From: Spirochaetaceae bacterium | Lineage (GTDB): Bacteria; Spirochaetota; Spirochaetia; SZUA-6; Bin103 | Length of the DNA: 64,000 nucleotides | NCBI GenBank assembly: GCA_028821475.1 | Contig: JAPPGB010000030.1 | Coordinates: forward strand, 1 to 64,000 | Direction of reading: 5' to 3' | Part shown: positions 1 through 64,000 of the stretch, in pieces | Layout: each line of letters starts with the position of its first letter | How positions within the stretch are numbered: the first letter of the stretch is position 1 | The notes under the pieces: generated by a model | The model's database searches: none | What the model was told of the DNA's origin: nothing | What the model saw: only the letters and a program-made list of their open reading frames with translations | Program-made: the position numbers and the translations under genes

Positions 1-51
1 TGCCGGGCGGGATTCGCACCCGCTGAGCGACAGCGCCTTTCCACGGCGCAC
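1..51 (-). mobile_element. 5' end of a group II intron (continues outside window)
   Basis: Read on the minus strand, a GTGCGCC start follows the codon run GGG-TAT-AAC-ATC-CCA-TTT-GC of the peptide-binding-protein gene. GTGCG is the group II intron 5' consensus. The next bases form a GGCGC-rich stem and a hairpin CGGG-TGCGAAT-CCCG, a motif I recall from domain I of bacterial group II introns. Homology to the paralogous binding proteins stops exactly here: paralogues continue PF-(D/E)-x-W-P-E-E, whereas this frame turns into Arg/Cys-rich nonsense. The rest of the intron lies beyond position 1. The assignment is inferred from the boundary and the short motifs. Confidence 0.55.
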
Positions 52-1229
52 GCAAATGGGATGTTATACCCCTCGACCCTCACCCACCCGTGAGGTGTCG
101 CGACTCCTATACCCTTGAAGTAGGTATTGTTGACGGCCTCGGAGTCAATTGCCATCTGCATCGCCTTGCGCACTCTCAGGTCGTCAAAAGGCGGATTGAT
201 AACGTCAAAACCAAGAGCAGTCTCCGACCGCCCGAACACATGCCACTGCACGATCTCAGGGTTAGTGCGCTTGAGGCTTTCTGCCTGGTCGATTGATGTT
301 ATTGAAGATGCCCCGGCATGACCCGTATAATCAAGCTGACGCGAGCGTAGCGCCGCCAGAATTGTCGCCGTTTCAGGCATGATCAGGGTCCTTATCTTGT
401 CAGTATAGGGCAAGCGGTTCTCCGGGTATTTCTCGTCGTGGCCCCAGTAGTCAGGATTCCTTTCGTAGGTTATCGAGCTTTCCTCGACCCTGTCAGTCAG
501 CATATAGGGCCCAGTGCCGACCAGGTTCCTCCAATCTTTGACGTCGCCCTGCTGTTTGATCACCTCGGGGGGTAACATGGTGCCGGTTTGGGCGAGGGCG
601 AGGTTCATCAGCGCTTGGAGGCTCGGCTCCTTCAGCTTCACGACAACCGTCCACTCGTCGGTGGCCGCTATCGATTCGATTGGCAAATCCTTGATCCAGT
701 CCCTGGGACTAGGTTCGGTGAAGCCGCTGCCGAGACCGGTCACACGATGAAGGTTGTATTCGATGTCCGAGGCATTCAGCTCCCGACCGTTCATCGGCGC
801 CTTATCGTGCCAGTGAACACCCTGACGGATGTGGAAGATTATCGTGAGTGGGTCGGGTTGCTCCCAGCTTTCAGCCAACTGCCCTCTCAGGGGAATTCCC
901 AGCACCACGCCTGTTGAAGTGAGGCTATTTTGGTCCCTTGGTATTGCCCAGTCCGCAATGCCCAGCTTCTCTACCACAGGAGCGACAAGATTTCCCGGCC
1001 CGTGCTGGAACCAGGTGTCGGCAACCGGATAGTCGCCCTTTATAGCATGGGAAAATGTCCCGCCATACTCCGGCGCCGTCACCATCTTGCCGGTGGTTGG
1101 GTCCATCACCATTTCCTGCTCCATGGCGGCTGCCGGCTCCTCTTCTGCGGCAGCTGCCCAGAGGCCGGCTGCGGTCAGGACCAGGACCAACGCAACCGCG
1201 AAGGTCCTTGTGACTCGTACAATATTCAT
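52..1229 (-). CDS. Peptide ABC transporter substrate-binding protein, 5' exon only (interrupted by intron)
   Basis: First 392 residues of an SBP_bac_5 (DppA/OppA-type) periplasmic binding protein. A signal peptide (MNIVRVTRTFAVAL, hydrophobic core, AAA-type cleavage region) is followed by an acidic/Ala linker and the tag DPTTGK shared by the other binding proteins of the window. Then come the family landmarks YGGT, LAESWEQPDPLT, HIRQGVHWHDKAPMNGREL and FDDLRVRKAMQMAID. The reading frame is open throughout and breaks off at residue 392 at the intron junction, so the C-terminal third lies outside the window. It starts at an ATG; upstream GGAG is seven bases away. If the intron splices, the protein may still be made; otherwise it is a pseudogene. 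Confidence 0.8.
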
Positions 1230-1256
1230 ATGTAACTCCGTATGGGTTGATTCTTT

Positions 1257-1298
1257 GAGAGCATTGCCGGAGCGGATTGCCGCTCCCTGGCTGCTCTC
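1257..1298 (-). promoter_or_regulatory. Leader hairpin beside the ribosome-binding site
   Basis: Outer arms GAGAGC/GCTCTC enclose a perfect seven-base-pair inner hairpin (GGAGCGG-ATTG-CCGCTCC, 1269-1286). The structure ends about 28 bases before the ATG at 1229. The same position in the two paralogous leaders (50297-50339 and 55070-55108) carries an analogous GAGAGTG/CACTCTC stem, so the structure is conserved while its sequence changes. A role in translation control is inferred. Confidence 0.5.
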
Positions 1299-1356
1299 GC
1301 GCCCGCAACGCGGGACAGCCAGTCCGGGTAGCCGAGGGTGGTTACCCACCCCAGGC

Positions 1357-1400
1357 CCCCACAGTCCCGTGCGAGCGCAATTGACGCACACGGTTCCTCA
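1357..1400 (-). ncRNA. Group II intron domain V
   Basis: Immediately after the maturase stop the minus strand reads GAGGAACCGTGTGCG, a short loop, then CGCTCGCACGGGACTGTGG. This is the typical domain V hairpin, with a long CCGTG-GCG stem. It supports the group II assignment independently of the protein. Confidence 0.6.
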
Positions 1401-2738
1401 AATCGCAGCCTTCGCTGCGTAGATAGAATGAACGACACGTGCCGCCGGCAGGGGGTAACGTGCCAGCAGCCGAGCAAAGCATGCCCAGTTGAGACGCCGG
1501 CCACCACGACGATTCAGCCACTTCATCCAGAGGTGTTTCACCGTGTAGTAGAACAGCGCCAAAGAGCGCGCATTACCCGTGAGGCCGTAGTACCCTTAAT
1601 GGCCTAACAGCTTGCGCCGCAGGACCGCTTGCTGTCCCCGCAGCGGCGCATGGCGGTTGCGCTTGCACCAGGTTGATACAGCGCGTAGCGCGCGGGTAAT
1701 CCGGTCGCGCGCGGTCTTCCGCTGCACGATCCATTTCCCCGTGCGCGAGCGTCCCCAGTAGTGGGTGAACCCCAGAAACTGGAAACTCTCCCGTCGTGCT
1801 CCCGCCCTGTCCCCTTCCGGTGGTTCAAACCGCAGCATCTCGGTCTTCTCCTCGTGCACGGTCAGCCCGTATTTCGCGAAACGCTTGGGCAAGGTGTTCA
1901 ATACCCGCTCGGCATCGTGCCGATCGGTGAATACCATTACCGCGTCGTCCGCAAATCGTACCAGGAATGCCCGTCCCCGCAGGTGCCGTTGCACTACCTC
2001 GGTGAACCACTGGTCGAGTACTTCGTGCAGGTAGATATTGCTCAGTAGCGGAGATATCCCTCCACCCTGTGGCGTCCCCTGCCCCGCGTGTGAGACAGCG
2101 CCATTCTCCATGACGCCGGCTTTCAGCCATTTGCCAATAAGCCGTGTGATCACTCCATCTCGCATCCGCTGTCCGAGAATCGTTCGTAGCTGAGTGTGTG
2201 ACAGGGTGTCGAAGAACTTGCGTATGTCCAGGTCTATCACACTACCTCCCCCTTCCCGCATCGTCTGTTTCCAGAGTGCATCCAGCGCCGTGTGCGGCGA
2301 TCGCTCGGGCCGAAAGCCGTGCGAACAGTCCAAGAAGTCCTGCTCGTACAGAGGCTCAAGCAGCATCTGCACCGCCCGCTGGAGTATCTTGTCCTCGAAA
2401 GTCGGTATCCCGATGGGCCGGGTTTCTCCGCTTGTCCCCTTCGGTATGTGCACCCGCCTCACCGGCGGTGCCCTATACGTACCTGCCTTCGCGCGCTCCA
2501 GGAGCGATTTCAGGTTCTGCCCCAGGTTCTCTTCGTACTGCTCGGCGGTCTGTCCATCGACGCCAGCTGCACCGTCCTTCCGGGTGCGCCGGTAGGCCTC
2601 GTGCAGCCACTCCAAATCCATATGATGCGCCAGCGACGTAAACGCCACTTCCGGGTGGATTCTCGCGTTCTCTGCTATCCGCTGCTGTTTCGTTAACACG
2701 TTTCCAGATTCCATTGCACCTTCCGTGTTTCCCCGCAT
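1398..2738 (-). pseudogene. Group II intron reverse transcriptase/maturase with a premature stop
   Basis: LtrA-type reverse transcriptase. RT landmarks are present in order: RPIGIPTFEDKILQ (about 107-120), FRPERSPH (142-149), VIDLDIRKFFD (167-177), GTPQGGGISPLL (221-232), the catalytic FADD (262-265, replacing the more usual YADD) and QFLGFTHYW. The frame stops at a TAA after LRRKLLGH (1596-1598). Translation past that codon in the same frame gives GYYGLTGNARSL...ARVVHSIYAAKAAI up to a TGA at 1398, the usual maturase (domain X) end. The TAA therefore replaces the Tyr expected in HYGYYG, a single nonsense mutation. There is no HNH endonuclease domain. The product would be an RT lacking its maturase tail unless the stop is read through. 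Confidence 0.85.
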
Positions 2739-3460
2739 CGGTTCTGCGACTCGACGCCCTCCTTCCCTCCACCGGGTCCGGTGCGGCGACCGTTCCCCGG
2801 CTTCATCGGTACTATGGGGGCGCTAAGACTTCTCGCTGCCCTTCTCGCCGCGCTTCGTTGCCTTCGCTTGGCGATACCATGCCGGCACCCGTCTGTTCGC
2901 TCCTGTGCTTCTTCGGATGCCCTTCCGCACAGGCCTGGACTTTGGTACCCCGGCGTCCCTCCGGCTCTCCCGTCATGGAAACAACGAGACCTCCCAGGTT
3001 CCTGGGCCACCCGCTCCACATCTGCCCTGCTCTCCGACCCCGGCCGGGCCTCCGTGCCAAGCCATTGTTTTCGGCACGTCGGTGCTGCCCCCGCTCTCAG
3101 AACGACGAAGGCCCCAGCAATTATTCTTTCGTGGCTCAATGACACGGCTTCTGTGGTCGCGGTCTACGCTTCGTCCCCGGGGTCGCCCCCGACCAACGCA
3201 AGACTCGCTTCCGGCTGCCGGCTACGCTCTACCGGGTGGGATTGGCTACCCACAGGGTGGCTACGACAGGTTTCTGATGCATACTTCACATCTTCCTCCC
3301 CTCCCAGGCTTGGCCTGGCGCGATCAGAGTCAGATTCCCGGCGTGCGCGGCGTGTGACTCAGCCGGGTTCACCCGGGTCACACCGCGCGCGCGTGCGGTT
3401 CTTTGCGTATGATGGGCACCTCCGATGCGCCGGGACACCGGCGGGGTGTGGTGAACGTGA

Positions 3461-3779
3461 TTGACCGGTAACGCCGGCGGTCGGTTCCGCGACGGTGAGA
3501 CGGGGGGCGGGCCCCAGGAAGGTTGCGGTGGTGAGCGAACGAAGGTGGACTGAGCCGCCACCGCACGCAGCCGGCCGCGGCCCCCGCGCTGCAGGCGAAG
3601 ACGCCCGCGCGGCGATCAGCGGTGGCGGTTAAAGGTTTCTCGTATAAAGAGTTGCCGGGGGGGGGGGCCTACTGGTTGCGTCAACTGGTAGCAGTTCTGA
3701 GTGCTATGGTCGCGCATGGTCGGCATGTGTCCGAAACCGCTCAGTCAATGATCATGCACCGTCCGATGCCGTCCGTCAA
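3461..3779 (-). promoter_or_regulatory. Distal leader and promoter of the interrupted binding-protein gene (copy D)
   Basis: On the minus strand: -35 TTGACG (3774-3779), 17-bp spacer, -10 CATGAT (3751-3756). Then come a hexamer pair ACYAGT-like/ACTGGT with 7-bp spacing (about 3670-3690), a run of ten C (complement of the G-run at 3657-3666) and a GCCGGCGTTACCGG hairpin (3464-3480). This order matches the leaders at 50.5, 55.3 and 57.2 kb. No convincing gene is present between 3384 and 3906. Confidence 0.55.
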
Positions 3780-3906
3780 GGCCCCGGCAATGCCCCCTAA
3801 TGCCCCCGCACAGCGGCCAACAGCGGCCCAGCGGCCGCAGCGTCATCCCACACAGCCGGTCAGGCCAGAGTGGGGGACAGCCGACAGGTTGCTCGGCGCT
3901 CCCGTG

Positions 3907-5745
3907 TCAGGAATCTGAGTGCTGCTCGATCGCGGCTGCGCGCTGCTGGGCGGCGCGCAGGCGGGCCGGGTCGAACTTGCCGGCGCGGTCGAACTTGTAG
4001 ATGCCGTTCTGCTCCTGGTAGATGTCGGTAAGCTGAGTGTAGCAGTAGCCGAACATGTCGGGGTTGTCGAGCAGCACGGCGCACAGCCGCTCGAAGCGAG
4101 CGTAGAATTCCTCCAGGGTGCGCGGGCGCTCGCCGTACCCCCATGAGTCCTCGCCGGCGGCCACCTCGGGGTTCCACCAGATACCGCCGAACTCGCTCAC
4201 GAAGTAGGGCTGACCGCGGTAGGCGATCGACCACTGCAGCCCGCCGGCCAGCCGCTCCAGGGTGCGCTCCGGCATGCCCCAGCCGGCCGCGCTGTTCAGG
4301 TACGGCTTGTTGTCGGCCAAGCCGGCCTGGTTGGCCGCGAGCTGCTGCGGGTCCTGGGAGTAGTCGTGGCTGTCGTAGACGTCGGACTCTGGAACGCGGT
4401 GCGAGTAGCCGGAGCTGTCCAGCACCGGGCGGGTGGTGTCCATCGCCTTGGTGGCCAGAAACATGCCGCGCGTCACGTCGTCCAGCACCGTGATCCGGTC
4501 GCCGAGCCGCTGCCAGGTCTCGTTCAGCGGGCACCAGCCGACGATGCACGGGTGCGAGTAGTCGCGCTCCAGGACCTCCAGCCACTGGGTGACGTACTCG
4601 GCGCCCGGCCTCTGGTGCTCGCCGTCGATGGGGCCTTCGAGGCGGCAGCCCCAGTCGCCGAACTCACCCCACACCAGGTAGCCGAGCTGGTCGGCGTGGT
4701 ACAGGAAGCGCTCCTCGAACACCTTCTGGTGCAGGCGCGCGCCGTTGAAGCCGGCTACCATGCTCAGCTCGATGTCGCGGCGCAACGCCGCGTCGGTCGG
4801 CGCGGTCATGATGCCATCCGGGTAGTAGCCCTGATCCAGCACCAGGCGCTGAAACACCACCTCGCCGTTGAGCCGGATCGCCTTGCCGTCGATGCTCACG
4901 GCGCGCAGCGCCGTGTACGAGGTTGCCTCGTCCACCACCGTGCCGGCGGCATCCACCAGCGTGATGGCGACGTCGTAGAGATGCGGGGCGCCGGCCTGCC
5001 ACAGCCGCCGGCGGCCTTCCGGGACGTGCAGGTCGAGACGCGGGGCCAGGTCCAGGTCGGCGGCGCACTCGGCGCCGGCCACCTCGCCTTCGGCATCGCT
5101 GAGCGTGGCGCGCAGGCGCAGGCCGGGCGCGTTGCCGGTCAGCGGCTGCTCGAGGCGAATGACGCCGCCGGCCACGTCCGGCGTCAGCCGCGGCCGGCGC
5201 AGCGCCAGGTCGGGCACCGGCTCCATCCACACCGTCTGCCAGATGCCGGTGGTGCGCACGTAGATGGCGCGGTGCGGCCCATACTCGCGCGACTGCTTGC
5301 CGCGCGGCTGCGGGCGCTCCGCGGTGTCGCGCGCGCGCACGGTGATGACCGCCTCCTCGCCCGGCGCCGCCACGCCGTGCAGGTCACAGGTAAATGGCGA
5401 GAACCCGCCCCGATGGCGCCCCACCTCGACGCCGTTGACCCACACCGTGGCGTCGTAGTCGACGGCCTGGAAATGCAGCAAGACGCGGCGGCCCGCCCAC
5501 GCCGCGGGGATTGTTACCCGGCGGCGGTACCAGACGGCGTTGAGGAAATCGTGGTTCTCGACCCCCGACAGCCTGGACTCCGGGCAGAAGGGCACCGTGA
5601 TGGTGCCGTTCAGTTCGCGCTCCAGGAGCCCGCGGTCGATGCCGCTGTCTCCCTGGTCGATCTCGAACTGCCACTCGCCGTTCAGGCACAGCCAATCGGG
5701 GCGCACGAACTGCGGGCGGGGATACTCGTCACGGGGTGTCGGCAC
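3907..5745 (-). CDS. Glycoside hydrolase family 2 protein
   Basis: A 612-residue GH2 enzyme (beta-galactosidase/beta-glucuronidase superfamily). Domains in order: N-terminal jelly-roll sugar-binding domain (about 15-180, with WYRRRVTIP and VWVNGVEVGRHRGGFSPF), immunoglobulin-like domain (about 180-285) and TIM-barrel catalytic domain. The acid/base is Glu409 in GWCPLNETW and the nucleophile is Glu518 in YFVSEFGG. No signal peptide is visible, so it is probably cytoplasmic and acts on imported oligosaccharide. The start ATG is preceded by AGGAGAGC. It stands alone between the intron-bearing locus and the AIPR gene. Substrate specificity cannot be read from the motifs. Confidence 0.9.
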   Translation of the reverse strand: MPTPRDEYPRPQFVRPDWLCLNGEWQFEIDQGDSGIDRGLLERELNGTITVPFCPESRLSGVENHDFLNAVWYRRRVTIPAAWAGRRVLLHFQAVDYDATVWVNGVEVGRHRGGFSPFTCDLHGVAAPGEEAVITVRARDTAERPQPRGKQSREYGPHRAIYVRTTGIWQTVWMEPVPDLALRRPRLTPDVAGGVIRLEQPLTGNAPGLRLRATLSDAEGEVAGAECAADLDLAPRLDLHVPEGRRRLWQAGAPHLYDVAITLVDAAGTVVDEATSYTALRAVSIDGKAIRLNGEVVFQRLVLDQGYYPDGIMTAPTDAALRRDIELSMVAGFNGARLHQKVFEERFLYHADQLGYLVWGEFGDWGCRLEGPIDGEHQRPGAEYVTQWLEVLERDYSHPCIVGWCPLNETWQRLGDRITVLDDVTRGMFLATKAMDTTRPVLDSSGYSHRVPESDVYDSHDYSQDPQQLAANQAGLADNKPYLNSAAGWGMPERTLERLAGGLQWSIAYRGQPYFVSEFGGIWWNPEVAAGEDSWGYGERPRTLEEFYARFERLCAVLLDNPDMFGYCYTQLTDIYQEQNGIYKFDRAGKFDPARLRAAQQRAAAIEQHSDS

Positions 5746-5906
5746 TGTGCTCTCCTTTGCGACGGGCGGTCTCGAATCGGCGGCCCGTTACACCGGAGCC
5801 GGGTGGCGGTAGGGGCGGCGATCGGGCTGGCGATCGAGGGGCTCGGCGTTGCTGTCGGCGCCACCGTCCAGATCGTCGATGAAGGACTTCGGACACTTCC
5901 AAGCCC

Positions 5907-7550
5907 TCAAAGGCCGCCGGGCGCGTTCAGCACTTCCAGCAGGTCGCCGCGCCGGAACGTGGCAGCGAGTTGCTGCAGCGACACTTCGCGATCGCCGTAG
6001 CAGCGGCGCAGGGCGTCTCTCAGCGTATCGATGGCCGCCGCGTAGTGGCGCTCACCATCGCTCTCAAGGGCAGCCTGGAGCGCACCGAAGTTGCGGTGCG
6101 AGATATCGCTTGGCGCGACCTGCAGGCCGGCAAGCAGGTCGCGACCGATAAGCATGGCGAGGTGATGCGACGCGTAAGGAAGGAAGTTGGGCGAGTCGTC
6201 GGTAGCGAGTTTCCGTGCCCGCTCGACGAATCGGAAAATCTGGGCCGCAAGCAACGCCTGTGGCGCGGCAAGACCCGAAAAAATCAAGTCGTACAGCTTG
6301 GCGAAGTGCTGGGACCGATGGAACCTGGCCTGATGGGGCTTCGCTCGCCACACGGCCAGAACCGCTTCTGCCACCAGGGAGCTGGTGATCACCTGCCCCG
6401 CGAGCCCACGTTCGTCGCGGTGGCGCTTGTAGCCGTAACCGAGCTGTTCCAAGCCGAGAGCCAAGGTCTTCTGCCGCTCATCGTTCGAACGAAGGTCGCG
6501 CAGGTCCACCGGGCTCTGGCTGTTCGTGGCCTTGGTGATCTCCTGTACGACTTCCCGCGACTCGCCCGGTAACTGATAGATGCGAATCAGAACATGTGCC
6601 TCTGCCGCGCACGAGTTGTTGTCAGTCAGCGTCCGGTGGATCGTCTTGCAGGTCTGCCCGCCGTTGATCACCTGCACGTTCTTCATTCGTACCACGTAGT
6701 CCGTTCGTTGCAGGGCGTTGAAGTCGAAGCGATCGCAGATCATCGTGATGCCGTTGTTGTAGAAGTAGAAATCGGCGGACTTCTCGTCATCGAGCAATGT
6801 GGCGCGAATGTCCATGTTGACGCGATTGGCATGGCCGAGATAGCGCCGGATGTTGTGCTCCAGGAGATGGTCTCCGTGTTCGTCGAACAGACGATACAGC
6901 TCGTGGACCGACGCTCGTCCTATCAGCACCCTTCTGAAATTCAGGTCTTCGGTGACGATGCCGCCGCTCAGCATCATGGTGGCATCAACGTGAGGCCCAC
7001 GCTGTAGGGAGCGCACGATGGCGTCATGGTTGAAATGGATGAACTCCAGTTGGTCGCCGTAGTCGCGCACGGCTTGTCGCGCCCACGCGTCCGCCTGCGC
7101 AGTCCACCGCGCGCCGTTGTTGCAGAGCACTACGCGAACCGTGGGGATATAGCCATCGACGATGAGGGAGCGTGCCTCGGCGATGTGCGGCTCGAGCCGC
7201 TCGTTCAGAGCGACCCGCCGCTGCGGGTCGAACAGCATCTCGACGGTCTGGACGGCAGCCTGTACGCCTGTCTCCGGGAAATTGGCGGTCCCGCTCAGGT
7301 CTCTGACCTTGTACTTGCCCTGAAACAGCGTTACGGGGAAGCCATCGGAGTCCACGTCGCCGATGTGCACTCCGTCGACGCCGGCGTCGTTGCCTCCTTC
7401 AGTCAGCAACTCGGCGCACTCTTCGAGAGCGAATTCCAGCGCCGTGGACATGCAGAGCAGCACGAAGGCGGCCGATCGCTGCTTGTTTTCGTCCGCCCAG
7501 GGAAACCAGTCGGGATGTTCGTCGATGATTCCCGAAATCCGCTGATCCAC
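5907..7550 (-). CDS. AIPR family (abortive phage infection) protein
   Basis: A 547-residue protein. The AIPR signature lies in the middle: FYFYNNGITMICDRF (261-275) and QVINGGQTCKTIH (293-305). The N-terminal part resembles a PD-(D/E)XK/Mrr-like fold: GGNDAGVDGVH with Asp55/Asp59 and FQGKYK with Gln77-x-Lys79. AIPR proteins are associated with abortive phage defence; a nuclease-fold N-terminus fits nucleic-acid attack after phage sensing, but that function is inferred. It is divergent from the binding-protein gene at 7888. The shared 338-bp gap holds a 20-bp-period direct repeat (7699-7733) that may regulate either gene. Confidence 0.8.
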   Translation of the reverse strand: MDQRISGIIDEHPDWFPWADENKQRSAAFVLLCMSTALEFALEECAELLTEGGNDAGVDGVHIGDVDSDGFPVTLFQGKYKVRDLSGTANFPETGVQAAVQTVEMLFDPQRRVALNERLEPHIAEARSLIVDGYIPTVRVVLCNNGARWTAQADAWARQAVRDYGDQLEFIHFNHDAIVRSLQRGPHVDATMMLSGGIVTEDLNFRRVLIGRASVHELYRLFDEHGDHLLEHNIRRYLGHANRVNMDIRATLLDDEKSADFYFYNNGITMICDRFDFNALQRTDYVVRMKNVQVINGGQTCKTIHRTLTDNNSCAAEAHVLIRIYQLPGESREVVQEITKATNSQSPVDLRDLRSNDERQKTLALGLEQLGYGYKRHRDERGLAGQVITSSLVAEAVLAVWRAKPHQARFHRSQHFAKLYDLIFSGLAAPQALLAAQIFRFVERARKLATDDSPNFLPYASHHLAMLIGRDLLAGLQVAPSDISHRNFGALQAALESDGERHYAAAIDTLRDALRRCYGDREVSLQQLAATFRRGDLLEVLNAPGGL

Positions 7551-7698
7551 GATGGCCGCGTTGATGTTCGTCGTCCCGCTCCCTTACGTTGGCTGTCTTC
7601 ACCGGTAAGGATACGGTGACAGGCAGGCCGTCATGCAACCCCGCTCAAGGGCTCGACCCGGCCAAGGCGCAGAGCACCTGCACCCACGGTGCCCTGTT

Positions 7699-7733
7699 GG
7701 TGGTCATCGTATCCTCTCGGTGGTCATCGTATC
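7699..7733. repeat. Tandem 15-mer operator-like repeat
   Basis: GGTGGTCATCGTATC occurs at 7699-7713 and again at 7719-7733. The 20-bp period (about two helical turns) puts both copies on one DNA face. They lie midway in the intergenic region between the divergent AIPR and binding-protein genes. No other feature was seen in that gap. Confidence 0.6.
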
Positions 7734-7887
7734 TTCGATCCACTGCAGGTACTCGTCGTGATGGCGCGGATCTCCGCACCCTCCTGTCCCCACCTCAACC
7801 TGCCACAGGACAGGGGCGGGAACCAAGCGGCTTTGACGCCTTTGACACCGCCTGCCGGCTGGGATAGGGTGCGGCGCAGAGGTACTC

Positions 7888-9846
7888 GTGAAGAGACTAT
7901 CGTTGATCGTTGTGGCAGGGGTGCTGCTGGCGCCGCTGTGGGTGGCGGCGCAATTGCCGCCGGGGCAATACAATATGGATGACTACGTGCGCCAGACCGG
8001 CGCCAGCATCACGTTTTCGGACTCGCCCTACCTGGCCGGCCGCGGGCTGCCGCCGGTGGAGGAGCGACTGCCGAAGAATCCGCTGGTGATGCAGACCTGG
8101 GAGGCGAACGGCACCTACGGCGGCACGCTGACCTGGACCGAGTACACCATTGACCACGATGTCTACCTGCGCCACCTGAACGCCGTCAAGCTGCTGGAGA
8201 TCGCACCGTCGGCATCCAACCACCGCTACGACTACCTGGGCGCCACCATTCAGCCCTCGATCCTGGAGAGCTGGGAGCACAGCGCCGATGCCACCGAGTT
8301 CACGTTCCGCATCCGGGAGGGCCTGAAGTGGTCGGACGGGGCTCCCGTGACCACCGACGACGTGCGCTACGCGTTCGAAGACGTGTACTTCAACGAGGAG
8401 ATCACCCCCACGCTGCCGCGCTGGGCGAACTGGGGCGGCGAGCCGGTGCAGGTGTCGATCGTCGACGACTACTCCTTCTCGGTCAAGTTCGCCAAATCCT
8501 ACGGCCTGTTCCTGGGGCAGGTGAGCCAGCAGCCCGCCGGCCGATTCATCCGCCCGAGCCACTACATGAAGCAGTACCACAAGGACTACACCGACATCGA
8601 CAAGATCCTGCCGGTGATGAAGGAACAGGGCTACGACACCGCCGAGTGGGGCAAGTTCTACACCTCGTTCGCGGTCGGCGGCACCGACGCGGCCAACCAC
8701 ATCCCGACCCGCTTCCCGAACGCGATCGAGGCGCCGTCGCTGCATCCGTGGCACGTGATCGACGAGCCCAACCCCGGCGAATTCATCCTGGAGCGCAACC
8801 CCTACTTCTTCAAGATCGACCCGATCGGCCAGCAGCTCCCCTACATCGACCGCGCCCACCGCGTGTTCGTGAACGACCTGGAGGTGATGAACGCCAAGGT
8901 GGTCGCGGGCGAGACCGACGTCCAGTTCCAGTTCATTCGCCTCGGCGACGTCCCGCTCTTCAAGTCCAACGAGGAGAAGGCCGGCTACCGCACCATGCTG
9001 CTGCCGGCCTGGCAGCAGCAGGTGCTGGTGTACTTTCCCAACCTCACGCCGGCCGACCCGGTGTACGCCGCGGTGACCCAGGACAAGCGCTTCCGTCAGG
9101 CGATCTCGCTGGCCATCGACCGCAAGGAGATCCGCAGGTCGATCTTTCTCGACTTCGGGCGCATTGCGCAGGTGTCACCGCCGCGCGGCGTCGACTTCTG
9201 GAAGCCGCACATGGACACCGCCTTCGTGGAGTACGACGTCGACGCCGCCAATGCGCTGCTCGACGAGATGGGGCTGGAGTGGGACGACAAGCGCGAATAC
9301 CGCCTGCTGCCCGACGGGCGCCGGCTGAGCATCCCGTTCATGTACTACGAGGTCACGCCGACGGCGACGCCGGGCGCCGAGTTGTTCGCCGAGTACATGG
9401 GACCGATCGGGATCGATACCCAGGTCAAGCAGGTGGACGGCCGGCTGTGGTGGACCTCCGACAGCGAGGTGCGCTTTTCCAACTGGTGGAACCCCACCAT
9501 GAACTTCACCTTTGGGCCGATGAAGTTCAACGTCGCGGGACGGGCGTGGAACGCCTGGTACAACTCCGGCGGCGAGAGCGGCCAGGAGCCGCCGCCGGAA
9601 GCCAAGCGGCTGTACGAGCTGCGCGAAATACTCTATTCCACCGGTGATGCCGACGAACGCCGCGAGGTGCTCACCGAAATGTGGGAGAACCAGGCCGAGA
9701 ACCTGTGGGTGATCGGCGTGGTGGCCGAGGCGCCGGGGCCGTTCATCTACGACGTCAACCTGGGCAACGTCGGGGTCGCGGAGGAGCGCGGCTACTACTC
9801 GGTGGTGGTGGGCGAAGCCGGCGAGCAGTGGTTCTGGAAGAATTGA
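7888..9846 (+). CDS. Peptide/oligopeptide ABC transporter substrate-binding protein
   Basis: A 652-residue SBP_bac_5 family protein with a signal peptide (MKRLSLIVVAGVLLAPLWVAA, cleavage after AQ or nearby). Family landmarks include NGTYGGTLTWTEY, QPSILESWEHSADATEFTFRIREGLKWSDGAPVTTDDV and FRQAISLAIDRKEI. It is longer than, and clearly distinct from, the DPTTGK group elsewhere in the window and lacks that tag. The start is a GTG with GAGG five bases upstream. It is followed by a hairpin (9865-9894) and one permease gene. The length and the long-loop permease recall YejA/YejE-type importers, but the ligand is unknown. Confidence 0.85.
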   Translation: MKRLSLIVVAGVLLAPLWVAAQLPPGQYNMDDYVRQTGASITFSDSPYLAGRGLPPVEERLPKNPLVMQTWEANGTYGGTLTWTEYTIDHDVYLRHLNAVKLLEIAPSASNHRYDYLGATIQPSILESWEHSADATEFTFRIREGLKWSDGAPVTTDDVRYAFEDVYFNEEITPTLPRWANWGGEPVQVSIVDDYSFSVKFAKSYGLFLGQVSQQPAGRFIRPSHYMKQYHKDYTDIDKILPVMKEQGYDTAEWGKFYTSFAVGGTDAANHIPTRFPNAIEAPSLHPWHVIDEPNPGEFILERNPYFFKIDPIGQQLPYIDRAHRVFVNDLEVMNAKVVAGETDVQFQFIRLGDVPLFKSNEEKAGYRTMLLPAWQQQVLVYFPNLTPADPVYAAVTQDKRFRQAISLAIDRKEIRRSIFLDFGRIAQVSPPRGVDFWKPHMDTAFVEYDVDAANALLDEMGLEWDDKREYRLLPDGRRLSIPFMYYEVTPTATPGAELFAEYMGPIGIDTQVKQVDGRLWWTSDSEVRFSNWWNPTMNFTFGPMKFNVAGRAWNAWYNSGGESGQEPPPEAKRLYELREILYSTGDADERREVLTEMWENQAENLWVIGVVAEAPGPFIYDVNLGNVGVAEERGYYSVVVGEAGEQWFWKN

Positions 9847-9864
9847 GCAAGTAACCCGGACGGT

Positions 9865-9894
9865 GGCGGATGCCTGCTGTGGCCGGCATCCGCC
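9865..9894 (+). terminator. Hairpin between binding protein and permease
   Basis: Perfect 10-bp stem GGCGGATGCC / GGCATCCGCC with a 10-nt loop, 19 bases after the binding-protein stop. No U-run follows, so it is likelier a partial terminator or an mRNA 3'-end stabiliser. It is one of five analogous hairpins in the window. Confidence 0.55.
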
Positions 9895-9915
9895 GCCGGC
9901 ACCCGTCCCAATCCC

Positions 9916-11031
9916 ATGATTACCCGCAAGGCCGCCCGCTACGAACAGGAGTCCTACTATATCGCGTCGCAGTGGCGGCTGATGTGGCGCAAGTTCAAGT
10001 CGCACCGGCTGGCGATGGTGGGCACCGTCATCGTCAGCTTCTTCATCGTCACCGGCACCCTGTTCTGCGAGTTCTTCGCCACCCACGACATCTACGAGCG
10101 CGACTCCGACTACATCCTGTGCCCGCCGCAGAAGATCCACTTCGTCGACGCCGACGGACGCTTCCACCTGCGCCCCTTCGTGTACCACCTGACCACCGAG
10201 CGCAACATGGACACCTTCGCGCTGGAGTGCCGGGAGGACACCGCGGTGCGCTATCCGATCCACCTGCTGGTGCGCGGCGACGAGTACAAGCTGTGGGGCC
10301 TGTTCCCGGGCCGGCTGCACCTGCTCGGCATCCGCGACGAGGGCGCCTTCTACCTGTTCGGCACCGACAACCTGGGCCGCGACCTGTTCTCGCGCGTGTT
10401 CTACGCGGCACGCATCTCGCTGTCGATCGGCTTCGTCGGGGTGGTGATCAGCTTCGTGCTCGGTTGCATCCTGGGCGGCGTTTCCGGCTACTTCGGCGGT
10501 ACCGCCGACATGGCGATTCAGCGCATGATCGAGTTTCTGAGCTCGATCCCCCAGATCCCGCTGTGGATGGCGCTGGCCGCCGCCATCCCGCCGAGCTGGC
10601 CGGCGTTGCGCGTCTACTTCGTGATCATCCTGATCCTGTCGATCATCGGCTGGACCGGCCTGGCGCGGGTGGTGCGCGGCTATATCATCGCGCTGCGCGA
10701 GTCGGACATGGTGGTCGCCGCGCGGGTGGCGGGGGCGCGCACCGGGCCGATCCTGTACCGCCACCTGCTGCCGGCGTTCCTGAGCTACCTGATCGTGCAC
10801 CTGACCCTGGCGGTGCCGAGCATGATCCTGGCCGAGACCGCGCTGTCGTTCCTGGGCCTGGGGCTGCGCCCGCCGGTGGTGAGCTGGGGCGTGCTGTTGA
10901 GCGCCGCCCAGAACGTCAAGACCGTGTACCTGAACCTGTGGCTGATGATCCCGGCGCTGTTCGTGATCGTCACCGTGCTGGCGTTCAACTTCATCGGCGA
11001 CGGCATGCGCGACGCCGCCGACCCCTACTGA
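9916..11031 (+). CDS. ABC transporter permease, OppC/DppC type
   Basis: A 371-residue inner-membrane permease. TM1 is about residues 33-55. A long extracytoplasmic segment (about 55-140) follows, then the OppC landmark GTDNLGRDLFSRVFYAARISLSIG, four or five further TM segments and the EAA-like loop (ARVAGARTGPILYRHLLPAF). FLGLGLRPPVVSWG is typical of the family. The loop makes it about 55 residues longer than the other OppC proteins here. It follows the binding-protein gene by about 70 bp. An OppB partner and ATPase are missing from this locus, so it must pair with subunits encoded elsewhere or the operon is incomplete. Confidence 0.88.
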   Translation: MITRKAARYEQESYYIASQWRLMWRKFKSHRLAMVGTVIVSFFIVTGTLFCEFFATHDIYERDSDYILCPPQKIHFVDADGRFHLRPFVYHLTTERNMDTFALECREDTAVRYPIHLLVRGDEYKLWGLFPGRLHLLGIRDEGAFYLFGTDNLGRDLFSRVFYAARISLSIGFVGVVISFVLGCILGGVSGYFGGTADMAIQRMIEFLSSIPQIPLWMALAAAIPPSWPALRVYFVIILILSIIGWTGLARVVRGYIIALRESDMVVAARVAGARTGPILYRHLLPAFLSYLIVHLTLAVPSMILAETALSFLGLGLRPPVVSWGVLLSAAQNVKTVYLNLWLMIPALFVIVTVLAFNFIGDGMRDAADPY

Positions 11032-11112
11032 TGGGCTGATGGCCGGGTGAGGCCGCGGTTCGACTCTCCATGCGCGTAGTGTCCGGTCAACATGGGCACG
11101 GCGCCGGCTCAC

Positions 11113-14100
11113 TCACACGGCGGGTTGCTGCCGGCCGACGTCGATTACGACAACCGAAATCATGCGCCGCTCGTCGCGGGTGAGCGTGGCTTCGAGGCGA
11201 GTCCGCAACTCGTTTGGGGATGTCGGCAGAGCACCGGTCGGCGGCTGCTGCGTAGCGTCCTTTCCGAACCAGAATACCAGGTAGATACCGACTCCGTCGG
11301 TGGCCGGATCGCAGGTGTACTGGCCGATCAACTGGCTCCTTGCGGCACTCCAGAGATCCCGATGGCGGTTCTTCTTGATTTCGATTGGCACGTGAAAGTC
11401 GCCGTACGCAATGCGGATGTCTGCCCGCTTGTCGTTCGCGTATTGTCCTTCCGGCTGCGCATCCAATCCCTCTTGAAGGCGTTCCCGCAGATCGGACAAC
11501 AGCGCGTCGCGGCACTGATCTTCATGCTTGGGGGTAGGTTCCTGCCCATGCGGCTCGTTCCAGTATTGGCGCCAGTCGTCCGTGTTTTCGGTGCGTATCT
11601 TGCGCGCCAACTCGTGCAACCGGTCAACCAGCAACGCGCCCAGATCGGCGGCGTTGGCGGGGCGGCCGCCATTCAAGGTGCGGCATACCTGCTCGACTGC
11701 AGGATGACGGAAGGCCGCGTCGCGACGGTTAACGCGCTGGCGGTCGCGAGCGTTTACCAGCACTTGACGCCAGTCGTTCAGGGCCGAGTCCGCGACAAGC
11801 CCGGCAAGCTCCTCGCCGGCCAGCCGATCGGCACGGTCGGCAAGCACCCGCACCATCTGCCAAACGCACTTGAATACGTCGCGTTCATGCCCGTAGACAT
11901 CTTCTGAGTCATCCACCCGGCCCCAAGGCACCGCCGTGCGGGCGAGCAACTGGACGAACGCCGCCAGAGTACCCGCAGGAAGGTCGTCGAGCAGACATCC
12001 GGTCCGGACCAGGAAGCCCGCCAACTGAGAAACTCGGCGGTCTCGCCGTCCAACGAACTCGCGCAGACCATCAAGGTGGGCGTCGTTGGGGGTGGCTACC
12101 ACACGGACGGCCATCCAATGCACGCGTTGGGAGACGCTCAGGCTGCTGCGCGACAGTTTCTCCGCTATCAGTGCCACGAACTCCGTGCGATCCGCGTGCA
12201 GGACAGCGGCCACCAACAGCTCGTCGAGCGTAGTCATTGGGCCCGGCTTCACCGCGATGTGGGAATCGGCTGCGGACAAGGGGAAGGCGCGCAACGCCGC
12301 CAATACCACGTGCCGGGCCAGTCGAACGTATTCTCCTTTGGCGAGATTGTAGGCGACCGTATCGTCATAGATATGGGCGCCGAGCTTGACCGACATGCAT
12401 CGCAGGAGTATCTCGGCGGCAGTGCTGACACTTGCATCGAGCAAACGTCGTCCACGGTCTCGCGAATTCTCGACGAACGTACAGAAATGAAACGCGAGCG
12501 CCTGACGCAACCGGCGGTCGCTCAGTGTCAGAGGATCATCCAGTTCATCGATACCCGCCAGAAACGGCAGCGCGATATTGTATTGTTCGCGAGATTTCAG
12601 CAGATCGATGATTTGGCACGGATCGGGGATGTCGTCCCTGAACGGGGTGCCACGGAGACCAGCCAACGTCACTTCGATCAGACTGCTGTTACCGTGAAAG
12701 AGATTCCTCATTCGCTCCTCAGGGTTGTCTCCTTCCACGTCTGAGAACATGCCGAAGTATGCTTTCGCGAGCTCTTGAAGCAACCCTGCACTGCACCTGT
12801 TCTGGCGCAAGGTATCGGCCTGTGACTCGACGAGAGCAACGAAGCTGCGGCGTCGGCCCGCACGCTCTTGCCAATAGCTTCGTCGCCTGCGATGACTGTC
12901 CCAGTGATTGTCTTGGAGACGATACACACGCCACTTGTCCCAGCAGTTTCGCAAGAACTCATTGGTGCGGGCAGCCTTCTCCAGCTCTTCGACGGACGGC
13001 TGGTGATCGCCTTCCTGCCTCGACGTCGACCGGCACGACTGCGTGAAGAAGAACGCGGCCTTGCGCTGGTCGGTTGCGGCCACGGCCTGATCGAGAAACC
13101 AGCGGCCGATGTCGGTTGGCAGACTGACGCCATACAACAAGTCGCGGATGGTGGAGTCCACGAGCTCGCCCGAAGCCGTGTTCACGTATCGGGTGACGAC
13201 CGCCTTCTGGACCGTCGGGCGCTGTTCGAGCCACGCTCGGATGCGCCTGACCGCACCGTTTTGCATCCGCATGTCTCGAAACGGGTCCACGTGAAGCCAA
13301 TCGAAGAGCCGCTCGCCGGTCAGCCGATCTCCGCACCCCTCGAGCCCCCGTGCCAGGAGTACCGCCGGCAGCTCTTCCAGGTGGCGGCTCTCCAGGATCG
13401 GCTTCAGGCTGCACCCTCGGGCCACCAACTGATCCAGAAGACTCGCGACCTGGGCGTCTGAAGAGCGCCTTGGAAGATCGGATATCCAGAAGTCCCGATA
13501 GTCCGCGGCATGCTGATTCGCCGACTGGCTCAGGTGGTCCCAGATCCGGGCAGGGGGAATGCGGTCAGGGTAGAGGTGGCGCAAGGCCACGGCGGTGAGC
13601 TCGTCCTCCCAATCTCTCACTCGGTCCGCGGCGATGTTCGACAGGAGTTGCTCAAGCGTGTCGGCTGCGACGTTGGGCTGACCGCAGTTGTGCACGTATG
13701 CTTGCAGCGCCAGCGCCGGAAACTGAAGTTGTCGACCATTCCCGTACACGATACGGAGCAGGGAGTCGGCCATACCTGGCAGCCGCTCGCCGTGCGCGAG
13801 GGCGCTCAACACGAACATCACGAAACGTACCGGGTGCTCGTCGTGGGATTCCAGAATCCCTTGTAACACGGGCTCCATGCCGGGAGTAGCGACGCCGCCG
13901 ATGGTCGCGGCGGTCCAGTCGACGGAGTCGAGCCGGTCGACTTCTCGACTCAGCGCCTGCAGCAGGGTGCGCTTGAGGTCGATCGAAAGCCCTTGGGCAT
14001 CGCCGTACGAGGCAACCGCGACAGGATCCCGGTCGATGAGTTCCGTCCGAGCGTCGTCGCACAGCACGGCGAGCCAAGCGGACAAGCCACGCAAGCTGGT

Positions 14101-15150
14101 GACTACGCCGCCGTCGCCCCCCGTGAGCAGCGCCGTGACGCGGCGCGCCGGAAGACCTGATGATACGACGCGCGCGAGGTGCTTGGCGCCGACGAACTCG
14201 GCGATATGACGATGAACGGGGACAAACCGAGCTTCCGACTCGGGCACGAACAGCCTCGTAGCCAGGGCCAAGCGCAAGAGCTGGGGTTGGTCGTACCCGA
14301 ACCTGCCGACGTACAGGTAGTCATCGCTGGCTCGGTCACGTTCCACGGCGCAGCCGGACGCGCCGGAGACGAGGAGCAACGCGCACAGCCGCCCGGCAGC
14401 ATCCAGAACATCGCGCACCTCCGGTTGAGACCCGATGTGCGCGTGCTCTCCATTCTCTTCGGTAGCCAGGAGCGACGTGGCGCTCTCGAACAGCTTCAGA
14501 CGGCTCGCCGGCCACTGGTTCTCGCGCGCCACCACGTCCGCCAGCAGGCGCAGGTTGAGGGGATTCTTCATCAGACCCTCCATCCCCCTGTCGCGCGCCC
14601 CCTGGACGAATCCGGTAGGGTCCGGGATGTCCTCACGGTCGGTCAGGATTCGGGTGACGCTATCATCGGTCAACGGGTCGAGCATCAACAACGCTACCTG
14701 TGGGCCCGCCGGTACAACAGCAGACAGGCGCTGTCGATCTGGTTCACCGCGCCAGTCAGCGGCCCGGCACGAGAGTCGAAACCGCGGCCTGCCCAGCTTG
14801 TCGAGGCGTCTGCGGATTGCATCGAGCGGCACGCGTGGGTCGGGTAAACCGGCACGCACCTCATCGAGCGCGTCAATGAACAGCGTCCTATCGCGCCACT
14901 CAGGGTGGTCACAGGGATCGAAGGTTACGAAGTCACGCGCGTCGATCGCGAGCGCGGTGTCGCCGAGCGCCTCGCGTTCGGCTTGGAGTGCGGTGGTCTT
15001 GCCGGCGCCGGGGTCGCCGAGCAGCACGTATGCCGGAATGTCTCCCCACGCCTTCAGTGGACGCGACTGCGACGGCACTCGCCGGTCGGAGCCGGCCGGC
15101 GCAACCTCGGTACAGGTACGGGCGACCGGATTCACCGTTCCTCGAACCAT
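11113..15150 (-). CDS. NACHT-type STAND NTPase with C-terminal PD-(D/E)XK nuclease domain
   Basis: A 1345-residue protein. Walker A GDPGAGKT is at residues 45-52 and Walker B LFIDALDEV at 90-98, the DxxDE pattern of NACHT NTPases. About 1000 residues of helical, Leu/Arg-rich sequence without a recognised catalytic motif follow, presumably a sensor or scaffold. The C-terminus has a PD-(D/E)XK arrangement: Asp1244, Glu1257-x-Lys1259 (PIEIKKN) and Gln1273. The order NTPase-sensor-nuclease differs from Avs proteins, whose effector is N-terminal. The ATG overlaps the end of the upstream DUF4143 ATPase gene by 19 bp, so the two are translationally coupled. Antiphage abortive defence by DNA cleavage is the likeliest role, inferred from architecture and location. 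Confidence 0.75.
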   Translation of the reverse strand: MVRGTVNPVARTCTEVAPAGSDRRVPSQSRPLKAWGDIPAYVLLGDPGAGKTTALQAEREALGDTALAIDARDFVTFDPCDHPEWRDRTLFIDALDEVRAGLPDPRVPLDAIRRRLDKLGRPRFRLSCRAADWRGEPDRQRLSAVVPAGPQVALLMLDPLTDDSVTRILTDREDIPDPTGFVQGARDRGMEGLMKNPLNLRLLADVVARENQWPASRLKLFESATSLLATEENGEHAHIGSQPEVRDVLDAAGRLCALLLVSGASGCAVERDRASDDYLYVGRFGYDQPQLLRLALATRLFVPESEARFVPVHRHIAEFVGAKHLARVVSSGLPARRVTALLTGGDGGVVTSLRGLSAWLAVLCDDARTELIDRDPVAVASYGDAQGLSIDLKRTLLQALSREVDRLDSVDWTAATIGGVATPGMEPVLQGILESHDEHPVRFVMFVLSALAHGERLPGMADSLLRIVYGNGRQLQFPALALQAYVHNCGQPNVAADTLEQLLSNIAADRVRDWEDELTAVALRHLYPDRIPPARIWDHLSQSANQHAADYRDFWISDLPRRSSDAQVASLLDQLVARGCSLKPILESRHLEELPAVLLARGLEGCGDRLTGERLFDWLHVDPFRDMRMQNGAVRRIRAWLEQRPTVQKAVVTRYVNTASGELVDSTIRDLLYGVSLPTDIGRWFLDQAVAATDQRKAAFFFTQSCRSTSRQEGDHQPSVEELEKAARTNEFLRNCWDKWRVYRLQDNHWDSHRRRRSYWQERAGRRRSFVALVESQADTLRQNRCSAGLLQELAKAYFGMFSDVEGDNPEERMRNLFHGNSSLIEVTLAGLRGTPFRDDIPDPCQIIDLLKSREQYNIALPFLAGIDELDDPLTLSDRRLRQALAFHFCTFVENSRDRGRRLLDASVSTAAEILLRCMSVKLGAHIYDDTVAYNLAKGEYVRLARHVVLAALRAFPLSAADSHIAVKPGPMTTLDELLVAAVLHADRTEFVALIAEKLSRSSLSVSQRVHWMAVRVVATPNDAHLDGLREFVGRRDRRVSQLAGFLVRTGCLLDDLPAGTLAAFVQLLARTAVPWGRVDDSEDVYGHERDVFKCVWQMVRVLADRADRLAGEELAGLVADSALNDWRQVLVNARDRQRVNRRDAAFRHPAVEQVCRTLNGGRPANAADLGALLVDRLHELARKIRTENTDDWRQYWNEPHGQEPTPKHEDQCRDALLSDLRERLQEGLDAQPEGQYANDKRADIRIAYGDFHVPIEIKKNRHRDLWSAARSQLIGQYTCDPATDGVGIYLVFWFGKDATQQPPTGALPTSPNELRTRLEATLTRDERRMISVVVIDVGRQQPAV

Positions 15151-16388
15151 GCGGACGCGGGCGCCGAGAGAAACTCGTTGAGAGGGACGCCGCCCTCCCC
15201 TACGAGCAGACAGCGCAACGGTGCGGATCTACCGAACTTCGTCTCGAACGCATCAAGGGCCCGCGAGGCCCCACGTCGCCGTGGGCCGCTCTTCACTTCA
15301 ATGGCGACCAACTTGCGGCCGCGTTGCAGGACGAAATCGACCTCGTGCGGTCCGTCACGCCAGTAGCGCACGCGGATGTCGGGAGCCGCGGTATTGCAAA
15401 GGTGGGCGCCGACCGCGCTTTCCACAATGCGGCCCCAGAACGTGCGGTCCGCCTGCGCCTCGGGAAACGAGTAGCCGGAGTCGGCCGTCATCAGGGCGGT
15501 GTTGAGCACGTTGAGCTTCGGACTGGACGCGCGCCGCCGCACGGCGCTGCCTGCGTACTTCTGGAAGCCCGCGATCAGACCCGCGCTCCCCAACAGGTCG
15601 AGGTAGCGCGCCAGCGTGGTTGTGTTACCGGCGTCCCAGAGCTGGCCTAGCATCTTGGTATAGGAGAGTATCTGCCCCGAGTGAGCGGCGGCCAATTCAA
15701 CCAGCCGTCTCAGCAGGACCGGCTTATCGACCCGGGCAAGCGCAAGAAGGTCACGCTCGACGGTCGGTTCGACAACCCCGCCGAGCACGTAGTTGCGCCA
15801 CCGACTTTCGTCATGCGCCAAGGTGGCGGCTCCCGGATAGCCGCCGAAGTAGAGGTAGGCCGGGAGGTCGAAGCCGAAGGCCGCTGCCATCTCGCCGAAC
15901 GACCAGTGGGCAACCCGGATCGGCTCGAACCGCCCGGTGAGGCTTTCACTCAGACCAACCTGCATCAGCAATGGAGCGGATCCGAGAATCACCACGTGCA
16001 GCGGGCAGCCCCTCGCGCGGTCGGCATCCCACAAACCCTTGACGGTATCCGACCACCCCGGGATCTTGTGCGCCTCGTCGATTGCAAGAGTACAGCCTTC
16101 CGGCCGCCGCTCGGCTTCGAGCCGTGCAGCTTCCCACTTCCGAACCAGCCATCGCGAGTCACGCTTCTGTTCCACATCGGACGCCACGGTGGCGGTGATC
16201 GAGGTAGAGACTCCGAGCCCGGCCGGATCGGGTTCGTCCACGGGAAGGTAGTGGTCGGTCGGACGTAGCGCTGCACGCACGAGGGTGGTCTTGCCGGTCT
16301 GCCGCGGCCCGAACAACGCGATGATCCTCGCAGGCGTCTCGCGGAGGCGATCGCGCAGCGTGGCGAACTGAGCACGCTGGAATGCCAT
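15132..16388 (-). CDS. DUF4143-family AAA ATPase
   Basis: A 418-residue AAA_14/DUF4143 protein. Walker A FGPRQTGKTT lies near the N-terminus, Walker B LAIDEAHKI follows, and GSAPLLMQVGLSESLTGRFE is the family's sensor region. The C-terminal domain has the PD-(D/E)XK-like pattern HEVDFVLQRGRKLVAIEVKSG. The start is placed at the ATG of MAFQRAQF because GGAG lies seven bases upstream; an in-frame start 105 bases earlier lacks a site. It is the first gene of an operon with the NACHT-nuclease gene. Most DUF4143 proteins are stand-alone genes of unknown function, so the coupling is notable. Confidence 0.82.
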   Translation of the reverse strand: MAFQRAQFATLRDRLRETPARIIALFGPRQTGKTTLVRAALRPTDHYLPVDEPDPAGLGVSTSITATVASDVEQKRDSRWLVRKWEAARLEAERRPEGCTLAIDEAHKIPGWSDTVKGLWDADRARGCPLHVVILGSAPLLMQVGLSESLTGRFEPIRVAHWSFGEMAAAFGFDLPAYLYFGGYPGAATLAHDESRWRNYVLGGVVEPTVERDLLALARVDKPVLLRRLVELAAAHSGQILSYTKMLGQLWDAGNTTTLARYLDLLGSAGLIAGFQKYAGSAVRRRASSPKLNVLNTALMTADSGYSFPEAQADRTFWGRIVESAVGAHLCNTAAPDIRVRYWRDGPHEVDFVLQRGRKLVAIEVKSGPRRRGASRALDAFETKFGRSAPLRCLLVGEGGVPLNEFLSAPASAWFEER

Positions 16389-16582
16389 GTAGCTCCAATA
16401 TGGCCAATTGAGTAAGTTCAGGCAAGATGATGGATACGCTCCGGTGTGGAGCCGCGTTTTGCAACGCAACGGTGAGGTTGTACGCCCGCGCACTCCATTC
16501 GGTTCCGTTGCGTTCGCTTTTTCGCAGTCTCCCGGCCATACTGGCGCAAATCAGTCTGCAAAGGCGTAGGAGGTTCGTTACC

Positions 16583-17503
16583 ATGGCAAAGTCCGACGGA
16601 TTGCGAGAGTGGATCGACGAGGCGATCAGCCTGTCGGGCCACCAGGACGGCGCGATCCACGCAGCCGCCGACGACACGCTGGCCGCCGCCATCCAGAAGG
16701 GGCCGCGCGCGGAGCAGCAGGATTGCGGGGCGGCGTTGCTGTGGGTGCCCCGTTTCGGCTTCTCGCCGCGCTGCGCGGCGGTGATCGCCGACGGCATGGG
16801 CGGCATGCGAGGCGGCGGCTGGTCGAGCCGACACGCGGTGCGGGTGGTGGTCGAGCGCTGCCTCGCCGGCCGCCATGACACGCCGCGCGACATGCTGGCC
16901 AGCGCCCTGGAGACCGCCCAGCGGGAAGTGCTGGAGGCGCTCCGCGGCGGCGGCGGCACCACGCTGACGGCCGCGGTCTGGGACCGGGGCGGCGGCATGC
17001 TGGTGCACATCGGCGACACCCGCGCACACCTGGTCGAGCCGGGGCGCCCGTTCCGCTGCCTCACCTCCGATCACACCGAGGCCGGGGATGCCGACGCGCT
17101 CGACCGCCTGGCCACCGGCCGCCCCGCGCTGCCCTACCGGCCGACCGAGCCCGACAACAGCCTGATCGACGTGATCGGCGTGCCGGACGGCATCCTGTCC
17201 GAGCGTCACGTCCTGCACACCCCGCGCAGCGGCCGCTGCGTGCTGACCTCCGACGGCGCCCACGACCCGGTACGCCTGGCGGGAAGCGCCGCTTTCGAGG
17301 CGGGCGAAGGCGAACCCCACTGGACCGCGCGGCACAGCGTGGAGGCGCTCTGGGACCGACTGGCGCCCGAATCGCTGACCGACAATGCCGCGGTCGTGGC
17401 AATTGAGCCGGGGCGGGCGCTGCAACACGCGGAGCGGGAACTGCGCCACGGCGACGTCCTGCTGGTCGGCCCGACGGGAGTGCTGCGCTACACCCTCGGC
17501 TGA
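16583..17503 (+). CDS. PP2C-type serine/threonine phosphatase
   Basis: A 306-residue PPM/PP2C metal-dependent phosphatase. Metal-binding Asp motifs are complete: RAEQQD (42-47), ADGMGG (69-74), TSDG and TDN near the end. GDTRAHL corresponds to the GDSR motif. There is no membrane segment. The ATG has AGGAGG eight bases upstream. It is divergent from the DUF4143/NACHT operon and could share its control region (16389-16582), but no kinase gene is nearby. Its substrate is unknown. Confidence 0.83.
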   Translation: MAKSDGLREWIDEAISLSGHQDGAIHAAADDTLAAAIQKGPRAEQQDCGAALLWVPRFGFSPRCAAVIADGMGGMRGGGWSSRHAVRVVVERCLAGRHDTPRDMLASALETAQREVLEALRGGGGTTLTAAVWDRGGGMLVHIGDTRAHLVEPGRPFRCLTSDHTEAGDADALDRLATGRPALPYRPTEPDNSLIDVIGVPDGILSERHVLHTPRSGRCVLTSDGAHDPVRLAGSAAFEAGEGEPHWTARHSVEALWDRLAPESLTDNAAVVAIEPGRALQHAERELRHGDVLLVGPTGVLRYTLG

Positions 17504-17640
17504 TCCTCTCGTGCGCACGATGCATCGTCCTTGCCGACGCCCCGGCGCCCCGGCACTCCGACGCTGACGCGCGGACATAGGCCCCGGAACTGCGCTATGA
17601 TCGGTCGCAGACCTCGCCGGCTTTGTCGACGGTGACAACG

Positions 17641-19389
17641 ATGGCTACCGCGTTTCCTCAGATTCCCTACGGCTGGGCCGACTTCGAGGCCATGCGCGTC
17701 GAGCACTGCCTGTACGTCGACAAGACGCGCTTTCTGCATGAACTGGAGCACGAGCGCTACGCCTTTCTGATCCGTCCGCGCCGGTTCGGCAAGTCCTGCT
17801 GGGTGTCGCTGCTGCAGAACTACTACGATCGCACCCGCGCGGACCGCTACGAGACGCTGTTCGCCGGCACCGACGTCGGGCACCAGCCCACGGCGAACCG
17901 CCACCGCTACGTCATCCTGCGTTTCGACTTCTCGGTGATCGACGACACCCTGGAGACCCTGCGCGAGCACTTCGAGTACTACTGCTTCCAGCAGCTCCGC
18001 CACGCGCTGGAGCGCAATCGCGACCTGTTTCCCGAAGCGGCCACGCAGCGCATCCTTGCGGCGCCGGCCATCGACACGAAGCTGAACGAGCTGTTCCTGT
18101 ACGCCGGCGACCACGGCATCCCGCTGTACGTGCTGATCGACGAGTACGACAACTTCGCCAACACCATTCTCGCCTATCGTGGGGCGGAGGCGTATCACTC
18201 CTTTACCCACGGCGGTGGCTTCTACCGCAACTTCTTCGCCACCCTGAAGGGCGGCGCCGGTCACGGCGGCGGCATCGAGCGCCTGTTCATCACCGGCGTG
18301 TCGCCGGTCACGATGGACGACGTGACCAGCGGCTTCAACATCGGCACCAACATCAGCCTGATGCCGGAGTTCAACGAGTTGCTCGGCTTCACCGAGGCGG
18401 AGGTGCGTGGCGTCCTGGAGACCTACCGGGAGCACGGCGTGCTCGACCAGGACGTGGACGAAGCGATGGCCGTGATGGGCGAGTGGTACAACGGCTACCG
18501 CTTCGCCAAGGACGCGCACAACGATCTCTACAACACCGACATGGTCCTCTACTACGTGAAGGGGTCGATTCCGAACAAACCTCCGCCTGAGGAGCTGATC
18601 GACACCAACGTGCGCATCGACTACGGCAAGCTGCGTCACCTGCTGGTGACCGGACGCCGGCTCAACGGCAACTTCGACCTGCTGCGGCAGGTCATCGCGG
18701 ACAGCGGGGCAGAGTCGCCGATCCAGGCCGGCTTCCCGCTCGAGCGGCTGGCCCGGCGCGAGAATTTCCTCTCGCTGCTGCACTACTTCGGCCTGCTGAG
18801 CATCCGCGGCGTTGCGCGCGGGTCGGTGGTTCTGGGCATCCCCAACCAGACGGTGAAACGGCTGATGTACGGCTACCTGCGCGACGCCTGGGACGACATG
18901 AACGTGTTCTCCGCGGACTTCTATGACCTGTTCCGGCTCACCGCCGACATGGCCTACGAGGGGGCCTGGCGGCCGCTGGTCGAGTACCTGAGCGGCGCGG
19001 TGGCGCGGCAGACTGCGATCCGCGACTACATCGACGGCGAGAAGGTGGTGCAGGCGTTCTTCGCGGCCTACCTGGGGCTCACCGACCACTTCGTGCTGCA
19101 CTCGGAGCGCGAGTTGAACAAGGGCTACGCCGACCTCCACCTGGAGCCGCTCCTGCCTCGCCACCCGGACATGGGGTACGGCTACCTGATCGAGTTCAAG
19201 TACCTGAAGCGCGCCGAGAAGGTGGATCCGGCACGGGTGGCCGATGCCGGACGCCAGGCCCTGGAACAACTGCGGGGGTACCTGGCGGACGAACGTCTGC
19301 GGCACCATCCAGGCGTGCGGCACACCGGGTTGGCGCTGGTATTCCACGGCTGGGAACTGGTGTGGAGTGAGGCAGTGACCCTGGTGTGA
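17641..19389 (+). CDS. AAA-ATPase-like/PD-(D/E)XK nuclease family protein (DUF1703)
   Basis: A 582-residue protein with the AAA-ATPase_like domain: FEAMRVEHCLYVDKTRFL, then a Walker A-like IRPRRFGKSCWVSLL and Walker B YVLIDEYDNF. ITGVSPVTMDDVTSGFNI is diagnostic of the family. The C-terminal domain is PD-(D/E)XK-like (GYADLHLEP...GYGYLIEFKYLK). The start is set at the ATG; a TTG 18 bases upstream is less likely. The family is expanded in bacteroidetes and host-associated bacteria and its function is unknown; mobile or defence-associated roles are speculation. Confidence 0.85.
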   Translation: MATAFPQIPYGWADFEAMRVEHCLYVDKTRFLHELEHERYAFLIRPRRFGKSCWVSLLQNYYDRTRADRYETLFAGTDVGHQPTANRHRYVILRFDFSVIDDTLETLREHFEYYCFQQLRHALERNRDLFPEAATQRILAAPAIDTKLNELFLYAGDHGIPLYVLIDEYDNFANTILAYRGAEAYHSFTHGGGFYRNFFATLKGGAGHGGGIERLFITGVSPVTMDDVTSGFNIGTNISLMPEFNELLGFTEAEVRGVLETYREHGVLDQDVDEAMAVMGEWYNGYRFAKDAHNDLYNTDMVLYYVKGSIPNKPPPEELIDTNVRIDYGKLRHLLVTGRRLNGNFDLLRQVIADSGAESPIQAGFPLERLARRENFLSLLHYFGLLSIRGVARGSVVLGIPNQTVKRLMYGYLRDAWDDMNVFSADFYDLFRLTADMAYEGAWRPLVEYLSGAVARQTAIRDYIDGEKVVQAFFAAYLGLTDHFVLHSERELNKGYADLHLEPLLPRHPDMGYGYLIEFKYLKRAEKVDPARVADAGRQALEQLRGYLADERLRHHPGVRHTGLALVFHGWELVWSEAVTLV

Positions 19390-19488
19390 CCGGGACGCCG
19401 GCACGCCGGCCGCAGTCCCCGTGTGTCCGGGCGGCTTGGGCGTGGAACCGCGCGACGCCGGGCGTCGCCCCATGATAGAAAGGATGGC

Positions 19489-20193
19489 ATGAAGTTACGC
19501 GAACTGCAGCCACGGCAGCCGGCAGCCGCACTTCCAGGCGCCGGCGGAGCCAATTCGCCGCTGAACCGCTACCCCGAGGCGGCCAACGTCGTATACCGGT
19601 TCGGCGTGCACCTGCGAGGAACCGAGCCGCCAATCTGGCGGTTGATCGATGTCCCCGCGGATTACCGCTTCTGGGATTTACACGTCGCCATCCAGGATGC
19701 GATGGGGTGGCTCGACTACCACTTGCACGAGTTCTCGATCATCGCACCGGACAGCCGCAAACCGGTGACGATCGGCATTCCCGCCTCCGACTTCGGCTAC
19801 GACAATGACGACGTGCTCCGCGATTCGGATTGCGCCATAGCCGACTACTTCCGATCACCGGGAGACAAAGCCACCTACATCTACGACTTCGGCGACGGCT
19901 GGCAACACCGACTGGCTCTGAGCAGGGTGCTCCCACGCGAGCCGGGAGTGCGGTATCCGGTCTGCCGCAACGGCGAGGGAGCGTGTCCGCCGGAGGATTG
20001 CGGCGGCGTCGGCGGCTTCCGCCGCTTCCTGAATATCCTCGCCGATCTGGATCACAAGGAACACGAAGACACGCAGGCGTGGCTGAACGGTCACGTCGGC
20101 CGGTACCATCCCTACGATCCGGAAGACTTCGATCCCGCCACGGTCGACTTTGACGATCCGCAGGAGAGATGGCTGCGCGCATTCGAAGATTAG
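19489..20193 (+). CDS. Plasmid pRiA4b ORF-3-like family protein
   Basis: A 234-residue protein of the PF07929 family. Landmarks are VYRFGVHLRGTEPPIWRLIDVP near the start, FWDLHVAIQDAMGWLDYHLHEF, YIYDFGDGWQH and the Cys-containing ACPPEDCGG followed by a loosely conserved acidic C-terminus. The family is common on plasmids and in accessory regions. Its function is not established. The ATG has GAAAGGA upstream. It lies in the defence-rich segment next to the Gabija remnant. Confidence 0.85.
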   Translation: MKLRELQPRQPAAALPGAGGANSPLNRYPEAANVVYRFGVHLRGTEPPIWRLIDVPADYRFWDLHVAIQDAMGWLDYHLHEFSIIAPDSRKPVTIGIPASDFGYDNDDVLRDSDCAIADYFRSPGDKATYIYDFGDGWQHRLALSRVLPREPGVRYPVCRNGEGACPPEDCGGVGGFRRFLNILADLDHKEHEDTQAWLNGHVGRYHPYDPEDFDPATVDFDDPQERWLRAFED

Positions 20194-20315
20194 GTGATAC
20201 CTCACGCCTTGCCCGCCATGTTTCGGGAGCCGCCGGTCTAACCTCCACCAGTACCGCAATAGCCTTCCGCACACTCGGCGGCAGATAGTCCTCATCAGTC
20301 CGCAGTCATCGGGCC

Positions 20316-21591
20316 TCACAACGGGCGTTCTCCTCGTGAGGCGTCGTGGTAGTCGCCTAACAGGCCCATTTCCGATAGAAAGCGCGATGGGCGCTTCGGC
20401 CATCCCTTATAATACCGCGCCCGCGACAGGATCAGGCGCTTCTTCGTTCGCGTGATGGCAACGAAGCAGCTGCGCTAGTGCCCGGGTCCTGCACAGCACC
20501 AGCGTCTGGCCGCGCGCGGGGACATCCAAACGGGAAATCTCACCGGCAATGCCACGAACCTCGTCCGCATCAGACTCGAACACACGGCACCGAATCTGCT
20601 GGTTGTCGTAACCGCCACTCGCCTGCACCGCTTGTGCCGGCCGTTTCGACTCGGCACGCCGGGCGTTGTAGACGACGAGACGATTGGCCGCCTCCACGAT
20701 GCGCGGCGGGCAGCGGTAGTTGGTTGGCAGTTGCACGACATCGCAAGCGAGGTTGTCCACCAGGGTCCTGATCCGCCGGACGTTGGCGCCATTCCACTCG
20801 TAGATTGTCTGGTCGTCGTCAGCCACGGCGAAGATCTGACGAAAGTTCGCGCCTGCCATGCGCCGTATAAGCTCGTATTGGGCGGCGTTCGTATCCTGGA
20901 ATTCGTCAATGAGCCAGTACCGGTACACTGTCTGATAGTGCCGCGCCATCGCCGGATACGCGAACAGTTCGTACGCTTTGAAGATGAGCGAGTTGAAGTC
21001 CAATGCGTTGGCGCGGAGAAGCTCATCCTCGTACAGGCGGTAAGCGCGGGCGACGCGGCAGGCTGCATCGGGCGACGCGTTGTTCCTTTCGATGACCCTC
21101 CTCTCAGCTCGTTCCGGCCCGACCAGCCGGGCCTTCAGGGTGTCGATCAGGGGCAACAGCCGGCGATCCGCGCGCTCGAAATGGTGCGAGTCGCGCCCGA
21201 GGGCATCGTCCAACACGGCCTGTCGGTCGGATGTTCGGGAGTAGATCGCGAAGTCGGGCTTGATGCCGAGATGCACGCCATGCTGGCGCAGGACCTGCGC
21301 GCAGAAGCTGTGGAAGGTGTGGATGTCGGCGCGCTCTTCGAGCCCGGGGACAAGGGTAGTCACGCGGCTCGACATCTCGTGGGCGGCCTTGGTTGTGAAC
21401 GTCAGCGCCAGAACCCGGAAGCGCTCGGCTGGAGACCGATGCAGCAGGCGGGCGACACGACAAGTGAGCACGCGCGTCTTGCCGGAACCGGGACCGGCCA
21501 GCACGAGTAGAGGGCCGTCGTCCCACTCCACGGCCCTCCGCTGAATGTCCGACAGCTCTTGCATGGTTGTCTCAAGGTGACTCGCCATCAT
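20316..21591 (-). pseudogene. UvrD-like helicase of a Gabija-type pair, internally deleted (gajB remnant)
   Basis: The first frame (stop at 20407) has superfamily-1 helicase motifs I (AGPGSGKT), Ia, II (LIDEFQDTN), III (AVADDDQTIYEWNG) and IV (NYRCPPRIVEAAN). It ends abnormally in CRTRALAQLLRCHHANEE. In another frame the same DNA encodes VAITRTKKRLILSRARYYKG and WPKRPSRFLSEMGLL up to a TGA at 20316. That is the expected motif VI and C-terminus of GajB-like helicases. The 2B domain and motif V are therefore deleted and the junction is frameshifted. Upstream, overlapping by 4 bp, lies a degraded OLD-type nuclease gene, the usual GajA partner. The enzyme cannot be functional as written. Confidence 0.75.
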
Positions 21592-22551
21592 GTCAATCCT
21601 CGTAGCTGTCTGACGGCGGCTCGGAACGCCTCTGGGGTGCGCTGCGCCAAATCGGTATCACCACGAATCCGTGACGCGAACGCCGCCGCATAGGTAGTCT
21701 TGTCGGACCGCAAACGGGCCACGAGTTCTTCGTCGTTCAACTGACCTGCACTCTGAATGCCGAGCCCCACCAGAGTCTCACGCAACTCCACTCCAACGGC
21801 ACATGCTGCACGAAATAGGGCGAGTGGGTGGTGACGATCTTCTGTCCGGCAAGGCATTCACGTGGCGCCACAGGGCACGAACTGCTTGCGGGTGGAGGTG
21901 GGTCTCTGGTTCTTCGAGAGCGAGTACCGGCTCACTTCCTGGTTCATACAACTCCCGCAGCAGATGGTCCACGAATGCCTGGAACAGGAAGATCACGGAC
22001 AGACTCTGAATCCCCTGCCCCTGGCGACGAAGCGGCAACCACGGCAGACTTGGCTCGTTGCGTAGGATGATTTCTGCTCTCGAGAGCAGGTCCCAAGTCT
22101 TCAACGGTACCATCCGCAGATCGAGGCCACCGTCCCGATCGCGCGATGCGATCCGCGTGGCACCGGACAACGTCTGTGCGATCTGCTGCAGGCGAGGATC
22201 GGCTTGGAGGAGGCGCTGGTTGAGCCGGTCCAGGACGTCCAAAGCCTCTGACTCCAAGTCGGGTGGAATCTCCAACGCTCTGAGCAGCCGTTCCCAGAAC
22301 TGCGAAGAGCGTGGTGAGAACTCCTCGCCCACGTCGCGCAAGGCGCCGAGATAGAACACGGGAAGGTATCGCCAGAAACGCTCAAGGTTGACGCGGCGGG
22401 CACTTTGGCCGGCCAGCGGTTCGCGCTTGGCATCCAGGAACTCCCAGCTTGGCTCGAAGGCGACCGTGTCTTGGCTCCATGCGCACCGGCTTCGCAGGGA
22501 GATGGATCGGCGTCCGGTTCCTCTCCAGGTCCTCGGATGTCGGTGGCACAC
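21588..22551 (-). pseudogene. OLD-family ATPase/nuclease remnant (gajA-like)
   Basis: The frame contains the ABC-ATPase half of an OLD protein: FWRYLPVFYLGALRDVG, then EEPETHLHPQAV (Walker B region). It then shifts frame: KIVTTHSPYFVQHVP in a second frame, and ELRETLVGLGIQSAG... to the stop in a third. The N-terminal Walker A and the whole TOPRIM domain are missing. The remaining C-terminal tail (DKTTYAAAFASRIR) is in frame with its stop. It abuts the hpt gene end (22569), so the 5' part appears lost by a deletion ending next to hpt. Together with the helicase remnant this is a dead Gabija-like locus. Confidence 0.7.
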
Positions 22552-22568
22552 CAGAACGTGACCTGCCG

Positions 22569-23216
22569 TTACCTGATCGCGACCAGGCAGGGCAGGTGCC
22601 TCAGGTGGTAGGTGCTGGTGGAGTCGAGGCCGTAGCCGCCGATCCAGGGGCTCTCGCCGTTGACCAGCGGGATCTCGAAGCCGACGAACTCGGGGCTGGC
22701 CGCCCGCCGCTGGGCCAGCACTTCCTGGTCAGGGTCTTGCGGCAGCTTGTTGAACATGACGCATGCCCTGATGTCCTTGGCGCCCCACTCCCGCAGCTTG
22801 CCGCGCAGCGTGGCCATGGTGGTGCCCCGGTCCAGGACGTCATCGAGCAGCAGCACGCTCTTGCCCCGGACGCCGACCGGCTCCAGTTGAATGCGTATCG
22901 CCTGCTGCTTCTTGCTCTCGTAGGAAGACGCCTTGGTCAGGTCGTACTTGATGTTCAGCGAGCTGCTCCTGGCCAAGGCCCTGCCGATGTCCGTGGCCAG
23001 AAACACTGCCCCGGTCAGGATCGGCAGCAGGATCAGCTCTTCCTCATCCGCATAGATCCTGGCGATCTCTTCGGCAAGCTCACCCACCCTGCGCTGTATC
23101 TCTTCTTCCGACAGCAGCACGAACGCTATCAGCTCCCGTACCTCGGCAGGCGGCACGATGCCGTAGTCTTCCAGCGTCACGCCGTCCTTGGGCTTTGCCG
23201 CGGGGATATTGACCAT
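22569..23216 (-). CDS. hpt: Hypoxanthine phosphoribosyltransferase-like protein
   Basis: A 215-residue type I phosphoribosyltransferase. The PRPP-binding motif is VLLLDDVLDRGTTM; upstream, LLPILTGAVFLATDIGRAL is the usual substrate-channel strand. The C-terminal FVGFEIP and WIGGYGLDSTSTYHLRHLP match HPRT (FVVGYGLD...NLPYI). It converts hypoxanthine or guanine plus PRPP to IMP or GMP in purine salvage. An N-terminal extension of about 30 residues is unusual. It stands alone on the minus strand. Assignment of hypoxanthine over guanine or xanthine is by general similarity only. Confidence 0.8.
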   Translation of the reverse strand: MVNIPAAKPKDGVTLEDYGIVPPAEVRELIAFVLLSEEEIQRRVGELAEEIARIYADEEELILLPILTGAVFLATDIGRALARSSSLNIKYDLTKASSYESKKQQAIRIQLEPVGVRGKSVLLLDDVLDRGTTMATLRGKLREWGAKDIRACVMFNKLPQDPDQEVLAQRRAASPEFVGFEIPLVNGESPWIGGYGLDSTSTYHLRHLPCLVAIR

Positions 23217-23377
23217 GACGAATCCTCACGCAACTTCACGATCAGCGCAACCGGCAGTCAGACCCGCCAGGACGCCCGGCCAGCAGCGGACCCTGTTTGT
23301 CGCCGCACTCCTTGGTTGACAGATACAGTGATCGTGGGTACGTTAGTGCGAATAGGTAATTCATATCGGGACGCGAC

Positions 23378-23593
23378 ATGCACATTTCCGAGCGCGGTCA
23401 GATCACCATACCCAAACCGCTGCGTGAACGGTACGGGATGAATCACAATGTCGAGGTCGAGATCACGCCGACCGAAGACGGGTTGCTCATAAGGAAACGT
23501 ACGACCGCCGAGCATCCCGTTGAACGCGTTTACGGGCTGCTTGGTCACGGTGGGAGCATCGACGACTATCTTGAAGAGATCCGCGGCAGGTGA
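23378..23593 (+). CDS. AbrB/MazE-type antitoxin
   Basis: A 71-residue swapped-hairpin DNA-binding protein. MHISERGQITIPKPLRERYGM is the AbrB/SpoVT signature. The C-terminal tail (about 45-71) is acidic and probably wraps the partner toxin. It overlaps the PIN-domain toxin gene by 4 bp (stop/start GTGA), a classic antitoxin-toxin arrangement. Autoregulation is expected from the family. Confidence 0.85.
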   Translation: MHISERGQITIPKPLRERYGMNHNVEVEITPTEDGLLIRKRTTAEHPVERVYGLLGHGGSIDDYLEEIRGR

Positions 23594-23997
23594 TTACGGC
23601 GGTCGATACCAGCGTGCTGCTGGACGTGTTCTTGGCGGACAAACAGCACGGCCCATCGTCGAAACAGCGGCTGCGCAGCGCGTACGACCGCGGCGCCTTG
23701 ATCATCTGTGACGTGGTGTACGCGGAGCTGGCGCCCACCTTTGACGACCGGGCCGCCCTGGACAACGCCCTGAAGGTGGTCAACGTAGCACTCTCACCAC
23801 TCGATGCGTCCGTCGCATGGGAGGCGGGGCGGCGCTGGCTGGGATACCGACGTGCCGGTGGACCGCGCACGAGGATCCTCCCCGACTTCCTGATCGCCGC
23901 CCATGCCCTGAAGAGCGCGGACGTGTTCCTGACGCGCGACCGCGGATTCTACGAGACCTACTTCCCCGAGTTGAAGACGCCCCAGCCTGAAGCTTAG
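23590..23997 (+). CDS. PIN-domain toxin, VapC family
   Basis: A 135-residue PIN ribonuclease. Conserved acidic residues are visible in AVDTSVLLDVF (Asp near residue 5), DVVYAELAP, and LPDFLIAAHA with LTRDRGFYE at the end. It starts with GTG overlapping the AbrB-type antitoxin. VapC toxins cleave tRNA or rRNA. The pair looks intact. Confidence 0.87.
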   Translation: MITAVDTSVLLDVFLADKQHGPSSKQRLRSAYDRGALIICDVVYAELAPTFDDRAALDNALKVVNVALSPLDASVAWEAGRRWLGYRRAGGPRTRILPDFLIAAHALKSADVFLTRDRGFYETYFPELKTPQPEA

Positions 23998-24029
23998 CCC
24001 AACGGTAACCCAGCCGCCCTGCGCCGCAC

Positions 24030-24634
24030 TCAGCCGACGATGGATGATACGTCGTACCAGTAGATCTGGCGGTTGCCGTCGGGGACGGCGTCGATGGTGA
24101 GCGAGCGGCCGTCGGGGTGCCAGTGCGGGTGCAGGTCGCAGCGCACGTCGCCGGTAGACAGCGGCTCCGAGTAATCGCGGCGCGGCCGTCGGCGCTCACC
24201 GCCGCCACCGGTGCCTCCAGGGTGCGCGTGGCGCCGCCGCGCAGCGCCCGAGCGCGCGACACCACCCGCCCACGCTGCCAGCAATTGTAGGTCAGCTCCT
24301 CGCCGTGGCCGGCGTCGATCCAGTGCAGCATGCTGCCTTGCTGCAGGTTGAAGGCGCCGGTTTCCGCCAGCGCGCTGAACGAGCCGTCCTCCGCGTCCAC
24401 CAGGCCGACGCGGGCGCGGTCCTCGGGCACTGGCGGCCGGCGGTGGAAGTCGGTTTCGAGCGCCAGGTGGCGGCGCCCGGTGCGGTCCCAGACGTTGATC
24501 CCGTAGTAACCGAAGAAGTGGTGCGCCGGCCCCGAGGTGAGGCAGCGAGGAAGAAGTTGCGCGACTTGCCCTTTGTCACACACCGGTTCGTTCGCCGCCG
24601 ATGTCTGTCCGCCGTGGCGGCCGGGCAGCCCCAC
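24030..24634 (-). pseudogene. Beta-propeller (oligogalacturonate-lyase/TolB-like) protein remnant
   Basis: The 5' frame has GPAHHFFGYYGINVWDRTGR and MLHWIDAGHGEELTYNCW, typical of the N-terminal blades of a family usually 370-430 residues long. After VSADGRAAI the frame is lost. A second frame gives YSEPLSTGDVRCDLHPHWHPDGRSLTID and ends RQIYWYDVSSIVG, the usual C-terminus. About half the propeller, including any catalytic residues, is deleted and the halves are out of frame. It is adjacent to a sulfatase gene, hinting at a former polysaccharide-degradation cluster. Confidence 0.65.
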
Positions 24635-24667
24635 TGGTCGGCCACCCGGCGCCGTTATGGATCGGCG

Positions 24668-26125
24668 TCAGCGGTCGCGTCCGCCCACCGGCGGCTGGGT
24701 GACGGCGGGATCGAACGGGTCGGTGCCGTCCTCCCACTTCCTGCCGACCGGCCGGACCTGCCCGGCGCCGGTGACGTTGTACGCCAGGCCATCCTTGTCG
24801 GGCTCGACGTACCGGGCGAACCACGCTTCCATCCGGCCTCGCAGCTCCCTGACGCGACCCGCCTGGGCCGGATCATCGATCAGGTTGCTGCGCTCGTCGG
24901 GGTCGTTGACCAGGTCCCACAGCTCGTTGGGATGATCGGAGTAGCGGTGCACGTACTTCCACTGTGCGGTCCGGATCATCCGGCAGGAGCCGTACTCGTC
25001 GTACACGCAGACCTGCTCGCGCCCGCTCGCCCGCTCATCCTTCAGCGCGGCGAGAAACGAGGTGCCGGCGAGATTGGTGTCGGGCACGGGCAGCCCGACG
25101 TAGTCGAGCAGGGTGGGCATGAAATCGTGCTCACAGACCATGGCCGACTGCACGGCTCCCTCCGGGATCACCCCCGGATGCGTGGCCAGGAACGGCACCT
25201 TGATCGAGTTCTCGTACATGTTCACCGGGAACGTGCCGTTGCCCTTGCCCCAGAAGCCGTGATGACCGCAGGAGTAGCCGTTGTCGGAGGTAAACACGAC
25301 CAGGGTGTCGTTGCGCAGCCCCTTCTCCTCGAGCTTGTCCAGGATCCTGCCCACGTCCAGGTCGAGGGCGGTGACCGCGGCGAAGTAGCCCTTGAGGGAC
25401 TCCCGGTTGCCCATGTTGTCGCTCAGCCCGCTGCTCGCCACGTGGGGGCCGCCCTTGGGCACCTTCGCCCAGGGATGGAGATCCTCCTGGGGGCACGATG
25501 CGAAGGCGCAGTCGTCGTAGGAGTCGACGATGTCCTGGGGATGGCCGGTCCAGGGGGCGTGCGGGGCGGTGTAGTGCACGCTCAGGTAGAACGGGTTCTG
25601 ATCGGCGGCGTGCGCATCGATGTAGGCCAGCGCATCGTCGGTAATGACGTTGGTCACGTAGCCGGAGGTGGCCACGGTCTTGCCGTTGCGGACCATGTCG
25701 TGGTCGTTGTAGTGACCGGCGCCGCGCGGGTGGGCGAACCAGTGGACGAACCCATGCTGAGGCAGCGAGCTGGAGCCCAGGTGCCACTTGCCGGACAGGG
25801 CGCAGTTCCAGCCGTGCTCGGCGAGCACGTCCGTGTAGCAGACCTCGTCCGCCAGGAAGGTGCGCGGATCGGCCCCCAAGGCGCGCGGACCCTTGAGGAA
25901 GTCGTGCACACCGTGCTGGGAGGGGATCCGGCCGGTCAACAGCGTGGCCCGGCTGGCGGAGCAGACCGGGACGGTGACGAAGTAGTTCTCGAACCGCACC
26001 CCGGTGGCGGCGATCCGGTCGAGGTTCGGCGTCCGGATCTCCGCATTGCCGTAGCAGCCGGCGGCCCAGATGGCCTGGTCGTCGGTGAGTATGAATACGA
26101 TGTTGGGGCGGTCCGCGCGTGCCAT
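24668..26125 (-). CDS. Type I sulfatase (arylsulfatase family)
   Basis: A 485-residue alkaline-phosphatase-superfamily sulfatase. The metal-binding Asp15/Asp16 lie in FILTDDQ. The formylglycine motif is C55-S-A-S-R within PVCSASRATLLTGR. ALSGKWHLG carries the conserved Lys/His, and FTSDNGYSCG supplies later metal ligands. There is no signal peptide, so it is probably cytoplasmic. It needs a formylglycine-generating enzyme encoded elsewhere. Its substrate is likely a sulfated sugar or small ester but cannot be specified. The start ATG has AGGAGACC upstream. Confidence 0.92.
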   Translation of the reverse strand: MARADRPNIVFILTDDQAIWAAGCYGNAEIRTPNLDRIAATGVRFENYFVTVPVCSASRATLLTGRIPSQHGVHDFLKGPRALGADPRTFLADEVCYTDVLAEHGWNCALSGKWHLGSSSLPQHGFVHWFAHPRGAGHYNDHDMVRNGKTVATSGYVTNVITDDALAYIDAHAADQNPFYLSVHYTAPHAPWTGHPQDIVDSYDDCAFASCPQEDLHPWAKVPKGGPHVASSGLSDNMGNRESLKGYFAAVTALDLDVGRILDKLEEKGLRNDTLVVFTSDNGYSCGHHGFWGKGNGTFPVNMYENSIKVPFLATHPGVIPEGAVQSAMVCEHDFMPTLLDYVGLPVPDTNLAGTSFLAALKDERASGREQVCVYDEYGSCRMIRTAQWKYVHRYSDHPNELWDLVNDPDERSNLIDDPAQAGRVRELRGRMEAWFARYVEPDKDGLAYNVTGAGQVRPVGRKWEDGTDPFDPAVTQPPVGGRDR

Positions 26126-26221
26126 GTGGTCTCCTTCGTCTCGTTACGTGGCGACGGCGGCGCCGCTGTCGCCGGCCACAGCATACAACAAGAGAGCTGC
26201 CCCGCCGCACGGGTAGCGGCG

Positions 26222-26542
26222 TTACGTTCGCAGGAGTCGCCGCAGGAGGATGTCTTCCACGTTGCGCCTGCCGTCGATCACCGCGAGCACGTAGACCCGG
26301 TCCGGGTCGGCGCGATATATCAGACGCCAAGGATTGAGCACGACCTCACGATAGCGAAGCACGTGATGCCGTTCGAGTTCCGGTACCACCCGGCCAAGGC
26401 GCGGCAGCGATCCCAGGCGGCTCACCGTCTGGTCGACGCGGGGCAGGAATCGGGCGGCGGCGGCCGGGGAGTCCCGCGCCAGGTAGTCGACGACCTCTGT
26501 CAAGTCGTGAGTCGCGGGAGTTGCCCAAACGATGCGGATCAA
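26222..26542 (-). CDS. RelE/ParE-family toxin
   Basis: A 106-residue ParE-like protein. IVWATPATHDLTEVVDYLARDSP and YREVVLNPWRLIYRADPDRVYVLAVIDGRR follow the family's beta-strand and helix pattern. It overlaps the upstream antitoxin by 4 bp (ATGA). ParE toxins poison gyrase and RelE cleaves mRNA; the sequence fits ParE better. The module looks intact. Confidence 0.86.
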   Translation of the reverse strand: MIRIVWATPATHDLTEVVDYLARDSPAAAARFLPRVDQTVSRLGSLPRLGRVVPELERHHVLRYREVVLNPWRLIYRADPDRVYVLAVIDGRRNVEDILLRRLLRT

Positions 26543-26808
26543 TCGAGGCGGCGGCGCAGAGCCGTCATCAGCTCTTCGTGCGGCGTCACCTCGCCGAGTT
26601 CGATCGACCGCTCGCTCTGCGAGATCAGCTTCAGGATGCCGAGCGCGTCCACCATCTCCTGGTAACTGCGCGGATCGACGAGCACCCCCTTGGCCTCACC
26701 GCGTTGGGTGATGATGATCGGGGCCCGTGTCTCGTTGACATGCCGGAGCATCTCCGCCGCCTGGCTCTTCACCTGCGAAATCGGCCGAATGGATGTCTCC
26801 AGGTCCAC
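26539..26808 (-). CDS. Phd/YefM-family antitoxin
   Basis: An 89-residue Phd/YefM antitoxin. TSIRPISQVKSQAAEMLRHV is followed by TRAPIIITQRGEAKGVLV and the SYQEMVDAL helix. The start is placed at a GTG with GGAGG five bases upstream rather than at an in-frame ATG 48 bases earlier. The C-terminal half binds the toxin. It is coupled to the ParE-like gene downstream. Confidence 0.84.
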   Translation of the reverse strand: MDLETSIRPISQVKSQAAEMLRHVNETRAPIIITQRGEAKGVLVDPRSYQEMVDALGILKLISQSERSIELGEVTPHEELMTALRRRLD

Positions 26809-26907
26809 GCTCACCTCCAGTACGAAAATGGTACCGAAAACAGACTGCCCGTGCAAGCCGGTGACGAGGCGAGGGGCAGCTTGACGGACCGCCAGGATGT
26901 GTTAACT

Positions 26908-27123
26908 ATGTGCCGTCTGGCGTTCAACGCGGCAAGCCACCGGGATCGCCTTGCCGAATTGGCGTCGAAGTATGAAGATCAGTCGCCCGATCTTGCCGAC
27001 CTTTGCCTGATCCGCATGAGCGAACTGTTTCCACGCTACTCGGTAATCACCGTCGACCGCACTGACTTCGGAGTGTATCGACGCAACAAGCGCGACGTCA
27101 TTCCGACCGTGTGCCCGCCGTAG
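26908..27123 (+). pseudogene. PIN-domain toxin C-terminal remnant
   Basis: The frame reads RLAELASKYEDQSPDLADLCLIRMSE and YSVITVDRTDFGVYRRNKRD, the second half of a VapC-like PIN domain with its last two acidic residues. The N-terminal Asp motif is absent, so the gene lost its 5' half. It ends where the CobW gene begins. Confidence 0.6.
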
Positions 27124-27128
27124 CGAAG

Positions 27129-28052
27129 ATGCAGAGGATGCAGGCGTTGGGCAACGTGCCGGTACATGTGCTGTCGGGGTTTCTGGGGTCGGGCAAGACG
27201 ACGCTGCTGAACCGGCTGCTGGCGGCGCTGCCGGCAAACACGCGGCCGGCGGTCGTGGTGAACGACTTCGGTGCGGTGGCGGTGGATGGAGCGTTGGTGG
27301 ACCGCGGCAGCTACGCGGTGGCCGAGCTGGCGTCGGGGTGCGTGTGCTGTACGCTGAGCGCGCCGATGCAGGATGCGCTGGCCGCCCTGCTCGACGACGA
27401 GCAGCCGGACACCATCCTGATGGAGACTACCGGCCTGGCGGAACCGGCGGCGTTTCCCGCCCTGTTCGCGGCCCCCGCCCTCGCCGACCGCATCCGGCTC
27501 GGCAACGTGGCGTGCGTGGTGGACGCCTCCACCTACCTGCGCTACGCCGACCACCTGCTGGTATTGCCGCGCCAGGTGGAGCAGGCCAACACCGTGATCA
27601 TGAACAAGACCGACCTGGCCGGCGCCGCCACGCAACAAGCGGTGCGCCGCCGCCTGCTGGCCACCTGCCCGCCGGGTGCGCTGCTGCTCGCCGCCGAGCG
27701 CTGCGCCGTCGACCCGGCGGTGGTGTACGACGAGCGCCCGGTCTACTTCGCCGGCAGCGGCCACCGCACCGGCCACTACCACGAGTTCCGCAGCCTGACC
27801 GTCGAACTCCGCCGCCCCGTGCCGGCAGCGGCGTTGCGGCAGCTTCTGCACGGGCTGTCCGGCGAGGTGGAGCGGGCCAAGGGCCTGGTACACACCGACG
27901 CCGGCGCGAAGCTGGTGCAACTGACGCTGGCGGGAGTGGAGATCGAGGAGTGGCCGGAGCCGGTCACCGACGCGCGCATCACCTTCGTGGGCCGCAACCT
28001 CGACACCCTCGACCTGCCGGCCCGGTTGGTCGCGACAGGAGTAAACCCATGA
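27129..28052 (+). CDS. CobW/COG0523-family GTPase (metallochaperone)
   Basis: A 307-residue G3E GTPase. Walker A GFLGSGKTT starts at residue 17. The metal-binding GCVCCT (Cys71, 73 and 74) is the CxCC hallmark. METTGLAEP is Walker B-like and NKTDLAG is the guanine-specificity motif. A shortened CobW_C domain follows. Such proteins deliver Zn or other metals to client enzymes. Target and regulation are unknown; no Zur-like box was recognised. Start codon choice among a GTG (27111) and ATGs (27129, 27138) is uncertain. The stop overlaps the next gene's ATG by 4 bp. Confidence 0.87.
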   Translation: MQRMQALGNVPVHVLSGFLGSGKTTLLNRLLAALPANTRPAVVVNDFGAVAVDGALVDRGSYAVAELASGCVCCTLSAPMQDALAALLDDEQPDTILMETTGLAEPAAFPALFAAPALADRIRLGNVACVVDASTYLRYADHLLVLPRQVEQANTVIMNKTDLAGAATQQAVRRRLLATCPPGALLLAAERCAVDPAVVYDERPVYFAGSGHRTGHYHEFRSLTVELRRPVPAAALRQLLHGLSGEVERAKGLVHTDAGAKLVQLTLAGVEIEEWPEPVTDARITFVGRNLDTLDLPARLVATGVNP

Positions 28053-28393
28053 CCAACACGATGACCTTCAAGGGCTATTCGGCGCGGATTGAATACGACG
28101 ACGACGACAGGATCTTTACTGGCCGGATCGCCGGCATCCGCGACGGTGTCGGCTTTCATGCCGATTCCGTCGCCCGCCTGCGCGAAGCATCTCACGAGGC
28201 GGTCGAGGACTACCTCGAGACGTGCACGGCAATCGGAAAACAGCCGCAGAAGGCCTACTCCGGCCAAGTGATGTTTCGGGTCAGTCCCGACATTCACCGC
28301 AGAGCCGCCATGGCCGCGGAGCTGTCCGGCAAGAGCCTGAACCAGTGGGCCGAGGAAGTGCTGGACCACGCCGCAAGCGCAGTGCAGCAGTAG
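28049..28393 (+). CDS. HicB-family antitoxin-like protein
   Basis: A 114-residue HicB/DUF1902-type protein. YSARIEYDDDDRIFTGRIAGIRDGVGFHADSV forms the partially degraded RNase-H-like fold. QVMFRVSPDIHRRAAMAAELSGKSLNQWAEEVL is a ribbon-helix-helix-like tail. It overlaps the CobW gene by 4 bp and has no hicA beside it, so it is an orphan antitoxin or a regulator. Confidence 0.8.
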   Translation: MTNTMTFKGYSARIEYDDDDRIFTGRIAGIRDGVGFHADSVARLREASHEAVEDYLETCTAIGKQPQKAYSGQVMFRVSPDIHRRAAMAAELSGKSLNQWAEEVLDHAASAVQQ

Positions 28394-28405
28394 CCGCGGC
28401 TGCAC

Positions 28406-29452
28406 GTGAACGCCCTGGTTGACCCTGCTGCCCCGGTCGGGGTGATCGCCAATCCGGCGGCGGCGACCGATATTCGGCGGGTGGTCGCCAACGCCACCGG
28501 CATGCCGATCGCGGACCGCGCCAACACGGTGTTGCGGGTGCTGGCCGCGCTCGGCGCCTGCGGCGTGCCGCGGGTGCTGATGATGCCCGAGAAAGGCGGC
28601 ATCGGCAGGAACCTCACGCGCAGCCTGCGGCGCGAACGCAACCTGGGGCGCACCGGCCTGCCGGTCCTGCACTTCACCGCTACCCCGGTCACCGGCACGG
28701 TGGCAGACACCCACGCCGCCACCCGGGCGATGGCCGCCGCCGGCGTGCAGGCGATCGTGGTGCTCGGCGGCGACGGCACCCACCGGGCGGTGGCGGGCTG
28801 CTGCGGAGAAGCGTGGGTCGCCGGCATCTCGACCGGTACCAACAACGCGTTCCCGGAACATCGCGAACCCACGATCACGGGACTGGCCGTCGGGCTGGCC
28901 GTGACCGGACGCGTTCCCCCTGCAACGGCGCTGCAGCCGAACAAGATGCTGCGGGTCACGATCAGCGACGCTCAGGGGGGCCGGAGGTCGGACGTGGCCC
29001 TGGTGGACGTGTCGGTGACCACCGAGCCGTACGTGGGCGCCCGCGCGCTGTGGCGCAGCGAGACCCTGCGCGAGATCTTCGTGACGTTCGCCGATCCGGA
29101 GGCGATCGGCCTGTCCGCGGTGGCCGGGCTGCTGCGGCCGGTGGGCCGGCGCGAGCCGCACGGCCTGCGTGTCGAACTGCAGCCCCCGGACGAGGCCGCC
29201 ACCGTGCTGCGGGCGCCCATTGCGCCCGGATTGATCACGCCGGTCGGCGTGCGGCGCTACGAAACGCTGGCGGCACAAGAGACGACTTCCCTGCACCACG
29301 AGCGGGGCATGATTTCCCTGGACGGCGAGCGCGAACTGCATCTCCGGCCCGGCGACCGGGCGGAACTCACCCTGCTCCCGAATGCGTTCCGGACGCTCGA
29401 CGTGGGCGCGGTGATGCGCTACGCCGCGCAACACCGCCTGTTGACGCGGTAG
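28406..29452 (+). CDS. acoX: ATP-NAD kinase-like protein, AcoX type
   Basis: A 348-residue NAD kinase/diacylglycerol kinase-fold protein. Landmarks are VGVIANPAA at the start, MMPEKGG, and the nucleotide-binding VVLGGDGTHRAVA (GGDGT at 121-125) followed by ISTGTNNAFP. AcoX proteins accompany acetoin dehydrogenase operons; their reaction is unresolved. acoABC lies 3.5 kb downstream on the same strand, separated by a decayed transporter operon and a DUF4143 gene, which supports the acoX name. It starts with GTG. Confidence 0.78.
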   Translation: MNALVDPAAPVGVIANPAAATDIRRVVANATGMPIADRANTVLRVLAALGACGVPRVLMMPEKGGIGRNLTRSLRRERNLGRTGLPVLHFTATPVTGTVADTHAATRAMAAAGVQAIVVLGGDGTHRAVAGCCGEAWVAGISTGTNNAFPEHREPTITGLAVGLAVTGRVPPATALQPNKMLRVTISDAQGGRRSDVALVDVSVTTEPYVGARALWRSETLREIFVTFADPEAIGLSAVAGLLRPVGRREPHGLRVELQPPDEAATVLRAPIAPGLITPVGVRRYETLAAQETTSLHHERGMISLDGERELHLRPGDRAELTLLPNAFRTLDVGAVMRYAAQHRLLTR

Positions 29453-29780
29453 TCCGAGCCGCCAGCTTCTTCCTGGCTTTCCGAGCAGACTTCGCGCCAT
29501 GGGCACCCAGACGGCCGACGCCGCCCTTCAACCTCGGATCGAGAAGATCTCGTCCCAACTGGTCGGTACCCAACGGATACCTGGCTGAAGAGCCCTGCAG
29601 CCTGTCTAAGATGAATACCTCATCATATGGAAAAGGAGCCACGAAATCGGCAAAGATAGCTATAAGAATCAATAGCAGGACGATAACGCCGGAGAAAATA
29701 CCAAGTGGCTTCTCCTTCCAAAGCCTCTTAATTACATTCGCCGGCCCGGGACTTTCCGGGATGCCCACGCGGTCACTCAT
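29367..29780 (-). pseudogene. OppC-type permease gene with large in-frame deletion
   Basis: The N-terminus is normal OppC: RLWKEKPLGIFSGVIVLLLIL, then LDRLQGSSARYPLGTDQLGRDLL. It jumps directly to DPRLKGGVGRLG, which is the C-terminal end of OppC (paralogues end RDLLDPRLRGRLGR). About 200 residues, including all later TM helices, are missing. The join lies at the repeated RDLL codons, as if recombination between two GAYCTKCT-like stretches removed the middle. The frame then runs on into DNA antisense to acoX. It cannot form a permease. Confidence 0.8.
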
Positions 29781-31061
29781 TATTCATACCGGACCCTGGG
29801 GTCCAAGAAAGCATAGACCAGGTCGGTGATAAGATTGAACCCCACAACCGCAGCGGCGAAAAACAGATTTACTCCCGAGACGACCGGGTAGTCTCTGCCC
29901 TGGAGTGCAGTCACCATGAGACGACCCAGCCCCGGCAGGTTGAATATGTTCTCTATGATCACCGAGCCGCCTACCAGGAGAGGCAACTGCAGTGCCTTGC
30001 GCACCCTGATGTCGTCGAAGGGCGGCAACTGAATGTTCATGCCCATACTATTATTCGACGCAGCGGCAGCCGGCCATATCCCGAGTTCGGGGTTGGTCTT
30101 CAGGAGGCTTTCTACCTGCTCGAGAGCCTGGATCATAGTCGTGCCGATAAAACCTACGTAGTCAATCCTCCCCGAGCGCAGGGCCGCCAGACGTGTCGCC
30201 GGTTCGGGCATAACCAGGGCCCTTAGCTGGTCAATATAGGGCAAGCTGTTCCCCGGGTATTTTTCGTCGTAGCCCCAGTAGTCAGGATTCTTGTCCCAGG
30301 TAAGAGAGCTGCCCTGGACCCAGTCGGTCAGCATGAAGGGCCCGGTGCCGACCAGGTTCCTCCAGTCGTTAGCGTGTCCGTGTTCCTTGATCACTTCGGG
30401 GGGGTATATACCACCGCTCTCATCGTTGAGGATAGCAGCCAGCGCACGGAGGTTTCGCTCCTTCATCTTAAACTCAACCGTCCATTTGTCGGTGGCCGTT
30501 ATCGATTCCACTTTCACACCTGACCACTTATCGAATGAAGCAATTTCGGCAGGTTCGGTGAAACCGCTGCCAAGTCCCAAGATACGCTGAAAGTTATATT
30601 CCACATCTTGGGCAGTCAGCTCCCGCCCGTTCATCGGCGGCTTATCATGCCAGTGAACGCCCTGGCGGACTTTGACGATATAAGTCAGTGGGTCAGGCTG
30701 CGACCAGCTTTCCGCCAGACTCCCTATCGTGTGGGCTGGAGCTTGGAGTCTGTGGAAGTCGTATTCGTCCCTGGGCGTTGCCCAGTCCGCGATGCCCAGC
30801 TTCTCCACGACGCCACCGGCTGTGATATTTCCACATCTGGTTATCCAGATGTCAGTACCGTCGCATGGAGCATTTCGGGCGCGTGGTCAGTGTGCCGCCA
30901 TACTGGGGCGCGACGACCATCTTGCCGGTGGTCGGGTCGCGCACCATTTCCTTCTCTGCGGCGGACGCCGGGTCGTCGCTGTCGCTGTCGCCTGCGGCAA
31001 ACCCAGCGGTCGCCACCAGCGCAAGCGCCAGTGTTATGAACCAAAAGAATCGAAGAGCCAT
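29780..31061 (-). pseudogene. Binding protein fused in frame to OppB C-terminus, with upstream frameshift
   Basis: The start (MALRFFWFITLALALVATAGFAA) and DPTTGK tag match the binding-protein family. A one-base indel near 30866-30890 breaks the frame after YGGTLTTR. Homology resumes as GTDIWITRCGNITAGG and continues through GVHWHDKPPMNGREL. At PPFDDIRVRKALQ the frame turns, without a shift, into LPLLVGGSVIIENIFNLPGLGRL and ends DPRVRYE, the OppB C-terminus. The junction is at CTGCAG (about 29982-29987), a hexamer found at both parental sites (compare 61619-61624). The deletion removed the C-terminal lobe of the binding protein and most of OppB. Confidence 0.85.
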
Positions 31062-31645
31062 AGTGCTCCTCCTTGTTTCGGGATCGTGGGTCTACGACCC
31101 GTAGCCCGTGTTTTTTCTTGCGCCGGTAACACCGGCTTTTGCATGATGGTGGTGGTGGTGGCGCCCCGCCACGTGAGGCGGACGGCGCCGAGCCGGCGGC
31201 CGCGTGGGAGTGAAGGGCGCTGGGGTGTGGACGTCTGCGGGAGCCGCCGCGCTGTCGGCACGGGCGGCGGCGAAGGAATCGAGGGCGCGGCCAAGTGCGC
31301 CGTCACGGCTGTCTAGTAGGCTAAGTAGGCTATGCTGCTTCTGTAGACTTTCGCGCGCGAGGCGAAGGGGGGGCGGGCGAGGATAGGACGCGCCGGACGC
31401 CTCGGGCGCCGCTCTGGGGCGCTGACCGGTGGCAGTGGGTGTTGTCAGCCGTCTGGTTCATCCATTCCAACCGGAAGCTTCTACTCTCGCACACCTGCGG
31501 CCACCAAGTCAACCGGCACAATGGACGGATTTGGACGGATGGACGGACTGTTTTGAGATTGTCGGGCACCCGCGGCAGCATGAGCACCCTTGCGGCGGCG
31601 GGGCGCCGGGTGCGCCGGGGCTGTGTACACATTGACGATCTTATC
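31062..31645. other. Leader-like intergenic region (possible degenerate copy E)
   Basis: Upstream of the broken binding-protein gene. CGCCGGTAACACCGGC (31131-31146) resembles the hairpin of the other leaders. A G-run with ATAGGAC (31366-31405) resembles the G-run plus TAGGACAC of copies A-C. No good TTGACA/-10 pair was found at the expected distance. No gene is supported in this stretch. Confidence 0.35.
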
Positions 31646-32893
31646 GTGTATCTGTACGATTCACGGGTGATTCCTCGGCATCTGGCCGCCACACTGCGGC
31701 GCACGGCAGGCGGCTTTCCCGTACTGTCGGTCACCGGGCCCCGCCAGTCCGGAAAGACCACGCTGCTGCGCAATCTGTTTCCCAACCTCGGCTACGTGTC
31801 ACTGGAGCAACCCGACGAGCGCCGGTTTGCCACCGAGGATCCGCGCGGCTTCCTGCGTCACCATTCCGATGCCGGCGTGATCCTCGATGAAGTGCAGCAC
31901 GCACCGGATCTGTTTTCCTACATACAGGTAGCCGTCGACGAGGATTCCACCCCGGGACGCTTCATCCTGTCGGGCTCGCAGAATTTCCTGCTGATGGCGC
32001 GTATCTCCCAATCCCTCGCCGGGCGCGTATACGTGAGCAACCTGCTGCCGTTCTCGTTGGCAGAATTGGCAGGGCGGCAGTCCGCAACGGTGGCCGGTTT
32101 GCTGGCCGGGCCAGCCGCGGCGACCGGGCCGGGCAGGACCACCGGAATCGCCGCGTCACTTGACGGTCCGTGGCTGGCGCACGCCGTGCGCGGGTTCTAC
32201 CCCCCGGTCCACGACCGCAACCTCGCTCCCCAGGACTGGTTCCCAGGCTATTTTCAGACCTATCTGCAGCGCGACGTCCGCGATCTTACCCAGGTCGGCG
32301 ATCTTGAAAGCTTCAGCCGCTTCGTGATGTTGTGCGCCGGCCGCGCGGGTCAGATACTGAATCTCTCAAGCCTGGGCAACGACTGCGGCATCAGCCATGA
32401 CACGGCACGCCGCTGGCTGTCGGTGTTGGAGACCAGTTTCGTGGTCTTTCGCCTGCAGCCGCATCATCGCAACTTCAACAAGCGATTGATCAAGAGTCCG
32501 AAGCTCTACTTTGTCGATACCGGGCTGCTGTGTTGGCTGCTGCAGGTTCGGGATGAGAACCAGTTGGCACGCCACCCGCTGCGCGGCGCCGTGTTCGAGA
32601 ACATGATGATCGCCGAAGCCTTGAAGACCTCGTACCACTCCGGCGAGTTGCCACGGCTCCACTTCTGGCGCGATCATCGCGGCAACGAGATCGATCTGGT
32701 GGTCGACACCCCGGACGGCGCACACCCGGTGGAGATCAAATCGGGCGAGACCATTCGGACCGATCTGTTCAAGGGCCTCGCCTACTGGGGCTCGCTCGCC
32801 GGCCAGCGCCTCCCGGCCACGCTCATCTACGGCGGCGAGGAGAGCTCGACCCGGAACGGCGTGGACGTGCGCGCCTGGCGCCACTGGCTCTGA
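31646..32893 (+). CDS. DUF4143-family AAA ATPase
   Basis: A 415-residue AAA_14/DUF4143 protein. Walker A VTGPRQSGKTTLLRNL; Walker B VILDEVQHAPDL; SGSQNFLLMARISQSLAGR; then FQTYLQRDVRDLTQVGDL, the DUF4143 signature. The C-terminal nuclease-like motif is NEIDLVVDTPDGAHPVEIKSG. The N-terminus is set at a GTG (VYLYDSRVIPRHL); a GTG seven codons later is also possible. It differs in sequence from the DUF4143 protein at 15.1 kb and stands alone. Function unknown. Confidence 0.83.
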   Translation: MYLYDSRVIPRHLAATLRRTAGGFPVLSVTGPRQSGKTTLLRNLFPNLGYVSLEQPDERRFATEDPRGFLRHHSDAGVILDEVQHAPDLFSYIQVAVDEDSTPGRFILSGSQNFLLMARISQSLAGRVYVSNLLPFSLAELAGRQSATVAGLLAGPAAATGPGRTTGIAASLDGPWLAHAVRGFYPPVHDRNLAPQDWFPGYFQTYLQRDVRDLTQVGDLESFSRFVMLCAGRAGQILNLSSLGNDCGISHDTARRWLSVLETSFVVFRLQPHHRNFNKRLIKSPKLYFVDTGLLCWLLQVRDENQLARHPLRGAVFENMMIAEALKTSYHSGELPRLHFWRDHRGNEIDLVVDTPDGAHPVEIKSGETIRTDLFKGLAYWGSLAGQRLPATLIYGGEESSTRNGVDVRAWRHWL

Positions 32894-33011
32894 GTCGGCA
32901 CGATCACGCCGTATTACCGAAGACCATGAAACCCGTTGCGGACTCTCGCGTCGCGATGGGATATAGTCGGTGGCAGGAGCGCGTGATGCGCTGCACGTTA
33001 CGGGAGAAGCG

Positions 33012-33995
33012 ATGAGCAACGACAACTTTCCTCTGAGCCGGGAGGAACTGCTGCGGGCCTACCGGACCATGAAGACGATCCGGGAGTTCGAGGAACGGGT
33101 GCACGTGGAGTTCGCCACCGGCGACCTGCCCGGCTTCGTGCACCTGTACGCCGGCGAGGAAGCGGCGGCGACCGGGGTCATGATGCATCTCGGCGCCAAC
33201 GACCACATCGCCAGTACGCACCGCGGGCACGGCCATTGCATCGCCAAGGGCGTCGACGTCAGAGGCATGTTCGCCGAGCTGTACGGACGCGCCACCGGCA
33301 CCTGCCGCGGCAAGGGCGGCTCCATGCACATCGCCGACCTGGACATGGGCATGATGGGCGCCAACGGCATCCTGGGCGCCGGCGCGCCGCTGGTGTGCGG
33401 TGCGGCGCTGGCCTCCAAGTACAAGAAGGACGGCGGCGTGGCGGTGAGCTTCATCGGCGACGGCGCCTCCAACGCCGGCAACTTCCTGGAGAGCCTCAAC
33501 CTGGCCGCGGTGTGGGACCTGCCGGCCATCTTCGTGGTGGAGAACAACGCATACGCCCAGTCCACCTCGCGCGACTACGCGGTGGCGGTGGACAGCTACG
33601 TGGACCGCGCCTCGGGGTTCGGGATGCCGGGGGTCACCGTGGACGGCACCGACTTCTTCGCCGTCCACGAGGCGGCCGGCGAGATGATCGCCCGCGCCCG
33701 CAAGGGCGGCGGCCCGGGCCTGCTGGAGTGCGAGATGATCCGCTTCTACGGCCACTTCGAGGGCGATGCGCAGACCTACCGCGCGCCCGGCGAGGTGGAT
33801 GAGATCCGCGCCAGCCGCGACTGCCTCAACAGGTTCGCGCAGCAGGTAACGGAGGCCGCCGTGCTGGAGCAGGAGGACCTCGATGGCATCGACCGGGAGA
33901 TCGCGGCGTTGATCGACGAGGCGGTGGCGCAGGCGCAACAGGCGCCCTACCCCACCGAGAACGACCTGCTCACCGACGTCTACGTGAGCTATTAG
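33012..33995 (+). CDS. acoA: Acetoin-type dehydrogenase E1 alpha subunit (TPP-dependent)
   Basis: A 327-residue E1 alpha subunit. HRGHGHCIAKG and GKGGSMHIAD are typical of the AcoA/PdhA group. The TPP motif runs GDGASNAGN to VENNAYAQST. It starts the acoABC operon; the ATG has GGGAGAAGC upstream and acoB follows after 31 bp. It decarboxylates the keto substrate on TPP and passes the acyl group to the lipoyl domain of E2. Acetoin is favoured over pyruvate because the E2 partner is the hydrolase-type AcoC and acoX is nearby. Confidence 0.9.
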   Translation: MSNDNFPLSREELLRAYRTMKTIREFEERVHVEFATGDLPGFVHLYAGEEAAATGVMMHLGANDHIASTHRGHGHCIAKGVDVRGMFAELYGRATGTCRGKGGSMHIADLDMGMMGANGILGAGAPLVCGAALASKYKKDGGVAVSFIGDGASNAGNFLESLNLAAVWDLPAIFVVENNAYAQSTSRDYAVAVDSYVDRASGFGMPGVTVDGTDFFAVHEAAGEMIARARKGGGPGLLECEMIRFYGHFEGDAQTYRAPGEVDEIRASRDCLNRFAQQVTEAAVLEQEDLDGIDREIAALIDEAVAQAQQAPYPTENDLLTDVYVSY

Positions 33996-34026
33996 GGCTG
34001 CCGGACGAGGCAGGAGGAGACACACG

Positions 34027-35031
34027 ATGGCACAGTTGACGATTCGCCTGGCAATCAACCAGGCGTTCCACCAGGAGATGGAGCGCGATTCGAGCGTGAT
34101 CCTGATGGGCGAGGACATCATCGGCGGCACCGGCAGCCCGGGCGAACAGGAAGCGTGGGGCGGCGCCATGGGCATCTACAAGGGCCTGTACCGCGAGTAC
34201 GGCGACCGCCTGCTCGACACGCCGCTGTCGGAAGCGGCGTTCGTGGGCGCCGCCATCGGCGCGGCCACCTGCGGCCTGCGCCCGGTCGCCGAGTTGATGT
34301 TCATCGACTTCCTGGGCGTGTGCTTCGACCAGATCTTCAACCAGGCGGCCAAGTTCCGCTACATGTTCGGCGGCAAGGCGGAAACGCCGGTGGTGATCCG
34401 CACCATGTACGGCGCCGGGCTGTCCGCCGCCGCCCAGCACTCGCAGACGCTGACCTCGATCTTCACCCACGTACCCGGCATCAAGGTGGTGTGTCCGTCC
34501 ACGCCGTACGACGCCAAGGGGCTGATGATCGAGGCGATCCGCGACAACGACCCGGTGATATTCTGCGAGCACAAGAAGATCTACGAGACCACCGGCGACG
34601 TGCCGGAGGAGCAGTACACCATTCCGTTCGGCGAGGCGGAGATCCGCCGCGACGGCGACGACGTCACCATCGCCACCTACGGCATGATGGTGCAGCGCGC
34701 GCTGGAGGCGGCCGATACCCTGGCCGGCGACGGCATCGAGTGCGAGGTGATCGACCTGCGCTCGCTGTCCCCGCTCGACACCGACACCATCCTGGAAAGC
34801 GTCGAGAACACCGGCCACCTGGTGGTGGTGGACGAGGCCCCGCCGCGCTGCAGCGTCGCCGCCGACGTGGCCGCTCAGGTGGCGCGCGACGGGTTCGGCG
34901 ATCTGAGGGCGCCGGTCGGCATGGTCACGGCGCCGCACACGCCGGTGCCGTTCTCGCCGGAACTGGAGAAGCACTTCGTGCCCACTGCCGAGAAGATCGC
35001 CGGCTGCGTGCGGGACACCCTCGATGATTAA
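34027..35031 (+). CDS. acoB: Acetoin-type dehydrogenase E1 beta subunit
   Basis: A 334-residue E1 beta (transketolase pyrimidine-binding and C-terminal) subunit. INQAFHQEMERDSSVILMGEDI supplies the conserved Glu that activates TPP. DTPLSEAAFVGAAIGAA and FCEHKKIYETTGDVPEE are family landmarks. The C-terminal domain has IDLRSLSPLDTDTI. It overlaps acoC by 8 bp. It forms the alpha2beta2 E1 with AcoA. Confidence 0.92.
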   Translation: MAQLTIRLAINQAFHQEMERDSSVILMGEDIIGGTGSPGEQEAWGGAMGIYKGLYREYGDRLLDTPLSEAAFVGAAIGAATCGLRPVAELMFIDFLGVCFDQIFNQAAKFRYMFGGKAETPVVIRTMYGAGLSAAAQHSQTLTSIFTHVPGIKVVCPSTPYDAKGLMIEAIRDNDPVIFCEHKKIYETTGDVPEEQYTIPFGEAEIRRDGDDVTIATYGMMVQRALEAADTLAGDGIECEVIDLRSLSPLDTDTILESVENTGHLVVVDEAPPRCSVAADVAAQVARDGFGDLRAPVGMVTAPHTPVPFSPELEKHFVPTAEKIAGCVRDTLDD

Positions 35032-36133
35032 GGCGATCACCATGCCCAAGTGGGGGCTGAGCATGACCGAGGGGCTGGTGGGCGACTGGCTGGTGGCGGA
35101 GGGCGCCGCGGTCGAGTCGGGCGCCGAGGTGGTGCTGGTGGAGACGGAGAAGATCGCCGGCGCCGTGGAGGTGGCCGATGCCGGCACCCTGCGCCGCGCC
35201 GTGGCCGCGACCGGCGACACCCTGCCGGTGGGCGCGCTGCTCGGCGTCGTGGCCGGCGCCGACACGCCCGACGCGGAGGTCGACGCCTTCGTGCAGCAGT
35301 TCCAGGACAACTTCGTGCCCGAGGAGGCGGACGCCGAGGAGGGCGGCGACCAGACCGAGACGATCCAGGTCGGCGAATTCTCCGTCAACTACCTGCGCCA
35401 GGGATCCGCCGAGCGCACCGCCGTCCTGCTGCACGGCTTCGGCGGCGACCTCGGCAACTGGCTGTTCAATCAGCCGGCGCTGATCGCCGACCGCACCGTC
35501 ATCGCGCCCGACCTGCCGGGCCACGGCCTGACCACCAAGAAGGTGGCCAACGGCAACCTGCTGTGCATGGTGCACGTGCTGCAGAACATGATGGACAAGC
35601 TCGGCGTTACCGAGGCGGATTGGGTCGGCCACTCCATGGGCGGCGCGGTCGCCCTGCAACTGGCGCAGTCACGGCCCGAGCTGGTGCGCTCGCTGACCCT
35701 CCTGGCCAGCGCCGGCCTAGGTCCCGAGATCAACACCGAGTACCTGCAGGGATTCACCGCCGCCCGCAACCGCCGCGAGCTCCGGCCCCACGTCCGCGAG
35801 CTGTTCGCCGACCCGTCGCTGGTCACCCGCCAACTGGTCGCCGACCTGCTCAAGTATAAGCGGCTCGACGGCGTGCAGGAGTGCCTGGAGGCGCTCGCCT
35901 ACCAGCTCAGCGACCCCGCCGAACTGTCCGAGGAGACCCGCCAGGTACTCGACACCGTCCCCACCCTGGTGATCTGGGGCGCCGACGACCGCATCACCCC
36001 GGCCGGCCACGCCCGCGCCCTGCCCAACCAGGACAACGTGCACATCCTCCACAACACCGGCCACATGGTGCAGATGGAACGCGCCCCCGAAGTAAACCGC
36101 CTCATCACCACCTTCTGGAACACCTTGGTCTGA
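35024..36133 (+). CDS. acoC: Lipoyl-domain alpha/beta-hydrolase E2 (AcoC type)
   Basis: A 369-residue protein. The lipoyl domain occupies residues 1-80, with the lipoylated Lys43 in VETEKIAG. After an acidic linker a complete alpha/beta-hydrolase fold replaces the usual E2 catalytic domain: LLHGFGGDLGNW, nucleophile Ser in GHSMGGAVAL, Asp in WGADDRITP and His in NTGHMVQME. This fusion is the hallmark of acetoin dehydrogenase E2 (AcoC). It lacks the peripheral-subunit-binding domain. No E3 gene follows, so dihydrolipoamide dehydrogenase must come from elsewhere. Confidence 0.92.
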   Translation: MIKAITMPKWGLSMTEGLVGDWLVAEGAAVESGAEVVLVETEKIAGAVEVADAGTLRRAVAATGDTLPVGALLGVVAGADTPDAEVDAFVQQFQDNFVPEEADAEEGGDQTETIQVGEFSVNYLRQGSAERTAVLLHGFGGDLGNWLFNQPALIADRTVIAPDLPGHGLTTKKVANGNLLCMVHVLQNMMDKLGVTEADWVGHSMGGAVALQLAQSRPELVRSLTLLASAGLGPEINTEYLQGFTAARNRRELRPHVRELFADPSLVTRQLVADLLKYKRLDGVQECLEALAYQLSDPAELSEETRQVLDTVPTLVIWGADDRITPAGHARALPNQDNVHILHNTGHMVQMERAPEVNRLITTFWNTLV

Positions 36134-36173
36134 CCGCGATGTTGGCCCGTGGGTCAACTCGCGCGAAGGCGAC

Positions 36174-36488
36174 TCACAGTGACGCCAACCGATCGAAGGT
36201 GTCAGGGTACTTGCGGGCCATCAATATGAGCGCCGCGGCGGCCGCCGGCGGGCTGGACTTGCCCTGCTCCCAGCCCTCGACGGTACGTACCGGCACGCGG
36301 AGCAGACCGGCGAACACCGCCCTCGACACGTCGATCTCCTGGCGAATCCCCTTGATCTGTTCGGCCGTGAGTCCGGGCAGCGGCGCGGCCTCGACGCGGG
36401 TCGTCCGCAGAGTGCGCGTGCCCGCTCGGTACTCCTGAACCTCGCGGAGCCCTTTGAGGACTTCCGCGGCGATATCCCGTTCAGCCAT
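36174..36488 (-). CDS. HTH antitoxin, HigA-like
   Basis: A 104-residue XRE/HigA2-like protein. LTAEQIKGIRQEIDVSRAVFAGLLRVPVRTVEGWEQG is the helix-turn-helix, and DTFDRLASL is the usual family ending. It overlaps the 3' end of a broken HigB-like toxin gene by 8 bp. With the toxin dead it may persist as an autorepressor. Confidence 0.82.
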   Translation of the reverse strand: MAERDIAAEVLKGLREVQEYRAGTRTLRTTRVEAAPLPGLTAEQIKGIRQEIDVSRAVFAGLLRVPVRTVEGWEQGKSSPPAAAAALILMARKYPDTFDRLASL

Positions 36489-36690
36489 GCTTGATCTCCT
36501 CGACGACCTTGCGCCACGCGGCCCGTTCGGCCGGCGAGAGGTCGTCCTTCACTCCCTTGCCGTACAGAGTGAGCAGATAGATATGGTCGTCGGCAACGAG
36601 CCAATGGTAGATGACCTACCCTCGCGTTGGCCAGCCGCCGGGCCGCCGAACTCGCCGGATGTTGCCGCCGAAGCCCTCGCGGCTTAGTAT
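36481..36690 (-). pseudogene. HigB/RelE-type toxin remnant with in-frame stop
   Basis: In frame before HigA the minus strand encodes GFGGNIRRVRRPGGWPTREG, a TAG, then VIYHWLVADDHIYLLTLYGK and DDLSPAERAAWRKVVEEIKHG. The second part is a typical HigB/RelE C-terminus. The TAG interrupts the middle, and no N-terminus is recognisable upstream. It is therefore a dead toxin beside a live antitoxin gene. Confidence 0.65.
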
Positions 36691-36725
36691 TGGCCTTGAT
36701 GGCGGATCCTGGGAGAAGCGGCGCG

Positions 36726-36836
36726 ATGCGTCGAATTGTCGCGAATCCGGAGATCCTTGGCGGCAAGCCAATCCTGGAGGGCACCCGGCTCAGAGTCGAC
36801 CACATTCTCGGCCTGTCTGCTCACCGCATCTATTAG
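36726..36836 (+). pseudogene. DUF433 antitoxin fragment
   Basis: MRRIVANPEILGGKPILEGTR and VDHILGLSA match the N-terminal half of DUF433 proteins, which are short antitoxin-like DNA-binding proteins. The frame ends after 36 residues (AHRIY) exactly where base composition becomes AT-rich. The C-terminal half is not found after the AT-rich segment. Confidence 0.6.
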
Positions 36837-36865
36837 AAATCCTCTTCGTTGAAAGGAATTTGCTA

Positions 36866-37612
36866 GTGGACTCCATTCTAGTTTTCGTTGGCATCTTGGC
36901 ATTTGCTAGCCTAGTTTTTGTATTCACTCATCTTCGGCCATTGAGTGATCAGGAGAAACGACAGTTAGCAGAAAAAAGGCGAAGAAAGAATATTCAAGGC
37001 TACTTTTCATTCTCCACCACAGAACTTCCTGTAAATAGCGAATTCAAGAAGCGAATGAGTCCGAGTGGAAGATTCTATAGAGTGGATGAAAGCCTCCATC
37101 GTTTTCCATCAGTTGCAGCAGCACTGTTGAAATACAAGAAACACGAATGGATTATTGTCGCGTTCGAGAAAAAACAGAACGTCAACATGATCTGGTTGAA
37201 TAAGGGGTTCGACAGGAGCCAAGTATCCCTGAATATACCAATTGGAGAAATCGCCGATATTGCGAAACGAGGCGATTATACGTCCGTACTATTCTTTCAT
37301 AATCACCCTAATTCAGATCCGTACTACTACGATCTTAGTCGGCCAAGTAATCAAGACCTATATTCAGCTAACAGATTATCTAGTACCCTTAATGTACATG
37401 GGATAAACTCGATTGAGTTTGTTTGCGAAAGAGGCGCTCATTATGGATACTATGCTTCTTGCGCTGATGCTTTCTTCCCACTCTCACACTTCGTTGTGAC
37501 CATAGATCGGGTGAATGGTTCATCCAAACTTACGAATTTGTCGTTGCACGTTCAGCGGGTGTTCTACCGGCAAGCCGAACCTCTTCAGAAAAGACGGCGT
37601 CGGCATCTGTAG
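36866..37612 (+). CDS. Membrane-anchored JAB/JAMM metalloprotease-like protein
   Basis: A 248-residue protein with one N-terminal TM helix (about 3-20, SILVFVGILAFASLVFVF), a Lys/Arg-rich stretch (30-42) and a soluble domain. HNHP (His145/His147) followed by SNQD (Ser161/Asp164) matches the RadC/JAB zinc motif HxHP...SxxD with a longer loop. Codon use is strikingly AT-rich compared with all neighbours, so it is probably a recent acquisition. The start is a GTG with AAAGGAA upstream. Its neighbours on both sides are truncated TA genes. JAMM proteins are isopeptidases or DNA-repair-associated factors; a defence role is possible but unproven. Confidence 0.6.
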   Translation: MDSILVFVGILAFASLVFVFTHLRPLSDQEKRQLAEKRRRKNIQGYFSFSTTELPVNSEFKKRMSPSGRFYRVDESLHRFPSVAAALLKYKKHEWIIVAFEKKQNVNMIWLNKGFDRSQVSLNIPIGEIADIAKRGDYTSVLFFHNHPNSDPYYYDLSRPSNQDLYSANRLSSTLNVHGINSIEFVCERGAHYGYYASCADAFFPLSHFVVTIDRVNGSSKLTNLSLHVQRVFYRQAEPLQKRRRRHL

Positions 37613-37641
37613 CGTCGGCACTACCTTCGCACGCAGTCATC

Positions 37642-37965
37642 CTACCACGTCTGCGATGCTGCGCCCCAGGCGCCTATTCCTGAACCACCGAAGTAAGTTC
37701 GCCCTGGTTCCAGTGCACTATCGTTTACTACTACTCCGAAATTTGAGCTCCCGATCGACGAGTCACGCAGATCGGCTGGCGCTACGCAGAAATCTGCGTC
37801 AGTCGTATACGGGGCGGAAGCAACGAAGTCCGCATCGCCAGCGTGCAGATAGACGGCCTGAGCGCCGACAAGCACAACTGCTTCGCGCTGTTCGGCCAGC
37901 GCCTCGGCAGCATCGAGCAGCGCGGCCCGGGCGCGCACGTAGAGTGGGTCAGGATCGCCAGACAT
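37642..37965 (-). pseudogene. AbiEii-like nucleotidyltransferase, C-terminally truncated
   Basis: The N-terminal 65 residues read as a nucleotidyltransferase: VVLVGAQAVYLHAGDAD and YTTDADFCVAPADLRD, the GxQA...D-x-D pattern of AbiEii/AbiGii toxins. After SSIGS the sequence is unrelated and less GC-rich and stops at 107 residues; full-length relatives are much longer. The start overlaps the end of the upstream HTH gene by 17 bp, which fits an AbiEi-AbiEii operon. The truncation coincides with the edge of the AT-rich island. Confidence 0.65.
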
Positions 37966-39028
37966 GTTGGTTCCTCGCCATCCACTCGATTATGTGTTCA
38001 CCCTGCGACGGTTCCCGCCCTGGCCCCGTCAAGAGGTCCGCGGCGAGATGGCTGGGAGCGACACAGCGAAGGCCGTCGCGGCAGAGCGCCCGATCAAACA
38101 CGACAGGGTCGAGAGGCTCTAGAATCATCACGTTGGCTCCGGCTTCGCTTCTTCGGAGATCCAGATGGTCGATGAACTCGATCGCGTCAGTCACGTAGAT
38201 GGCAGCGATTCGTGCGGGCGCGATGGGATCGAACCGCTGGGCAGCGAATGCGCCGGTGGCGACATACGCGAGCTTGGTCACGAGGAGTTTTTTCTCAAGC
38301 GCCGGCAGTCCCCTCGGCTCGAGAGCCATTGTGCACGTGTTCGAATCCGTTTGGTCATAATCTTGAGTCCACCGCCGAACAACGCCCTGCCAGTCGACCG
38401 CGGATACTGCACCCCGAATACGGTCCACGATGGCATCCCGTTCAAGCAACTCCAACACGCGCGACAACGTCGGAGCCGATACACTGGTAGACTGCGCCAG
38501 TTCTCGGACGCCGTACGGGGGGAACCTGTCGACGATGGCCCTCACGGCCCGCGCGGCACCGCGGCCGCGCAGAGACTGGAGCTTGTGATCCCTCGGCCAG
38601 GGATCATGATCCACGCCGTCGGAAGAAATGAATAAGCCCGGCATAGGGGCTTCGATGTGAACACTTCCCGTAGTGTCGATATAACCGATGTCGTGGTCAC
38701 GTAGAAGGACACGGGTGCGCGGGGAGAGGTAGGAGGCCGCTACTACAGGGACCCCAGCCGGCAACATCCTGTCCGTGATCGCGGAGAGCTGCGCTACCAC
38801 CTGGAGGACGCCGCGTGGCTCCAGTGTTCGTTTGACCTTGATGGCAAGCACCGCGGTCTCTACTGCGGGTGACACGAGCTCCGCCAGCAGGTCTACTTTG
38901 TATCGACCGGCCGACACTTCGGGCCGGACGTGAAGCGACCAACCGGGCGGCAGTCGTTTCGCGAGAGCGCGCTCCACGTGATGCGCCACCTGTGTCCCAG
39001 TCGGTGCCTGTTTGTCTACGTGAGGCAA
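37949..39028 (-). CDS. AbiEi-like winged-helix antitoxin/regulator
   Basis: About 359 residues. The N-terminal third resembles a restriction-like or sensor domain (YKVDLLAELVSPAVETAVLAIKVKRT). The centre has a winged helix (VRELAQSTSVSAPTLSRVLELLERDAIV). The C-terminal part (YVTDAIEFIDHLDLRRSEAGANVMILEP) resembles AbiEi-like C-terminal domains. A TTG with AAGGAG upstream is chosen as start; another in-frame TTG at 39049 would leave almost no leader. It precedes a truncated nucleotidyltransferase. The promoter at 39062-39090 has a palindrome in its spacer, consistent with autorepression. Confidence 0.6.
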   Translation of the reverse strand: MPHVDKQAPTGTQVAHHVERALAKRLPPGWSLHVRPEVSAGRYKVDLLAELVSPAVETAVLAIKVKRTLEPRGVLQVVAQLSAITDRMLPAGVPVVAASYLSPRTRVLLRDHDIGYIDTTGSVHIEAPMPGLFISSDGVDHDPWPRDHKLQSLRGRGAARAVRAIVDRFPPYGVRELAQSTSVSAPTLSRVLELLERDAIVDRIRGAVSAVDWQGVVRRWTQDYDQTDSNTCTMALEPRGLPALEKKLLVTKLAYVATGAFAAQRFDPIAPARIAAIYVTDAIEFIDHLDLRRSEAGANVMILEPLDPVVFDRALCRDGLRCVAPSHLAADLLTGPGREPSQGEHIIEWMARNQHVWRS

Positions 39029-39061
39029 GAGGTCTCCTTCGTTACCCAAACTGTTTCACCA

Positions 39062-39090
39062 AATGTAGCGTTTCGCCATACGCGAAACAA
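39062..39090 (-). promoter_or_regulatory. Promoter with palindromic operator for the AbiEi-like gene
   Basis: Minus strand -35 TTGTTT (39085-39090), 17-bp spacer, -10 TACATT (39062-39067). A perfect inverted repeat GTTTCGC-N5-GCGAAAC (39070-39088) fills the spacer and overlaps the -35, an ideal repressor site. The spacing and overlap are read directly; the regulator identity is inferred. Confidence 0.65.
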
Positions 39091-39145
39091 CCTAATGCAT
39101 GAAACACAGCACCATCCGATGCGGCAGGCCGAGCAACGGAGCCGT

Positions 39146-40528
39146 TCATGCCACCACGTCATCAATGCTGAAGCCCAGGGCTCCGGCGCGCTGGACTTCC
39201 GGGGCGACGCCGCCGCGGCCCCACAGTGCCAGGGTCGGTTCGTCGACCGGGTTGGGAACGAAGGGCACCTTGCGGCGCAGCGCCTCCAGGTCGCGCCTGC
39301 CAAGCGGTGACGACTGCCAGCGGGCTTCGCCGATGAGCGCGGTCCGGCTGCCGCGGAGGCCGAGCACGTCGACCTCCACGGTGGCGCCGCGTCCGGACCA
39401 CCACCGTCCGATGACCAGGTCGGCGGGAAGCTCTCCGCGCCGCACGAGCCGCCGCGCGTGGGCGCGGGCCTGCTCCTCGAACACGGAGCCGAGGTGCGTC
39501 TGCCAGCGCGGCAGCACCCGTTCCAGCACCGCGTCGCCCTGCCCTCCCTCGATCAGCGCGGCCTCCGTGTAGAGCACCTGGAACCAGAAGCGCAGGTAGG
39601 GGTCGGGTATCTCGTACGAGCCGCGTGCGCCGCGCGGTGCTCCCACCGGCATCACCTTGGCCACGAAGCCGGTCTTGATCAGTACGTCCAATGCATGGTC
39701 GATGCGCTGGCCCACATCGCCCGCGATGTGGGAGAAGCGCGTCCGCCCGCGCCCGATCGCTGCCAGTATCTGGGCGTAGCCCCCGGTCGGTGAGAGTTCC
39801 TCGCGGAGCATGCCCTCGGCGTCCTCGAGCAGCACGCCGCCCGGCGTGAACGCTAGCCGGCGCAGGTTGTCGTGGGTCGAGAGGCCCTCCTGCCACTGCC
39901 GGAGGTGAAGCGGGTATCCGCCGCACGCCGCGTACGCCTGCAGCAGGTCCTCGGCCGACAGATCGGGCAGGAACTCGCGCGCCGCAATCAGGTCCATCGG
40001 GGCCAGCGGCAGCGACAGCGTCGGGCGTCCACGCAGGGCGCCGCCGGCACCCAGAACGTCCTCCATCACCCCTACGGCGGAGCCGGTCAGGACCAGTGCC
40101 AGCCTGGTCCCGGGGCGCAGGTGGTCCCACACCACCTGCACGATGCTGGCAAACCCGGGGGTCGAACGCGCCAAGTACGGAACCTCGTCCAGGATCACGA
40201 GCAGGGGCCGTTCCGCGGCCGCCGCGGCAAAGAACTGCAGCGCCGCCTCCCAGGACGGAAACCCGCCCCCGGCCAGATGGGCTGCCTCATCGCCGAGATC
40301 CCGGCGAATCACCTCGCCAAGGCGGCGCAACTCGACCGCCTCGGCCTGTTGGGTTGCGCCGAAGAACACGGCTCTCTTGCCCTGTGCGAAGTGCGACAGC
40401 AGGAACGTCTTGCCGACCCGCCGACGCCCCCAGGCGACAAGCAACTGAGGCACCCCGTCGGCGGCGCGCTGCCAGGCCGCATCGAGCCGGCGGAGCTCCG
40501 CGGTCCGATTCACGAGCGGTGCAAGCAT
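39146..40528 (-). CDS. ATP-binding protein, archaeal ATPase/DUF234 type
   Basis: A 460-residue STAND-like ATPase. MLAPLVNRTAELRRLDAAW is followed by Walker A WGRRRVGKTFLL, Walker B LVILDEVPYL and GSAVGVMEDVL. A winged helix lies near the middle (TGGYAQILAAIGRG). The C-terminal DUF234-like domain has a nuclease-like pattern, TVEVDVLGLRGSRTALIGEARW. The ATG at 40528 is preferred because a strong promoter lies just upstream (40554-40582). It stands alone; function unknown. Confidence 0.8.
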   Translation of the reverse strand: MLAPLVNRTAELRRLDAAWQRAADGVPQLLVAWGRRRVGKTFLLSHFAQGKRAVFFGATQQAEAVELRRLGEVIRRDLGDEAAHLAGGGFPSWEAALQFFAAAAAERPLLVILDEVPYLARSTPGFASIVQVVWDHLRPGTRLALVLTGSAVGVMEDVLGAGGALRGRPTLSLPLAPMDLIAAREFLPDLSAEDLLQAYAACGGYPLHLRQWQEGLSTHDNLRRLAFTPGGVLLEDAEGMLREELSPTGGYAQILAAIGRGRTRFSHIAGDVGQRIDHALDVLIKTGFVAKVMPVGAPRGARGSYEIPDPYLRFWFQVLYTEAALIEGGQGDAVLERVLPRWQTHLGSVFEEQARAHARRLVRRGELPADLVIGRWWSGRGATVEVDVLGLRGSRTALIGEARWQSSPLGRRDLEALRRKVPFVPNPVDEPTLALWGRGGVAPEVQRAGALGFSIDDVVA

Positions 40529-40553
40529 TCTGCTACCCTGGCCCCTTACCGGG

Positions 40554-40613
40554 ATATTAGTCACAATGCTTCGTAGTTGCAACCGTTCGTAGTTACAACG
40601 CTTCGTAGTAAAC
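40554..40613 (-). promoter_or_regulatory. Promoter with three tandem operator-like repeats
   Basis: Minus strand -35 TTGCAA (40577-40582), 17 bp, -10 TAATAT (40554-40559). The motif (G)TTCGTAGTTRCAAC occurs at 40568-40583 and 40585-40599, with a shortened copy at 40600-40613. The first copy covers the -35 box. This is read directly and suggests cooperative binding of a regulator. Confidence 0.6.
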
Positions 40614-40639
40614 GAGCGCCGCGACCCTCTGCCCGCGGG

Positions 40640-41419
40640 TTACGAGTCTGCGAAGGGGAAAGTGCCGGCGTAGCCGAGGGTTTGCAGGGTGAAGTCGGGG
40701 CTGCTGACGAACCTGATGCCGGGGTACATCGGGTTCTGCTGGAAGTGCAGCACCAGGTTGGCGCGGATGTCGTCTTCCGGGTCGTCGCCGAACTTGACCC
40801 CCTGGTGGGGAATGTGGGCGAAGAACACGATGGCGTCGCCGGCGCGCGGGTACAGGTGCTCCTGCGGCTGCGCGTCGCACCACGCCTGGAACGGGTTGCT
40901 GCGGTCGTCGGTGTAGTGGATGTGCGGCAGCAGCTCGTCCGGCAGCAGGCGGTCGACGTAGTTCTTCAGGAACGTCAACCGGCCCCGCTCCGGGGTGTTG
41001 TCGGTCAGGTAGAAGGTGGTGTTCATGCACAGCGCGCGCAGCGGGCGCGCCGCCCCGGAGTTGCGCTCCTGGTAGTGGTAGTCGGCAAAGTCCATGTGCC
41101 ACTCCTGGCGGTAGGCACGCGGGTTGATGTGGGCGCGCAGCGAGCGGAGCTGGCACTGCTTGCCGAGCATCGCCTTGAGGTAGGGGGCGACGCTCGGATG
41201 GCCGACCACGCCGAGCGCCAGCTCCGGCTCCAGCTTCAGCAGGCTCTCGAACGCCACGTTGCCGACGCTGTTGTCGATTTCGTTCAGGCCGCGGCGGTGC
41301 ATGTCGTACAGCTTGTGCTTCCACGCCGCCACCGTGTCACCGTCGAGCGCGCCGCGCACCAGCAGGAACCCGTCCCGCTCCAGATCCGCCAGCCCCGCCG
41401 GCGCCTGCTTGTCAGCCAT
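40640..41419 (-). CDS. Phytanoyl-CoA dioxygenase (PhyH) family protein
   Basis: A 259-residue Fe(II)/2-oxoglutarate oxygenase. The iron triad is visible as HMDF (His-x-Asp) in QEWHMDFADYH and a later His in HIPHQGVKF; the downstream Arg of IRANLVLHF probably binds 2-oxoglutarate. The start ATG has GGAGG six bases upstream. It is the last gene of an apparent operon with lplA-, lplB- and lplC-like genes (79 bp gap), suggesting hydroxylation of the imported compound. The substrate is unknown. Confidence 0.87.
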   Translation of the reverse strand: MADKQAPAGLADLERDGFLLVRGALDGDTVAAWKHKLYDMHRRGLNEIDNSVGNVAFESLLKLEPELALGVVGHPSVAPYLKAMLGKQCQLRSLRAHINPRAYRQEWHMDFADYHYQERNSGAARPLRALCMNTTFYLTDNTPERGRLTFLKNYVDRLLPDELLPHIHYTDDRSNPFQAWCDAQPQEHLYPRAGDAIVFFAHIPHQGVKFGDDPEDDIRANLVLHFQQNPMYPGIRFVSSPDFTLQTLGYAGTFPFADS

Positions 41420-41497
41420 TACAATCCTCCTGTCCTCTGCTGTGCCGCAGACCATACCGCAATTTGAGCCGATGGTGGCAAATTCCTGTAGCCCCGA

Positions 41498-42376
41498 TCA
41501 GCCTTTGAGGGCCCCGATCATCACGCCCTTGATGAAGTAGCGCTGCAGGAACGGGTACACGGCCAGGATCGGCAGCGTGCCCACCATGATCACCACGAAG
41601 CGGTTGCGGGTGACGCCGGCGATCGCCTCGAACGCCATCCGCTCCTCCTCCTCGGGCGGCAGGATCAAGAGCCGGCGCAGGACCATCTGCAGCGGGTGCA
41701 GGTCGGGATCGGGCAGATAGATCAGGGCCGGGAAGTAGGCGTTCCAGTGCCCGACCGCGTAGAACAGCACATTCACGGCGATGATGGTGCTCGACACCGG
41801 AACCACGATGCGGAAGAAGATGGTCAGGTCGTTGGCGCCGTCGATCTTGGCCGACTCCGGGATCGAGTCGTCGATGTTGCTCTGCAGGTAGGTGCGGGTG
41901 ATGATGATGTTCCAGGCTGCCGCCGCGGTCGGCAGCACCATCGCCCAGCGGGTCGCGTACAGCCCCAGGTTGCGCACGATGATGAAGGTGGGAATGATGC
42001 CGCCGCTGAACCACATGGTGAAGGCGATGAAGAACATCAGCAGTCCGCGCCCGCTGAACGCGCGCCGCGACAGCGGGTAGGAGACCATCATCGTGATCGC
42101 GACGTTGAGCGCGCTGCCGACGCTGGTATACCACAGCGTGTTGTAGTAGGAGCGCCACACCTCGGTCGACTTCACCACGGTCTGGTAGCCGACCCAGGTG
42201 ATATCCTGGGGCCACAGCCACACCGTGCCGCCGAGAATCGCGCGGCTGCCGCTGATCGAGTTGCTGAACACGTAGAGAATCGGAAAGATGGTGACCAGCG
42301 CGGCCACCGCCAACACCAGCGCGATGGCGTACTCGGCGAGCCGCTCGGCCAGATTGCGACGATAGCGGATGTTCAT
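41498..42376 (-). CDS. Carbohydrate ABC transporter permease, LplC/YtcP type
   Basis: A 292-residue MalG-family inner-membrane permease with about six TM segments. The EAA loop reads ESAKIDGANDLTIFFRIVVPVSSTII, and the protein ends RYFIKGVMIGALKG, the typical LplC/YtcP C-terminus. It lies 7 bp downstream of the lplB-like gene. With that protein it forms the membrane pore. No ATPase gene is in the operon, so an MsmX-like shared ATPase is expected elsewhere. Confidence 0.9.
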   Translation of the reverse strand: MNIRYRRNLAERLAEYAIALVLAVAALVTIFPILYVFSNSISGSRAILGGTVWLWPQDITWVGYQTVVKSTEVWRSYYNTLWYTSVGSALNVAITMMVSYPLSRRAFSGRGLLMFFIAFTMWFSGGIIPTFIIVRNLGLYATRWAMVLPTAAAAWNIIITRTYLQSNIDDSIPESAKIDGANDLTIFFRIVVPVSSTIIAVNVLFYAVGHWNAYFPALIYLPDPDLHPLQMVLRRLLILPPEEEERMAFEAIAGVTRNRFVVIMVGTLPILAVYPFLQRYFIKGVMIGALKG

Positions 42377-42383
42377 GACCCGC

Positions 42384-43325
42384 TTACCACAGGCTGGTCC
42401 CCGTGAACTGCCTGCTCATCCGGTTGACCATCAGGATCAGCACCAGGTTGATCACCGAGTTGAACAGCCCGGCAGCCGCCGCGAAGCTGTAGTCGCCGCC
42501 GGCGATGCCGCGCCGGTACACGAACGTGGAGATCACGTCCGCGGTCTCGTAGGTGCCGGGGCCGTACATCAGCAGGATCTTCTCGAACCCGACCGACATC
42601 ATCTGCCCGACGTACAGGATCATCAGGATGATGATGGTGGGCGCGATGCCCGGCAGCGTGATGAAGCGCAGTTGCTGCCAGCGGTTGGCGCCGTCCACCC
42701 AGGCGGCGTCGTACTGTTCCTGGTCGATGGCGGTGAGCGCGGCCAGGTAGATGATGGCTCGCCAGCCAAAGTGCTGCCAGATGTCGGAGCCGATGTACAG
42801 CGGCCGGAACCAGCCGGGCAGGATCAGGAATGGCACCGTCTCCATCCCCAGCCGCCCCATCACCGTGTTCACCAGGCCGTTCTCGGTGTTGAACATGGCG
42901 TTGATCAGCCCCACCACCACCACGATGGAGACGAAGTGCGGGATGTAGCTGATGGTCTGCACCCAGCGCCGGAACAGGCTGTTGTGCACCTCGTTCAACA
43001 GCAGCGCGAAGATGATCGGCACCGTGAAGTTGAAGAAGAAGCCGTAGAAGTTGAGCAGCAGGGTGTTGCGCACCGTGCGCACGAAGTGGATCGAGGTAAA
43101 GAACTGCTCGAACCACACGAACCCGACCCACGGGCTGCGCAGAATGCCGAGAAACGGGCTGAAGTCCTTGAACGCGATCAGCAGCCCGTACATCGGCAGG
43201 TAGTGGAACAGGATGTAATACACCACCGCCGGCACCGCCAGCAGCCACAGGTAGCGGTCCTGGAACAGCGCCTTGGCCAATCGGTTCGCACGCGGGGATC
43301 CGCGTACCCGCGCCACCGGCGTCAT
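42384..43325 (-). CDS. Carbohydrate ABC transporter permease, LplB type
   Basis: A 313-residue MalF-like permease. The N-terminal YLWLLAVPAVVYYILFHYLPMYGLLIAFKDFSP is characteristic of LplB/YteP-type proteins. The EAA loop is YDAAWVDGANRWQQLRFITLPGI. Six TM segments are visible. It is encoded between the binding-protein gene (hairpin in the gap) and the lplC-like gene. Confidence 0.9.
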   Translation of the reverse strand: MTPVARVRGSPRANRLAKALFQDRYLWLLAVPAVVYYILFHYLPMYGLLIAFKDFSPFLGILRSPWVGFVWFEQFFTSIHFVRTVRNTLLLNFYGFFFNFTVPIIFALLLNEVHNSLFRRWVQTISYIPHFVSIVVVVGLINAMFNTENGLVNTVMGRLGMETVPFLILPGWFRPLYIGSDIWQHFGWRAIIYLAALTAIDQEQYDAAWVDGANRWQQLRFITLPGIAPTIIILMILYVGQMMSVGFEKILLMYGPGTYETADVISTFVYRRGIAGGDYSFAAAAGLFNSVINLVLILMVNRMSRQFTGTSLW

Positions 43326-43351
43326 GGCCTCAGGTTGGGCTGAGGAATCGC

Positions 43352-43373
43352 CCCGGGGCGGTGCGGCCCCGGG
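43352..43373 (-). terminator. Hairpin between lplA-like and lplB-like genes
   Basis: An 8-bp GC stem CCCGGGGC / GCCCCGGG with a 6-nt loop in the 72-bp gap. No U-run follows, so it is better read as an attenuator or RNA-stability element than as a full terminator. Confidence 0.5.
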
Positions 43374-43397
43374 ACGGTCATTGGGACGGATGAGCGG

Positions 43398-45047
43398 CTA
43401 CCTGAGCGACGCGGTGTAGTCGTCGTGCTGCTGCTGGATGATTTCCACCAGTTCGTCGACGCCGACCCGCTTCATGGTGGCGACGTAGTCGTCGAACCGG
43501 TCGAGCGACTCCTGCCCGGTGATGAACTTGAAGGTCCACTCCTCCTGGGTCGGGTTGATCTCCTCGCGCAGGGCGCGCAGGCGGCGATCCTGTTCCGGCG
43601 AACCGAGGTAGCGCGGAAACGGCGACACCGCGATCGGCGCGGCGAGCTGGGTCAGCTCGTACGAGAACGGATCCTCCGAGAAGCGCGCCGCGAACGACTC
43701 GTCGTCATCGGCGTAGAGCGGATGGTTGAACGAACCGATGTCCGCCAGCACCGACTGCACCGACTTGCCTTCCGGGTTGTTGCGGATGGCGTCGCTGTAC
43801 TCGGGCAGGCCGGCGAAGTGCTTCAGCCACGGCGAGGCGGAACTCTTCTGTGGATTGATGTTGTAGTGCTCGCCCTCGAGGCCGTAGTTGGCGTACAGGT
43901 AGCCCTCCGGGCTGGCCCACACGTAGTCCAGCCACTTGATGGCGACCTCCGGGTTCTTGCTCTGGCTGGTGATCACCGTGGCGGCGCCGACCAGCGGCTC
44001 GTGTACGTAGCGGGACACGCCTTGCGGGTTCTTGGGCAGGGGGGTCCACGTGTAGGTGCCGGCGATATCGGACTCGCGCAGCAGCCGGTTCCTGAACAAC
44101 ACCCCGCCGATGCCGGTCCAGAAGCCGCCCAGGCGGTCGTCCGCGTTCAGCGAGTTCTGGATCTGTCCCGACTGGGTGACCTCCTGCGCCATGGCGCCGG
44201 CCTCGTACAGCTCGTTCAGGAACGCGAGATAGTCGCGATACTTGGGGCTGATGTAGTCGTAGGAGAGCACGCCGTTGTCGAGCGAGAAGCCGAAGCTGTA
44301 GTAGATGTCCAGGTCGAGACCGGAGGAGCCGAACCACTCCAGTTGCCACAGCGTCCGCGGGCTCAGCGCCACCTCGTCCTGCTCGCCGTTGCCGTTGGGA
44401 TCCTGCGTCGCGAACGCCTTCGCCACGGTGAGCCAATCCTCCAGGGTCTCCGGCTTGTCCAGCCCGAGCTTCTCCAGCCAGTCCTCCCGGACGTACCAGT
44501 TCTTGTAGTTGCTGATCGGCGGCACCGTGCGCGCGGCGGTGGCGTAGACCTCGCCGTCCGGCGCCACCAGGGCGGGGCGCATCTCGGTGAATTCCTCCAG
44601 CAGCCGCTTGGTGTTGGGCGCATAGCGGTTCACCAGCTCGGTGAGCTTGATGGTCGCCCCCTGGGCGTGCAGGTCCACCGGACTGCCGACCACGTAGTTC
44701 CAGCCCAGGGTCAGCATGTCGGGCAGGTCGGCCGCGGCGGCGATCCTGGTCTTGATGAAGGTGGTGTATTCGTTGCTCGGGACCACCTGCCAGTCGATCT
44801 CGACGCCGGTATCCTCCAGGATCTGCTGCCAGACCGGGCCGTCACCAAACCCGACCGGATGCTCCCAGCCGGCGTAGCTCAGCGTGACGCTGCCCGGCTC
44901 CACGATCGGCAGCGTGTAGCCCGACTCGGCGGTGCTGCCCGCCGCTCCGGAGTCCGCTTCCCCCGCCGCCCACGCATGCGTTGCTGCCAGAGCGAATGCC
45001 AACACGGCGGCAACAGCCGCCATCCCAAGTCTGCCATGGGTTACCAA
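43398..45047 (-). CDS. Extracellular solute-binding protein, LplA type
   Basis: A 549-residue family 1 binding protein. Signal peptide: HGRLGMAAVAAVLAFALAAT, cleavage after AWA. The mature N-terminus is acidic and Ser/Gly-rich, then VTLSYAGWEHP begins the lobe. VEIDWQVVPSNEYTTFIKTR and NWYVREDWLEKLGL are typical of LplA/YtcQ-type proteins. There is no lipobox Cys. A TTG is chosen as start because GGAGGT lies six bases upstream; the longer frame to 45632 has no signal peptide at its start. It probably binds oligosaccharides or a glycoside. Confidence 0.87.
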   Translation of the reverse strand: MVTHGRLGMAAVAAVLAFALAATHAWAAGEADSGAAGSTAESGYTLPIVEPGSVTLSYAGWEHPVGFGDGPVWQQILEDTGVEIDWQVVPSNEYTTFIKTRIAAAADLPDMLTLGWNYVVGSPVDLHAQGATIKLTELVNRYAPNTKRLLEEFTEMRPALVAPDGEVYATAARTVPPISNYKNWYVREDWLEKLGLDKPETLEDWLTVAKAFATQDPNGNGEQDEVALSPRTLWQLEWFGSSGLDLDIYYSFGFSLDNGVLSYDYISPKYRDYLAFLNELYEAGAMAQEVTQSGQIQNSLNADDRLGGFWTGIGGVLFRNRLLRESDIAGTYTWTPLPKNPQGVSRYVHEPLVGAATVITSQSKNPEVAIKWLDYVWASPEGYLYANYGLEGEHYNINPQKSSASPWLKHFAGLPEYSDAIRNNPEGKSVQSVLADIGSFNHPLYADDDESFAARFSEDPFSYELTQLAAPIAVSPFPRYLGSPEQDRRLRALREEINPTQEEWTFKFITGQESLDRFDDYVATMKRVGVDELVEIIQQQHDDYTASLR

Positions 45048-45202
45048 GTCGATACCTCCTGTGGTATTCGCCGATCGTAGCACCAGAGCAGCCCGTGGTG
45101 GAACCCGGCGTAGCACCGAGAGCGGCGAGGCGCCCGGCTGGCAAGGCGCTGCAAGTAGGCCGGGCCGGGACGAAACGGGTTCGGCATGGGCCATCACCTT
45201 GT

Positions 45203-45452
45203 TCACGCGCGCAGGCAGGGCATGTCGTAGCGGGGGATCGTCGCGTCGCGGGTGACGATGGTCAGCGCATCCACACGAGCTTGTGCAATCTGGATACGGT
45301 CGAAGGGGTCGCCATGAATCGCCGGCAGCTCGGCTACCGCCAACGCGTGGCCGACCGTGATCGGCAGGTGCTGAAAGCGCTCCTGTTCGAGTGCGGCTTC
45401 GAGATCGTCCGGCGCCTCCAGCTTGCCGAACTGGCGCTTGATGGTAATCGGC
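45203..45452 (-). pseudogene. PIN-domain toxin C-terminal remnant
   Basis: The frame reads ITIKRQFGKLEAPDDLEAAL, HLPITVGHALAVAELP and HGDPFDRIQIAQARVDALTI, ending VTRDATIPRYD. This is the second half of a VapC protein (HGDPFDR...A is diagnostic). The N-terminal acidic motif is missing and upstream sequence is unrelated. It lies between the lplA-like gene and a coiled-coil nuclease gene. Confidence 0.65.
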
Positions 45453-45540
45453 GCCCAGCCTGGCGGGTGGCTCCAGCGGCAGTTCGATCACCATCTCCGT
45501 GAACCGGCCGGGCTCGTTGCGCGCCCCCGGTACGACCGCG

Positions 45541-46200
45541 CTAGTGACCCCCGGGTGCCCTGCTCCGGTGGCCGAACGTGCGCGGCGTAAACCCCTCCCG
45601 GTTGGTGATGCTGGCACTGCTGCCGGTGGCACGAATCACGAACAGGCCCAGCCGCTCGGCACGCACGTCCGACTCCTGGTACGCCTTCAGATAGGCGACC
45701 GCCCCATAGACCCGGCGCGAAGCATACTCCGGCATCAGTTCCGAAAACTCGTTCAACCGCCCCATGAAGCGATCGATGTCGGGCACCCTGAGGGTGGTCT
45801 TCACCTCCACCACCACGACCTCGTCGCCGTTGACGGCCACGATGTCAAGCTCCCAGCGCCGCTCACCGTAGTTCTGGCGCGGGTTGGTCACCGTGTGCTG
45901 CACCTCGATGCCGCGCTGCTGAAGGAGCCGCACGAGGTCGCCTTCCACCAGTGACTCGATCAGCTTGCCCCACTGTCCGTTGAACAGCTTGTCCAACTCG
46001 TCGATGCGCCGGGCGGCGGCCCGTGTCTGCCGCGTGATCAGTTCATCAGTCGCCTGCAACCGCCGGTCGGTCTCCTGCATCTGGCGGTCGGTCGCCTGCA
46101 TGCGGCGCGCAGTCTCCTGCTGCACGGCGGAGATCTCGCGCAGGATTTCCCAGATCTCCTGCGGGGTCGCTGGATCGCGGTGTCCGTTGCCGTCGGTCAT
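45541..46200 (-). CDS. Coiled-coil protein with PD-(D/E)XK nuclease-like domain (DUF3782-like)
   Basis: A 219-residue protein. Residues 18-75 form a coiled coil with near-exact heptads (QATDRQM, QETDRRL, QATDELI). Residues 75-190 carry a nuclease-like core: WELDIVAVNGDEVVVVEVKTTL with Asp119 and Glu132-x-Lys134. The family is usually annotated DUF3782; a nuclease function is inferred. The last 20 residues look like low-complexity run-on. It stands alone at the end of the opp operon that follows on the same strand. Confidence 0.72.
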   Translation of the reverse strand: MTDGNGHRDPATPQEIWEILREISAVQQETARRMQATDRQMQETDRRLQATDELITRQTRAAARRIDELDKLFNGQWGKLIESLVEGDLVRLLQQRGIEVQHTVTNPRQNYGERRWELDIVAVNGDEVVVVEVKTTLRVPDIDRFMGRLNEFSELMPEYASRRVYGAVAYLKAYQESDVRAERLGLFVIRATGSSASITNREGFTPRTFGHRSRAPGGH

Positions 46201-46292
46201 GGGTACGTTCGCTTATCCCATTGTAACGCCGACCGTCCGTTCCGGTAAAGCCGCCGGAACAATCAACAGCAATCAATCGAAAGCTGACGCCG

Positions 46293-47240
46293 CTACTCCC
46301 GGCCGGCGCCGTAGCGGCCGAGGCGGCCGCGCAGGCGGGGGTCCAGCAGGTCGCGCACCGCGTCGCCGAACATGTTGAGGCTGTACACCACCACGGTCAG
46401 GCATACCCCCGGCCACAGCGCCAGGTGCGGCGCGATCTCCATGTACTGCCGTCCCTCCCGGCTCAGCATGCCGCCCCAGCTCGGGATGTCCGGCGGCAGG
46501 CCGAAACCCAGGAAGCTCAGCGCGGCCTCCGACATGATCACCCCGCCGACGTTGATGCTGAAGATGATGATGATCGGCGCCGCGATGTTGGGCAGCACGT
46601 GGCGCAGCAGCGAGCGCCGGCGCGAGCTGCCGATCGCCTGCGCCGCCTGGAAGTAGACGTTCTCCTTCACCCCCAGCACCGCGCCGCGCACCACCCGCGA
46701 GGCCGGGATGCCGCCCGACACCCCGAGCACGATGATGATCTGCAGCATGCCGCGGCCGGCAATCGACATGATGGTGAGCAGCAACAGCAGCCCCGGGAAC
46801 GCCATCCAGGCGTCGACGAAGCGCTGCGTCACCAGGTCCAGGCGGCCGCCGATGAAGCCGGTGGTGCCGCCGATCAGCACCGCCACGACGACGTTGAGCG
46901 CGGTGGCGGCCAGTCCCACCGTCAACGACATCCGCGCCCCGTGGATGAGGCGGCTCAGGAAGTCCCGCCCCGCGTGGTCGGTGCCCAGCAGGTACTGCGC
47001 CGACGGGCCCTGCAAGCGGTCGCGCAGGTGGATCTCCTGGTAGCGATAGGGCGCCAGCGAATCGGCGAAGATGCTGACCAGCACCAGGAGCAGGATGACG
47101 ATGCCGCCGGCGGTGCCCAGCGGCTGCTCGCGCACCAGCCGCCCGAAGAACTTCCTCAGCCCCGCCTGCCCCGTCGCAGCCGCCCCCGCGACCGGCTCGG
47201 CGCCGGCCGGCGTCAGCCGGGATACGTCACCCATCGTCAT
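46293..47240 (-). CDS. Peptide ABC transporter permease, OppC type
   Basis: A 315-residue permease. The N-terminal REQPLGTAGGIVILLLVLVSIFAD is TM1. LLGTDHAGRDFLSRLIHGARMSLTVG is the OppC signature. The EAA region is AAQAIGSSRRRSLLRHVLPNI, and ALSFLGFGLPPDIPSWG and DAVRDLLDPRLRGRLGR end the protein. It is the third gene of an intact operon with SBP (48481-50280) and OppB. Its last 240 bp recur, more or less decayed, at 51.36 and 56.6 kb. Confidence 0.92.
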   Translation of the reverse strand: MTMGDVSRLTPAGAEPVAGAAATGQAGLRKFFGRLVREQPLGTAGGIVILLLVLVSIFADSLAPYRYQEIHLRDRLQGPSAQYLLGTDHAGRDFLSRLIHGARMSLTVGLAATALNVVVAVLIGGTTGFIGGRLDLVTQRFVDAWMAFPGLLLLLTIMSIAGRGMLQIIIVLGVSGGIPASRVVRGAVLGVKENVYFQAAQAIGSSRRRSLLRHVLPNIAAPIIIIFSINVGGVIMSEAALSFLGFGLPPDIPSWGGMLSREGRQYMEIAPHLALWPGVCLTVVVYSLNMFGDAVRDLLDPRLRGRLGRYGAGRE

Positions 47241-47253
47241 CCATCGGCCCGGC

Positions 47254-48255
47254 TCATTCGTAGCGAATCCGCGGGTCCAGCGCCGCGTACAGCAGATCGG
47301 TCAGGAGATTGACCAAGACCACGACCGTGGCGAAGAACAGGTTCAGCCCCGAGACGACCGGGTAGTCTCTGTCCGTGAGCGTATCCAGCATCAGCCGTCC
47401 CAGCCCCGGCAGGTTGAAGATGTTCTCGATGATCACCGAGCCGCCCACCAGAATCGGGATCTGCATGCCCACCAGCGTCACCACCGGGATGATCGCGTTC
47501 TTGACCGCGTGGCGCAGGATCACCGACCGCTCCAGCAGCCCCTTGGACCAGGCGGTCCTGATGTAGTCCTGGCGCAGCACCTCCAGCATCATGGTGCGGG
47601 TCATGCGCATCGTGCTGGCCGCCAGGTAGGTGCCGAGGATCAGGCTGGGAATCAGGAACATGCCGAGGTTGCCCAGTGGGTCTTCGGAGAATGAAACAAA
47701 CTCCATCGGCGGCGCCCACGCCCACCAGATGGCCGGGTAGATCATCACCATCGTTCCCAGCCAGAAGTTGGGCGTGGCCAGCCCCATGATGGCGACCGAC
47801 CGTCCCACGTAGTCGGCAGCGGTGTACTGGCGCACCGCCGAGTAGATGCCCACCGGCAGCGCGATGACCAGGCCAATGAGGATCGCCAGCACCCCGAGCT
47901 CGAAGGTTACGGGCAGTCTATCCAGGATCCTTTCCCCTATCGCGTAACCGCCGCCAACCAGTGAGTGGCCAAGGTTGCCCTGGAGGAGACCCCTGAAGCG
48001 GGACTCACCGGTAACCCAGTCAGGGGTCGGCAACACTCCTATCCAGCGTCCATACTGCACGTACACAGGCTGGTCTAATCCCAGCGCACGCTCAACAGCT
48101 TCACGGTCAAACGCGGCCATCGCATGGTCCAACCTGCTGGCCATTATGTCTATTACATCACCCGGGATGAAGCGGACCGACAGAAAGACCAGGACAGTCA
48201 ATATGAACAGGGTGGGGATGATCAGCAATACCCTCCTGATGATATAGGCTCTCAT
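47254..48255 (-). CDS. Peptide ABC transporter permease, OppB type
   Basis: A 333-residue permease. MRAYIIRRVLLIIPTLFILTV begins TM1 with the usual OppB N-terminus. PVYVQYGRWIG, LATPNFWLGTMVMIYPAIWW, the EAA loop (RTAWSKGLLERSVILRHAVKNA) and GGSVIIENIFNLPGLGRLM follow. It ends with LDPRIRYE. Separated from the SBP gene by a 225-bp gap holding a 10-bp-stem hairpin; followed by oppC after 13 bp. Confidence 0.92.
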   Translation of the reverse strand: MRAYIIRRVLLIIPTLFILTVLVFLSVRFIPGDVIDIMASRLDHAMAAFDREAVERALGLDQPVYVQYGRWIGVLPTPDWVTGESRFRGLLQGNLGHSLVGGGYAIGERILDRLPVTFELGVLAILIGLVIALPVGIYSAVRQYTAADYVGRSVAIMGLATPNFWLGTMVMIYPAIWWAWAPPMEFVSFSEDPLGNLGMFLIPSLILGTYLAASTMRMTRTMMLEVLRQDYIRTAWSKGLLERSVILRHAVKNAIIPVVTLVGMQIPILVGGSVIIENIFNLPGLGRLMLDTLTDRDYPVVSGLNLFFATVVVLVNLLTDLLYAALDPRIRYE

Positions 48256-48330
48256 GTCATATACCTCGGCATTGGTTTAATAGTGAATCTCTAGCCTCCC
48301 TGTATGTATCGGCGGTTTCTTATATTGAAA

Positions 48331-48361
48331 GTGGGATGGCAGACCGGTGCCGCCATCCCAC
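48331..48361 (-). terminator. Strong hairpin between binding protein and oppB
   Basis: Perfect 10-bp stem GTGGGATGGC / GCCATCCCAC with an 11-nt loop. On the minus strand it is followed by TTTCAATAT, so it could act as a weak intrinsic terminator that limits oppBC expression relative to the binding protein. It lies 120 bases after the SBP stop. Confidence 0.6.
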
Positions 48362-48480
48362 CGTTTACCAGTTGCTACCCGCCTGGCTGCATCAGTTCCG
48401 CCCCGCTCACCTCCTACGCAGTATGGGCTCGCCACGGGCGGGCTGCGGGACCGGAAATCAGTTGTACTACGATGCGATTA

Positions 48481-50280
48481 CTAAAACCCCATTTCTTTCT
48501 TCAGATCCTGGTCGATCCAAAAGCGGGCGAAGATCGTATAATCGTTCCAGTTGGCCATGTTGGCTTCACCGTTCCAACCTTTCACCCACGGATGGGCGAA
48601 CTGAAACATTGGCGCTTTAGGGCCCATTACATTAAACTGATTCCGTACTACAAACATGTCGTAGTCTTTGGCGAACTTCTGCTGCTCCTCAATGCTGGTA
48701 GCGGCGAAAAAGCCATCATGGAGAGCCTCCAATTCCGGCGAACCTCCGCCGACCGTTTCCAGCGTTAAAGCCTTCGCAGCCCAGCTATACCAGCCCATGA
48801 CTGCGGCCGGGGTAAGACTCGCGTTCACGGCCCCGGTGGCCATCTCATACGAGTGATCTGATACAAGGGCTTGCCAAGTCGGACTGTCATATGGAGTAAT
48901 CGCTACACTAACGCCAATTTCATCCCAGTAGCCGGCAAGTGCTTCTATAATGCCTATATCAAAAATGCCACGGAGAACATAGGTGGTCTCAAATCGTACG
49001 CCGTCCGCACCGCGCGGATATCCAGCCGCATCAAGCAATGCTTCCGCCGCTTCCGGGTCATACCTATAGGTTTTCTTGACCTCTTCGGGCCACTCTTCAA
49101 ACGGGACGTAAAATCCCTTGAGGTTATCTCCGATGACTCCCGTTGGTGTTGGCTTCGCAAGACCGCTATAGTAAGTTTCGTTGATCGTCTCCAGGTCCAC
49201 TGCCATCTGCATGGCCTGGCGTACCCTGATGTCGTCAAAAGGCGGGTTGCGCGTGTTCATGGAAGCAGAGCTATTATTGTAAATCCAAAAAGGGCCCACC
49301 TGGAGTTCTGGATTGGTCCGCTGGAGGCTCCGTACCGTATCGATGGATCCCACGGACATGCCCCCGGAAGTATGTACCATGTCAATGCTGGCCGAGCGTA
49401 GGGCGGCGAGCAGTGTCGCTTCGTCTCCCATATACAGATGCCTTACTTCGTCAACATAGGGCAAGCGGTTCTCCGGGTACTTTGGGTCGTGGCCCCAGTA
49501 GTCAGGATTCTTGATATAGGTCCTGGAGACGCCTTCGACCAAGTCAGTCAGCATAAAGGGCCCGGTGCCGACCATGTTCCGCCAATCCTTGTAGTCGCCG
49601 TGTTGTTCGATTACCTCGGGGGGCAAAATGAAAGCCATGGTTCCGGTTGTAAAAGAGGGCACTGCATCGAGCGATGGCTGCTCCATCTTGACGACAACCG
49701 TCGATTTGTCGGTGGCCGTTATCGATTCGACTGGCATGCGGAATATGTCGAACTGCTGTAAAGGAACTCCCTCCTTGCCCCAACCCTTAATGCGCCGAAA
49801 GTTATACTCGACATCGCCGGCAGTCAGCTCCCGACCGTTCATCGGTGCCTTATTGTGCCAGTGAACGCCCTTGCGGATGTGGAAGACGATAGTTAGTGGG
49901 TCGGGTGTTGCCCAGCTTTCCACCAAGTTCCCTGTCATGACGCTAAAAGGGTAGTAATAAGAACTGAAATCAAATTCGTCCCTATCTATTGCCCAGTTCG
50001 CGTAGGCGAGTTTCTCATTAACGCCACTGATCCACCATGTCGGGCGTCCACCGTCATAAAAGGGGTCAGTGGGAGCAATGTCTGGAAGCTTGTAGGGCAG
50101 GGTCAGTGTTCCGCCATAGCTCGGCGCCACCACCTGGTTTCCGGTGGTGGGGTCGGTCACCATCTCCTTCCCGGCGGCGGCTGCCGGCGCCTCTTCGCTG
50201 GCAGCGGCCCAGAGGCCGGACGCGGCCAGACCGAGACCGATCAGGACCGCCAGGATCTTTCGCAAGATTGCGTATTGCAT
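48481..50280 (-). CDS. Peptide ABC transporter substrate-binding protein
   Basis: A 599-residue SBP_bac_5 protein. Signal peptide MQYAILRKILAVLIGLGLAASG with AAA cleavage; then an Ala/Glu linker, the DPTTGN tag and APSYGGTLTL. Landmarks: VESWATPDPLTIVFHIRKGVHW, FDDIRVRQAMQMAVD, FYVPFEEWPEEVKKTYRYD, AGYPRGADG. It ends KKEMGF. The ATG has AGGAGG eight bases upstream. It lacks a lipobox Cys, so it is likely periplasmic and soluble. First gene of the intact operon with OppB and OppC; the leader region upstream is conserved with three other binding-protein genes. Confidence 0.92.
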   Translation of the reverse strand: MQYAILRKILAVLIGLGLAASGLWAAASEEAPAAAAGKEMVTDPTTGNQVVAPSYGGTLTLPYKLPDIAPTDPFYDGGRPTWWISGVNEKLAYANWAIDRDEFDFSSYYYPFSVMTGNLVESWATPDPLTIVFHIRKGVHWHNKAPMNGRELTAGDVEYNFRRIKGWGKEGVPLQQFDIFRMPVESITATDKSTVVVKMEQPSLDAVPSFTTGTMAFILPPEVIEQHGDYKDWRNMVGTGPFMLTDLVEGVSRTYIKNPDYWGHDPKYPENRLPYVDEVRHLYMGDEATLLAALRSASIDMVHTSGGMSVGSIDTVRSLQRTNPELQVGPFWIYNNSSASMNTRNPPFDDIRVRQAMQMAVDLETINETYYSGLAKPTPTGVIGDNLKGFYVPFEEWPEEVKKTYRYDPEAAEALLDAAGYPRGADGVRFETTYVLRGIFDIGIIEALAGYWDEIGVSVAITPYDSPTWQALVSDHSYEMATGAVNASLTPAAVMGWYSWAAKALTLETVGGGSPELEALHDGFFAATSIEEQQKFAKDYDMFVVRNQFNVMGPKAPMFQFAHPWVKGWNGEANMANWNDYTIFARFWIDQDLKKEMGF

Positions 50281-50296
50281 CTTTGCCTCCTGCAAT

Positions 50297-50339
50297 TCGA
50301 GAGTGCTTGTCTCGCTGTGCATCCGTCGCCCACTCTCGA
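50297..50339 (-). promoter_or_regulatory. RBS-proximal leader hairpin
   Basis: A 9-bp perfect inverted repeat TCGAGAGTG / CACTCTCGA (50297-50305 and 50331-50339), ending just before the AGGAGG. The paralogous leader at 55070-55108 has the same arms without their outer two pairs. Its position suggests control of ribosome access. Confidence 0.5.
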
Positions 50340-50742
50340 GACGCACCGGCAATCTCCGGTGCCCGGAAAGCGACGGCGACAGCCCCGAGCTACTTCGACA
50401 TCCGGCACCTCCTTGAACGCGTGCGCGGACCTGAGCCCGGAGCACCGCGTGGGGCGGTGTTCTGCGGCGCAACGAAAGCGAGTAACCGGCAACGCCGGCG
50501 GTGCAGTGTGCAGGTGGTAAGAGCGGCAAGAAGAGCGGTGCAGACGAAGCGGCGCGCGGGGCGCCCGGCCCGGTCAATGCGAGGAGTTAGTGAATTTCGC
50601 GTAAATGATTGGGGGGGGAGGGGGATAGGACACACCGGTCCGGTCAACCGGTGGCGCCCTCAAGTGCTTGTGGTATTGCATCGTCCACATAAGCCCATTG
50701 TCCGACAAGAGTCATCGTTACACACGCGCAACGGGCTGTCAA
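50340..50742 (-). promoter_or_regulatory. Promoter and long conserved leader of a binding-protein gene (copy A)
   Basis: Minus strand: -35 TTGACA (50737-50742), 17-bp spacer, -10 AACGAT (50714-50719), then ACCGGT-N7-ACCGGT (about 50634-50652), a C-run (complement of the G-run at 50611-50624) and a GCCGGCGTTGCCGG hairpin (about 50486-50500). The transcript would have a leader of about 430 nt. The stretch aligns over its whole length with 55110-55506, including the CGCGGG and GGTG-rich segments. No gene is supported between 50281 and 50746. Confidence 0.6.
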
Positions 50743-50749
50743 GTCGGTG

Positions 50750-50798
50750 AGCGCTCGGACGGCGGGCGGTGGTGGAGCTCCCCGCCGATCTGGCCTGA
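50750..50798 (+). pseudogene. 3' tail of an XRE-type HTH gene (duplicated fragment)
   Basis: The frame reads ALGRRAVVELPADLA and stops. That equals the last 15 codons of the intact HTH gene ending at 56538, with one residue changed, and the similarity continues about 35 bases past the stop. It is a leftover of a duplicated segment. The remainder to 50964 holds nothing recognisable. Confidence 0.65.
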
Positions 50799-50964
50799 TC
50801 CCGCCGTCACCCCTCTGCGATCTCGGCATCGTCGACCGCGCACTCGGCGAACTCGAGCGAGAGGTGCGGTCGTCATTCTCGCCCCGCGTCGGATCAGTTG
50901 CGCGACGAGCGCGCTCGTACCGCTTTCTGCAGCGCCTTGCCACCGAGGGCACCCATGCGCCCCA

Positions 50965-51312
50965 TCATACCCGTGTGCCTTCGTGCCGAATGTTCCAGCC
51001 AAGGGGAAATCGGCTAAGCTCGCGCCACTCTTCCTCGCTGTACACCAGCGCCGCAAACAGTTGGTCGTAGTCGTTCAGCATCTGAACTCCGACGTCCAGA
51101 ATGGCGTCGCGAACAATTCGCGTGCGCATGTCAACTACGACCAGAAAGTCGTAGTCGGAATACTCCGTGCCATCGCCGCGCGCCTGCGAACCGAACAACA
51201 CGATTTGTTTGACATGATCGCCGAGCTTTGCACGAACCAGCGCTGCGTATTCTCTTGCCTTGTCGACACCCGTCTTCGTGATCCTCGTGGTTGCCACCAG
51301 CCACGTTACCAT
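50965..51312 (-). CDS. Nucleotidyltransferase of the MNT type
   Basis: A 115-residue minimal nucleotidyltransferase. VKQIVLFGSQARGDGTEYSDYDFLVVVD contains the GSxARG...SDxD catalytic pattern (Asp pair in YSDYDF). The ATG at 51312 is chosen by domain extent; the frame runs further upstream without similarity. Such proteins are MntA-type antitoxins paired with HEPN toxins; no HEPN gene is adjacent, so the partner is missing. Confidence 0.78.
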   Translation of the reverse strand: MVTWLVATTRITKTGVDKAREYAALVRAKLGDHVKQIVLFGSQARGDGTEYSDYDFLVVVDMRTRIVRDAILDVGVQMLNDYDQLFAALVYSEEEWRELSRFPLGWNIRHEGTRV

Positions 51313-51353
51313 AGCACGTGCAGATGTAGAGCGATCAATCGGTGTTGATTCCG

Positions 51354-51958
51354 CTACTTCCGGCCGGCGCCGTAGCGGCCGAGGCGGCCGCGCAGACGGG
51401 GGTCGAGCAGGTCGCGCACCGCGTCGCCGAACATGCTGAGGCTGTACACCACCGCGGTCAGACATACTCCCGGCCACAGCGCCAAGTGCGGCGCGATCTC
51501 CTGGAGCTGCCGCCCCTCGCGGCTCAGCATGCCGCCCCAGCTCGGGATGTCCGGCGGCAGACCGAAACCCAGGAAGCTCAGCGCCGCCTCCGCCATGATC
51601 ACCCCGCCCACGTTGATGCTGAAGATGATGATAATCGGCGCCGCGATGTTGGGCAGCACGTGGCGCAGCAGCGAGCGCCGGCGCGAGCTGCCGATTGCCT
51701 GCGCGGCCTGAAAGTAGACGTTCTCCTTCACCCCCGGCACCGCGCCGCGCACCACCCGGGACGCCGGGATGCCGCCGGACACCCCCAGCACGATGATGAT
51801 CTGCTGACCAGCACCAGGAGCAGGATGATGATGCCGCCGACGGTCCCCAGCGGCTGCTCGCGCACCAGCCGGGCGAGGAACTTCCTCAGCCCGGCTTGCC
51901 CAGCCTCGCCCGCGCCCGGGTCGGCGACGGCCGGGGTCAACTGCGATACGTCACCCAT
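51354..51958 (-). pseudogene. OppC-type permease gene with internal deletion and frameshift
   Basis: The first part reads REQPLGTVGGIIILLLVLVS as in the intact paralogue. The frame then changes at GTCAGCAGATCATC and resumes as IIIVLGVSGGIPASRVVRGA, continuing to DAVRDLLDPRLRGRLGR. The deleted middle corresponds to about 125 residues including LLGTDHAGRDF. The breakpoint has CAG at both ends of the lost segment. It cannot encode a working permease, so the operon's OppB (52099-53058) lacks its partner here. Confidence 0.82.
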
Positions 51959-52098
51959 CGGCCCGACTCACCCGAACATCGCCGCCAGCCGGCGAACGTC
52001 GTGCATCGGGTTTCCTGCTGACCCGAAATGCTGGCCAGTGGGCGCTGCCTGCGCATCGCATTGCCTGTTGTTCCGGGTCACGGAGTGGCCTTCCCTTC

Positions 52099-53058
52099 TC
52101 ATTCGTAGCGAATCCGCGGGTCCAGCGACGCGTACAGCAGATCGGTCACCAGGTTGACCACCACCACCACCGTGGCGAAGAACAGGTTTATCGCCGACAC
52201 CACCGGGTAGTCGCGGTCGCCCAGCGCGTCCAGCATCAGCCGCCCCAGCCCCGGCAGGTTGAAGATGTTCTCGATGATCACCGAGCCGCCCACCAGAATC
52301 GGGATCTGCATGCCCACCAGCGTCACCACCGGGATGATCGCGTTCTTGACCGCGTGGCGCAGGATCACCGACCGCTCCAGCAGACCCTTGGCCCAGGCCG
52401 TGCGGATGTAGTCCTGGCGCAGCACCTCCAGCATCATGGTGCGCGTCATGCGCATGGTGCTGGCCGCCAGGTAGGTGCCCAGGATCAGGCTGGGGATCAG
52501 GAACATGCCGAGGTTGCCCAGCGGGTCCTGGGCCAACGGGATCAGCTCCATCGGCGGCGACCACGCCCACCAGATGGCCGGGTAGATCATCACCATCGTT
52601 CCCAGCCAGAAGTTGGGTGTCGCCAGCCCCATGATGGCGACCGACCGACCCACGTAGTCGGCGGCGGTGTACTGGCGCACCGCCGAGTGGATGCCCACCG
52701 GCAGCGCGATGACCAGGCCGATGAGGATGGCCAGCAGCCCGAGCTCGGCGGTGACCGGCAGTCGTCCCAGCATGCGCTCCTCGATCCGCCAACCGCCCAG
52801 CAGCGACTCGCCGAGGGTACCGCGCAGGAAGATGTCGCCGATCCAGCGCCCGTACTGCACCTGGATCGGCAGGTCCAGGCCGAGCCTGCGCTCCATGGCC
52901 GCGCGGTCGACTTGGCCGCCGTCCACCGCCTCGATACGGGCGGCCATGACGTCGATGACATCGCCGGGAATGAAGCGGACCGACAGGAACACCAACACGC
53001 TCAGAATGAACAACGTGGGGATGACCAGCAACAGCCGCCGGATGATGTAGGCTGTCAT
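52099..53058 (-). CDS. Peptide ABC transporter permease, OppB type
   Basis: A 319-residue OppB protein. MTAYIIRRLLLVIPTLFILSV starts it; landmarks as in its 47.3 kb paralogue: GRWIGDIFLRGTLGESLLGG, PNFWLGTMVMIYPAIWW, GLLERSVILRHAVKNA, GGSVIIENIFNLPGLGRLM and LDPRIRYE. The ATG is chosen by the conserved start rather than the longer frame. It is intact but its OppC partner is broken. It lies 178 bp after the binding-protein gene. Confidence 0.92.
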   Translation of the reverse strand: MTAYIIRRLLLVIPTLFILSVLVFLSVRFIPGDVIDVMAARIEAVDGGQVDRAAMERRLGLDLPIQVQYGRWIGDIFLRGTLGESLLGGWRIEERMLGRLPVTAELGLLAILIGLVIALPVGIHSAVRQYTAADYVGRSVAIMGLATPNFWLGTMVMIYPAIWWAWSPPMELIPLAQDPLGNLGMFLIPSLILGTYLAASTMRMTRTMMLEVLRQDYIRTAWAKGLLERSVILRHAVKNAIIPVVTLVGMQIPILVGGSVIIENIFNLPGLGRLMLDALGDRDYPVVSAINLFFATVVVVVNLVTDLLYASLDPRIRYE

Positions 53059-53140
53059 GACCCAGTCACCGCGACCCGGCCCCTCCCACCCCGGGGTGAG
53101 AGGGGCCAACACGCTGATTCAATCGCCTGAGAGTTGCGGC

Positions 53141-53234
53141 GCAGGCGCGCCTGGCGCGCCTGCAATTGAAACCGCCGCTGGCAGTTTCCTTGGAGTCGCG
53201 CAGCGACTCCTTAGGCCAACGGCGAAGCCGTCGG
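53141..53234 (-). terminator. Cluster of three strong hairpins between binding protein and oppB
   Basis: Hairpin 1 at 53141-53163: GCAGGCGCG-N5-CGCGCCTGC. Hairpin 2 at 53192-53210: GGAGTCGC-GCA-GCGACTCC. Hairpin 3 at 53216-53234 pairs CCGACGGC with GCCGTTGG. The last lies two bases after the SBP stop. No U-run follows. Confidence 0.6.
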
Positions 53235-53235
53235 C

Positions 53236-55041
53236 TCAGAAGCCCATTTCTCGCTTCAGATCCTGGTCGATCCAGAGGCGGGTGAGGACGTTTTGCTCAT
53301 ACTGGACTGTGTTCAAGGTTTCACCGTTAAAGCCTTTCACCCACGGCTGGCTGGCCTGATACCCTGGAGCCATAGGACCCCATATCACATAGTGATGCCT
53401 TATCACCTCCATGCCATGCTCGCTTGCCGCCTGCATCTGCTCATCGATGCTAGTGGCGCCGAAATAGGCAGCTTGGGTGGCGGCCAGCACAGGGTTCTCG
53501 ACTCCGCCCACATATGTGCGTAGCCGAACCGAGTCCGAGTTATATAATCCCATGGCCCAGTCCGGGGACTCTCTGGCCATGCCGCCATAAATCGACTCAT
53601 AGTTCCTTTCTGCCATAGTAGCAGCGAGAGTCGGCCACTCGTGAATACTAAGCGTTACATCAACGCCAATATCAGCCCAGTAGCCAGCGACTATTTCTAC
53701 ATAGCCCAAATCCCCGATGTCACGGTGCTGATGTTCGAACTTGAATCGGACGCCGTCCGCGCCGCGCGGATATCCTGCCTCATCGAGGAGCCTCTCAGCC
53801 CCTGCCGGGTCGTAGGTGTAGTACTGCTTGAGCTCTGCGGGCCACTCTTCCCATTCAGTGTAAAACCCCTTGGCGCCAATGAAGCGCGGTGGTTGCCAGT
53901 CGGCGAAACCACCATAGTAGGTATCGCTGATCGTCTCCAGGTCCAGCGCCATCTGCAGCGCGTGGCGTACTCTGATATCGTCAAAGGGGGCTTTTTGTGG
54001 GTTCAGGGTTATGGCATCTAACGACCGCTGGTAAAATGGCCATATCGCAATGTCGGGGTTAGTCCGCTGGAGGCCCTTTACCACGTCGAGGGACTTTATC
54101 TCGACGCCAGAGAGGCGTATCATATCAATCGTACCCGAGCGTAGTGCCGATATCCGTGTTGCTTCTTCTGCTATAAGGACGGCCCTTATCTGGTCAACAT
54201 ATGGCAGGCGGTTCTCCGGGTATTTTTCGTCGAAGCCCCAGTAGTCGGGATTCCTGGTCCAGGTTTTGGAGACGCCTTCGACGTAGTCGGTCAGCATAAC
54301 GGGCCCGGTGCCGACCACGTTCTTCCAATCCGTATAGTCGCCGTATTGCTCGATTACCTCACGAGGCAATATCTGGTGCAAACCTTCGTTGATAATAGCC
54401 CCGAGCGCACCGATCGACGGCTCCGTCAGCCTCATGACAACGGTGTATTTGTCGCTGGCCTCTATCGATTCCCATGGCAGATCGATAGCTGCTCTGGAAA
54501 TTGTAGGACGTTCGGTGAAGTCACCCCGAGCGGTCATGCGCTGATAGGTATAGACGACATCATCGGCAGTGAGCTCTCGACCACCTACCAGCCGACTGGC
54601 CTCACTGTCCGGATCGAGAGCGTAGTGAACGCCCTGGCGGATGTGGAATACGTACGTCAGTGGGTCGGGCGTTTCCCAGCTTTCCGCCAGCTCCCCGGTG
54701 AAAGCAAACAGAGGAACGTAGGGCCCGTTGAAGGCGAGTTCTTCCCGAGCAAGTCCCCAGTTCGGCCGGGCGAGATTCTCATTGACACCGCCTATGAGGT
54801 AGCCCGCAGCGCCGCCAACAACAAAGGGGTCGCTTTCGAATTCTATGACATACGGATAGGTCAATGTCCCGCCGTACTCCGGCGCGGTCACCATCTTGCC
54901 GGTGGTGGGGTCGGTCACCATCTCCTTCTCCATGGCGGCGGCCGGCTCCTCTTCCCCGGCCGGGCTGGCCCACACGCCGGTGGCCATCAGGACGAACCCG
55001 CACAGTACGGCGAGGAATGTTCTCAAGAATGCGTAATGCAT
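53236..55041 (-). CDS. Peptide ABC transporter substrate-binding protein
   Basis: A 601-residue SBP_bac_5 protein. Signal peptide MHYAFLRTFLAVLCGFVLMA, then an Ala/Glu linker, DPTTGK tag, APEYGGTLTYPY, AESWETPDPLTYVFHIRQGVHY, FDDIRVRHALQMALD, TEWEEWPAELKQYY, AGYPRGADG and ending KREMGF. The ATG has AAGGAGC upstream. The sole Cys of the signal region is inside the hydrophobic core, not a lipobox. The leader and promoter match copy A. Sister genes at 48.5 and 59.0 kb have the same architecture but differ widely in sequence, so ligands may differ. Confidence 0.92.
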   Translation of the reverse strand: MHYAFLRTFLAVLCGFVLMATGVWASPAGEEEPAAAMEKEMVTDPTTGKMVTAPEYGGTLTYPYVIEFESDPFVVGGAAGYLIGGVNENLARPNWGLAREELAFNGPYVPLFAFTGELAESWETPDPLTYVFHIRQGVHYALDPDSEASRLVGGRELTADDVVYTYQRMTARGDFTERPTISRAAIDLPWESIEASDKYTVVMRLTEPSIGALGAIINEGLHQILPREVIEQYGDYTDWKNVVGTGPVMLTDYVEGVSKTWTRNPDYWGFDEKYPENRLPYVDQIRAVLIAEEATRISALRSGTIDMIRLSGVEIKSLDVVKGLQRTNPDIAIWPFYQRSLDAITLNPQKAPFDDIRVRHALQMALDLETISDTYYGGFADWQPPRFIGAKGFYTEWEEWPAELKQYYTYDPAGAERLLDEAGYPRGADGVRFKFEHQHRDIGDLGYVEIVAGYWADIGVDVTLSIHEWPTLAATMAERNYESIYGGMARESPDWAMGLYNSDSVRLRTYVGGVENPVLAATQAAYFGATSIDEQMQAASEHGMEVIRHHYVIWGPMAPGYQASQPWVKGFNGETLNTVQYEQNVLTRLWIDQDLKREMGF

Positions 55042-55069
55042 CTTTGCTCCTTGCAATCTCCTTGCAATA

Positions 55070-55506
55070 GAGAGTGCTGGTTTCCCTGTGCATCCTTCGC
55101 CCACTCTCGAGGTACACCTACAATCGCCGGTGCCCGGCAAGCGATGGCCACAGCCCCGAGTCTACATACGGGACCTCCCTTGACGCGTGCGCCGACCTGA
55201 GCCTGGAGCGCCGCATGGGGCCGAGGCCGGTGACGCAGCGAATGTGAGTGACCGGCATCGCCGGCGCTGCGGGTTGAGAGTGGTCGGGTGAGCGGTGGTG
55301 CAGGCGAAGCGGTGCGCGGGGCGTCCCGGTCGCTCAGCGCGAAGAGCTAGTGCGAATCGTGTAAATGCTTGGGGCGGGGGGGGGGGAATAGGACACACCG
55401 GTCCCGTCCACCGGTGGCGTCCTCAAACGCTCATGGTATTGCGTCGTCCACATTAGCGTGTTCTCCGACAAGGAGTCATCGTAATCCACGCGCAACGAGC
55501 TGTCAA
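55070..55506 (-). promoter_or_regulatory. Promoter and long conserved leader of a binding-protein gene (copy B)
   Basis: Minus strand: -35 TTGACA (55501-55506), 17 bp, -10 TACGAT (55478-55483). Then ACCGGT-N7-ACCGGT (about 55397-55416), a C-run (complement of 55371-55386), a CCGGCGATGCCGG hairpin (55251-55264) and the RBS-proximal stem GAGAGTG/CACTCTC (55070-55108). The leader would be about 430 nt. It is the best preserved promoter of the set. No gene is present between 55042 and 55606. Confidence 0.65.
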
Positions 55507-55568
55507 ATCGGACCGGGGCCCATCGCGACCGGTAACCGCCGTTACGCGCTACGTACGCGGGCATGCGC

Positions 55569-55608
55569 TTGCAGGTCCCACTCGCCCGCTGTACAATGCA
55601 TGTATTGT
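55569..55608 (+). promoter_or_regulatory. Promoter with palindrome at the -10, giving a near-leaderless transcript
   Basis: -35 TTGCAG (55569-55574), 17 bp, -10 TACAAT (55592-55597). The expected start site falls about two or three bases before the GTG at 55607. The inverted repeat ACAAT-N6-ATTGT (55593-55608) covers the -10 and the start, suiting repression by the neighbouring HTH protein. Confidence 0.55.
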
Positions 55609-56209
55609 GAGCGAGGGTCTGGATGCAGCCGCCAGGAAACCTGACGGGCCGGATCGAGTGGCTGCCGTGGCCGCTTGGGTTCAATCGCTGTTCTCGATCG
55701 ACGATGCCGTGCCCGCCCTGGTGGGAGGTGGTGCGGTCGAGCTGTACACCGGTGGCGCATATCGAACCGGAGATCTGGATTTCGTAGGAGTCGTGACGGC
55801 GGCAGCCGCCAAGCGGATGAGCGAGGCCGGATTCGAGCGCCGTGGTCGACATTGGATTCATGAGCGACACCGGTTGTTCCTCGAATTCCCCGACGACGCT
55901 CTGGATCGCGGGAACGTTGTCGCGACAATTCGGGTAGGCACCACGTCGGTCGTGGTGGTCGGGCTGGAGGAGCTCATAGTGGACCGACTCGCGGCATGGC
56001 AGTTCTGGCGATCGGAGATCGATGGCTACAACGCTTGGCTGTTGTGGTCGAGCGGAAACCACCGCCCGAACCTTGCTCGATTGCGCGCCCTTGCCGAACG
56101 CAACGAGGCGTCAGCAGCGCTCGACTCGCTCGTGGCCTTCGCCCGAACCCACGTCGCACGAGAGCCGACGCACACGGAGGTGGAGACATGGGCACGCACG
56201 AACCCATGA
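55607..56209 (+). CDS. Nucleotidyltransferase-like protein (AbiEii-type toxin candidate)
   Basis: A 200-residue protein. ALVGGGAVELYTGGAYRTGDLDFVG matches the GGxA...T-x-D-x-D pattern of substrate-binding nucleotidyltransferases, and VVVVGLEELIVDRLAAWQFW is typical of AbiEii/DUF6036-like families. It starts with GTG, probably leaderless. Its end overlaps the HTH gene by 22 bp, suggesting a two-gene TA operon. Confidence 0.65.
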   Translation: MSEGLDAAARKPDGPDRVAAVAAWVQSLFSIDDAVPALVGGGAVELYTGGAYRTGDLDFVGVVTAAAAKRMSEAGFERRGRHWIHERHRLFLEFPDDALDRGNVVATIRVGTTSVVVVGLEELIVDRLAAWQFWRSEIDGYNAWLLWSSGNHRPNLARLRALAERNEASAALDSLVAFARTHVAREPTHTEVETWARTNP

Positions 56210-56538
56210 GGTTTTACGTGGCTCCGCGTGCGCGTCCTGCGTTGCCGCGGACACACTTGAGCCGGCGCAAGCCTCGGTCGTACGAAGAGTGGAAGGCGTT
56301 GCGCAGATGGGGAAGAATCCCGCCCTGGGAAGCCGATCCGCCTGGCTACCTGCTGCGTGAGGCGCGAGAGTCCGCCGGGTTCACCCAAGGCCGGCTCGCG
56401 GAGCGGCTCGGTTGCACGCAGCAGGCCATTTCCCAAGCCGAGCGCTTCACCGGCAATCCGACGATCGGATTCGTACGCGAGTGGGCACGAGCGCTCGGAC
56501 GGCGGGAGGTGGTGGAGCTCCCCGCCGATCTGGCCTGA
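56188..56538 (+). CDS. XRE-family HTH regulator/antitoxin
   Basis: A 116-residue protein. The C-terminal half is a lambda-repressor-type HTH: LLREARESAGFTQGRLAERL and GCTQQAISQAER. The N-terminal half is basic. It overlaps the nucleotidyltransferase gene and is likely its antitoxin and repressor. Its last 15 codons and about 35 following bases are duplicated at 50750-50835. Confidence 0.78.
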   Translation: MGTHEPMRFYVAPRARPALPRTHLSRRKPRSYEEWKALRRWGRIPPWEADPPGYLLREARESAGFTQGRLAERLGCTQQAISQAERFTGNPTIGFVREWARALGRREVVELPADLA

Positions 56539-56592
56539 TCCCGCCGTCACCCGTCTGCGATCTCGGCGTTGAGCGCGATAGCGTTGATCCCG

Positions 56593-57143
56593 CTACTCTC
56601 GGCCGGCGCCGTAGCGGCCGAGGCGGCCGCGCAGACGGGGGTCGAGCAGGTCGCGCACCGCGTCGCCGAACATGTTGAGGCTGTACACCACCACGGTCAG
56701 ACATACTCCCGGCCACAGCGCCAGGTGCGGCGCGATCTCCATGTACTGGCGCCCCTCGCGGCTCAGCATGCCGCCCCAGCTCGGTATGTCCGGCGGCGGC
56801 GGGCAATATCCAATCCTGAACTGATTCGAGGATAGTGTGCAGCCCACCGACGACCGGCTCGGTCATCTTCATAACGACCGTGTTTCTGTCGGTGGCATCT
56901 ACCGATGCCCACGGCAGTTTGTGAGCCGTGCCCAGGCGCTCGGTACGTTCGGTGAAGTCACCCAGACCCATGTTGCGCTGATAGGTAAATGCGATGTCAT
57001 CGGCGGTGAGCTCCCGGCCGTTTACCAAGCGGCTCGCCTCACTGTCCGGGTTCAGGGCGTAGCGAATGCCCTGACGAATGTGGAAAACATACGTGAGCGC
57101 GTCGGGCGTTTCCCAGCTTTCCGCCAGGTTCCCGGTGTACGCA
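56593..57143 (-). pseudogene. Fused fragments: binding-protein middle part and OppC tail
   Basis: From 57143 to about 56812 the minus strand encodes an SBP_bac_5 fragment (YTGNLAESWETPDALT, VNGRELTADDIAFTYQRNMG, ILESVQDWILP). It is then joined, out of frame, to PPDIPSWGGMLSREGRQYME and DAVRDLLDPRLRGRLGR, the OppC tail. The SBP start, its C-terminal lobe, all of OppB and most of OppC are lost. The join shows TGCC/GCCG microhomology. Upstream, the SBP fragment is fused directly to leader copy C. Confidence 0.8.
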
Positions 57144-57395
57144 AACCGGCATCGCCGGCGGTGCGGGCTGAGAGTGGTCGGGTGAGCCGTGGTGCAGGCG
57201 AAGCGGTGCGCGGGGCGTCCCGCTCGCTCAGCGCGAAGAGCTAGTGCAAATCGTGTAAATGCTTGGGGGGGTAGGACACACCGGTCCCGTCAACCGGTGG
57301 CGTCCATCAAGTGCTTGTGGTATTGCATCGTCCACATTAGCGTGTTCTCCGACAGAGGGGCATCATGAGCCACGCGCAACGAGCTGTCAAATCGA
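57144..57395 (-). promoter_or_regulatory. Leader fragment with degenerate promoter (copy C)
   Basis: Carries -35 TTGACA (57385-57390), 17 bp, -10 CATGAT (57362-57367), then ACCGGT-N7-ACCGGT (about 57280-57298), a C-run (complement of 57265-57271) and the CCGGCGATGCCGG hairpin near 57147. The RBS-proximal half is deleted. It now precedes only gene fragments. Confidence 0.55.
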
Positions 57396-57425
57396 GCTGG
57401 AGCCCATCCCGACCGGTACAGCCGC

Positions 57426-57797
57426 CTACCAGACCGCCTCCGGGTAGTAGGTGTGGATGGTGTAGTCCTTGGTCAGCAACGGCGAATCGTCGACGGCGGC
57501 CTGCGCGGTGATCAGCCTGTCGAATGGATCGCGGGTCCACTTCATGCCGATCGATTTCCTGGCCACCGCCGCGAACGGCTTGCCGCAGACATCAAGCTCG
57601 ATGGTGTCGTGCAGGTAGTCGTACACCTCGGCGGCCTTGGCGTTGATCCTGCCGGTTTCGAACAGGTACTCCACTTCGAGGAGCACCATCGGCGACACCA
57701 GGAGATCGCTACTCTCGATCAGCTCCCTTGCCAGGGGCGAGATGCGCTCCTCATCCTTCTCGTACAGCCAGACGACCACGTGAGTATCAAGGTACAC
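57426..57797 (-). CDS. PIN-domain toxin, VapC family
   Basis: A 123-residue PIN ribonuclease. YLDTHVVVWLYEKD carries the first Asp, VLLEVEYLFETG the middle Glu, and TRDPFDRLITAQA with LLTKDYTIHTYY the last acidic residues. It overlaps its antitoxin gene by 11 bp. Intact. Confidence 0.86.
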   Translation of the reverse strand: MYLDTHVVVWLYEKDEERISPLARELIESSDLLVSPMVLLEVEYLFETGRINAKAAEVYDYLHDTIELDVCGKPFAAVARKSIGMKWTRDPFDRLITAQAAVDDSPLLTKDYTIHTYYPEAVW

Positions 57798-58023
57798 GGT
57801 TGCCGCGCCACTCGTGGGACCAGTCCATGTGCACGAGTTCGTCCGGATCGCCGACCACGATCTTGTGCGCGGTTAGCCGGTCCCATTTCGACGCCCGCTC
57901 CTCAGGCACGATTCTCAACAGCCGTCCCCGCCGTTCCACTTCCACCGGCACCCCGGTGTCCACCACCGAATCGAGAATGTTGTAAAGGTTCTGCCGGAGT
58001 CTTGTTGCGCTGATAGCGGCCAT
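57787..58023 (-). CDS. Phd/YefM-type antitoxin
   Basis: A 78-residue antitoxin. MAAISATRLRQNLYNILDSVV then VPVEVERRGRLLRIVP is the Phd fold; the C-terminal Trp-rich acidic tail (LVHMDWSHEW) probably binds the toxin. An alternative ATG lies three codons earlier (58032). It is paired with the VapC-like gene. Confidence 0.8.
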   Translation of the reverse strand: MAAISATRLRQNLYNILDSVVDTGVPVEVERRGRLLRIVPEERASKWDRLTAHKIVVGDPDELVHMDWSHEWRGNRVP

Positions 58024-58125
58024 GGCGAACATGGTAGCCCGGTGACGTACGTATAGCAACACTGTTACGTACGGATGGACGGATGGGTACCGATGGACTC
58101 CGCGGCCTATGGGAGGCGGAATAGG

Positions 58126-58353
58126 TTACGCGAGTCCGACCACCGTGACGACGATGCCCAGGACGACGAACGCCACGGTGCCCATCCACTGGAGCGAGCT
58201 GAACCGCTTGTTCATGTCCTCGAAGCGCTGGTTCATATCCTCGAAGTGCCGGTTCACGTCCTCGAACCGTTTGTTTACGTCGTCGAAGCGCCGGTCGACC
58301 GCGGCGAAGCGCTTGTCGAGGTTGGCGTTCATGTCCTCGAAGCGCCGGTTCAT
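58126..58353 (-). CDS. Small coiled-coil protein with C-terminal membrane helix
   Basis: A 75-residue protein. Residues 1-50 are heptads of the type RFEDMNx repeated about seven times (MNRRFED, MNANLDK, VDRRFDD and so on). Residues 53-75 form one TM helix (MGTVAFVVLGIVVTVVGLA). This is the usual architecture of small membrane-bound coiled-coil proteins of unknown function. The longer upstream frame has no matching features. Confidence 0.6.
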   Translation of the reverse strand: MNRRFEDMNANLDKRFAAVDRRFDDVNKRFEDVNRHFEDMNQRFEDMNKRFSSLQWMGTVAFVVLGIVVTVVGLA

Positions 58354-58377
58354 ATCCTCGCCACGGCGCGGCGCCGC

Positions 58378-58593
58378 ATGGTGATCACCATGTGGTACCT
58401 GCCGCGCTACGACGAGCTGAGCGAACCGCTGCGCGCCGCCTTCCAGGAGCGCCTCTACGCCGCCCCGCCGCCCGACCTCCCGGCCGAGCAACTGAACCGC
58501 ATCCGCCATCTGCTTCCCGACTACGCCGGCAGCGCCGCCCCCGCCGTCTGGAACCGGATCCCCGGCCACCACCTCGCCGGGACAAGAGCTTGA
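58378..58593 (+). other. Possible C-terminal gene remnant
   Basis: The plus frame MVITMWYLPRYDELSEPLRAAF to the stop at 58593 has protein-like composition (amphipathic helices, LPAEQLNRIRHLLPDYA). It has no recognised start region, because the upstream part is antisense to the coiled-coil gene. It could be a short unknown gene or the tail of a lost one. Confidence 0.3.
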
Positions 58594-58616
58594 CCGCGAT
58601 TTCTACACGGGAGTTG

Positions 58617-58883
58617 CTATACCCCCTCCTGTTCGCGAAGCTGATTGATGAAGTCGTCGGTGATCACTCGGTCGTCGCCGGCTGACGGCAGCAGAACCGG
58701 CCAGCCACGCAACTCCGGATCCGCCTCGCGAAAACGCTCGACGAGCCTGCTCACCTCCCGGTGCGCCTCCTCTACACGGCAGGCGAGCGCCTCCTCCAAC
58801 GCCGGCCGCTTGCGCGCATTGCGCCGGATGATGGCCGCCGCAAGTCGCAGCACCCCTTGCCGCTCGCGCTCCGTCAGTGCCAT
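58617..58883 (-). CDS. Small conserved-looking hypothetical protein
   Basis: An 88-residue basic and helical protein, MALTERERQGVLRLAAAIIR then RVEEAHREVSRLVERFREAD, ending DDFINQLREQEGV. No domain recognised. A longer frame runs upstream but its sequence is antisense-like. The ATG fits the composition change. Confidence 0.5.
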   Translation of the reverse strand: MALTERERQGVLRLAAAIIRRNARKRPALEEALACRVEEAHREVSRLVERFREADPELRGWPVLLPSAGDDRVITDDFINQLREQEGV

Positions 58884-58946
58884 GCCGCAACGATAATCCG
58901 AACTGGCGCCAAGTGACATGCCCCCCGTAACGGCCTGAACGCTTCC

Positions 58947-58975
58947 TTGACGGGTGGCTGCGGGTGTGACACGAT
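58947..58975 (+). promoter_or_regulatory. Promoter of the 59 kb peptide importer operon
   Basis: -35 TTGACG (58947-58952), 17 bp, -10 CACGAT (58970-58975). The same box types and spacing as the minus-strand leaders, but here the leader is only about 45 nt and has GAGGAGG before the ATG at 59028. Confidence 0.6.
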
Positions 58976-59027
58976 GACGATTCGGCGGGCCCGAGGATCC
59001 GCCATCCCGACCCGAGGAGGGGCACTT

Positions 59028-60812
59028 ATGGCTGTTCGATTCACCTGGTTCATGGCACTGGCGTTGGCGCTGGTGGCTACCGTTACGTTCGCGAGCGGCG
59101 AGAGCGACGTCGGCGCGGCGAGCGCCGACAAGGAGTACGTGACCGATCCGTCCACCGGCAAGCAGGTGGTCAAGCAGGAGTATGGCGGTACCATTACCGG
59201 GGCGCTGCTGACCAGGCCGTACGACCACGGCGACACCTGGATCACCCACGGCGCCGGGCTCATCTCCGGGCCGGCGATGGACAAGCTCGGCCAGGCGAAC
59301 TGGGCCATCGACCGCAGTCTGAGCCCGTTCACTACCTATTACCCCGAGAACGTGGTAACCGGGCTGCTGGCCGAGAGCTGGGAGAACCCGGATCCGCTGA
59401 CCTACCGCTACACGATCCACGACAACGTGTTCTTTCACGACAAGCCGCCGGTGAACGGCCGCCAACTGACCGCCGACGACTTGGCCGCCAATTACGAGCG
59501 CTTGCTCGGCATCGGCAGGTTCGCCGGCCAGGAGCCCGCGGCGCATACGTGGGGAACCAAGCGCATCCCGATGGAGTCGGTAACCGCCATCGACGACCTG
59601 ACGTTCGAGATCAAGCTGTCGCAGCCGTACGCCGACACGGCCCGGAGTTTGTTCGACGACTGCCACATCCGGGCCTATCCGCCGGAGATCTTCGACTCAC
59701 TGCACGACGCCAACAACGTCATTGGCACCGGGCCGTTCATCATGGACGAGTTCGTCAGCGCCACGTCGATCACGTTCGACAAGAACCCCAACTACTGGCG
59801 CGACGACGAGAAGTTCCCCGGCAACCGCCTCCCCTACGTCGACCGGCTGGTGTTCCTGATGATGAGTGACGAGGCGACCAGGGTCGCGGCCCTGCGCTCC
59901 GGCCAGATCGACATCTCCGGCGACCTCGGGACGTCCGCCATCAGATCGATCAGCACGGTGGCGGATCTGCGGGAACGCAACCCGGAGATGCACTACTGGC
60001 CGATCTCGTTCCGGTCCGAGACGTCGTTGGCGTTCAAGGCGGTGGAACAAGGCCCCCTGAGCGACGTCATGGTGCGGCGCGCGATGCAGATGGCGATCGA
60101 CATCGAGGCGATCAACGACAACTACTACCGCGGCCTGGCCAAGCCGCAGCCGTGGGGGCCGATCGGGCCGGCATGGATCGGCTACCACAACCCGTTCGAT
60201 ACCTGGCCGGAGGAACTCCAGCAGTACTGGGTCTACGACCCGGAAGGTGCCGAACGGCTGCTCGACGAGGCCGGATACCCACGCGGCGCCGACGGCGTCC
60301 GCTTCCGCACCACGGTGTCGGTCAACGGCGACCGCTCCGACATCGGCTACCACGAGCTGCAGGTCGGCTACTGGAAGGAGATCGGCGTGGAGGTGGAACT
60401 CCGCGCGCCCGACAACGCATCGTTCATCGGCCAGATCAGTTCCGGAGAGTGGGACGGTCTGGTCTGGCACGTCAGCGTCGGCGCCGACTACGGCAACCTC
60501 GACGGCAGTCTCGGCGGCTTTCGCGCCGGCGCCAGCTTCACCGGCGGCGCGTTCAACGACCCGGTGTTCGACGCCAAGTGGAACGAGTTGCAGGCTACCA
60601 CCGGTGACGAGTACCGCCAGATGGCGAAGGCGCTCGACCTGTACGTGGTCGAGCAGCACCCCTACCTGTGGGGACCGCTGGTGCCAAGCTTTACCGTTTC
60701 CCAGCCGTGGCTGGTCGGCTACAACGGCGAGATGCAGATGGGCAACTGCGGCTGGACCGAGATCTATGCGCGCCTGTGGGTGGATAGTGAGCTCAAGGAC
60801 GAGATGAACTAA
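59028..60812 (+). CDS. Peptide ABC transporter substrate-binding protein
   Basis: A 594-residue SBP_bac_5 protein. Signal peptide MAVRFTWFMALALALVATVTFA; tag DPSTGK; EYGGTITG; AESWENPDPLTYRYTIHDNVFFHDKPPVNGRQL; VMVRRAMQMAIDIEAI; YHNPFDTWPEELQQYWVYD; AGYPRGADG. It starts an intact operon SBP-hairpin-OppB-OppC. The promoter is at 58947-58975. It lacks a lipobox Cys. Closest by eye to the broken SBP at 29.8-31.1 kb (WITxGxxxxxG region). Confidence 0.92.
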   Translation: MAVRFTWFMALALALVATVTFASGESDVGAASADKEYVTDPSTGKQVVKQEYGGTITGALLTRPYDHGDTWITHGAGLISGPAMDKLGQANWAIDRSLSPFTTYYPENVVTGLLAESWENPDPLTYRYTIHDNVFFHDKPPVNGRQLTADDLAANYERLLGIGRFAGQEPAAHTWGTKRIPMESVTAIDDLTFEIKLSQPYADTARSLFDDCHIRAYPPEIFDSLHDANNVIGTGPFIMDEFVSATSITFDKNPNYWRDDEKFPGNRLPYVDRLVFLMMSDEATRVAALRSGQIDISGDLGTSAIRSISTVADLRERNPEMHYWPISFRSETSLAFKAVEQGPLSDVMVRRAMQMAIDIEAINDNYYRGLAKPQPWGPIGPAWIGYHNPFDTWPEELQQYWVYDPEGAERLLDEAGYPRGADGVRFRTTVSVNGDRSDIGYHELQVGYWKEIGVEVELRAPDNASFIGQISSGEWDGLVWHVSVGADYGNLDGSLGGFRAGASFTGGAFNDPVFDAKWNELQATTGDEYRQMAKALDLYVVEQHPYLWGPLVPSFTVSQPWLVGYNGEMQMGNCGWTEIYARLWVDSELKDEMN

Positions 60813-60831
60813 GCGGTCTCCCGAGTTTCGC

Positions 60832-60860
60832 GTCCGGGGTCGGCATGTGCGGCCCCGGAC
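60832..60860 (+). terminator. Hairpin between binding protein and oppB, followed by T-run
   Basis: Perfect 8-bp stem GTCCGGGG / CCCCGGAC with a 13-nt loop, followed by ACTTTTCC. It ends eight bases before the oppB ATG, so it could also occlude the oppB ribosome site. Confidence 0.6.
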
Positions 60861-60868
60861 ACTTTTCC

Positions 60869-61831
60869 ATGCGCACCTACGTCATCCGGCGCCTGCTGCT
60901 GTTCATTCCCACGCTGCTCATCCTGAGCATGCTGGTGTTCTTTTCCGTGCGCCTGCTGCCCGGCGACCTGGTCGACATCCTGACGGCCGAGACGCAGTTC
61001 GGCGTCAGCAGCGAGGAGGAGAAGGCGCGCCTGCGCGCGATGATGGGGCTGGACGTCCCCGCCCACGTAGCGTACGTGCGCTGGGTGTCCGGGATCCTGT
61101 TGCGCGGTACGCTCGGGCAGTCCCTGCAGCTCGGCAACGCGCCCGTGGAGGGGAAGATCCTATCCAGGGTGCCGGTCACGCTGGAGCTGGGGGCGGCGGC
61201 GCTGATCATCGGCCTGGTGATTGCGCTGCCGGTCGGTATCTACTCGGCGGTGCGGCAGGACAGCGCCGGCGACTTCGCCGGGCGCAGCATAGCAATTTTC
61301 GGGCTGGCCACCCCCAACTTCTGGCTCGGCCTGATGGTGCTGATCTTTCCCGGCAACTGGTGGGGCTGGGCGCCGCCGTTGCGGCTGTATCCGTTCAGCG
61401 AGGATCCGCTGGCCCACATCGGCATGTTCCTCATTCCCGGCCTCATCCTCGGCACCTTCCTGTCGGCCGCCACCATGCGGATGACGCGCACCATGATGCT
61501 GGAGGTGCTGCGCCAGGACTACGTGCGCACCGCGTGGGCCAAGGGGCTGCGCGAACGGCTGGTCGTGATCCGCCACGCGCTGAAGAACGCGCTGATCCCG
61601 GTGGTAACCCTCATCGGGCTGCAGTTGCCGATCCTGGTGGGCGGCTCGGTGATCATCGAGACGCTGTTCAACCTGCCCGGCCTGGGGTCGCAGCTCATCC
61701 AGGCGCTGTCCAACCGTGACTACCCGATGGTGTCGGGCATCAACCTGTTCTTCGCCACCTTCATCCTGGTCAACAACCTGCTGATCGACCTGCTGTACGC
61801 CACCCTCGACCCGAGGATCCGGTACCAATGA
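60869..61831 (+). CDS. Peptide ABC transporter permease, OppB type
   Basis: A 320-residue OppB protein. MRTYVIRRLLLFIPTLLILSM start; SGILLRGTLGQSL; TPNFWLGLMVLIFPGNWW; GLRERLVVIRHALKNA; GGSVIIETLFNLPGLGSQL; LDPRIRYQ end. It overlaps oppC by 4 bp (ATGA). Its CTGCAGTTGCCG segment corresponds to the fusion point in the broken gene at 29.98 kb. Confidence 0.92.
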   Translation: MRTYVIRRLLLFIPTLLILSMLVFFSVRLLPGDLVDILTAETQFGVSSEEEKARLRAMMGLDVPAHVAYVRWVSGILLRGTLGQSLQLGNAPVEGKILSRVPVTLELGAAALIIGLVIALPVGIYSAVRQDSAGDFAGRSIAIFGLATPNFWLGLMVLIFPGNWWGWAPPLRLYPFSEDPLAHIGMFLIPGLILGTFLSAATMRMTRTMMLEVLRQDYVRTAWAKGLRERLVVIRHALKNALIPVVTLIGLQLPILVGGSVIIETLFNLPGLGSQLIQALSNRDYPMVSGINLFFATFILVNNLLIDLLYATLDPRIRYQ

Positions 61832-62757
61832 GCAATGTCGCCGATCCCGTGGGCGCAGAACGGCGACCCCGGCGCGGCCCGCTTGCGGACTTCTCCTACC
61901 GCCTGGTGCGGGAGAAGCCGCTGGGGCTGCTCGGCGCGGCGATCGTCGCGGTGTTCGTCCTGGTAAGCGTATTCGCCGACGTGCTGGCGCCCGACCCCGA
62001 GCAGCGCCAGGACGTGACGAAGAGCATGCGGCCCCCCTCCGCCGAGCATCTGCTGGGCACCGATCACACCGGGCGCGACTTCCTGAGCCGCAACATCTAC
62101 GGTGCGCGCCTGTCGCTGCTGGTCGGCTTCGCGGCGACCGCGGTGGCGGTGCTGGTGGCCACCGTGGTCGGCGGCCTGTCGGGGTTCGTCGGCGGCCGGC
62201 TCGACCTGCTGCTGCAGCGGATCGTCGATGCCTGGCTGGCGTTCCCGGGACTGCTGCTGCTGATGACGGTGATGTCGATCCTGGGCACCGGCACGCTGCA
62301 GGTGATCGTGATACTGGGGCTGGTGTTCGGGATCGGCAGCTCGCGCGTGGTCCGGGGCGCGGTGATCGCCGTCAAGGAGAACGCCTACTTCCAGGCCGCG
62401 CAGGCGGTCGGCAGCCGGACCTGGCATACGGTGCTGCGCCACGTGCTGCCCAACGTGATGCCGCCGATCATCATCATCTTCAGCATCACCATCGGCTCGG
62501 TGATCATCACCGAGGCTTCCTTGAGCTTCCTCGGCTTCGGGCTGCCGCTGAGCGTGCCGAGCTGGGGCGGCCTGCTGAGCCGTGAGGGCCGCCGCTACAT
62601 GCAGGTGGCGCCCTGGCTGGCGATGTGGCCGGGCATCTTCCTGACCGTGGTGGTGTACGGCTTCAACATGTTCGGCGACGCGGTGCGCGACCTGCTCGAC
62701 CCCCGCCTGCGCGGCGGCGCCGGCCGCTTCTCCGCCCCCCGCCGCAAGCACTCTTGA
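61828..62757 (+). CDS. Peptide ABC transporter permease, OppC type
   Basis: A 309-residue OppC protein. RLVREKPLGLLGAAIVAVFVL is TM1; LLGTDHTGRDFLSRNIYGARLSLLVG; EAA loop AAQAVGSRTWHTVLRHVLPNV; LSFLGFGLPLSVPSWG; DAVRDLLDPRLRGGAGR. No ATPase gene follows; the operon ends before a TA pair, so ATP-hydrolysing subunits are encoded elsewhere. Confidence 0.92.
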   Translation: MSNVADPVGAERRPRRGPLADFSYRLVREKPLGLLGAAIVAVFVLVSVFADVLAPDPEQRQDVTKSMRPPSAEHLLGTDHTGRDFLSRNIYGARLSLLVGFAATAVAVLVATVVGGLSGFVGGRLDLLLQRIVDAWLAFPGLLLLMTVMSILGTGTLQVIVILGLVFGIGSSRVVRGAVIAVKENAYFQAAQAVGSRTWHTVLRHVLPNVMPPIIIIFSITIGSVIITEASLSFLGFGLPLSVPSWGGLLSREGRRYMQVAPWLAMWPGIFLTVVVYGFNMFGDAVRDLLDPRLRGGAGRFSAPRRKHS

Positions 62758-62814
62758 CGGAGTTGGACTGGACAGAGTAAAGGTCTAGCCAGATCAACTG
62801 GCTGGAGTAGACGA

Positions 62815-63069
62815 GTGACCGAGTGGCAGTTGCAGGATGCGAAGAACAAGTTCAGCGCCGTCGTCGAGGCGGCGGTCGCGGGGGATCCGCAGCGCGTCAC
62901 CAAGCGTGGCAAGCCGGCGGTCGTGGTGCTCGGCGTGGGCGAGTACGAGCGTCTGCGTCGCCTGGAGAAGGCTACGGCGCCTGCATTCGCGGACCTGCTG
63001 CTCGCGATACCGCAAGGTGACGAGGAGTTCGAACGGCTTGGCCCGACCCCGAGGCCGGTGGATGGCTGA
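62815..63069 (+). CDS. Phd/YefM-family antitoxin
   Basis: An 84-residue antitoxin. TEWQLQDAKNKFSAVVEAAV and PQRVTKRGKPAVVVLGVGEYERL define the Phd fold. It starts with GTG and ends one base into the toxin start (stop/start TGATG). Confidence 0.87.
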   Translation: MTEWQLQDAKNKFSAVVEAAVAGDPQRVTKRGKPAVVVLGVGEYERLRRLEKATAPAFADLLLAIPQGDEEFERLGPTPRPVDG

Positions 63070-63482
63070 TGTTCCTGATCGACACCGACATCCTGTCGGC
63101 GCTACGGAAACGAAAGCGCCACCCCGAGATCGCGCAGTGGGTCGAGAGGCAACGGAGCGCGGATCTCCACCTGAGCGTGGTGTCGGTCGGAGAGATCGAG
63201 CGCGGCATCGTGCGGCAACTGAGGCGCGACCCGGAGCATGCGCATGAGCTCAGCGCCTGGTTGGACAGCTTGCTGATGCTTCACCGCGAGCGGATTCTGG
63301 CCGTCGACTTGTCGGCGGCGCGCCGGTGGGGCCGCTTGTCCGGTCTGCTCGGCCATGAGAGCGCCGATCTGCTCATTGCCGCCACCGCGCTGGAGCATGG
63401 CCTTACCGTGGTGACCCGCAACGTCCGCCATTTCGAGCCGGCCGGCGTGCCGGTCCTGGATCCATCGTCCGCCGCTTGTTGA
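63069..63482 (+). CDS. PIN-domain toxin, FitB/VapC family
   Basis: A 137-residue PIN ribonuclease. FLIDTDILSALRK supplies the first Asp; SVVSVGEIERGI the Glu; HESADLLIAATALEHGLTVVTRNVRHF the last acidic region, as in FitB. Coupled to the Phd-type antitoxin. Intact. Confidence 0.88.
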   Translation: MFLIDTDILSALRKRKRHPEIAQWVERQRSADLHLSVVSVGEIERGIVRQLRRDPEHAHELSAWLDSLLMLHRERILAVDLSAARRWGRLSGLLGHESADLLIAATALEHGLTVVTRNVRHFEPAGVPVLDPSSAAC

Positions 63483-63500
63483 GCGGCTGCGGCTACTCCG

Positions 63501-64000
63501 TCACGGCGCTTCGTTCGGCGTGTTCGATGACTGTTCGAGCCAGGCGCGGAGGTGGGCGGCTTCATCGGCGGCGGACGGGTCGAGTTCGGCCTGCTGGAGC
63601 CGGGAGCGAACCACGAACACGTCCATCTCGTCCGGCGGGGTGTTGCGGCGGACGATCGCCTGCACCTTGCGCGCGAAGAAGGTGCCCCAGTCGGGCCGGC
63701 GCCCGTCAAGGTCGGCGAAGCCGTACTCCTTGGCGAGCGCCCAACTCGACAACAGGCCGCCGCTCTTGTTCGCAACCCGCGGGTCGGCGGCGAGCGCCGC
63801 CACGGCGCGGCCGACGTAACAGGGCGTCTCCGACTCGGCGAAGTAGGGATCCTCCTGGATGCCGTCCCGCCAGTTCGCCTCGGTGACGCCGAACCGGTCG
63901 AGCACCGCCTCGGAGCGCAGAAACCCGGGCGTGATCGCCAGCGCCGTTACGCGGTGCGCGTGCAGGTCCGCGGCCATCGCACAGGCGAGCCGGATCACCG
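63501..64000 (-). CDS. Short-chain dehydrogenase/reductase family protein, C-terminal part
   Basis: About 166 residues up to the window edge; the N-terminus is outside. IRLACAMAADLHAHRVTALAITPGFLRSEAV is the post-catalytic segment of classical SDR proteins (helix after the YxxxK site, then the PG motif). ETPCYVGRAVAALAADPRVANKSGGLLSSWALAKEYGFADLDG is typical of the C-terminal region. The Rossmann GxxxGxG and catalytic Tyr are not in the window, so substrate and cofactor are unknown. Confidence 0.75.
   Translation of the reverse strand, partial: VIRLACAMAADLHAHRVTALAITPGFLRSEAVLDRFGVTEANWRDGIQEDPYFAESETPCYVGRAVAALAADPRVANKSGGLLSSWALAKEYGFADLDGRRPDWGTFFARKVQAIVRRNTPPDEMDVFVVRSRLQQAELDPSAADEAAHLRAWLEQSSNTPNEAP

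What the first reader, a model, noticed from the sequence alone, without database searches (positions are those of the whole stretch)
1..60. Group II intron 5' end inside the coding sequence of a peptide-binding protein
The binding-protein frame is open for 392 residues, then homology stops within one codon of a GTGCGCC intron-like start. Paralogues continue PF-x-x-W-P-E-E at this point. Bacterial group II introns usually avoid housekeeping coding sequence, so a hit in a transport gene means either splicing in vivo or a fresh knock-out.
Basis: partly seen in the sequence, partly recalled or inferred. Interest (0 to 1): 0.65.

Follow-up and report, generated by a model that had tools for sequence, protein, structure and literature searches.

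The report
Mobile intron splits a transport gene
A gene for a peptide-binding transport protein in a Spirochaetaceae bacterium is cut by the front end of a mobile group II intron, and the sequence stops there because several near-identical copies of that intron broke the assembly; this is a real but ordinary mobile-element insertion.

Summary
The binding-protein frame (window 1229-54, minus strand, 392 codons) ends two bases before a group II intron 5' end (window 51-1, minus). The same sequence starts an intron at three other contig ends of this genome, and a close version starts a full-length 1,993-bp intron in a sister species, with D1-D4 RNA, a reverse transcriptase/maturase and a domain V. 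Window position 1 is the end of contig C30, so this copy's domain V and second exon cannot be read. The break is a repeat break: intron bases held plus exon bases shared with other copies sum to exactly 55 at all four 5' ends here and to 127 in the sister assembly. Of 51 paralogues, 50 continue with the W-P-E-E block. None of five 3' intron ends resumes it; one resumes the last 45 residues of another binding protein, in frame. Splicing versus knock-out cannot be decided. The gene is one of at least 59 paralogues, so losing one would be cheap. Filed as a new insertion of a known kind. More interesting in passing: a pseudoknotted leader RNA, not in Rfam, precedes many of these genes.

The parts
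54..1229 (-). 5' exon: first 392 codons of an SBP_bac_5 peptide-binding protein
   Evidence: Open frame, PF00496 169.6 bits, 61% identical to the closest paralogue in the genome
52..66 (-). 5' exon end TAACATCCCATTTGC; its last bases TTGC are shared with two other insertion sites and TGC with all four (IBS1-like), TAAC at -15 to -12 (IBS2-like); EBS partners not established
   Evidence: the EBS/IBS search was inconclusive
1..51 (-). 5' end of the group II intron (nucleotides 1-51), cut by the contig end
   Evidence: Same sequence at C29, C81, C129; full-length relative L058:7397-9389; RF02003 positions 1-25
1325..3323 (-). a second, different group II intron, lying between the two halves of the leader of the same gene; ends approximate, no GUGYG start at the leader junction
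   Evidence: RF02005 at 3245-3028, 125.8 bits; boundaries from intact leaders elsewhere; RT 29% identical to the RT of the first intron's relative
1596..2738 (-). reverse transcriptase of the second intron; in-frame TAA in the maturase part (LLGH*GYYGLTGN)
1256..1324 (-). 3' part of the leader RNA of the binding-protein gene (pseudoknot core)
   Evidence: model R2, 77.6 bits, E 1.7e-16

Best explanation
A copy of a multi-copy group II intron, whose relatives encode an RT/maturase without an endonuclease domain, has inserted in sense orientation after the second base of codon 393 of an SBP_bac_5 gene. By established knowledge of such introns, the excised intron RNA with its maturase reverse-spliced into the DNA at a site recognised through short exon sequences, and the RT copied it in (inferred). 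The contig ends here because at least four copies share the same 55-mer at the exon-intron junction and the assembler could not resolve them (shown by the k-mer arithmetic). Whether the transcript is spliced to restore the protein is not shown.
For: The junction falls at intron nucleotide 1 in four own and four sister-species exons. The sister intron has RF02003 D1-D4 (86.5 bits), RVT_1 plus GIIM, TIGR04416 311.8 bits (cut-off 300), and a domain V match of 39.5 bits, just under the gathering score of 40. Plasmid relatives carry ltrA, 51% identical at protein level to the sister RT. Intron bases held plus shared exon bases equal 55, 55, 55, 55 in this genome and 127, 127, 127 at the three broken sister 5' ends; the sister assembly used SPAdes with k up to 127 (PMC5649159, passages). 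Five contig ends carry the intron 3' end. For the sibling copy between C129 and C112 the two exon reading frames meet in phase, and the C112 part matches SIR2_2 from profile position 39.
Against: Domain V, RT and exon 2 of this very copy are not in the assembly. Own-genome searches found no full-length copy of this intron: RVT_1 hits only at C30 (the second intron) and a fragment at C183, domain V only at C97 below the cut-off. The EBS-IBS pairing search was inconclusive: best four of six pairs in every exon, reached by 5 of 100 shuffles. The C129 exon piece alone gave no Pfam family.
Confidence: 0.88

Rival explanations
1. Only a 5' fragment of the intron is left here, with unrelated DNA beyond it, so the gene is a dead remnant.
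For: Truncated bacterial intron copies are common (PMC4424553, passages), and only 51 bases can be read. A diverged copy lacking its 5' part exists at C97.
Against: The readable bases are identical in four copies, and four 5' ends are balanced by five 3' ends, as expected for whole copies.
Confidence: 0.04
2. Intron-intron recombination between two binding-protein paralogues: C30 (residues 1-392) joined through the intron to C162 (last 45 residues of another paralogue), deleting the middle.
For: The C162 3' exon encodes an SBP C-terminus (E 3.5e-14 to L184) in frame with C30, followed by an ABC permease. No other 3' end fits C30.
Against: In-frame agreement has a one-in-three chance. The C162 end holds 52 intron bases and shares only two exon bases with a seen copy (sum 54, not 55), which suggests a further unseen copy, so the partners of both ends may simply be missing.
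Confidence: 0.06
3. Chimeric assembly: the binding-protein exon was falsely joined to intron sequence.
For: The join lies at a contig end in a repeat.
Against: The junction is exactly at intron nucleotide 1 with the TGC exon end seen at the other sites, and the k-mer arithmetic is exact.
Confidence: 0.02

Closest known systems
Group II intron with annotated ltrA on Buttiauxella sp. 3AFRM03 plasmid pBTX_57 (NZ_CP033075.1) and Xenorhabdus sp. TH1 plasmid (NZ_CP147735.1)
   Same: 88% identity over intron bases 1-51, RF02003 D1-D4; the Buttiauxella RT is 51% identical to that of the sister-species copy
   Different: Plasmid hosts in Enterobacterales; the copies here sit in or next to genes of a Spirochaetaceae MAG
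GsI-IIC and related endonuclease-minus group II intron RTs (PDB 6ar1, 7uim)
   Same: Nearest solved RTs (E 3e-44 and 3e-43); no endonuclease family found by Pfam in the sister RT
   Different: Class not determined here; terminator or attC targeting, typical for class C, was not tested, and the exons seen share short TGC or TAAC-like motifs instead

Membership tests
Group II intron | 5' end GUGYG | tested here: met
   GTGCG at window 51-47, minus strand
Group II intron | Domain I-IV RNA | tested here: inconclusive
   This copy: RF02003 positions 1-25 only, 15.7 bits, cut by the contig end. Sister copy: full model, 86.5 bits
Group II intron | Domain V | not testable with these tools
   This copy is not assembled past base 51. 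Sister copy: RF00029 39.5 bits, gathering score 40, E 1.4e-05
Group II intron | RT/maturase ORF | tested here: inconclusive
   Not assembled for this copy. Sister copy: TIGR04416 311.8 bits, RVT_1 and GIIM
Group II intron | Exact insertion with exon 2 resuming | tested here: inconclusive
   Not found for C30 among five 3' ends; for the C129/C112 copy the frames meet in phase
Group II intron | Splicing activity | not testable with these tools
   needs RNA
Class C (IIC) intron | No endonuclease domain | tested here: met
   Sister RT 446 aa with RVT_1 and GIIM only; this copy's RT is not assembled
Class C (IIC) intron | Insertion after terminators or attC | not tested
   exons only read by eye
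SBP_bac_5 | Pfam PF00496 above cut-off | tested here: met
   169.6 bits, residues 115-377

The most novel reading that the evidence does not exclude
The identical introns lying in sense in paralogous binding-protein genes (C30 N-terminal 392 residues, C162 C-terminal 45 residues, in the same phase) act as shuffling points, by DNA recombination between introns or by intergenic trans-splicing as reported for Ll.LtrB (PMC6248898, passages), and produce chimeric transport proteins in a genome with dozens of paralogues.
Probability: 0.04. Interest if true: 0.7.

Novelty: new member of a known kind. Interest (0 to 1): 0.25.

Why it matters
It shows a multiplied group II intron that lies in coding sequence at several sites, sense and antisense, in a sponge-type spirochaete lineage, and it shows how such introns break short-read assemblies at exactly one k-mer. 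It also corrects a possible misreading: that the gene appears cut short here is mainly an assembly consequence of the intron, not evidence about splicing.

Tried and rejected
An IS or other transposon end was considered and dropped: relatives carry RF02003 RNA and ltrA. Exact viral-contig scan: no match. Pairing C30 with each 3' end: C112 pairs with C129; C23 probably with C81 (by eye); C74 opens 24 bases before an AAA_14 ATPase start; C96 opens inside a Transposase_31 (YhgA-like) gene; C162 opens with the C-terminus of another binding protein; none resumes W-P-E-E. EBS/IBS search inconclusive. RF02005 fragments beside leaders at C61, C15, C22 and C183 were compared with the window's second intron; the strong matches between them are the leader. 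Paper searches listed no report of this insertion or of the leader RNA; only listings and the passages named were seen.

Full report
What is there. On the minus strand of the window, a frame opens at 1229 and runs 392 codons to ...GYNIPF at 54, followed by GC and then GTGCGCCGTGGAAAGGCGC... at 51 to 1. The protein is SBP_bac_5. The genome holds at least 59 scored matches to it (169 candidates, 59 scored) and the same-genus genome G001 holds 58. Of 51 aligned paralogues from the two genomes, 50 continue with the E/D-W-P-E-E block at this point; seven further fetched loci were dropped from that alignment because their longest ORF did not match.

Position 1 is a contig end. The window is contig C30:1-64000 of a 183-contig assembly (contig length 90,038). 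The 51-base pattern was found at two places, C29 17081-17131 and C30 1-51; its first 45 bases also at C81 6-50 and C129 138600-138644. All four lie at contig ends. The reversed-pattern control found none.

It is a group II intron. In G001, identified as MAG Spirochaetaceae bacterium bin103 through matching contig lengths and described from the sponge Aplysina aerophoba in PMC5649159 (passages), one copy is complete: L058:7397-9389, 1,993 bp, RF02003 86.5 bits, domain V 39.5 bits, just below the gathering score, and a 446-aa RT/maturase with RVT_1 and GIIM and no endonuclease family. Three further G001 contig ends carry its 5' end and one its 3' end. Two Enterobacterales plasmids carry relatives with annotated ltrA; the Buttiauxella RT is 51% identical. 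The window fragment itself matches RF02003 1-25 weakly, cut by the contig end.

Why the contig ends. Intron bases held plus exon bases shared with another copy sum to 55 at C29, C30, C81 and C129, and to 127 at the broken G001 ends C4, C32 and C49. The G001 assembly used SPAdes with k up to 127 (PMC5649159). This is the signature of a de Bruijn graph branching at a repeat. The k of 55 for the window's own assembly is inferred. On the 3' side the sums are 55 (C112), 55 (C23), 54 (C162), 54 (C74) and 33 (C96). The sums of 54 suggest further copies whose ends are not in the assembly (inference).

Where the siblings sit. C129 and C112 read in phase across the site, and the C112 part is SIR2_2 from profile position 39; the C129 part alone gave no Pfam family. 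C81 and C23 look like two sides of a repeat-protein gene in antisense (by eye; Pfam hits for C23 below cut-off). C29 ends antisense in an NMT1-like gene (19.7 bits, cut-off 20.5). C96 opens inside a Transposase_31 gene. C74 opens 24 bases before an AAA_14 ATPase start. C162 opens with the last 45 residues of a binding protein followed by a permease. The G001 full copy appears intergenic (by position). A review states that most bacterial introns lie outside housekeeping genes (PMC4424553, passages; also PMC6003770, abstract start in listing), so several coding insertions in one genome are notable, but none of these is plainly a housekeeping gene.

Mechanism. Retrohoming or retrotransposition of the intron RNP into DNA is inferred from the family. 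The own exons end in TGC (four of four), three of them in TTGC; a TAAC lies within -17 to -12 in six of eight own and sister exons (read). A search for the complementary EBS was inconclusive. Splicing of this copy is untested. Antisense siblings cannot be rescued by splicing of the host gene's mRNA, so the element does tolerate knock-outs.

Surroundings. A second, different intron (RF02005) splits the leader of the same gene at about 3323-1325; its RT has an in-frame TAA. Intact leaders elsewhere show the split. The leaders form two related classes with a helix, often an inner hairpin, and a pseudoknot whose 3' strand lies just upstream of the ribosome-binding site. In alignment A1 (13 sequences), 4 of 8 pseudoknot pairs have changes on both sides and 91.2% of cells pair, against 42-54% when slid. 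A2 (17 sequences) gives 92.1%, against 31-53% when slid. I named the structure after looking at these sequences, so it leans in its own favour. Models from these alignments find the leader at 40 of 58 binding-protein loci searched (23 by R2, 18 by R1, one shared; 30 of the loci were in the training sets) and at two untrained places in the window, 55152-55069 and 50381-50298, directly upstream of two more binding-protein genes. No Rfam family reached E 1 in 12 such loci. In 394 genomes of the class R1 matched 3: this one (11 matches), G001 (5) and one marginal (strict filters; the two window copies are not among the 11).

Noticed in passing
window 1324-1256 (-), 50381-50298 (-), 55152-55069 (-): Pseudoknotted leader RNA just upstream of SBP_bac_5 start codons, with compensatory changes, at 40 of 58 such loci in this genome and G001, no Rfam 15 family at E up to 1 in 12 loci, and found in only 3 of 394 genomes of the class, one of them marginal. 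Candidate translational riboswitch or protein-binding leader.
   Followed up: partly
window 3323-1325 (-): A second group II intron splits this leader upstream of the same gene; its 5' border lacks GUGYG and its RT ORF (2738-1596) has an in-frame TAA in the maturase part.
   Followed up: partly
C61:7862-8081, C15:23491-23684, C22:1793-1932, C183:4873-5092 (own genome): RF02005 intron 5' fragments lie about 62 bases from the leader on the opposite strand at four loci, apparently copied together with leader and gene.
   Followed up: partly
L059 (C97:2103-3087, -): A diverged copy of the intron (87% identity, second half only) with domain V below the Rfam cut-off.
   Followed up: no
window 11113-15150 (-): 1,345-aa ORF with a P-loop-like GDPGAGKT near its N-terminus; a large NTPase by eye.
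   Followed up: no

Follow-up and report, generated by a model that had tools for sequence, protein, structure and literature searches.

The window, by which we mean the whole 64-kb stretch of DNA that was analysed, holds an AT-rich inserted stretch of about 41-43% GC in windowed counts (36830..37640, with a right edge that is diffuse to ~37770). The sole intact gene of this island lies on the plus strand at 36866..37612 (GTG start; TAG stop codon at 37610-37612) and encodes a membrane-anchored RadC-like JAMM protein of 248 aa, an assignment based on its intact frame, its RadC match in Pfam, an AlphaFold2 model and its homologues. The best start of the gene appears from the sequence to be the GTG at 36866, and a Shine-Dalgarno-like AAAGGA (36852..36857, plus strand) can be read 8 nt 5' of it. 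On the left the island is flanked by a truncated DUF433 gene (36726..36836, plus strand) and on the right by a short nucleotidyltransferase-like ORF on the minus strand (37642..37965), probably a truncated AbiEii-type gene. The partner gene of this nucleotidyltransferase remnant follows on the same strand at 37949..39049 and encodes an AbiEi-like/winged-helix protein of 366 aa, which has weak HTH matches and two distant paralogues in its own genome.

The truncation of the DUF433 gene is real: its match to Pfam PF04255 (E 1.9e-8) covers profile positions 1-29 of 56 only, and the island then begins. The right-flank ORF matched the NTP_transf_8 profile (PF12281) weakly and below threshold (E 0.13, profile positions 5-55 of 218), and relatives of it were found in 0 of 295 other genomes of the phylum. 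Thus, where a preliminary description of this DNA had placed the island between two truncated TA genes, the left one stands and the identity of the right one as a truncated AbiEii gene is plausible only. Decayed TA-type genes (HTH antitoxin-like, DUF433, the nucleotidyltransferase remnant and AbiEi-like) are clustered at 36174-39049 of the window, apparently an insertion hot spot.

The edges and origin of the island

The lowest GC content of any 500 nt in the window was 0.408, at 36901 (window mean 0.645, sd 0.049). Measured over 200 nt, GC content fell at the left edge from 0.65 (36600-36799) to 0.43 (36800-36999), stayed at 0.405-0.425 inside the island up to ~37399, and then climbed through 0.48, 0.55, 0.57 and 0.59 to reach 0.635 again by 37800-37999. 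On the left the change is abrupt and falls within the DUF433 gene, as had been described (36826), whereas the second sharp change described at about 37750 proved to be a gradual ramp between 37400 and 37800, with no step. A second, milder dip (0.51-0.55 per 500 nt) is seen at 47900-50100 of the window.

Only short chance matches were found as repeats at the island ends, and a search of Rfam gave one chance match far below gathering, so that an RNA element was rejected for the island. The empty site that the preliminary description had suggested looking for in related strains was not found by a DNA search of 60 relatives, in which the sole match comprised 38 bases in one relative; nor was a second copy of the right-hand junction DNA found in the island's own genome. 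The view that the island is foreign, horizontally acquired DNA with one gene is supported. We also considered that a foreign 0.8-kb fragment had been misjoined into the contig by an assembly or binning artefact, with which the sharp left composition edge and the broken gene beside it would agree; the genome is a MAG of 183 contigs, and no second strain with the junction was found. However, a lone 0.8-kb foreign insert within a 90-kb contig would be an unusual assembler error, and a low-GC gene of this family in higher-GC DNA recurs independently at two other loci (0.42 vs 0.58 at L007 and 0.42 vs 0.57 at L010). We consider such a chimera very improbable, and treat the gene below as horizontally acquired.

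A membrane-anchored JAMM protein related to RadC

The protein consists of a hydrophobic helix, a K/R-rich helix and a JAB domain, with residues 1-46 preceding the core. Both the hydrophobic N-terminal segment and the zinc motif noticed earlier (HNHP...SNQD) could be read in it. The N-terminal TM helix (about residues 2-21; 36869..36928, plus strand), predicted from hydropathy (residues 3-21) and as a helix by DSSP on the model (2-21), is followed by the K/R-rich segment; its best 19-residue hydropathy is 2.59, with 0 K/R before it and 8 in the next 30 residues. The membrane anchor is a trait of the family, since all 12 of the 12 full-length members have such a segment, again preceded by 0 K/R and followed by 6-8 K/R within 30 residues. 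By the positive-inside rule, the JAB domain of the family should face the cytosol.

The JAB/RadC-like core, as delimited by the match to Pfam PF04002, spans 37127..37417 on the plus strand, and on the same strand we located a putative JAMM site. This site would comprise E94 (37145..37147, in the motif LKYKKHEW), a putative catalytic Glu whose role is assigned by JAMM/RadC anatomy; H145-N146-H147 (37298..37306), the putative Zn-binding HxH; and S161-x-x-D164 (37346..37357), with a spacing of HNHP-x12-S-x2-D. The 13 rows of the family alignment show no variation at H145, H147, S161 or D164, and E94 is invariant in every member long enough to cover it (~11-12 sequences aligned). Further motifs invariant in the 13 rows are N112-K113-G114, HNHPN and C187-E-R-G (187-190). 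Judged from these residues, the JAMM ligand set (Glu + HxHP + x(n) + S-x-x-D) appears complete in the family.

The AlphaFold2 model, built from an alignment of 11 sequences, had a pLDDT of 87.6 and a pTM of 0.82. Its best solved match in Foldseek was RadC (2qlc, E 9.4e-5), and VIA-align gave Z scores of 11.5 for RadC, 10.1 for BubCD and 8.4 for PfJAMM1, with lower scores for AMSH, BRCC36 and Cap3 (7.0). A JAB/MPN fold, and with it membership of the JAMM/MPN+ superfamily, is thus confidently predicted, in agreement with the JAMM assignment of the preliminary description. The match came via fold comparison only: neither the protein nor its profile found anything significant when searched by sequence against the PDB.

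RadC was the only relevant Pfam family for the window protein (E 3.9e-4), which scored 20.8 bits against a cut-off of 22.1, or 22.4 with neighbouring matches; 10 of 11 family members matched PF04002, weakly. The protein is nevertheless a relative of RadC and not a RadC equivalent, because its score of 21.6 bits against the NCBIfam RadC model (PRK00024) is far below the cut-off of 180 and the host genome also encodes a canonical RadC (127 bits). The family shares with RadC (UPF0758/PF04002; 2qlc) the JAB fold, for which RadC is the closest solved structure, and the HNHP...S..D motif, but it has a TM helix and K/R-rich helix (residues 1-46) in place of the RadC N-terminal region, as well as its own invariant LKYKKHEW, NKG and CERG motifs. 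RadC-like proteins are widespread in bacteria, and we know of no established function for them.

Similar differences separate the family from other JAMM enzymes. The JAMM isopeptidases of Ubl systems, BubCD and CBASS Cap3, have a similar fold (Z 10.1 and 7.0), but the window family is membrane-anchored and lacks recognised E1/E2/Ubl neighbours, and identity is 11-12%. PfJAMM1 and archaeal Rpn11-like JAMM proteins likewise share the enzyme fold (Z 7.6-8.4), with only ~12-16% identity to the window protein; they are soluble and have no N-terminal membrane helix.

A rare family scattered over bacteria and archaea

No full relative was found in 97 related genomes, nor in 392 other genomes of the phylum, where the only match (in G214) was a fragment of 57 C-terminal residues with two stops that was not counted as a relative. 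With 0 of 97 relatives carrying the gene and a separate canonical RadC in the genome, the homologues are not housekeeping genes of this lineage. Scanned for relatives, 84,980 species genomes yielded 13 at 35-56% identity, a number that is a lower bound because the scan relies on exact 8-residue seeds. By MAG label these relatives span about 12 phyla, archaea included: the hosts are labelled Woesearchaeota, Cloacimonadota, Chloroflexota, Firmicutes, Methanofollis, Syntrophaceae, Verrucomicrobia, Armatimonadetes, Zixibacteria, Rhodothermales, a delta-proteobacterium and Planctomycetota. Single labels of MAG contigs may err, as for the 'Armatimonadetes' genome G461, which was drawn with the phylum of a Cloacimonadota genome, and the Woesearchaeota-labelled contig of L005 is only 3 kb; the labels could hardly be wrong in all relatives.

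The family tree shows two well-supported clades, within which the inner forks are mostly poorly resolved and hosts are not grouped by label. The members at L005 (Woesearchaeota label) and L008 (Cloacimonadota) share 82% DNA identity, with a dN of 0.13 and a dS of 0.59 (dN/dS ~0.22), and have therefore moved recently under purifying selection. That this is a rare mobile family of distantly related bacteria and archaea is well supported.

Integron cassettes carry the gene in at least two relatives

At L009 five attC form an array that ends in a tyrosine integrase, and the JAMM gene is the only gene between two of these long sites (5' end TAACAACAGGCTAAACGGC, 3' end GTTTAGCCAATAKGCGTTR); this copy of the JAMM gene has one in-frame stop. 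The attC sites at this locus (L009:5835-10089, in a Firmicutes-labelled MAG) are unusually long, at ~290-390 nt, and its cassettes are without known domains. At L011 an attC site is found 3' of the JAMM gene (0 of 100 shuffles were as good), similar sites recur down the array, and the genome encodes a full integron integrase IntI (414 bits vs a cut-off of 265). An attC-like site directly upstream of the gene at L008 is plausible, with 7 of 100 shuffles as good. Furthermore, L005, L007 and L008 have a leader of ~35 nt in common and are divergent beyond it, as cassettes would be. Carriage as integron cassette cargo is thus supported in at least two relatives, L009 and L011. In about 10 of the 13 relatives no convincing attC was found; a first scan with a strict attC pattern was too weak for single sites, and absence of attC in it is not proof. 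At L017, three tyrosine recombinase genes that lie next to one another interrupt the JAMM gene and look like a recombinase-trio element. On the same contig (L068:3310-7651) a Bro-N protein is encoded directly upstream of the split gene.

Near the window copy no attC-like site stood out from shuffles in a scan that can miss degraded sites. An integrase profile search of its genome found tyrosine recombinases only, all below the integron integrase cut-off; weak hits to TIGR02249 were disregarded as evidence of IntI, because control genomes also score. The window copy might be a passive passenger in decay, left unexpressed after a cassette gene ended up in a graveyard of TA genes, which would be compatible with any function of the family. 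The broken DUF433 gene beside it fits such decay, as do the failure to find a promoter-like site above chance for the gene in the window and a 15-residue C-terminal extension past the family end, which suggests that the original stop was lost. Against this, the frame, the RBS and all family-invariant residues of the window copy are intact, and we hold the passenger reading to be possible, if rather unlikely.

Neighbours and partner genes

The search for homologues and their neighbourhoods that had been proposed turned up several loci with defence-type genes next to the relatives: an AbiU2-HEPN gene at L008, a CAP12/Pycsar-type TIR and HerA at L016, a gene for a CARF-HTH protein at L013, a DUF262-type protein and an ImmA/IrrE-type M78 peptidase at L015, and a DUF1156-type methylase at L007. 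These neighbours may do no more than mirror a location in variable islands. The window neighbourhood contained no gene for E1, E2 or a ubiquitin-like protein, and none was recognised among the neighbours scanned at the homologue loci. By its neighbours the JAMM protein is not of the CBASS type, nor of Bub/Bil, in line with the earlier remark that its format is unlike that of CBASS-like JAB proteins.

In three Cloacimonadota loci (L013:4358-9025, L066:1746-4455 and L067:1422-4044, the latter two on two contigs of G557) the JAMM gene is the first of three in order on one strand, followed by genes for a GHKL/HisKA-like ATPase and a receiver-like protein. The ATPases of L013 and L066 are 68% identical over 265 aa. 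The third protein, of 340-348 aa and 47% identity, starts with MKILYVEDEL and is receiver-like by this N-terminus; the L066 protein has no Pfam match. The three genes might form a signalling or conflict system that has so far gone undescribed. Of the idea that the JAMM gene is a single-gene cargo, then, carriage as an integron cassette holds (alone between attC at L009, within an array at L011), but the gene is not always alone.

The operon also raises the alternative of a regulated signalling protease in the membrane, whose JAMM domain would deliver the output of a histidine-kinase-like/receiver-like stress pathway or regulate it, with lone copies using partners of the host. The gene order, including a GHKL-type ATPase with a HisKA-like motif, is kept in all three loci, and a gene for a CARF-HTH (RtcR-like) regulator lies directly upstream of the operon at L013. 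However, neither the window nor the surroundings of the other relatives showed such partners, and the L009 cassette holds the JAMM gene by itself; we regard a primary role in signalling as quite unlikely.

A proposed role in phage defence

We tentatively favour the reading that horizontal transfer brought in the island with a single gene for an enzyme that is tethered to the membrane and faces the cytosol, presumably a zinc (iso)peptidase by its motifs, and that acts in phage defence; we rate this as a serious possibility that falls short of probable. Fold and mobility are well supported, and the defence role is what we infer from cassette carriage and the defence-type neighbours. The family would be kept as compact defence cargo; upon infection the enzyme would act at the membrane's inner face, where its cleavage of a peptide or isopeptide bond would block phage development or arrest the cell. 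In some Cloacimonadota the enzyme would probably be gated by the histidine-kinase-like ATPase and receiver-like partner of its operon, while the window copy, sitting within decayed TA genes, would have lost its attC or never had one.

Passages of two papers describe integron cassettes of unknown function as rich in anti-phage genes (PMC12409362, PMC12444791), and according to one of them ~10% of all cassettes of one Vibrio chromosomal integron gave phage protection when expressed (PMC12409362). Like the anti-phage cassettes of Vibrio chromosomal and mobile integrons in these passages (PMC12409362), the present family is a single small gene, attC-bounded, of unknown function and with scattered hosts; it differs in that the window copy is without attC and that the anti-phage role of the family is a proposed one. 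The passages describe no anti-phage cassette of the JAMM or RadC-like kind, and PADLOC gave no match to the window protein at E<=1.

JAMM domains are already known, as are RadC relatives and defence cassettes; the present family, which combines a membrane anchor, cassette carriage and motifs of its own, was not found as a separate entry in Pfam, NCBIfam, PHROGs or PADLOC, and the literature searched contained no description of it. It could represent a single-gene anti-phage system not yet described, in which integron cassettes spread a RadC-like JAMM protease with a membrane anchor across phyla including archaea, and the protease is sometimes wired to a histidine-kinase-like/receiver-like pair, a stronger proposal that we see as somewhat doubtful. 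Were it true, a RadC-type protein would gain a defined biological role, and if the gene alone gave phage protection, this would be a minimal JAMM-based defence without ubiquitin-like conjugation. As a mobile single-gene cargo, the compact membrane-bound RadC-like enzyme is a small test object for the role of the domain.

The same enzyme might instead serve the mobile elements themselves as a selfish or accessory function, by processing element or host proteins, aiding establishment or countering host defence, in the manner of the RadC/JAB proteins that phages, ICEs and plasmids carry. Its closest viral structure matches are indeed phage RadC-like proteins, RadC-like JAB proteins occur on plasmids, and one relative lies on a provirus contig (L029, below). 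Yet true members were absent or nearly so from a phage collection (50,697 records) and a plasmid collection (72,556 records), and absent from IMG/VR apart from one contig end, and integron cassettes carry host-benefit cargo as a rule; we judge this alternative unlikely. A match to Pseudomonas phage pf16 gp200 was rejected as chance, since it covered residues 13-95 only, before the catalytic core, at E 0.03. The member at L029:1-270 lies at the extreme end of its provirus contig, which also has a tail-fibre-type gene, and is possibly prophage cargo or part of the host side of the boundary.

Follow-up and report, generated by a model that had tools for sequence, protein, structure and literature searches.

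Among the binding-protein (SBP) genes of a Spirochaetaceae bacterium, many are preceded by leaders that are interpreted here, with moderate confidence and from sequence comparison, as an undescribed, lineage-restricted putative cis-regulatory RNA in which a pseudoknot element would control translation initiation of the SBP. About 50 leaders of one type were detected in the genome with models R1 and R2, ahead of peptide-importer binding-protein genes, and 9 more in a genome of the same genus (G002). The conserved core is an H-type pseudoknot of ~85-110 nt directly 5' of the Shine-Dalgarno (SD) sequence. Further modules, each optional, lie 5' of the pseudoknot: a promoter resembling those of sigma70, C-rich simple repeats, and a tiny uORF with its SD.

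Genomic setting and extent of the leader family

The window is the 64,000-nt forward-strand stretch of assembly GCA_028821475.1 (contig JAPPGB010000030.1, positions 1 to 64,000). The preliminary description of this DNA had placed four minus-strand copies in it, at 50.3-50.7, 55.1-55.5, 57.1-57.4 and ~3.5 kb. All four are present and are true homologues, but the family has about 50 members genome-wide rather than four. The leaders at 50.3-50.7 and 55.1-55.5 kb, both of class 2, match at 77% over ~490 nt (E ~1e-103), and the leader at 57.1-57.4 kb aligns to the 55-kb copy over 275 nt at 87% (blastn, E 2e-95). The 3.5-kb leader, of class 1, has the same element order as the other copies and shares only short stretches with them.

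The genome contains 134 SBP_bac_5 matches, and the leaders go with the DPxTG subfamily of SBPs. All R1/R2 leader matches that were checked lie 5' of SBP_bac_5 genes or gene fragments, and in the matches inspected the 3' end of the pseudoknot is located consistently 17-35 nt ahead of the AUG, before one gene set. Searches of the rest of the order and of a phylum sample returned no pseudoknot-leader homologues outside the two genomes. In the Spirochaetaceae bin103 relative L207, one relative returned by the genome-contig scan with SBP N-termini, a different leader was found and an R2 match was absent. DNA matches of 25-27 nt in two further genomes (G039 and G020) were judged to be chance matches at the CCGGC hairpin motif.

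Elements of the leaders in the window

The elements of the 50-kb leader, all on the minus strand, are as follows.

50714..50742: sigma70-like promoter TTGACA-17-AACGAT (sequence; promoter-like score and distance)
50634..50652: ACCGGT-N7-ACCGGT direct repeat, also palindromic (sequence)
50611..50624: C-tract CCCCCTCCCCCCCC (sequence; other leaders have C-rich simple repeats at the same site)
50486..50498: CCGGC/GCCGG hairpin (sequence)
50390..50412: GGAGG SD and mini-uORF ATG TCG AAG TAG (sequence; class-2 uORF comparison)
50297..50382: pseudoknot (R2 model match E 4e-29; covariation in alignments A3/A5), with P0 GCUGU/ACAGC, P1 CCGUCGC/GCGACGG, P2 hairpin 50362-50343 and P3 UCGAGAGUG (50339-50331)/CACUCUCGA (50305-50297)
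50291-50286: SD AGGAGG of the SBP_bac_5 gene
48481..50280: SBP_bac_5 gene, oligopeptide-type binding protein (Pfam PF00496, E 1.5e-65)

The 55-kb and 57-kb leaders, also on the minus strand, contain the following.

55478..55506: promoter TTGACA-17-TACGAT (sequence; promoter-like score and distance)
55397..55415: ACCGGT-N7-ACCGGT (sequence)
55371..55386: poly-C tract, 11 C, G, 4 C (sequence; repeat survey of leaders)
55252..55264: CCGGC GAU GCCGG hairpin (sequence)
55162..55178: GGAGG SD and start-stop uORF ATG TAG (class-2 uORF comparison)
55070..55153: pseudoknot (R2 model match E 4e-27; covariation), with P0 CUGU/ACAG, P1 CCAUCGC/GCGAAGG, P2 55133-55115 and P3 CGAGAGUG (55109-55102)/CACUCUC (55076-55070)
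53236..55041: SBP_bac_5 gene (Pfam PF00496, E 5e-59)
57145..57394: truncated leader copy (blastn, as above), with promoter TTGACA-17-CATGAT at 57390-57362 and C-tract at 57271-57265
57059-57145: SBP fragment joined to the 57-kb leader

The 57-kb copy ends at 57145, where it is fused to the SBP fragment, and thus has no pseudoknot. The 3.5-kb locus, on the same strand, is arranged differently.

3464..3779: 5' part of a class-1 leader, with hairpin (sequence); promoter TTGACG-17-CATGAT at 3779-3751 and poly-C at 3667-3657
3378..3419: class-1 uORF, GTG CCC ATC ATA CGC AAA GAA CCG CAC GCG CGC GCG GTG TGA
1330..3345, boundaries approximate: group II intron within the leader (Rfam RF02005 at 3245-3028, 125.8 bits)
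2738-1596: reverse transcriptase ORF of the intron (RVT_1, E 1e-33)
1257..1322: class-1 pseudoknot beyond the intron (R1 model match E 6e-22), with P1 CUGGC/GCCAG, P2 1314-1302, P3 GAGAGCA (1298-1292)/UGCUCUC (1263-1257) and P4 1286-1269
1229: ATG of the SBP gene that follows

This uORF runs with its last codons into the 5' arm of a long hairpin. The 3.5-kb leader had been taken for that of a destroyed gene; instead, a group II intron separates it from its own pseudoknot and SBP gene.

The promoters described earlier (TTGACA/TTGACG-17-NAYGAT or close) were recovered exactly in all four copies, together with the C-tracts and the CCGGC/GCCGG hairpin, and a promoter-like site is located 120-730 nt upstream in most leaders. 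For the 50- and 55-kb leaders, the predicted promoters are ~430 nt ahead of the ATG. The ACCGGT-N7-ACCGGT-like repeat is exact in three copies and reads ACCAGT-N7-ACCAGT in the 3.5-kb copy. Because the direct repeat is kept there and the inverted repeat is broken, an RNA hairpin was rejected for this element, which looks more like a direct repeat in DNA.

A covarying pseudoknot ahead of the SD

In the pseudoknot, P0/P1 (~13 bp) is crossed by P3 (8 bp), with P2 in the loop. The stem noticed earlier next to the RBS is present and corresponds to the P3 helix. The initial emphasis on a conserved promoter and leader has to be moved, since conservation and structural constraint are strongest in the 3' 110 nt rather than near the promoter.

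It had been proposed that compensatory changes missing from a wide alignment would leave duplication alone to explain the similarity. In class 2, 91.4% of cells are paired and the covariation score is 0.301, against 0.181+-0.020 in shuffles (reached by 0/500), while structures slid along the alignment are at most 49% paired. On A5, the alignment fitted by a model without P3 pairs (one row of which, L190:1636-1757, is a spurious match), P3 is 94.3% paired with 21 double-change cells versus 4.9 (0/500). P0/P1 is 90.3% paired with 15 such cells versus 6.8 (0/500). For class 1, P3 has 11 double-change cells versus 5.9 (0/500); class-1 covariation alone is modest, the covariation score being reached by 15/500 shuffles. 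On the SBP protein tree, 9 independent double substitutions were placed, 5 of them in P3. The covariation of the class-2 helices thus far exceeds that of shuffles and slid controls, and together with the independent substitutions this excludes duplication alone. Conserved structure with covariation, a mark of cis-regulatory leaders, is present. Moreover, in 2/4 ortholog pairs the uORF-pseudoknot block is conserved between species and the upstream sequence has diverged.

P3 is damaged (GAGAGUA with UACUCCA) in some class-1 copies whose genes are intact. An alternative pairing of an upstream AUACUC with GAGAGUA was rejected as unsupported, being broken in copies with CUG.

Upstream open reading frames

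The class-1 uORF encodes the peptide MILKEPHARAA (11 codons) behind its own SD, and its changes by codon position number 7/8/18. In class 2 the uORF, again with its own SD, is often a start-stop such as ATGTAG, which is kept across species as ATGTAG/GTGTAG. Class-2 leaders combine an SD, a start, and a stop within 0-2 codons, against 1/236 control GGAGG sites. In some copies the uORF is missing or has been damaged. A reading of the poly-C as part of a long phase-variable ORF that continues into the MILKEPHARAA frame was considered and rejected, as upstream open lengths range from 8 to 183 codons and leaders differ from one another by indels.

Proposed mode of action

The most likely function suggested by these sequences is cis-regulation of translation, in which the 3' strand of P3 (P3b) would act as an anti-SD. 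P3b (core UCYC, e.g. ACUCUC) is complementary to the SD of the gene, and the 5' strand of P3 (P3a; GRGA, e.g. GAGAGU) would be an SD mimic. With the pseudoknot formed, P3a would capture P3b and leave the SD free; with the pseudoknot opened or not yet folded, P3b could cover the SD. The start-stop or 11-codon uORF would put a ribosome beside the pseudoknot and may be the likeliest cis input.

The P3b:SD duplex has an energy of -5.2 kcal/mol, versus -4.1+-0.25 for P3b under mononucleotide shuffling (0/200), and P3b and the SD do not overlap. This complementarity could be a by-product of the purine-rich, SD-like P3a. P3 is usually the stronger duplex (-9 to -13 kcal/mol in most, versus -4 to -8 for P3b:SD), so that an OFF state would need help. 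The element is shared by dozens of SBPs whose substrates presumably differ, and its signal is therefore probably a global one, such as translation status or a common factor, rather than the substrate of each transporter. The full version of this proposal is speculative and rather improbable: a new RNA class in which a ribosome at the start-stop (AUGUAG) folds or opens a pseudoknot competing with the SD for the anti-SD strand, so that the output of ~50 SBPs, each further tuned by its own hypermutable C-rich repeat, follows a single translation-status signal.

Alternative explanations

A metabolite riboswitch, in which the pseudoknot is an aptamer and a ligand opens or closes the RBS, is unlikely. 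The compact pseudoknot beside the RBS has the format of small translational riboswitches and lies upstream of importers; however, only one gene family is attached, the helix sequences change freely, few unpaired positions are invariant, and the sharing of the element by dozens of different SBPs makes a cognate-substrate ligand unlikely. An Rfam 15 cmscan of the leader (gathering threshold or E<=1) found no family covering the pseudoknot, and group II introns were the sole credible matches in the Rfam scans, beside two sub-threshold chance matches. The earlier remark that no known class could be recognised is thereby borne out. Of its suggestion of a riboswitch, attenuator or sRNA-target format, the long structured cis-regulatory leader remains, and none of the three labels is established. 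The HDV ribozyme is a nested double pseudoknot; an HDV-like or other ribozyme topology was rejected, because the order of elements here is P1a, hairpin, P3a, P1b, P3b.

Rho-dependent attenuation, with Rho loading at the C-rich segment and termination decided by the translated uORF or the pseudoknot, is a little less plausible still. In a spirochaete, the C:G ratio is raised at Rho sites (PMC10319736), and the leaders have poly-C tracts, an SD-bearing uORF downstream of them, and a C-over-G skew at -200 to -400 of 0.13-0.17, against 0.03 upstream of other SBPs. This skew is modest, the median best 78-nt C/G ratio being 2.3 versus 1.7, and several leaders (C177, C166, C135) begin at the pseudoknot and lack the C-rich segment. 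Intrinsic-terminator anatomy (a G+C hairpin with a U-tract) before the gene was not seen by eye in the leaders read.

Phase variation, in which slippage of a C-rich repeat between promoter and structure would switch or tune each SBP, appears improbable as the main explanation. About half of the leaders do have a simple repeat in the control region, as contingency loci do (poly-C, 7-10-mer arrays). Tandem repeats were called in 23/49 pseudoknot leaders, many being perfect, C-rich arrays (poly-C of 7-12, TCCACCCG x7.6, TCGTCCTC x7, ACCGACA x5.4); class-3 leaders have GCTCCGTCCT arrays, and in orthologous leaders one site is occupied by differing octamers, TCCACCCG versus CATTCGGC. Poly-G tracts have been studied in Treponema pallidum (PMC7864442). 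However, about half of the pseudoknot leaders have no called repeat, and some array, mostly imperfect and GC-rich, occurs in 22/75 upstream regions of other SBPs. The tracts are also found ~80 nt into the predicted transcript rather than in the spacer from -35 to -10, and no proven ORF contains them. Repeat slippage may act alongside the pseudoknot.

That the leaders merely hitch-hike with an expanding SBP family and have no function as RNA fits the many SBP_bac_5 matches, the tracking of one subfamily and the confinement to two genomes, but is very improbable given the compensatory changes in P0, P1 and P3, the nine independent double events, and the concentration of between-species conservation in the uORF-pseudoknot block.

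Comparison with known leaders and significance

The preQ1-II and SAM-II riboswitches and the ribosomal protein S15 leader are small translational pseudoknot regulators. As in these, an H-type pseudoknot is located directly upstream of the SD and is likely to act on initiation. Sequence and Rfam matches are absent here, the 3' strand of P3 is located 17-35 nt ahead of the AUG with the SD outside it, and ~50 paralogous copies are attached to one transporter family, with a uORF upstream.

Leaders regulated by a uORF and Rho include a copper-responsive bacterial leader (PMC9426467) and E. coli speFL, as cited in PMC10319736. Shared with these is a short ORF that has its own SD and lies within a long 5' UTR upstream of a regulated gene; in the present leaders, many ORFs are start-stop or 2-codon ORFs followed by a covarying pseudoknot. 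5' UTR fragments are also described for oppA of Borrelia burgdorferi, another spirochaete oligopeptide-binding-protein gene with 5'-derived RNA, by a mechanism that is unknown there; a homologous structure was not seen in the available part of that report (PMC10319736).

The present leaders appear to form a structured RNA family that is absent from Rfam and unusually abundant in one genome, and the ~50 copies amount to a ready-made mutational alignment for studies of structure and function. They suggest how >100 near-redundant importer binding proteins could be co-regulated via RNA instead of a transcription factor. With their conserved start-stop mini-uORFs beside the pseudoknot, they also allow ribosome occupancy to be tested as a bacterial cis signal.

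Treponema pallidum has poly-G tracts at its tpr genes. Both systems combine a family of paralogues in a spirochaete with homopolymer tracts 5' of the genes; here, however, the tract lies inside the predicted transcript and is C-rich on the sense strand, is often replaced by 7-10-mer arrays, and is accompanied by a structured RNA.

Pseudoknot structure of the leaders

The preliminary description proposed a common promoter and a leader of about 430 nt at four minus-strand loci, and their homology was upheld by alignment and BLAST. Identity between the 50-kb and 55-kb leaders is 77% across approximately 490 nt, the 57-kb copy shows 87% identity across 275 nt, and the 3.5-kb copy aligns with the same order of elements and further diverged sequence. 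The promoters, the ACCGGT-type direct repeat, the C-tract and the CCGGC/GCCGG hairpin were each found where they had been described. Intact binding-protein (SBP_bac_5) genes follow both full copies, at 50 and 55 kb (PF00496; E 1e-65 and 5e-59).

The stem noticed beside the RBS is helix P3 of an RNA pseudoknot with helices P0/P1, P2 and P3, which occurs in two sequence classes (our own assignment) with a single topology. In class 2, to which the 50-kb and 55-kb leaders and locus C128 belong among others, a 13-bp helix is made up of P0 and P1 (variants CCCUCGC/GCGAGGG, CCUUCGC/GCGAAGG and CCGUCGC/GCGACGG). Inside it lie hairpin P2 and strand P3a (CGAGAGUG, CGGGAGUG, CGAGAACA or UGAGAGUG). Since P3a pairs with P3b (CACUCUCG, CGCUCCCG, UGUUCUCG or CACUCUCA) downstream of P1b, P3 crosses P1, producing an H-type pseudoknot. 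Class 1 has P1 CUGGC/GCCAG, P2 CGCCCGC-GUU-GCGGGCG, P3 GAGAGUA/UACUCUC and an additional hairpin, P4.

Covariation and duplication

Absence of compensatory changes from a wide alignment had been named beforehand as refuting, leaving duplication as the explanation; such changes were found, and the class-2 helices covary. In class-2 alignment A3, 91.4% of cells are paired, double-change cells number 25 against 9.6 expected, and the covariation score is 0.301 against 0.181±0.020, reached by 0/500 shuffles; slid structures paired at most 49%, a control over which our structures had an advantage, being, like the alignments, partly picked by eye before counting. The larger A5 was built with a model having P0/P1 pairs and no P3 pairs. 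On it, P3 is 94.3% paired (double-change cells 21 vs 4.9) and P0/P1 90.3% (15 vs 6.8), each with 0/500 shuffles. Class-1 helices vary less than those of class 2, and their whole structure lies weakly above shuffles; class-1 P3 on alignment A6 is significant (11 vs 5.9; 0/500). Because shuffles ignore relatedness, pair states were mapped on the SBP protein tree, giving 9 independent full double substitutions (P3 5, P1 2, P0 2). This mapping and the P3 test on A5/A6 are least exposed to choice by eye. Given covariation beyond shuffles and these independent substitutions, duplication alone does not explain the similarity of the leaders.

Interrupted and truncated copies

Retention of the leader where its gene is destroyed held for the 57-kb copy, a deletion fusion with an SBP fragment. 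It failed for the 3.5-kb copy, best read from its sequence as the 5' part of an SBP gene's leader split by a predicted group II intron:

1330-3345 (approximate boundaries), minus strand: predicted group II intron encoding a reverse transcriptase; it separates the uORF hairpin of the SBP leader from the pseudoknot
3245-3028, minus strand: RF02005 match
2738-1596, minus strand: reverse transcriptase ORF with RVT_1 domain
1322-1257, minus strand: class-1 pseudoknot, the 3' part of the split leader, just 5' of the SBP gene starting at 1229

Another class-1 leader (L036:775-914, minus strand) contains a 140-nt antisense fragment matching RF02005 (102 bits). The second permease of the 55-kb operon has an apparent internal deletion (51360-51958, minus strand), and a duplicated C-terminal fragment of it adjoins the 57-kb remnant (56593-56847, minus strand). 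Directly upstream of the truncated 57-kb leader lies a PhdYeFM antitoxin and PIN-domain toxin pair (57426-58062, minus strand), and at 58126-58384 (minus strand) a small membrane-anchored coiled-coil ORF with a short heptad-like (RFEDMN) array.

Upstream modules

Most leaders have a predicted promoter (TTGACA/G with a TATNNT-like -10) 120-730 nt 5' of the ATG; scores of at least 9 occur in 26/46 leaders vs 24/87 other upstream regions. The longer leader is optional, as those of C177, C166 and C135 begin right at the pseudoknot.

Class-1 leaders carry a short uORF with its own Shine-Dalgarno sequence (SD), MILKEPHARAA, with an NTG start in 26/32 copies and non-consensus cells distributed 7/8/18 by codon position; its final codons extend into a long hairpin's 5' arm. 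Class-2 uORFs, also with their own SD, are start-stop or two-codon (ATGTAG, TTGTAG, ATGTAA, ATGTCGAAGTAG, GTGAAGAGGTAA), the start-stop being conserved across species as ATGTAG/GTGTAG. Such mini-ORFs occur at 1 of 236 control GGAGG sites, so that uORFs are enriched in the leaders.

Simple repeats, poly-C or 7-10-mers (poly-C 7-12), many perfect and C-rich, occur in 23/49 pseudoknot leaders and 5/9 leaders of a separate class 3; arrays in 22/75 other SBP upstream regions are mostly imperfect. C over G skew at -200 to -400 is 0.13-0.17 in leaders vs 0.03 ahead of the other SBPs. Between the C128 leader (L186) and its orthologue in the same-genus genome G002 (C45, L181), conserved flanks hold unrelated perfect octamer arrays at one position, TCCACCCG and CATTCGGC, which suggests repeat-unit replacement. 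Long degenerate poly-C/poly-G stands at many contig ends (C8, C14, C27, C48, C50, C64, C34, C144); poly-C leaders therefore probably break assembly, making tract lengths there unreliable.

Possible mechanism

UCYC is present in nearly every P3b, and P3a is SD-like. The P3b:downstream SD duplex is predicted at -5.2 kcal/mol vs -4.1 for shuffled P3b (0/200). The best-supported reading is that P3a and the SD would compete for P3b and so control translation. Ribosomes on the uORF would be the likely input. The structure, its position, its association with SBP genes and the excess of uORFs are observed; which way the switch works, what signal it answers and whether the repeats contribute are conjectural. 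The element would work like small translational pseudoknots and uORF-controlled leaders. The data do not support placing it in any class of riboswitch or attenuator. Rfam gave no match to the pseudoknot leader, in agreement with the first impression, and no published description recognisable as this element was found in the open-access literature.

Distribution

Within the 5.73-Mb genome, assembled as 183 contigs, there are 134 peptide-type SBP_bac_5 matches, far more than the 9 that PMC9602780 reports for E. coli MG1655. Among upstream sequences collected for 133 of them, the leader core appears in at least 48, including 43/62 SBPs with the DPxTG N-terminal motif (some SBP starts are our own). 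Covariance model searches, with rough E-values, added C32, C71 and C99, C71 being placed only by the adjoining SBP N-terminal match. No leader matched in 26 other genomes of the order, nor, under stricter filters, among 295 further genomes sampled from the phylum; G002 has 9. The leader-linked SBP subfamily is almost limited to these two genomes, where it has 91 and 37 matches, beside one weak match in three others. The analysis rests on a MAG-like draft and one relative.

The class-3 leader combines a GGCCGGAGUUUCCGGCC hairpin with a CGGGAC/GUCCCG stem 5' of the SD, frequently along with GCTCCGTCCT arrays. It lies ahead of SBPs beginning MTPRLMLLPLAFALVATVTFA (L020, L021, L033, L035, L068, L098, L042), and is also present in Spirochaetaceae bin103 (L207:2290-2397).
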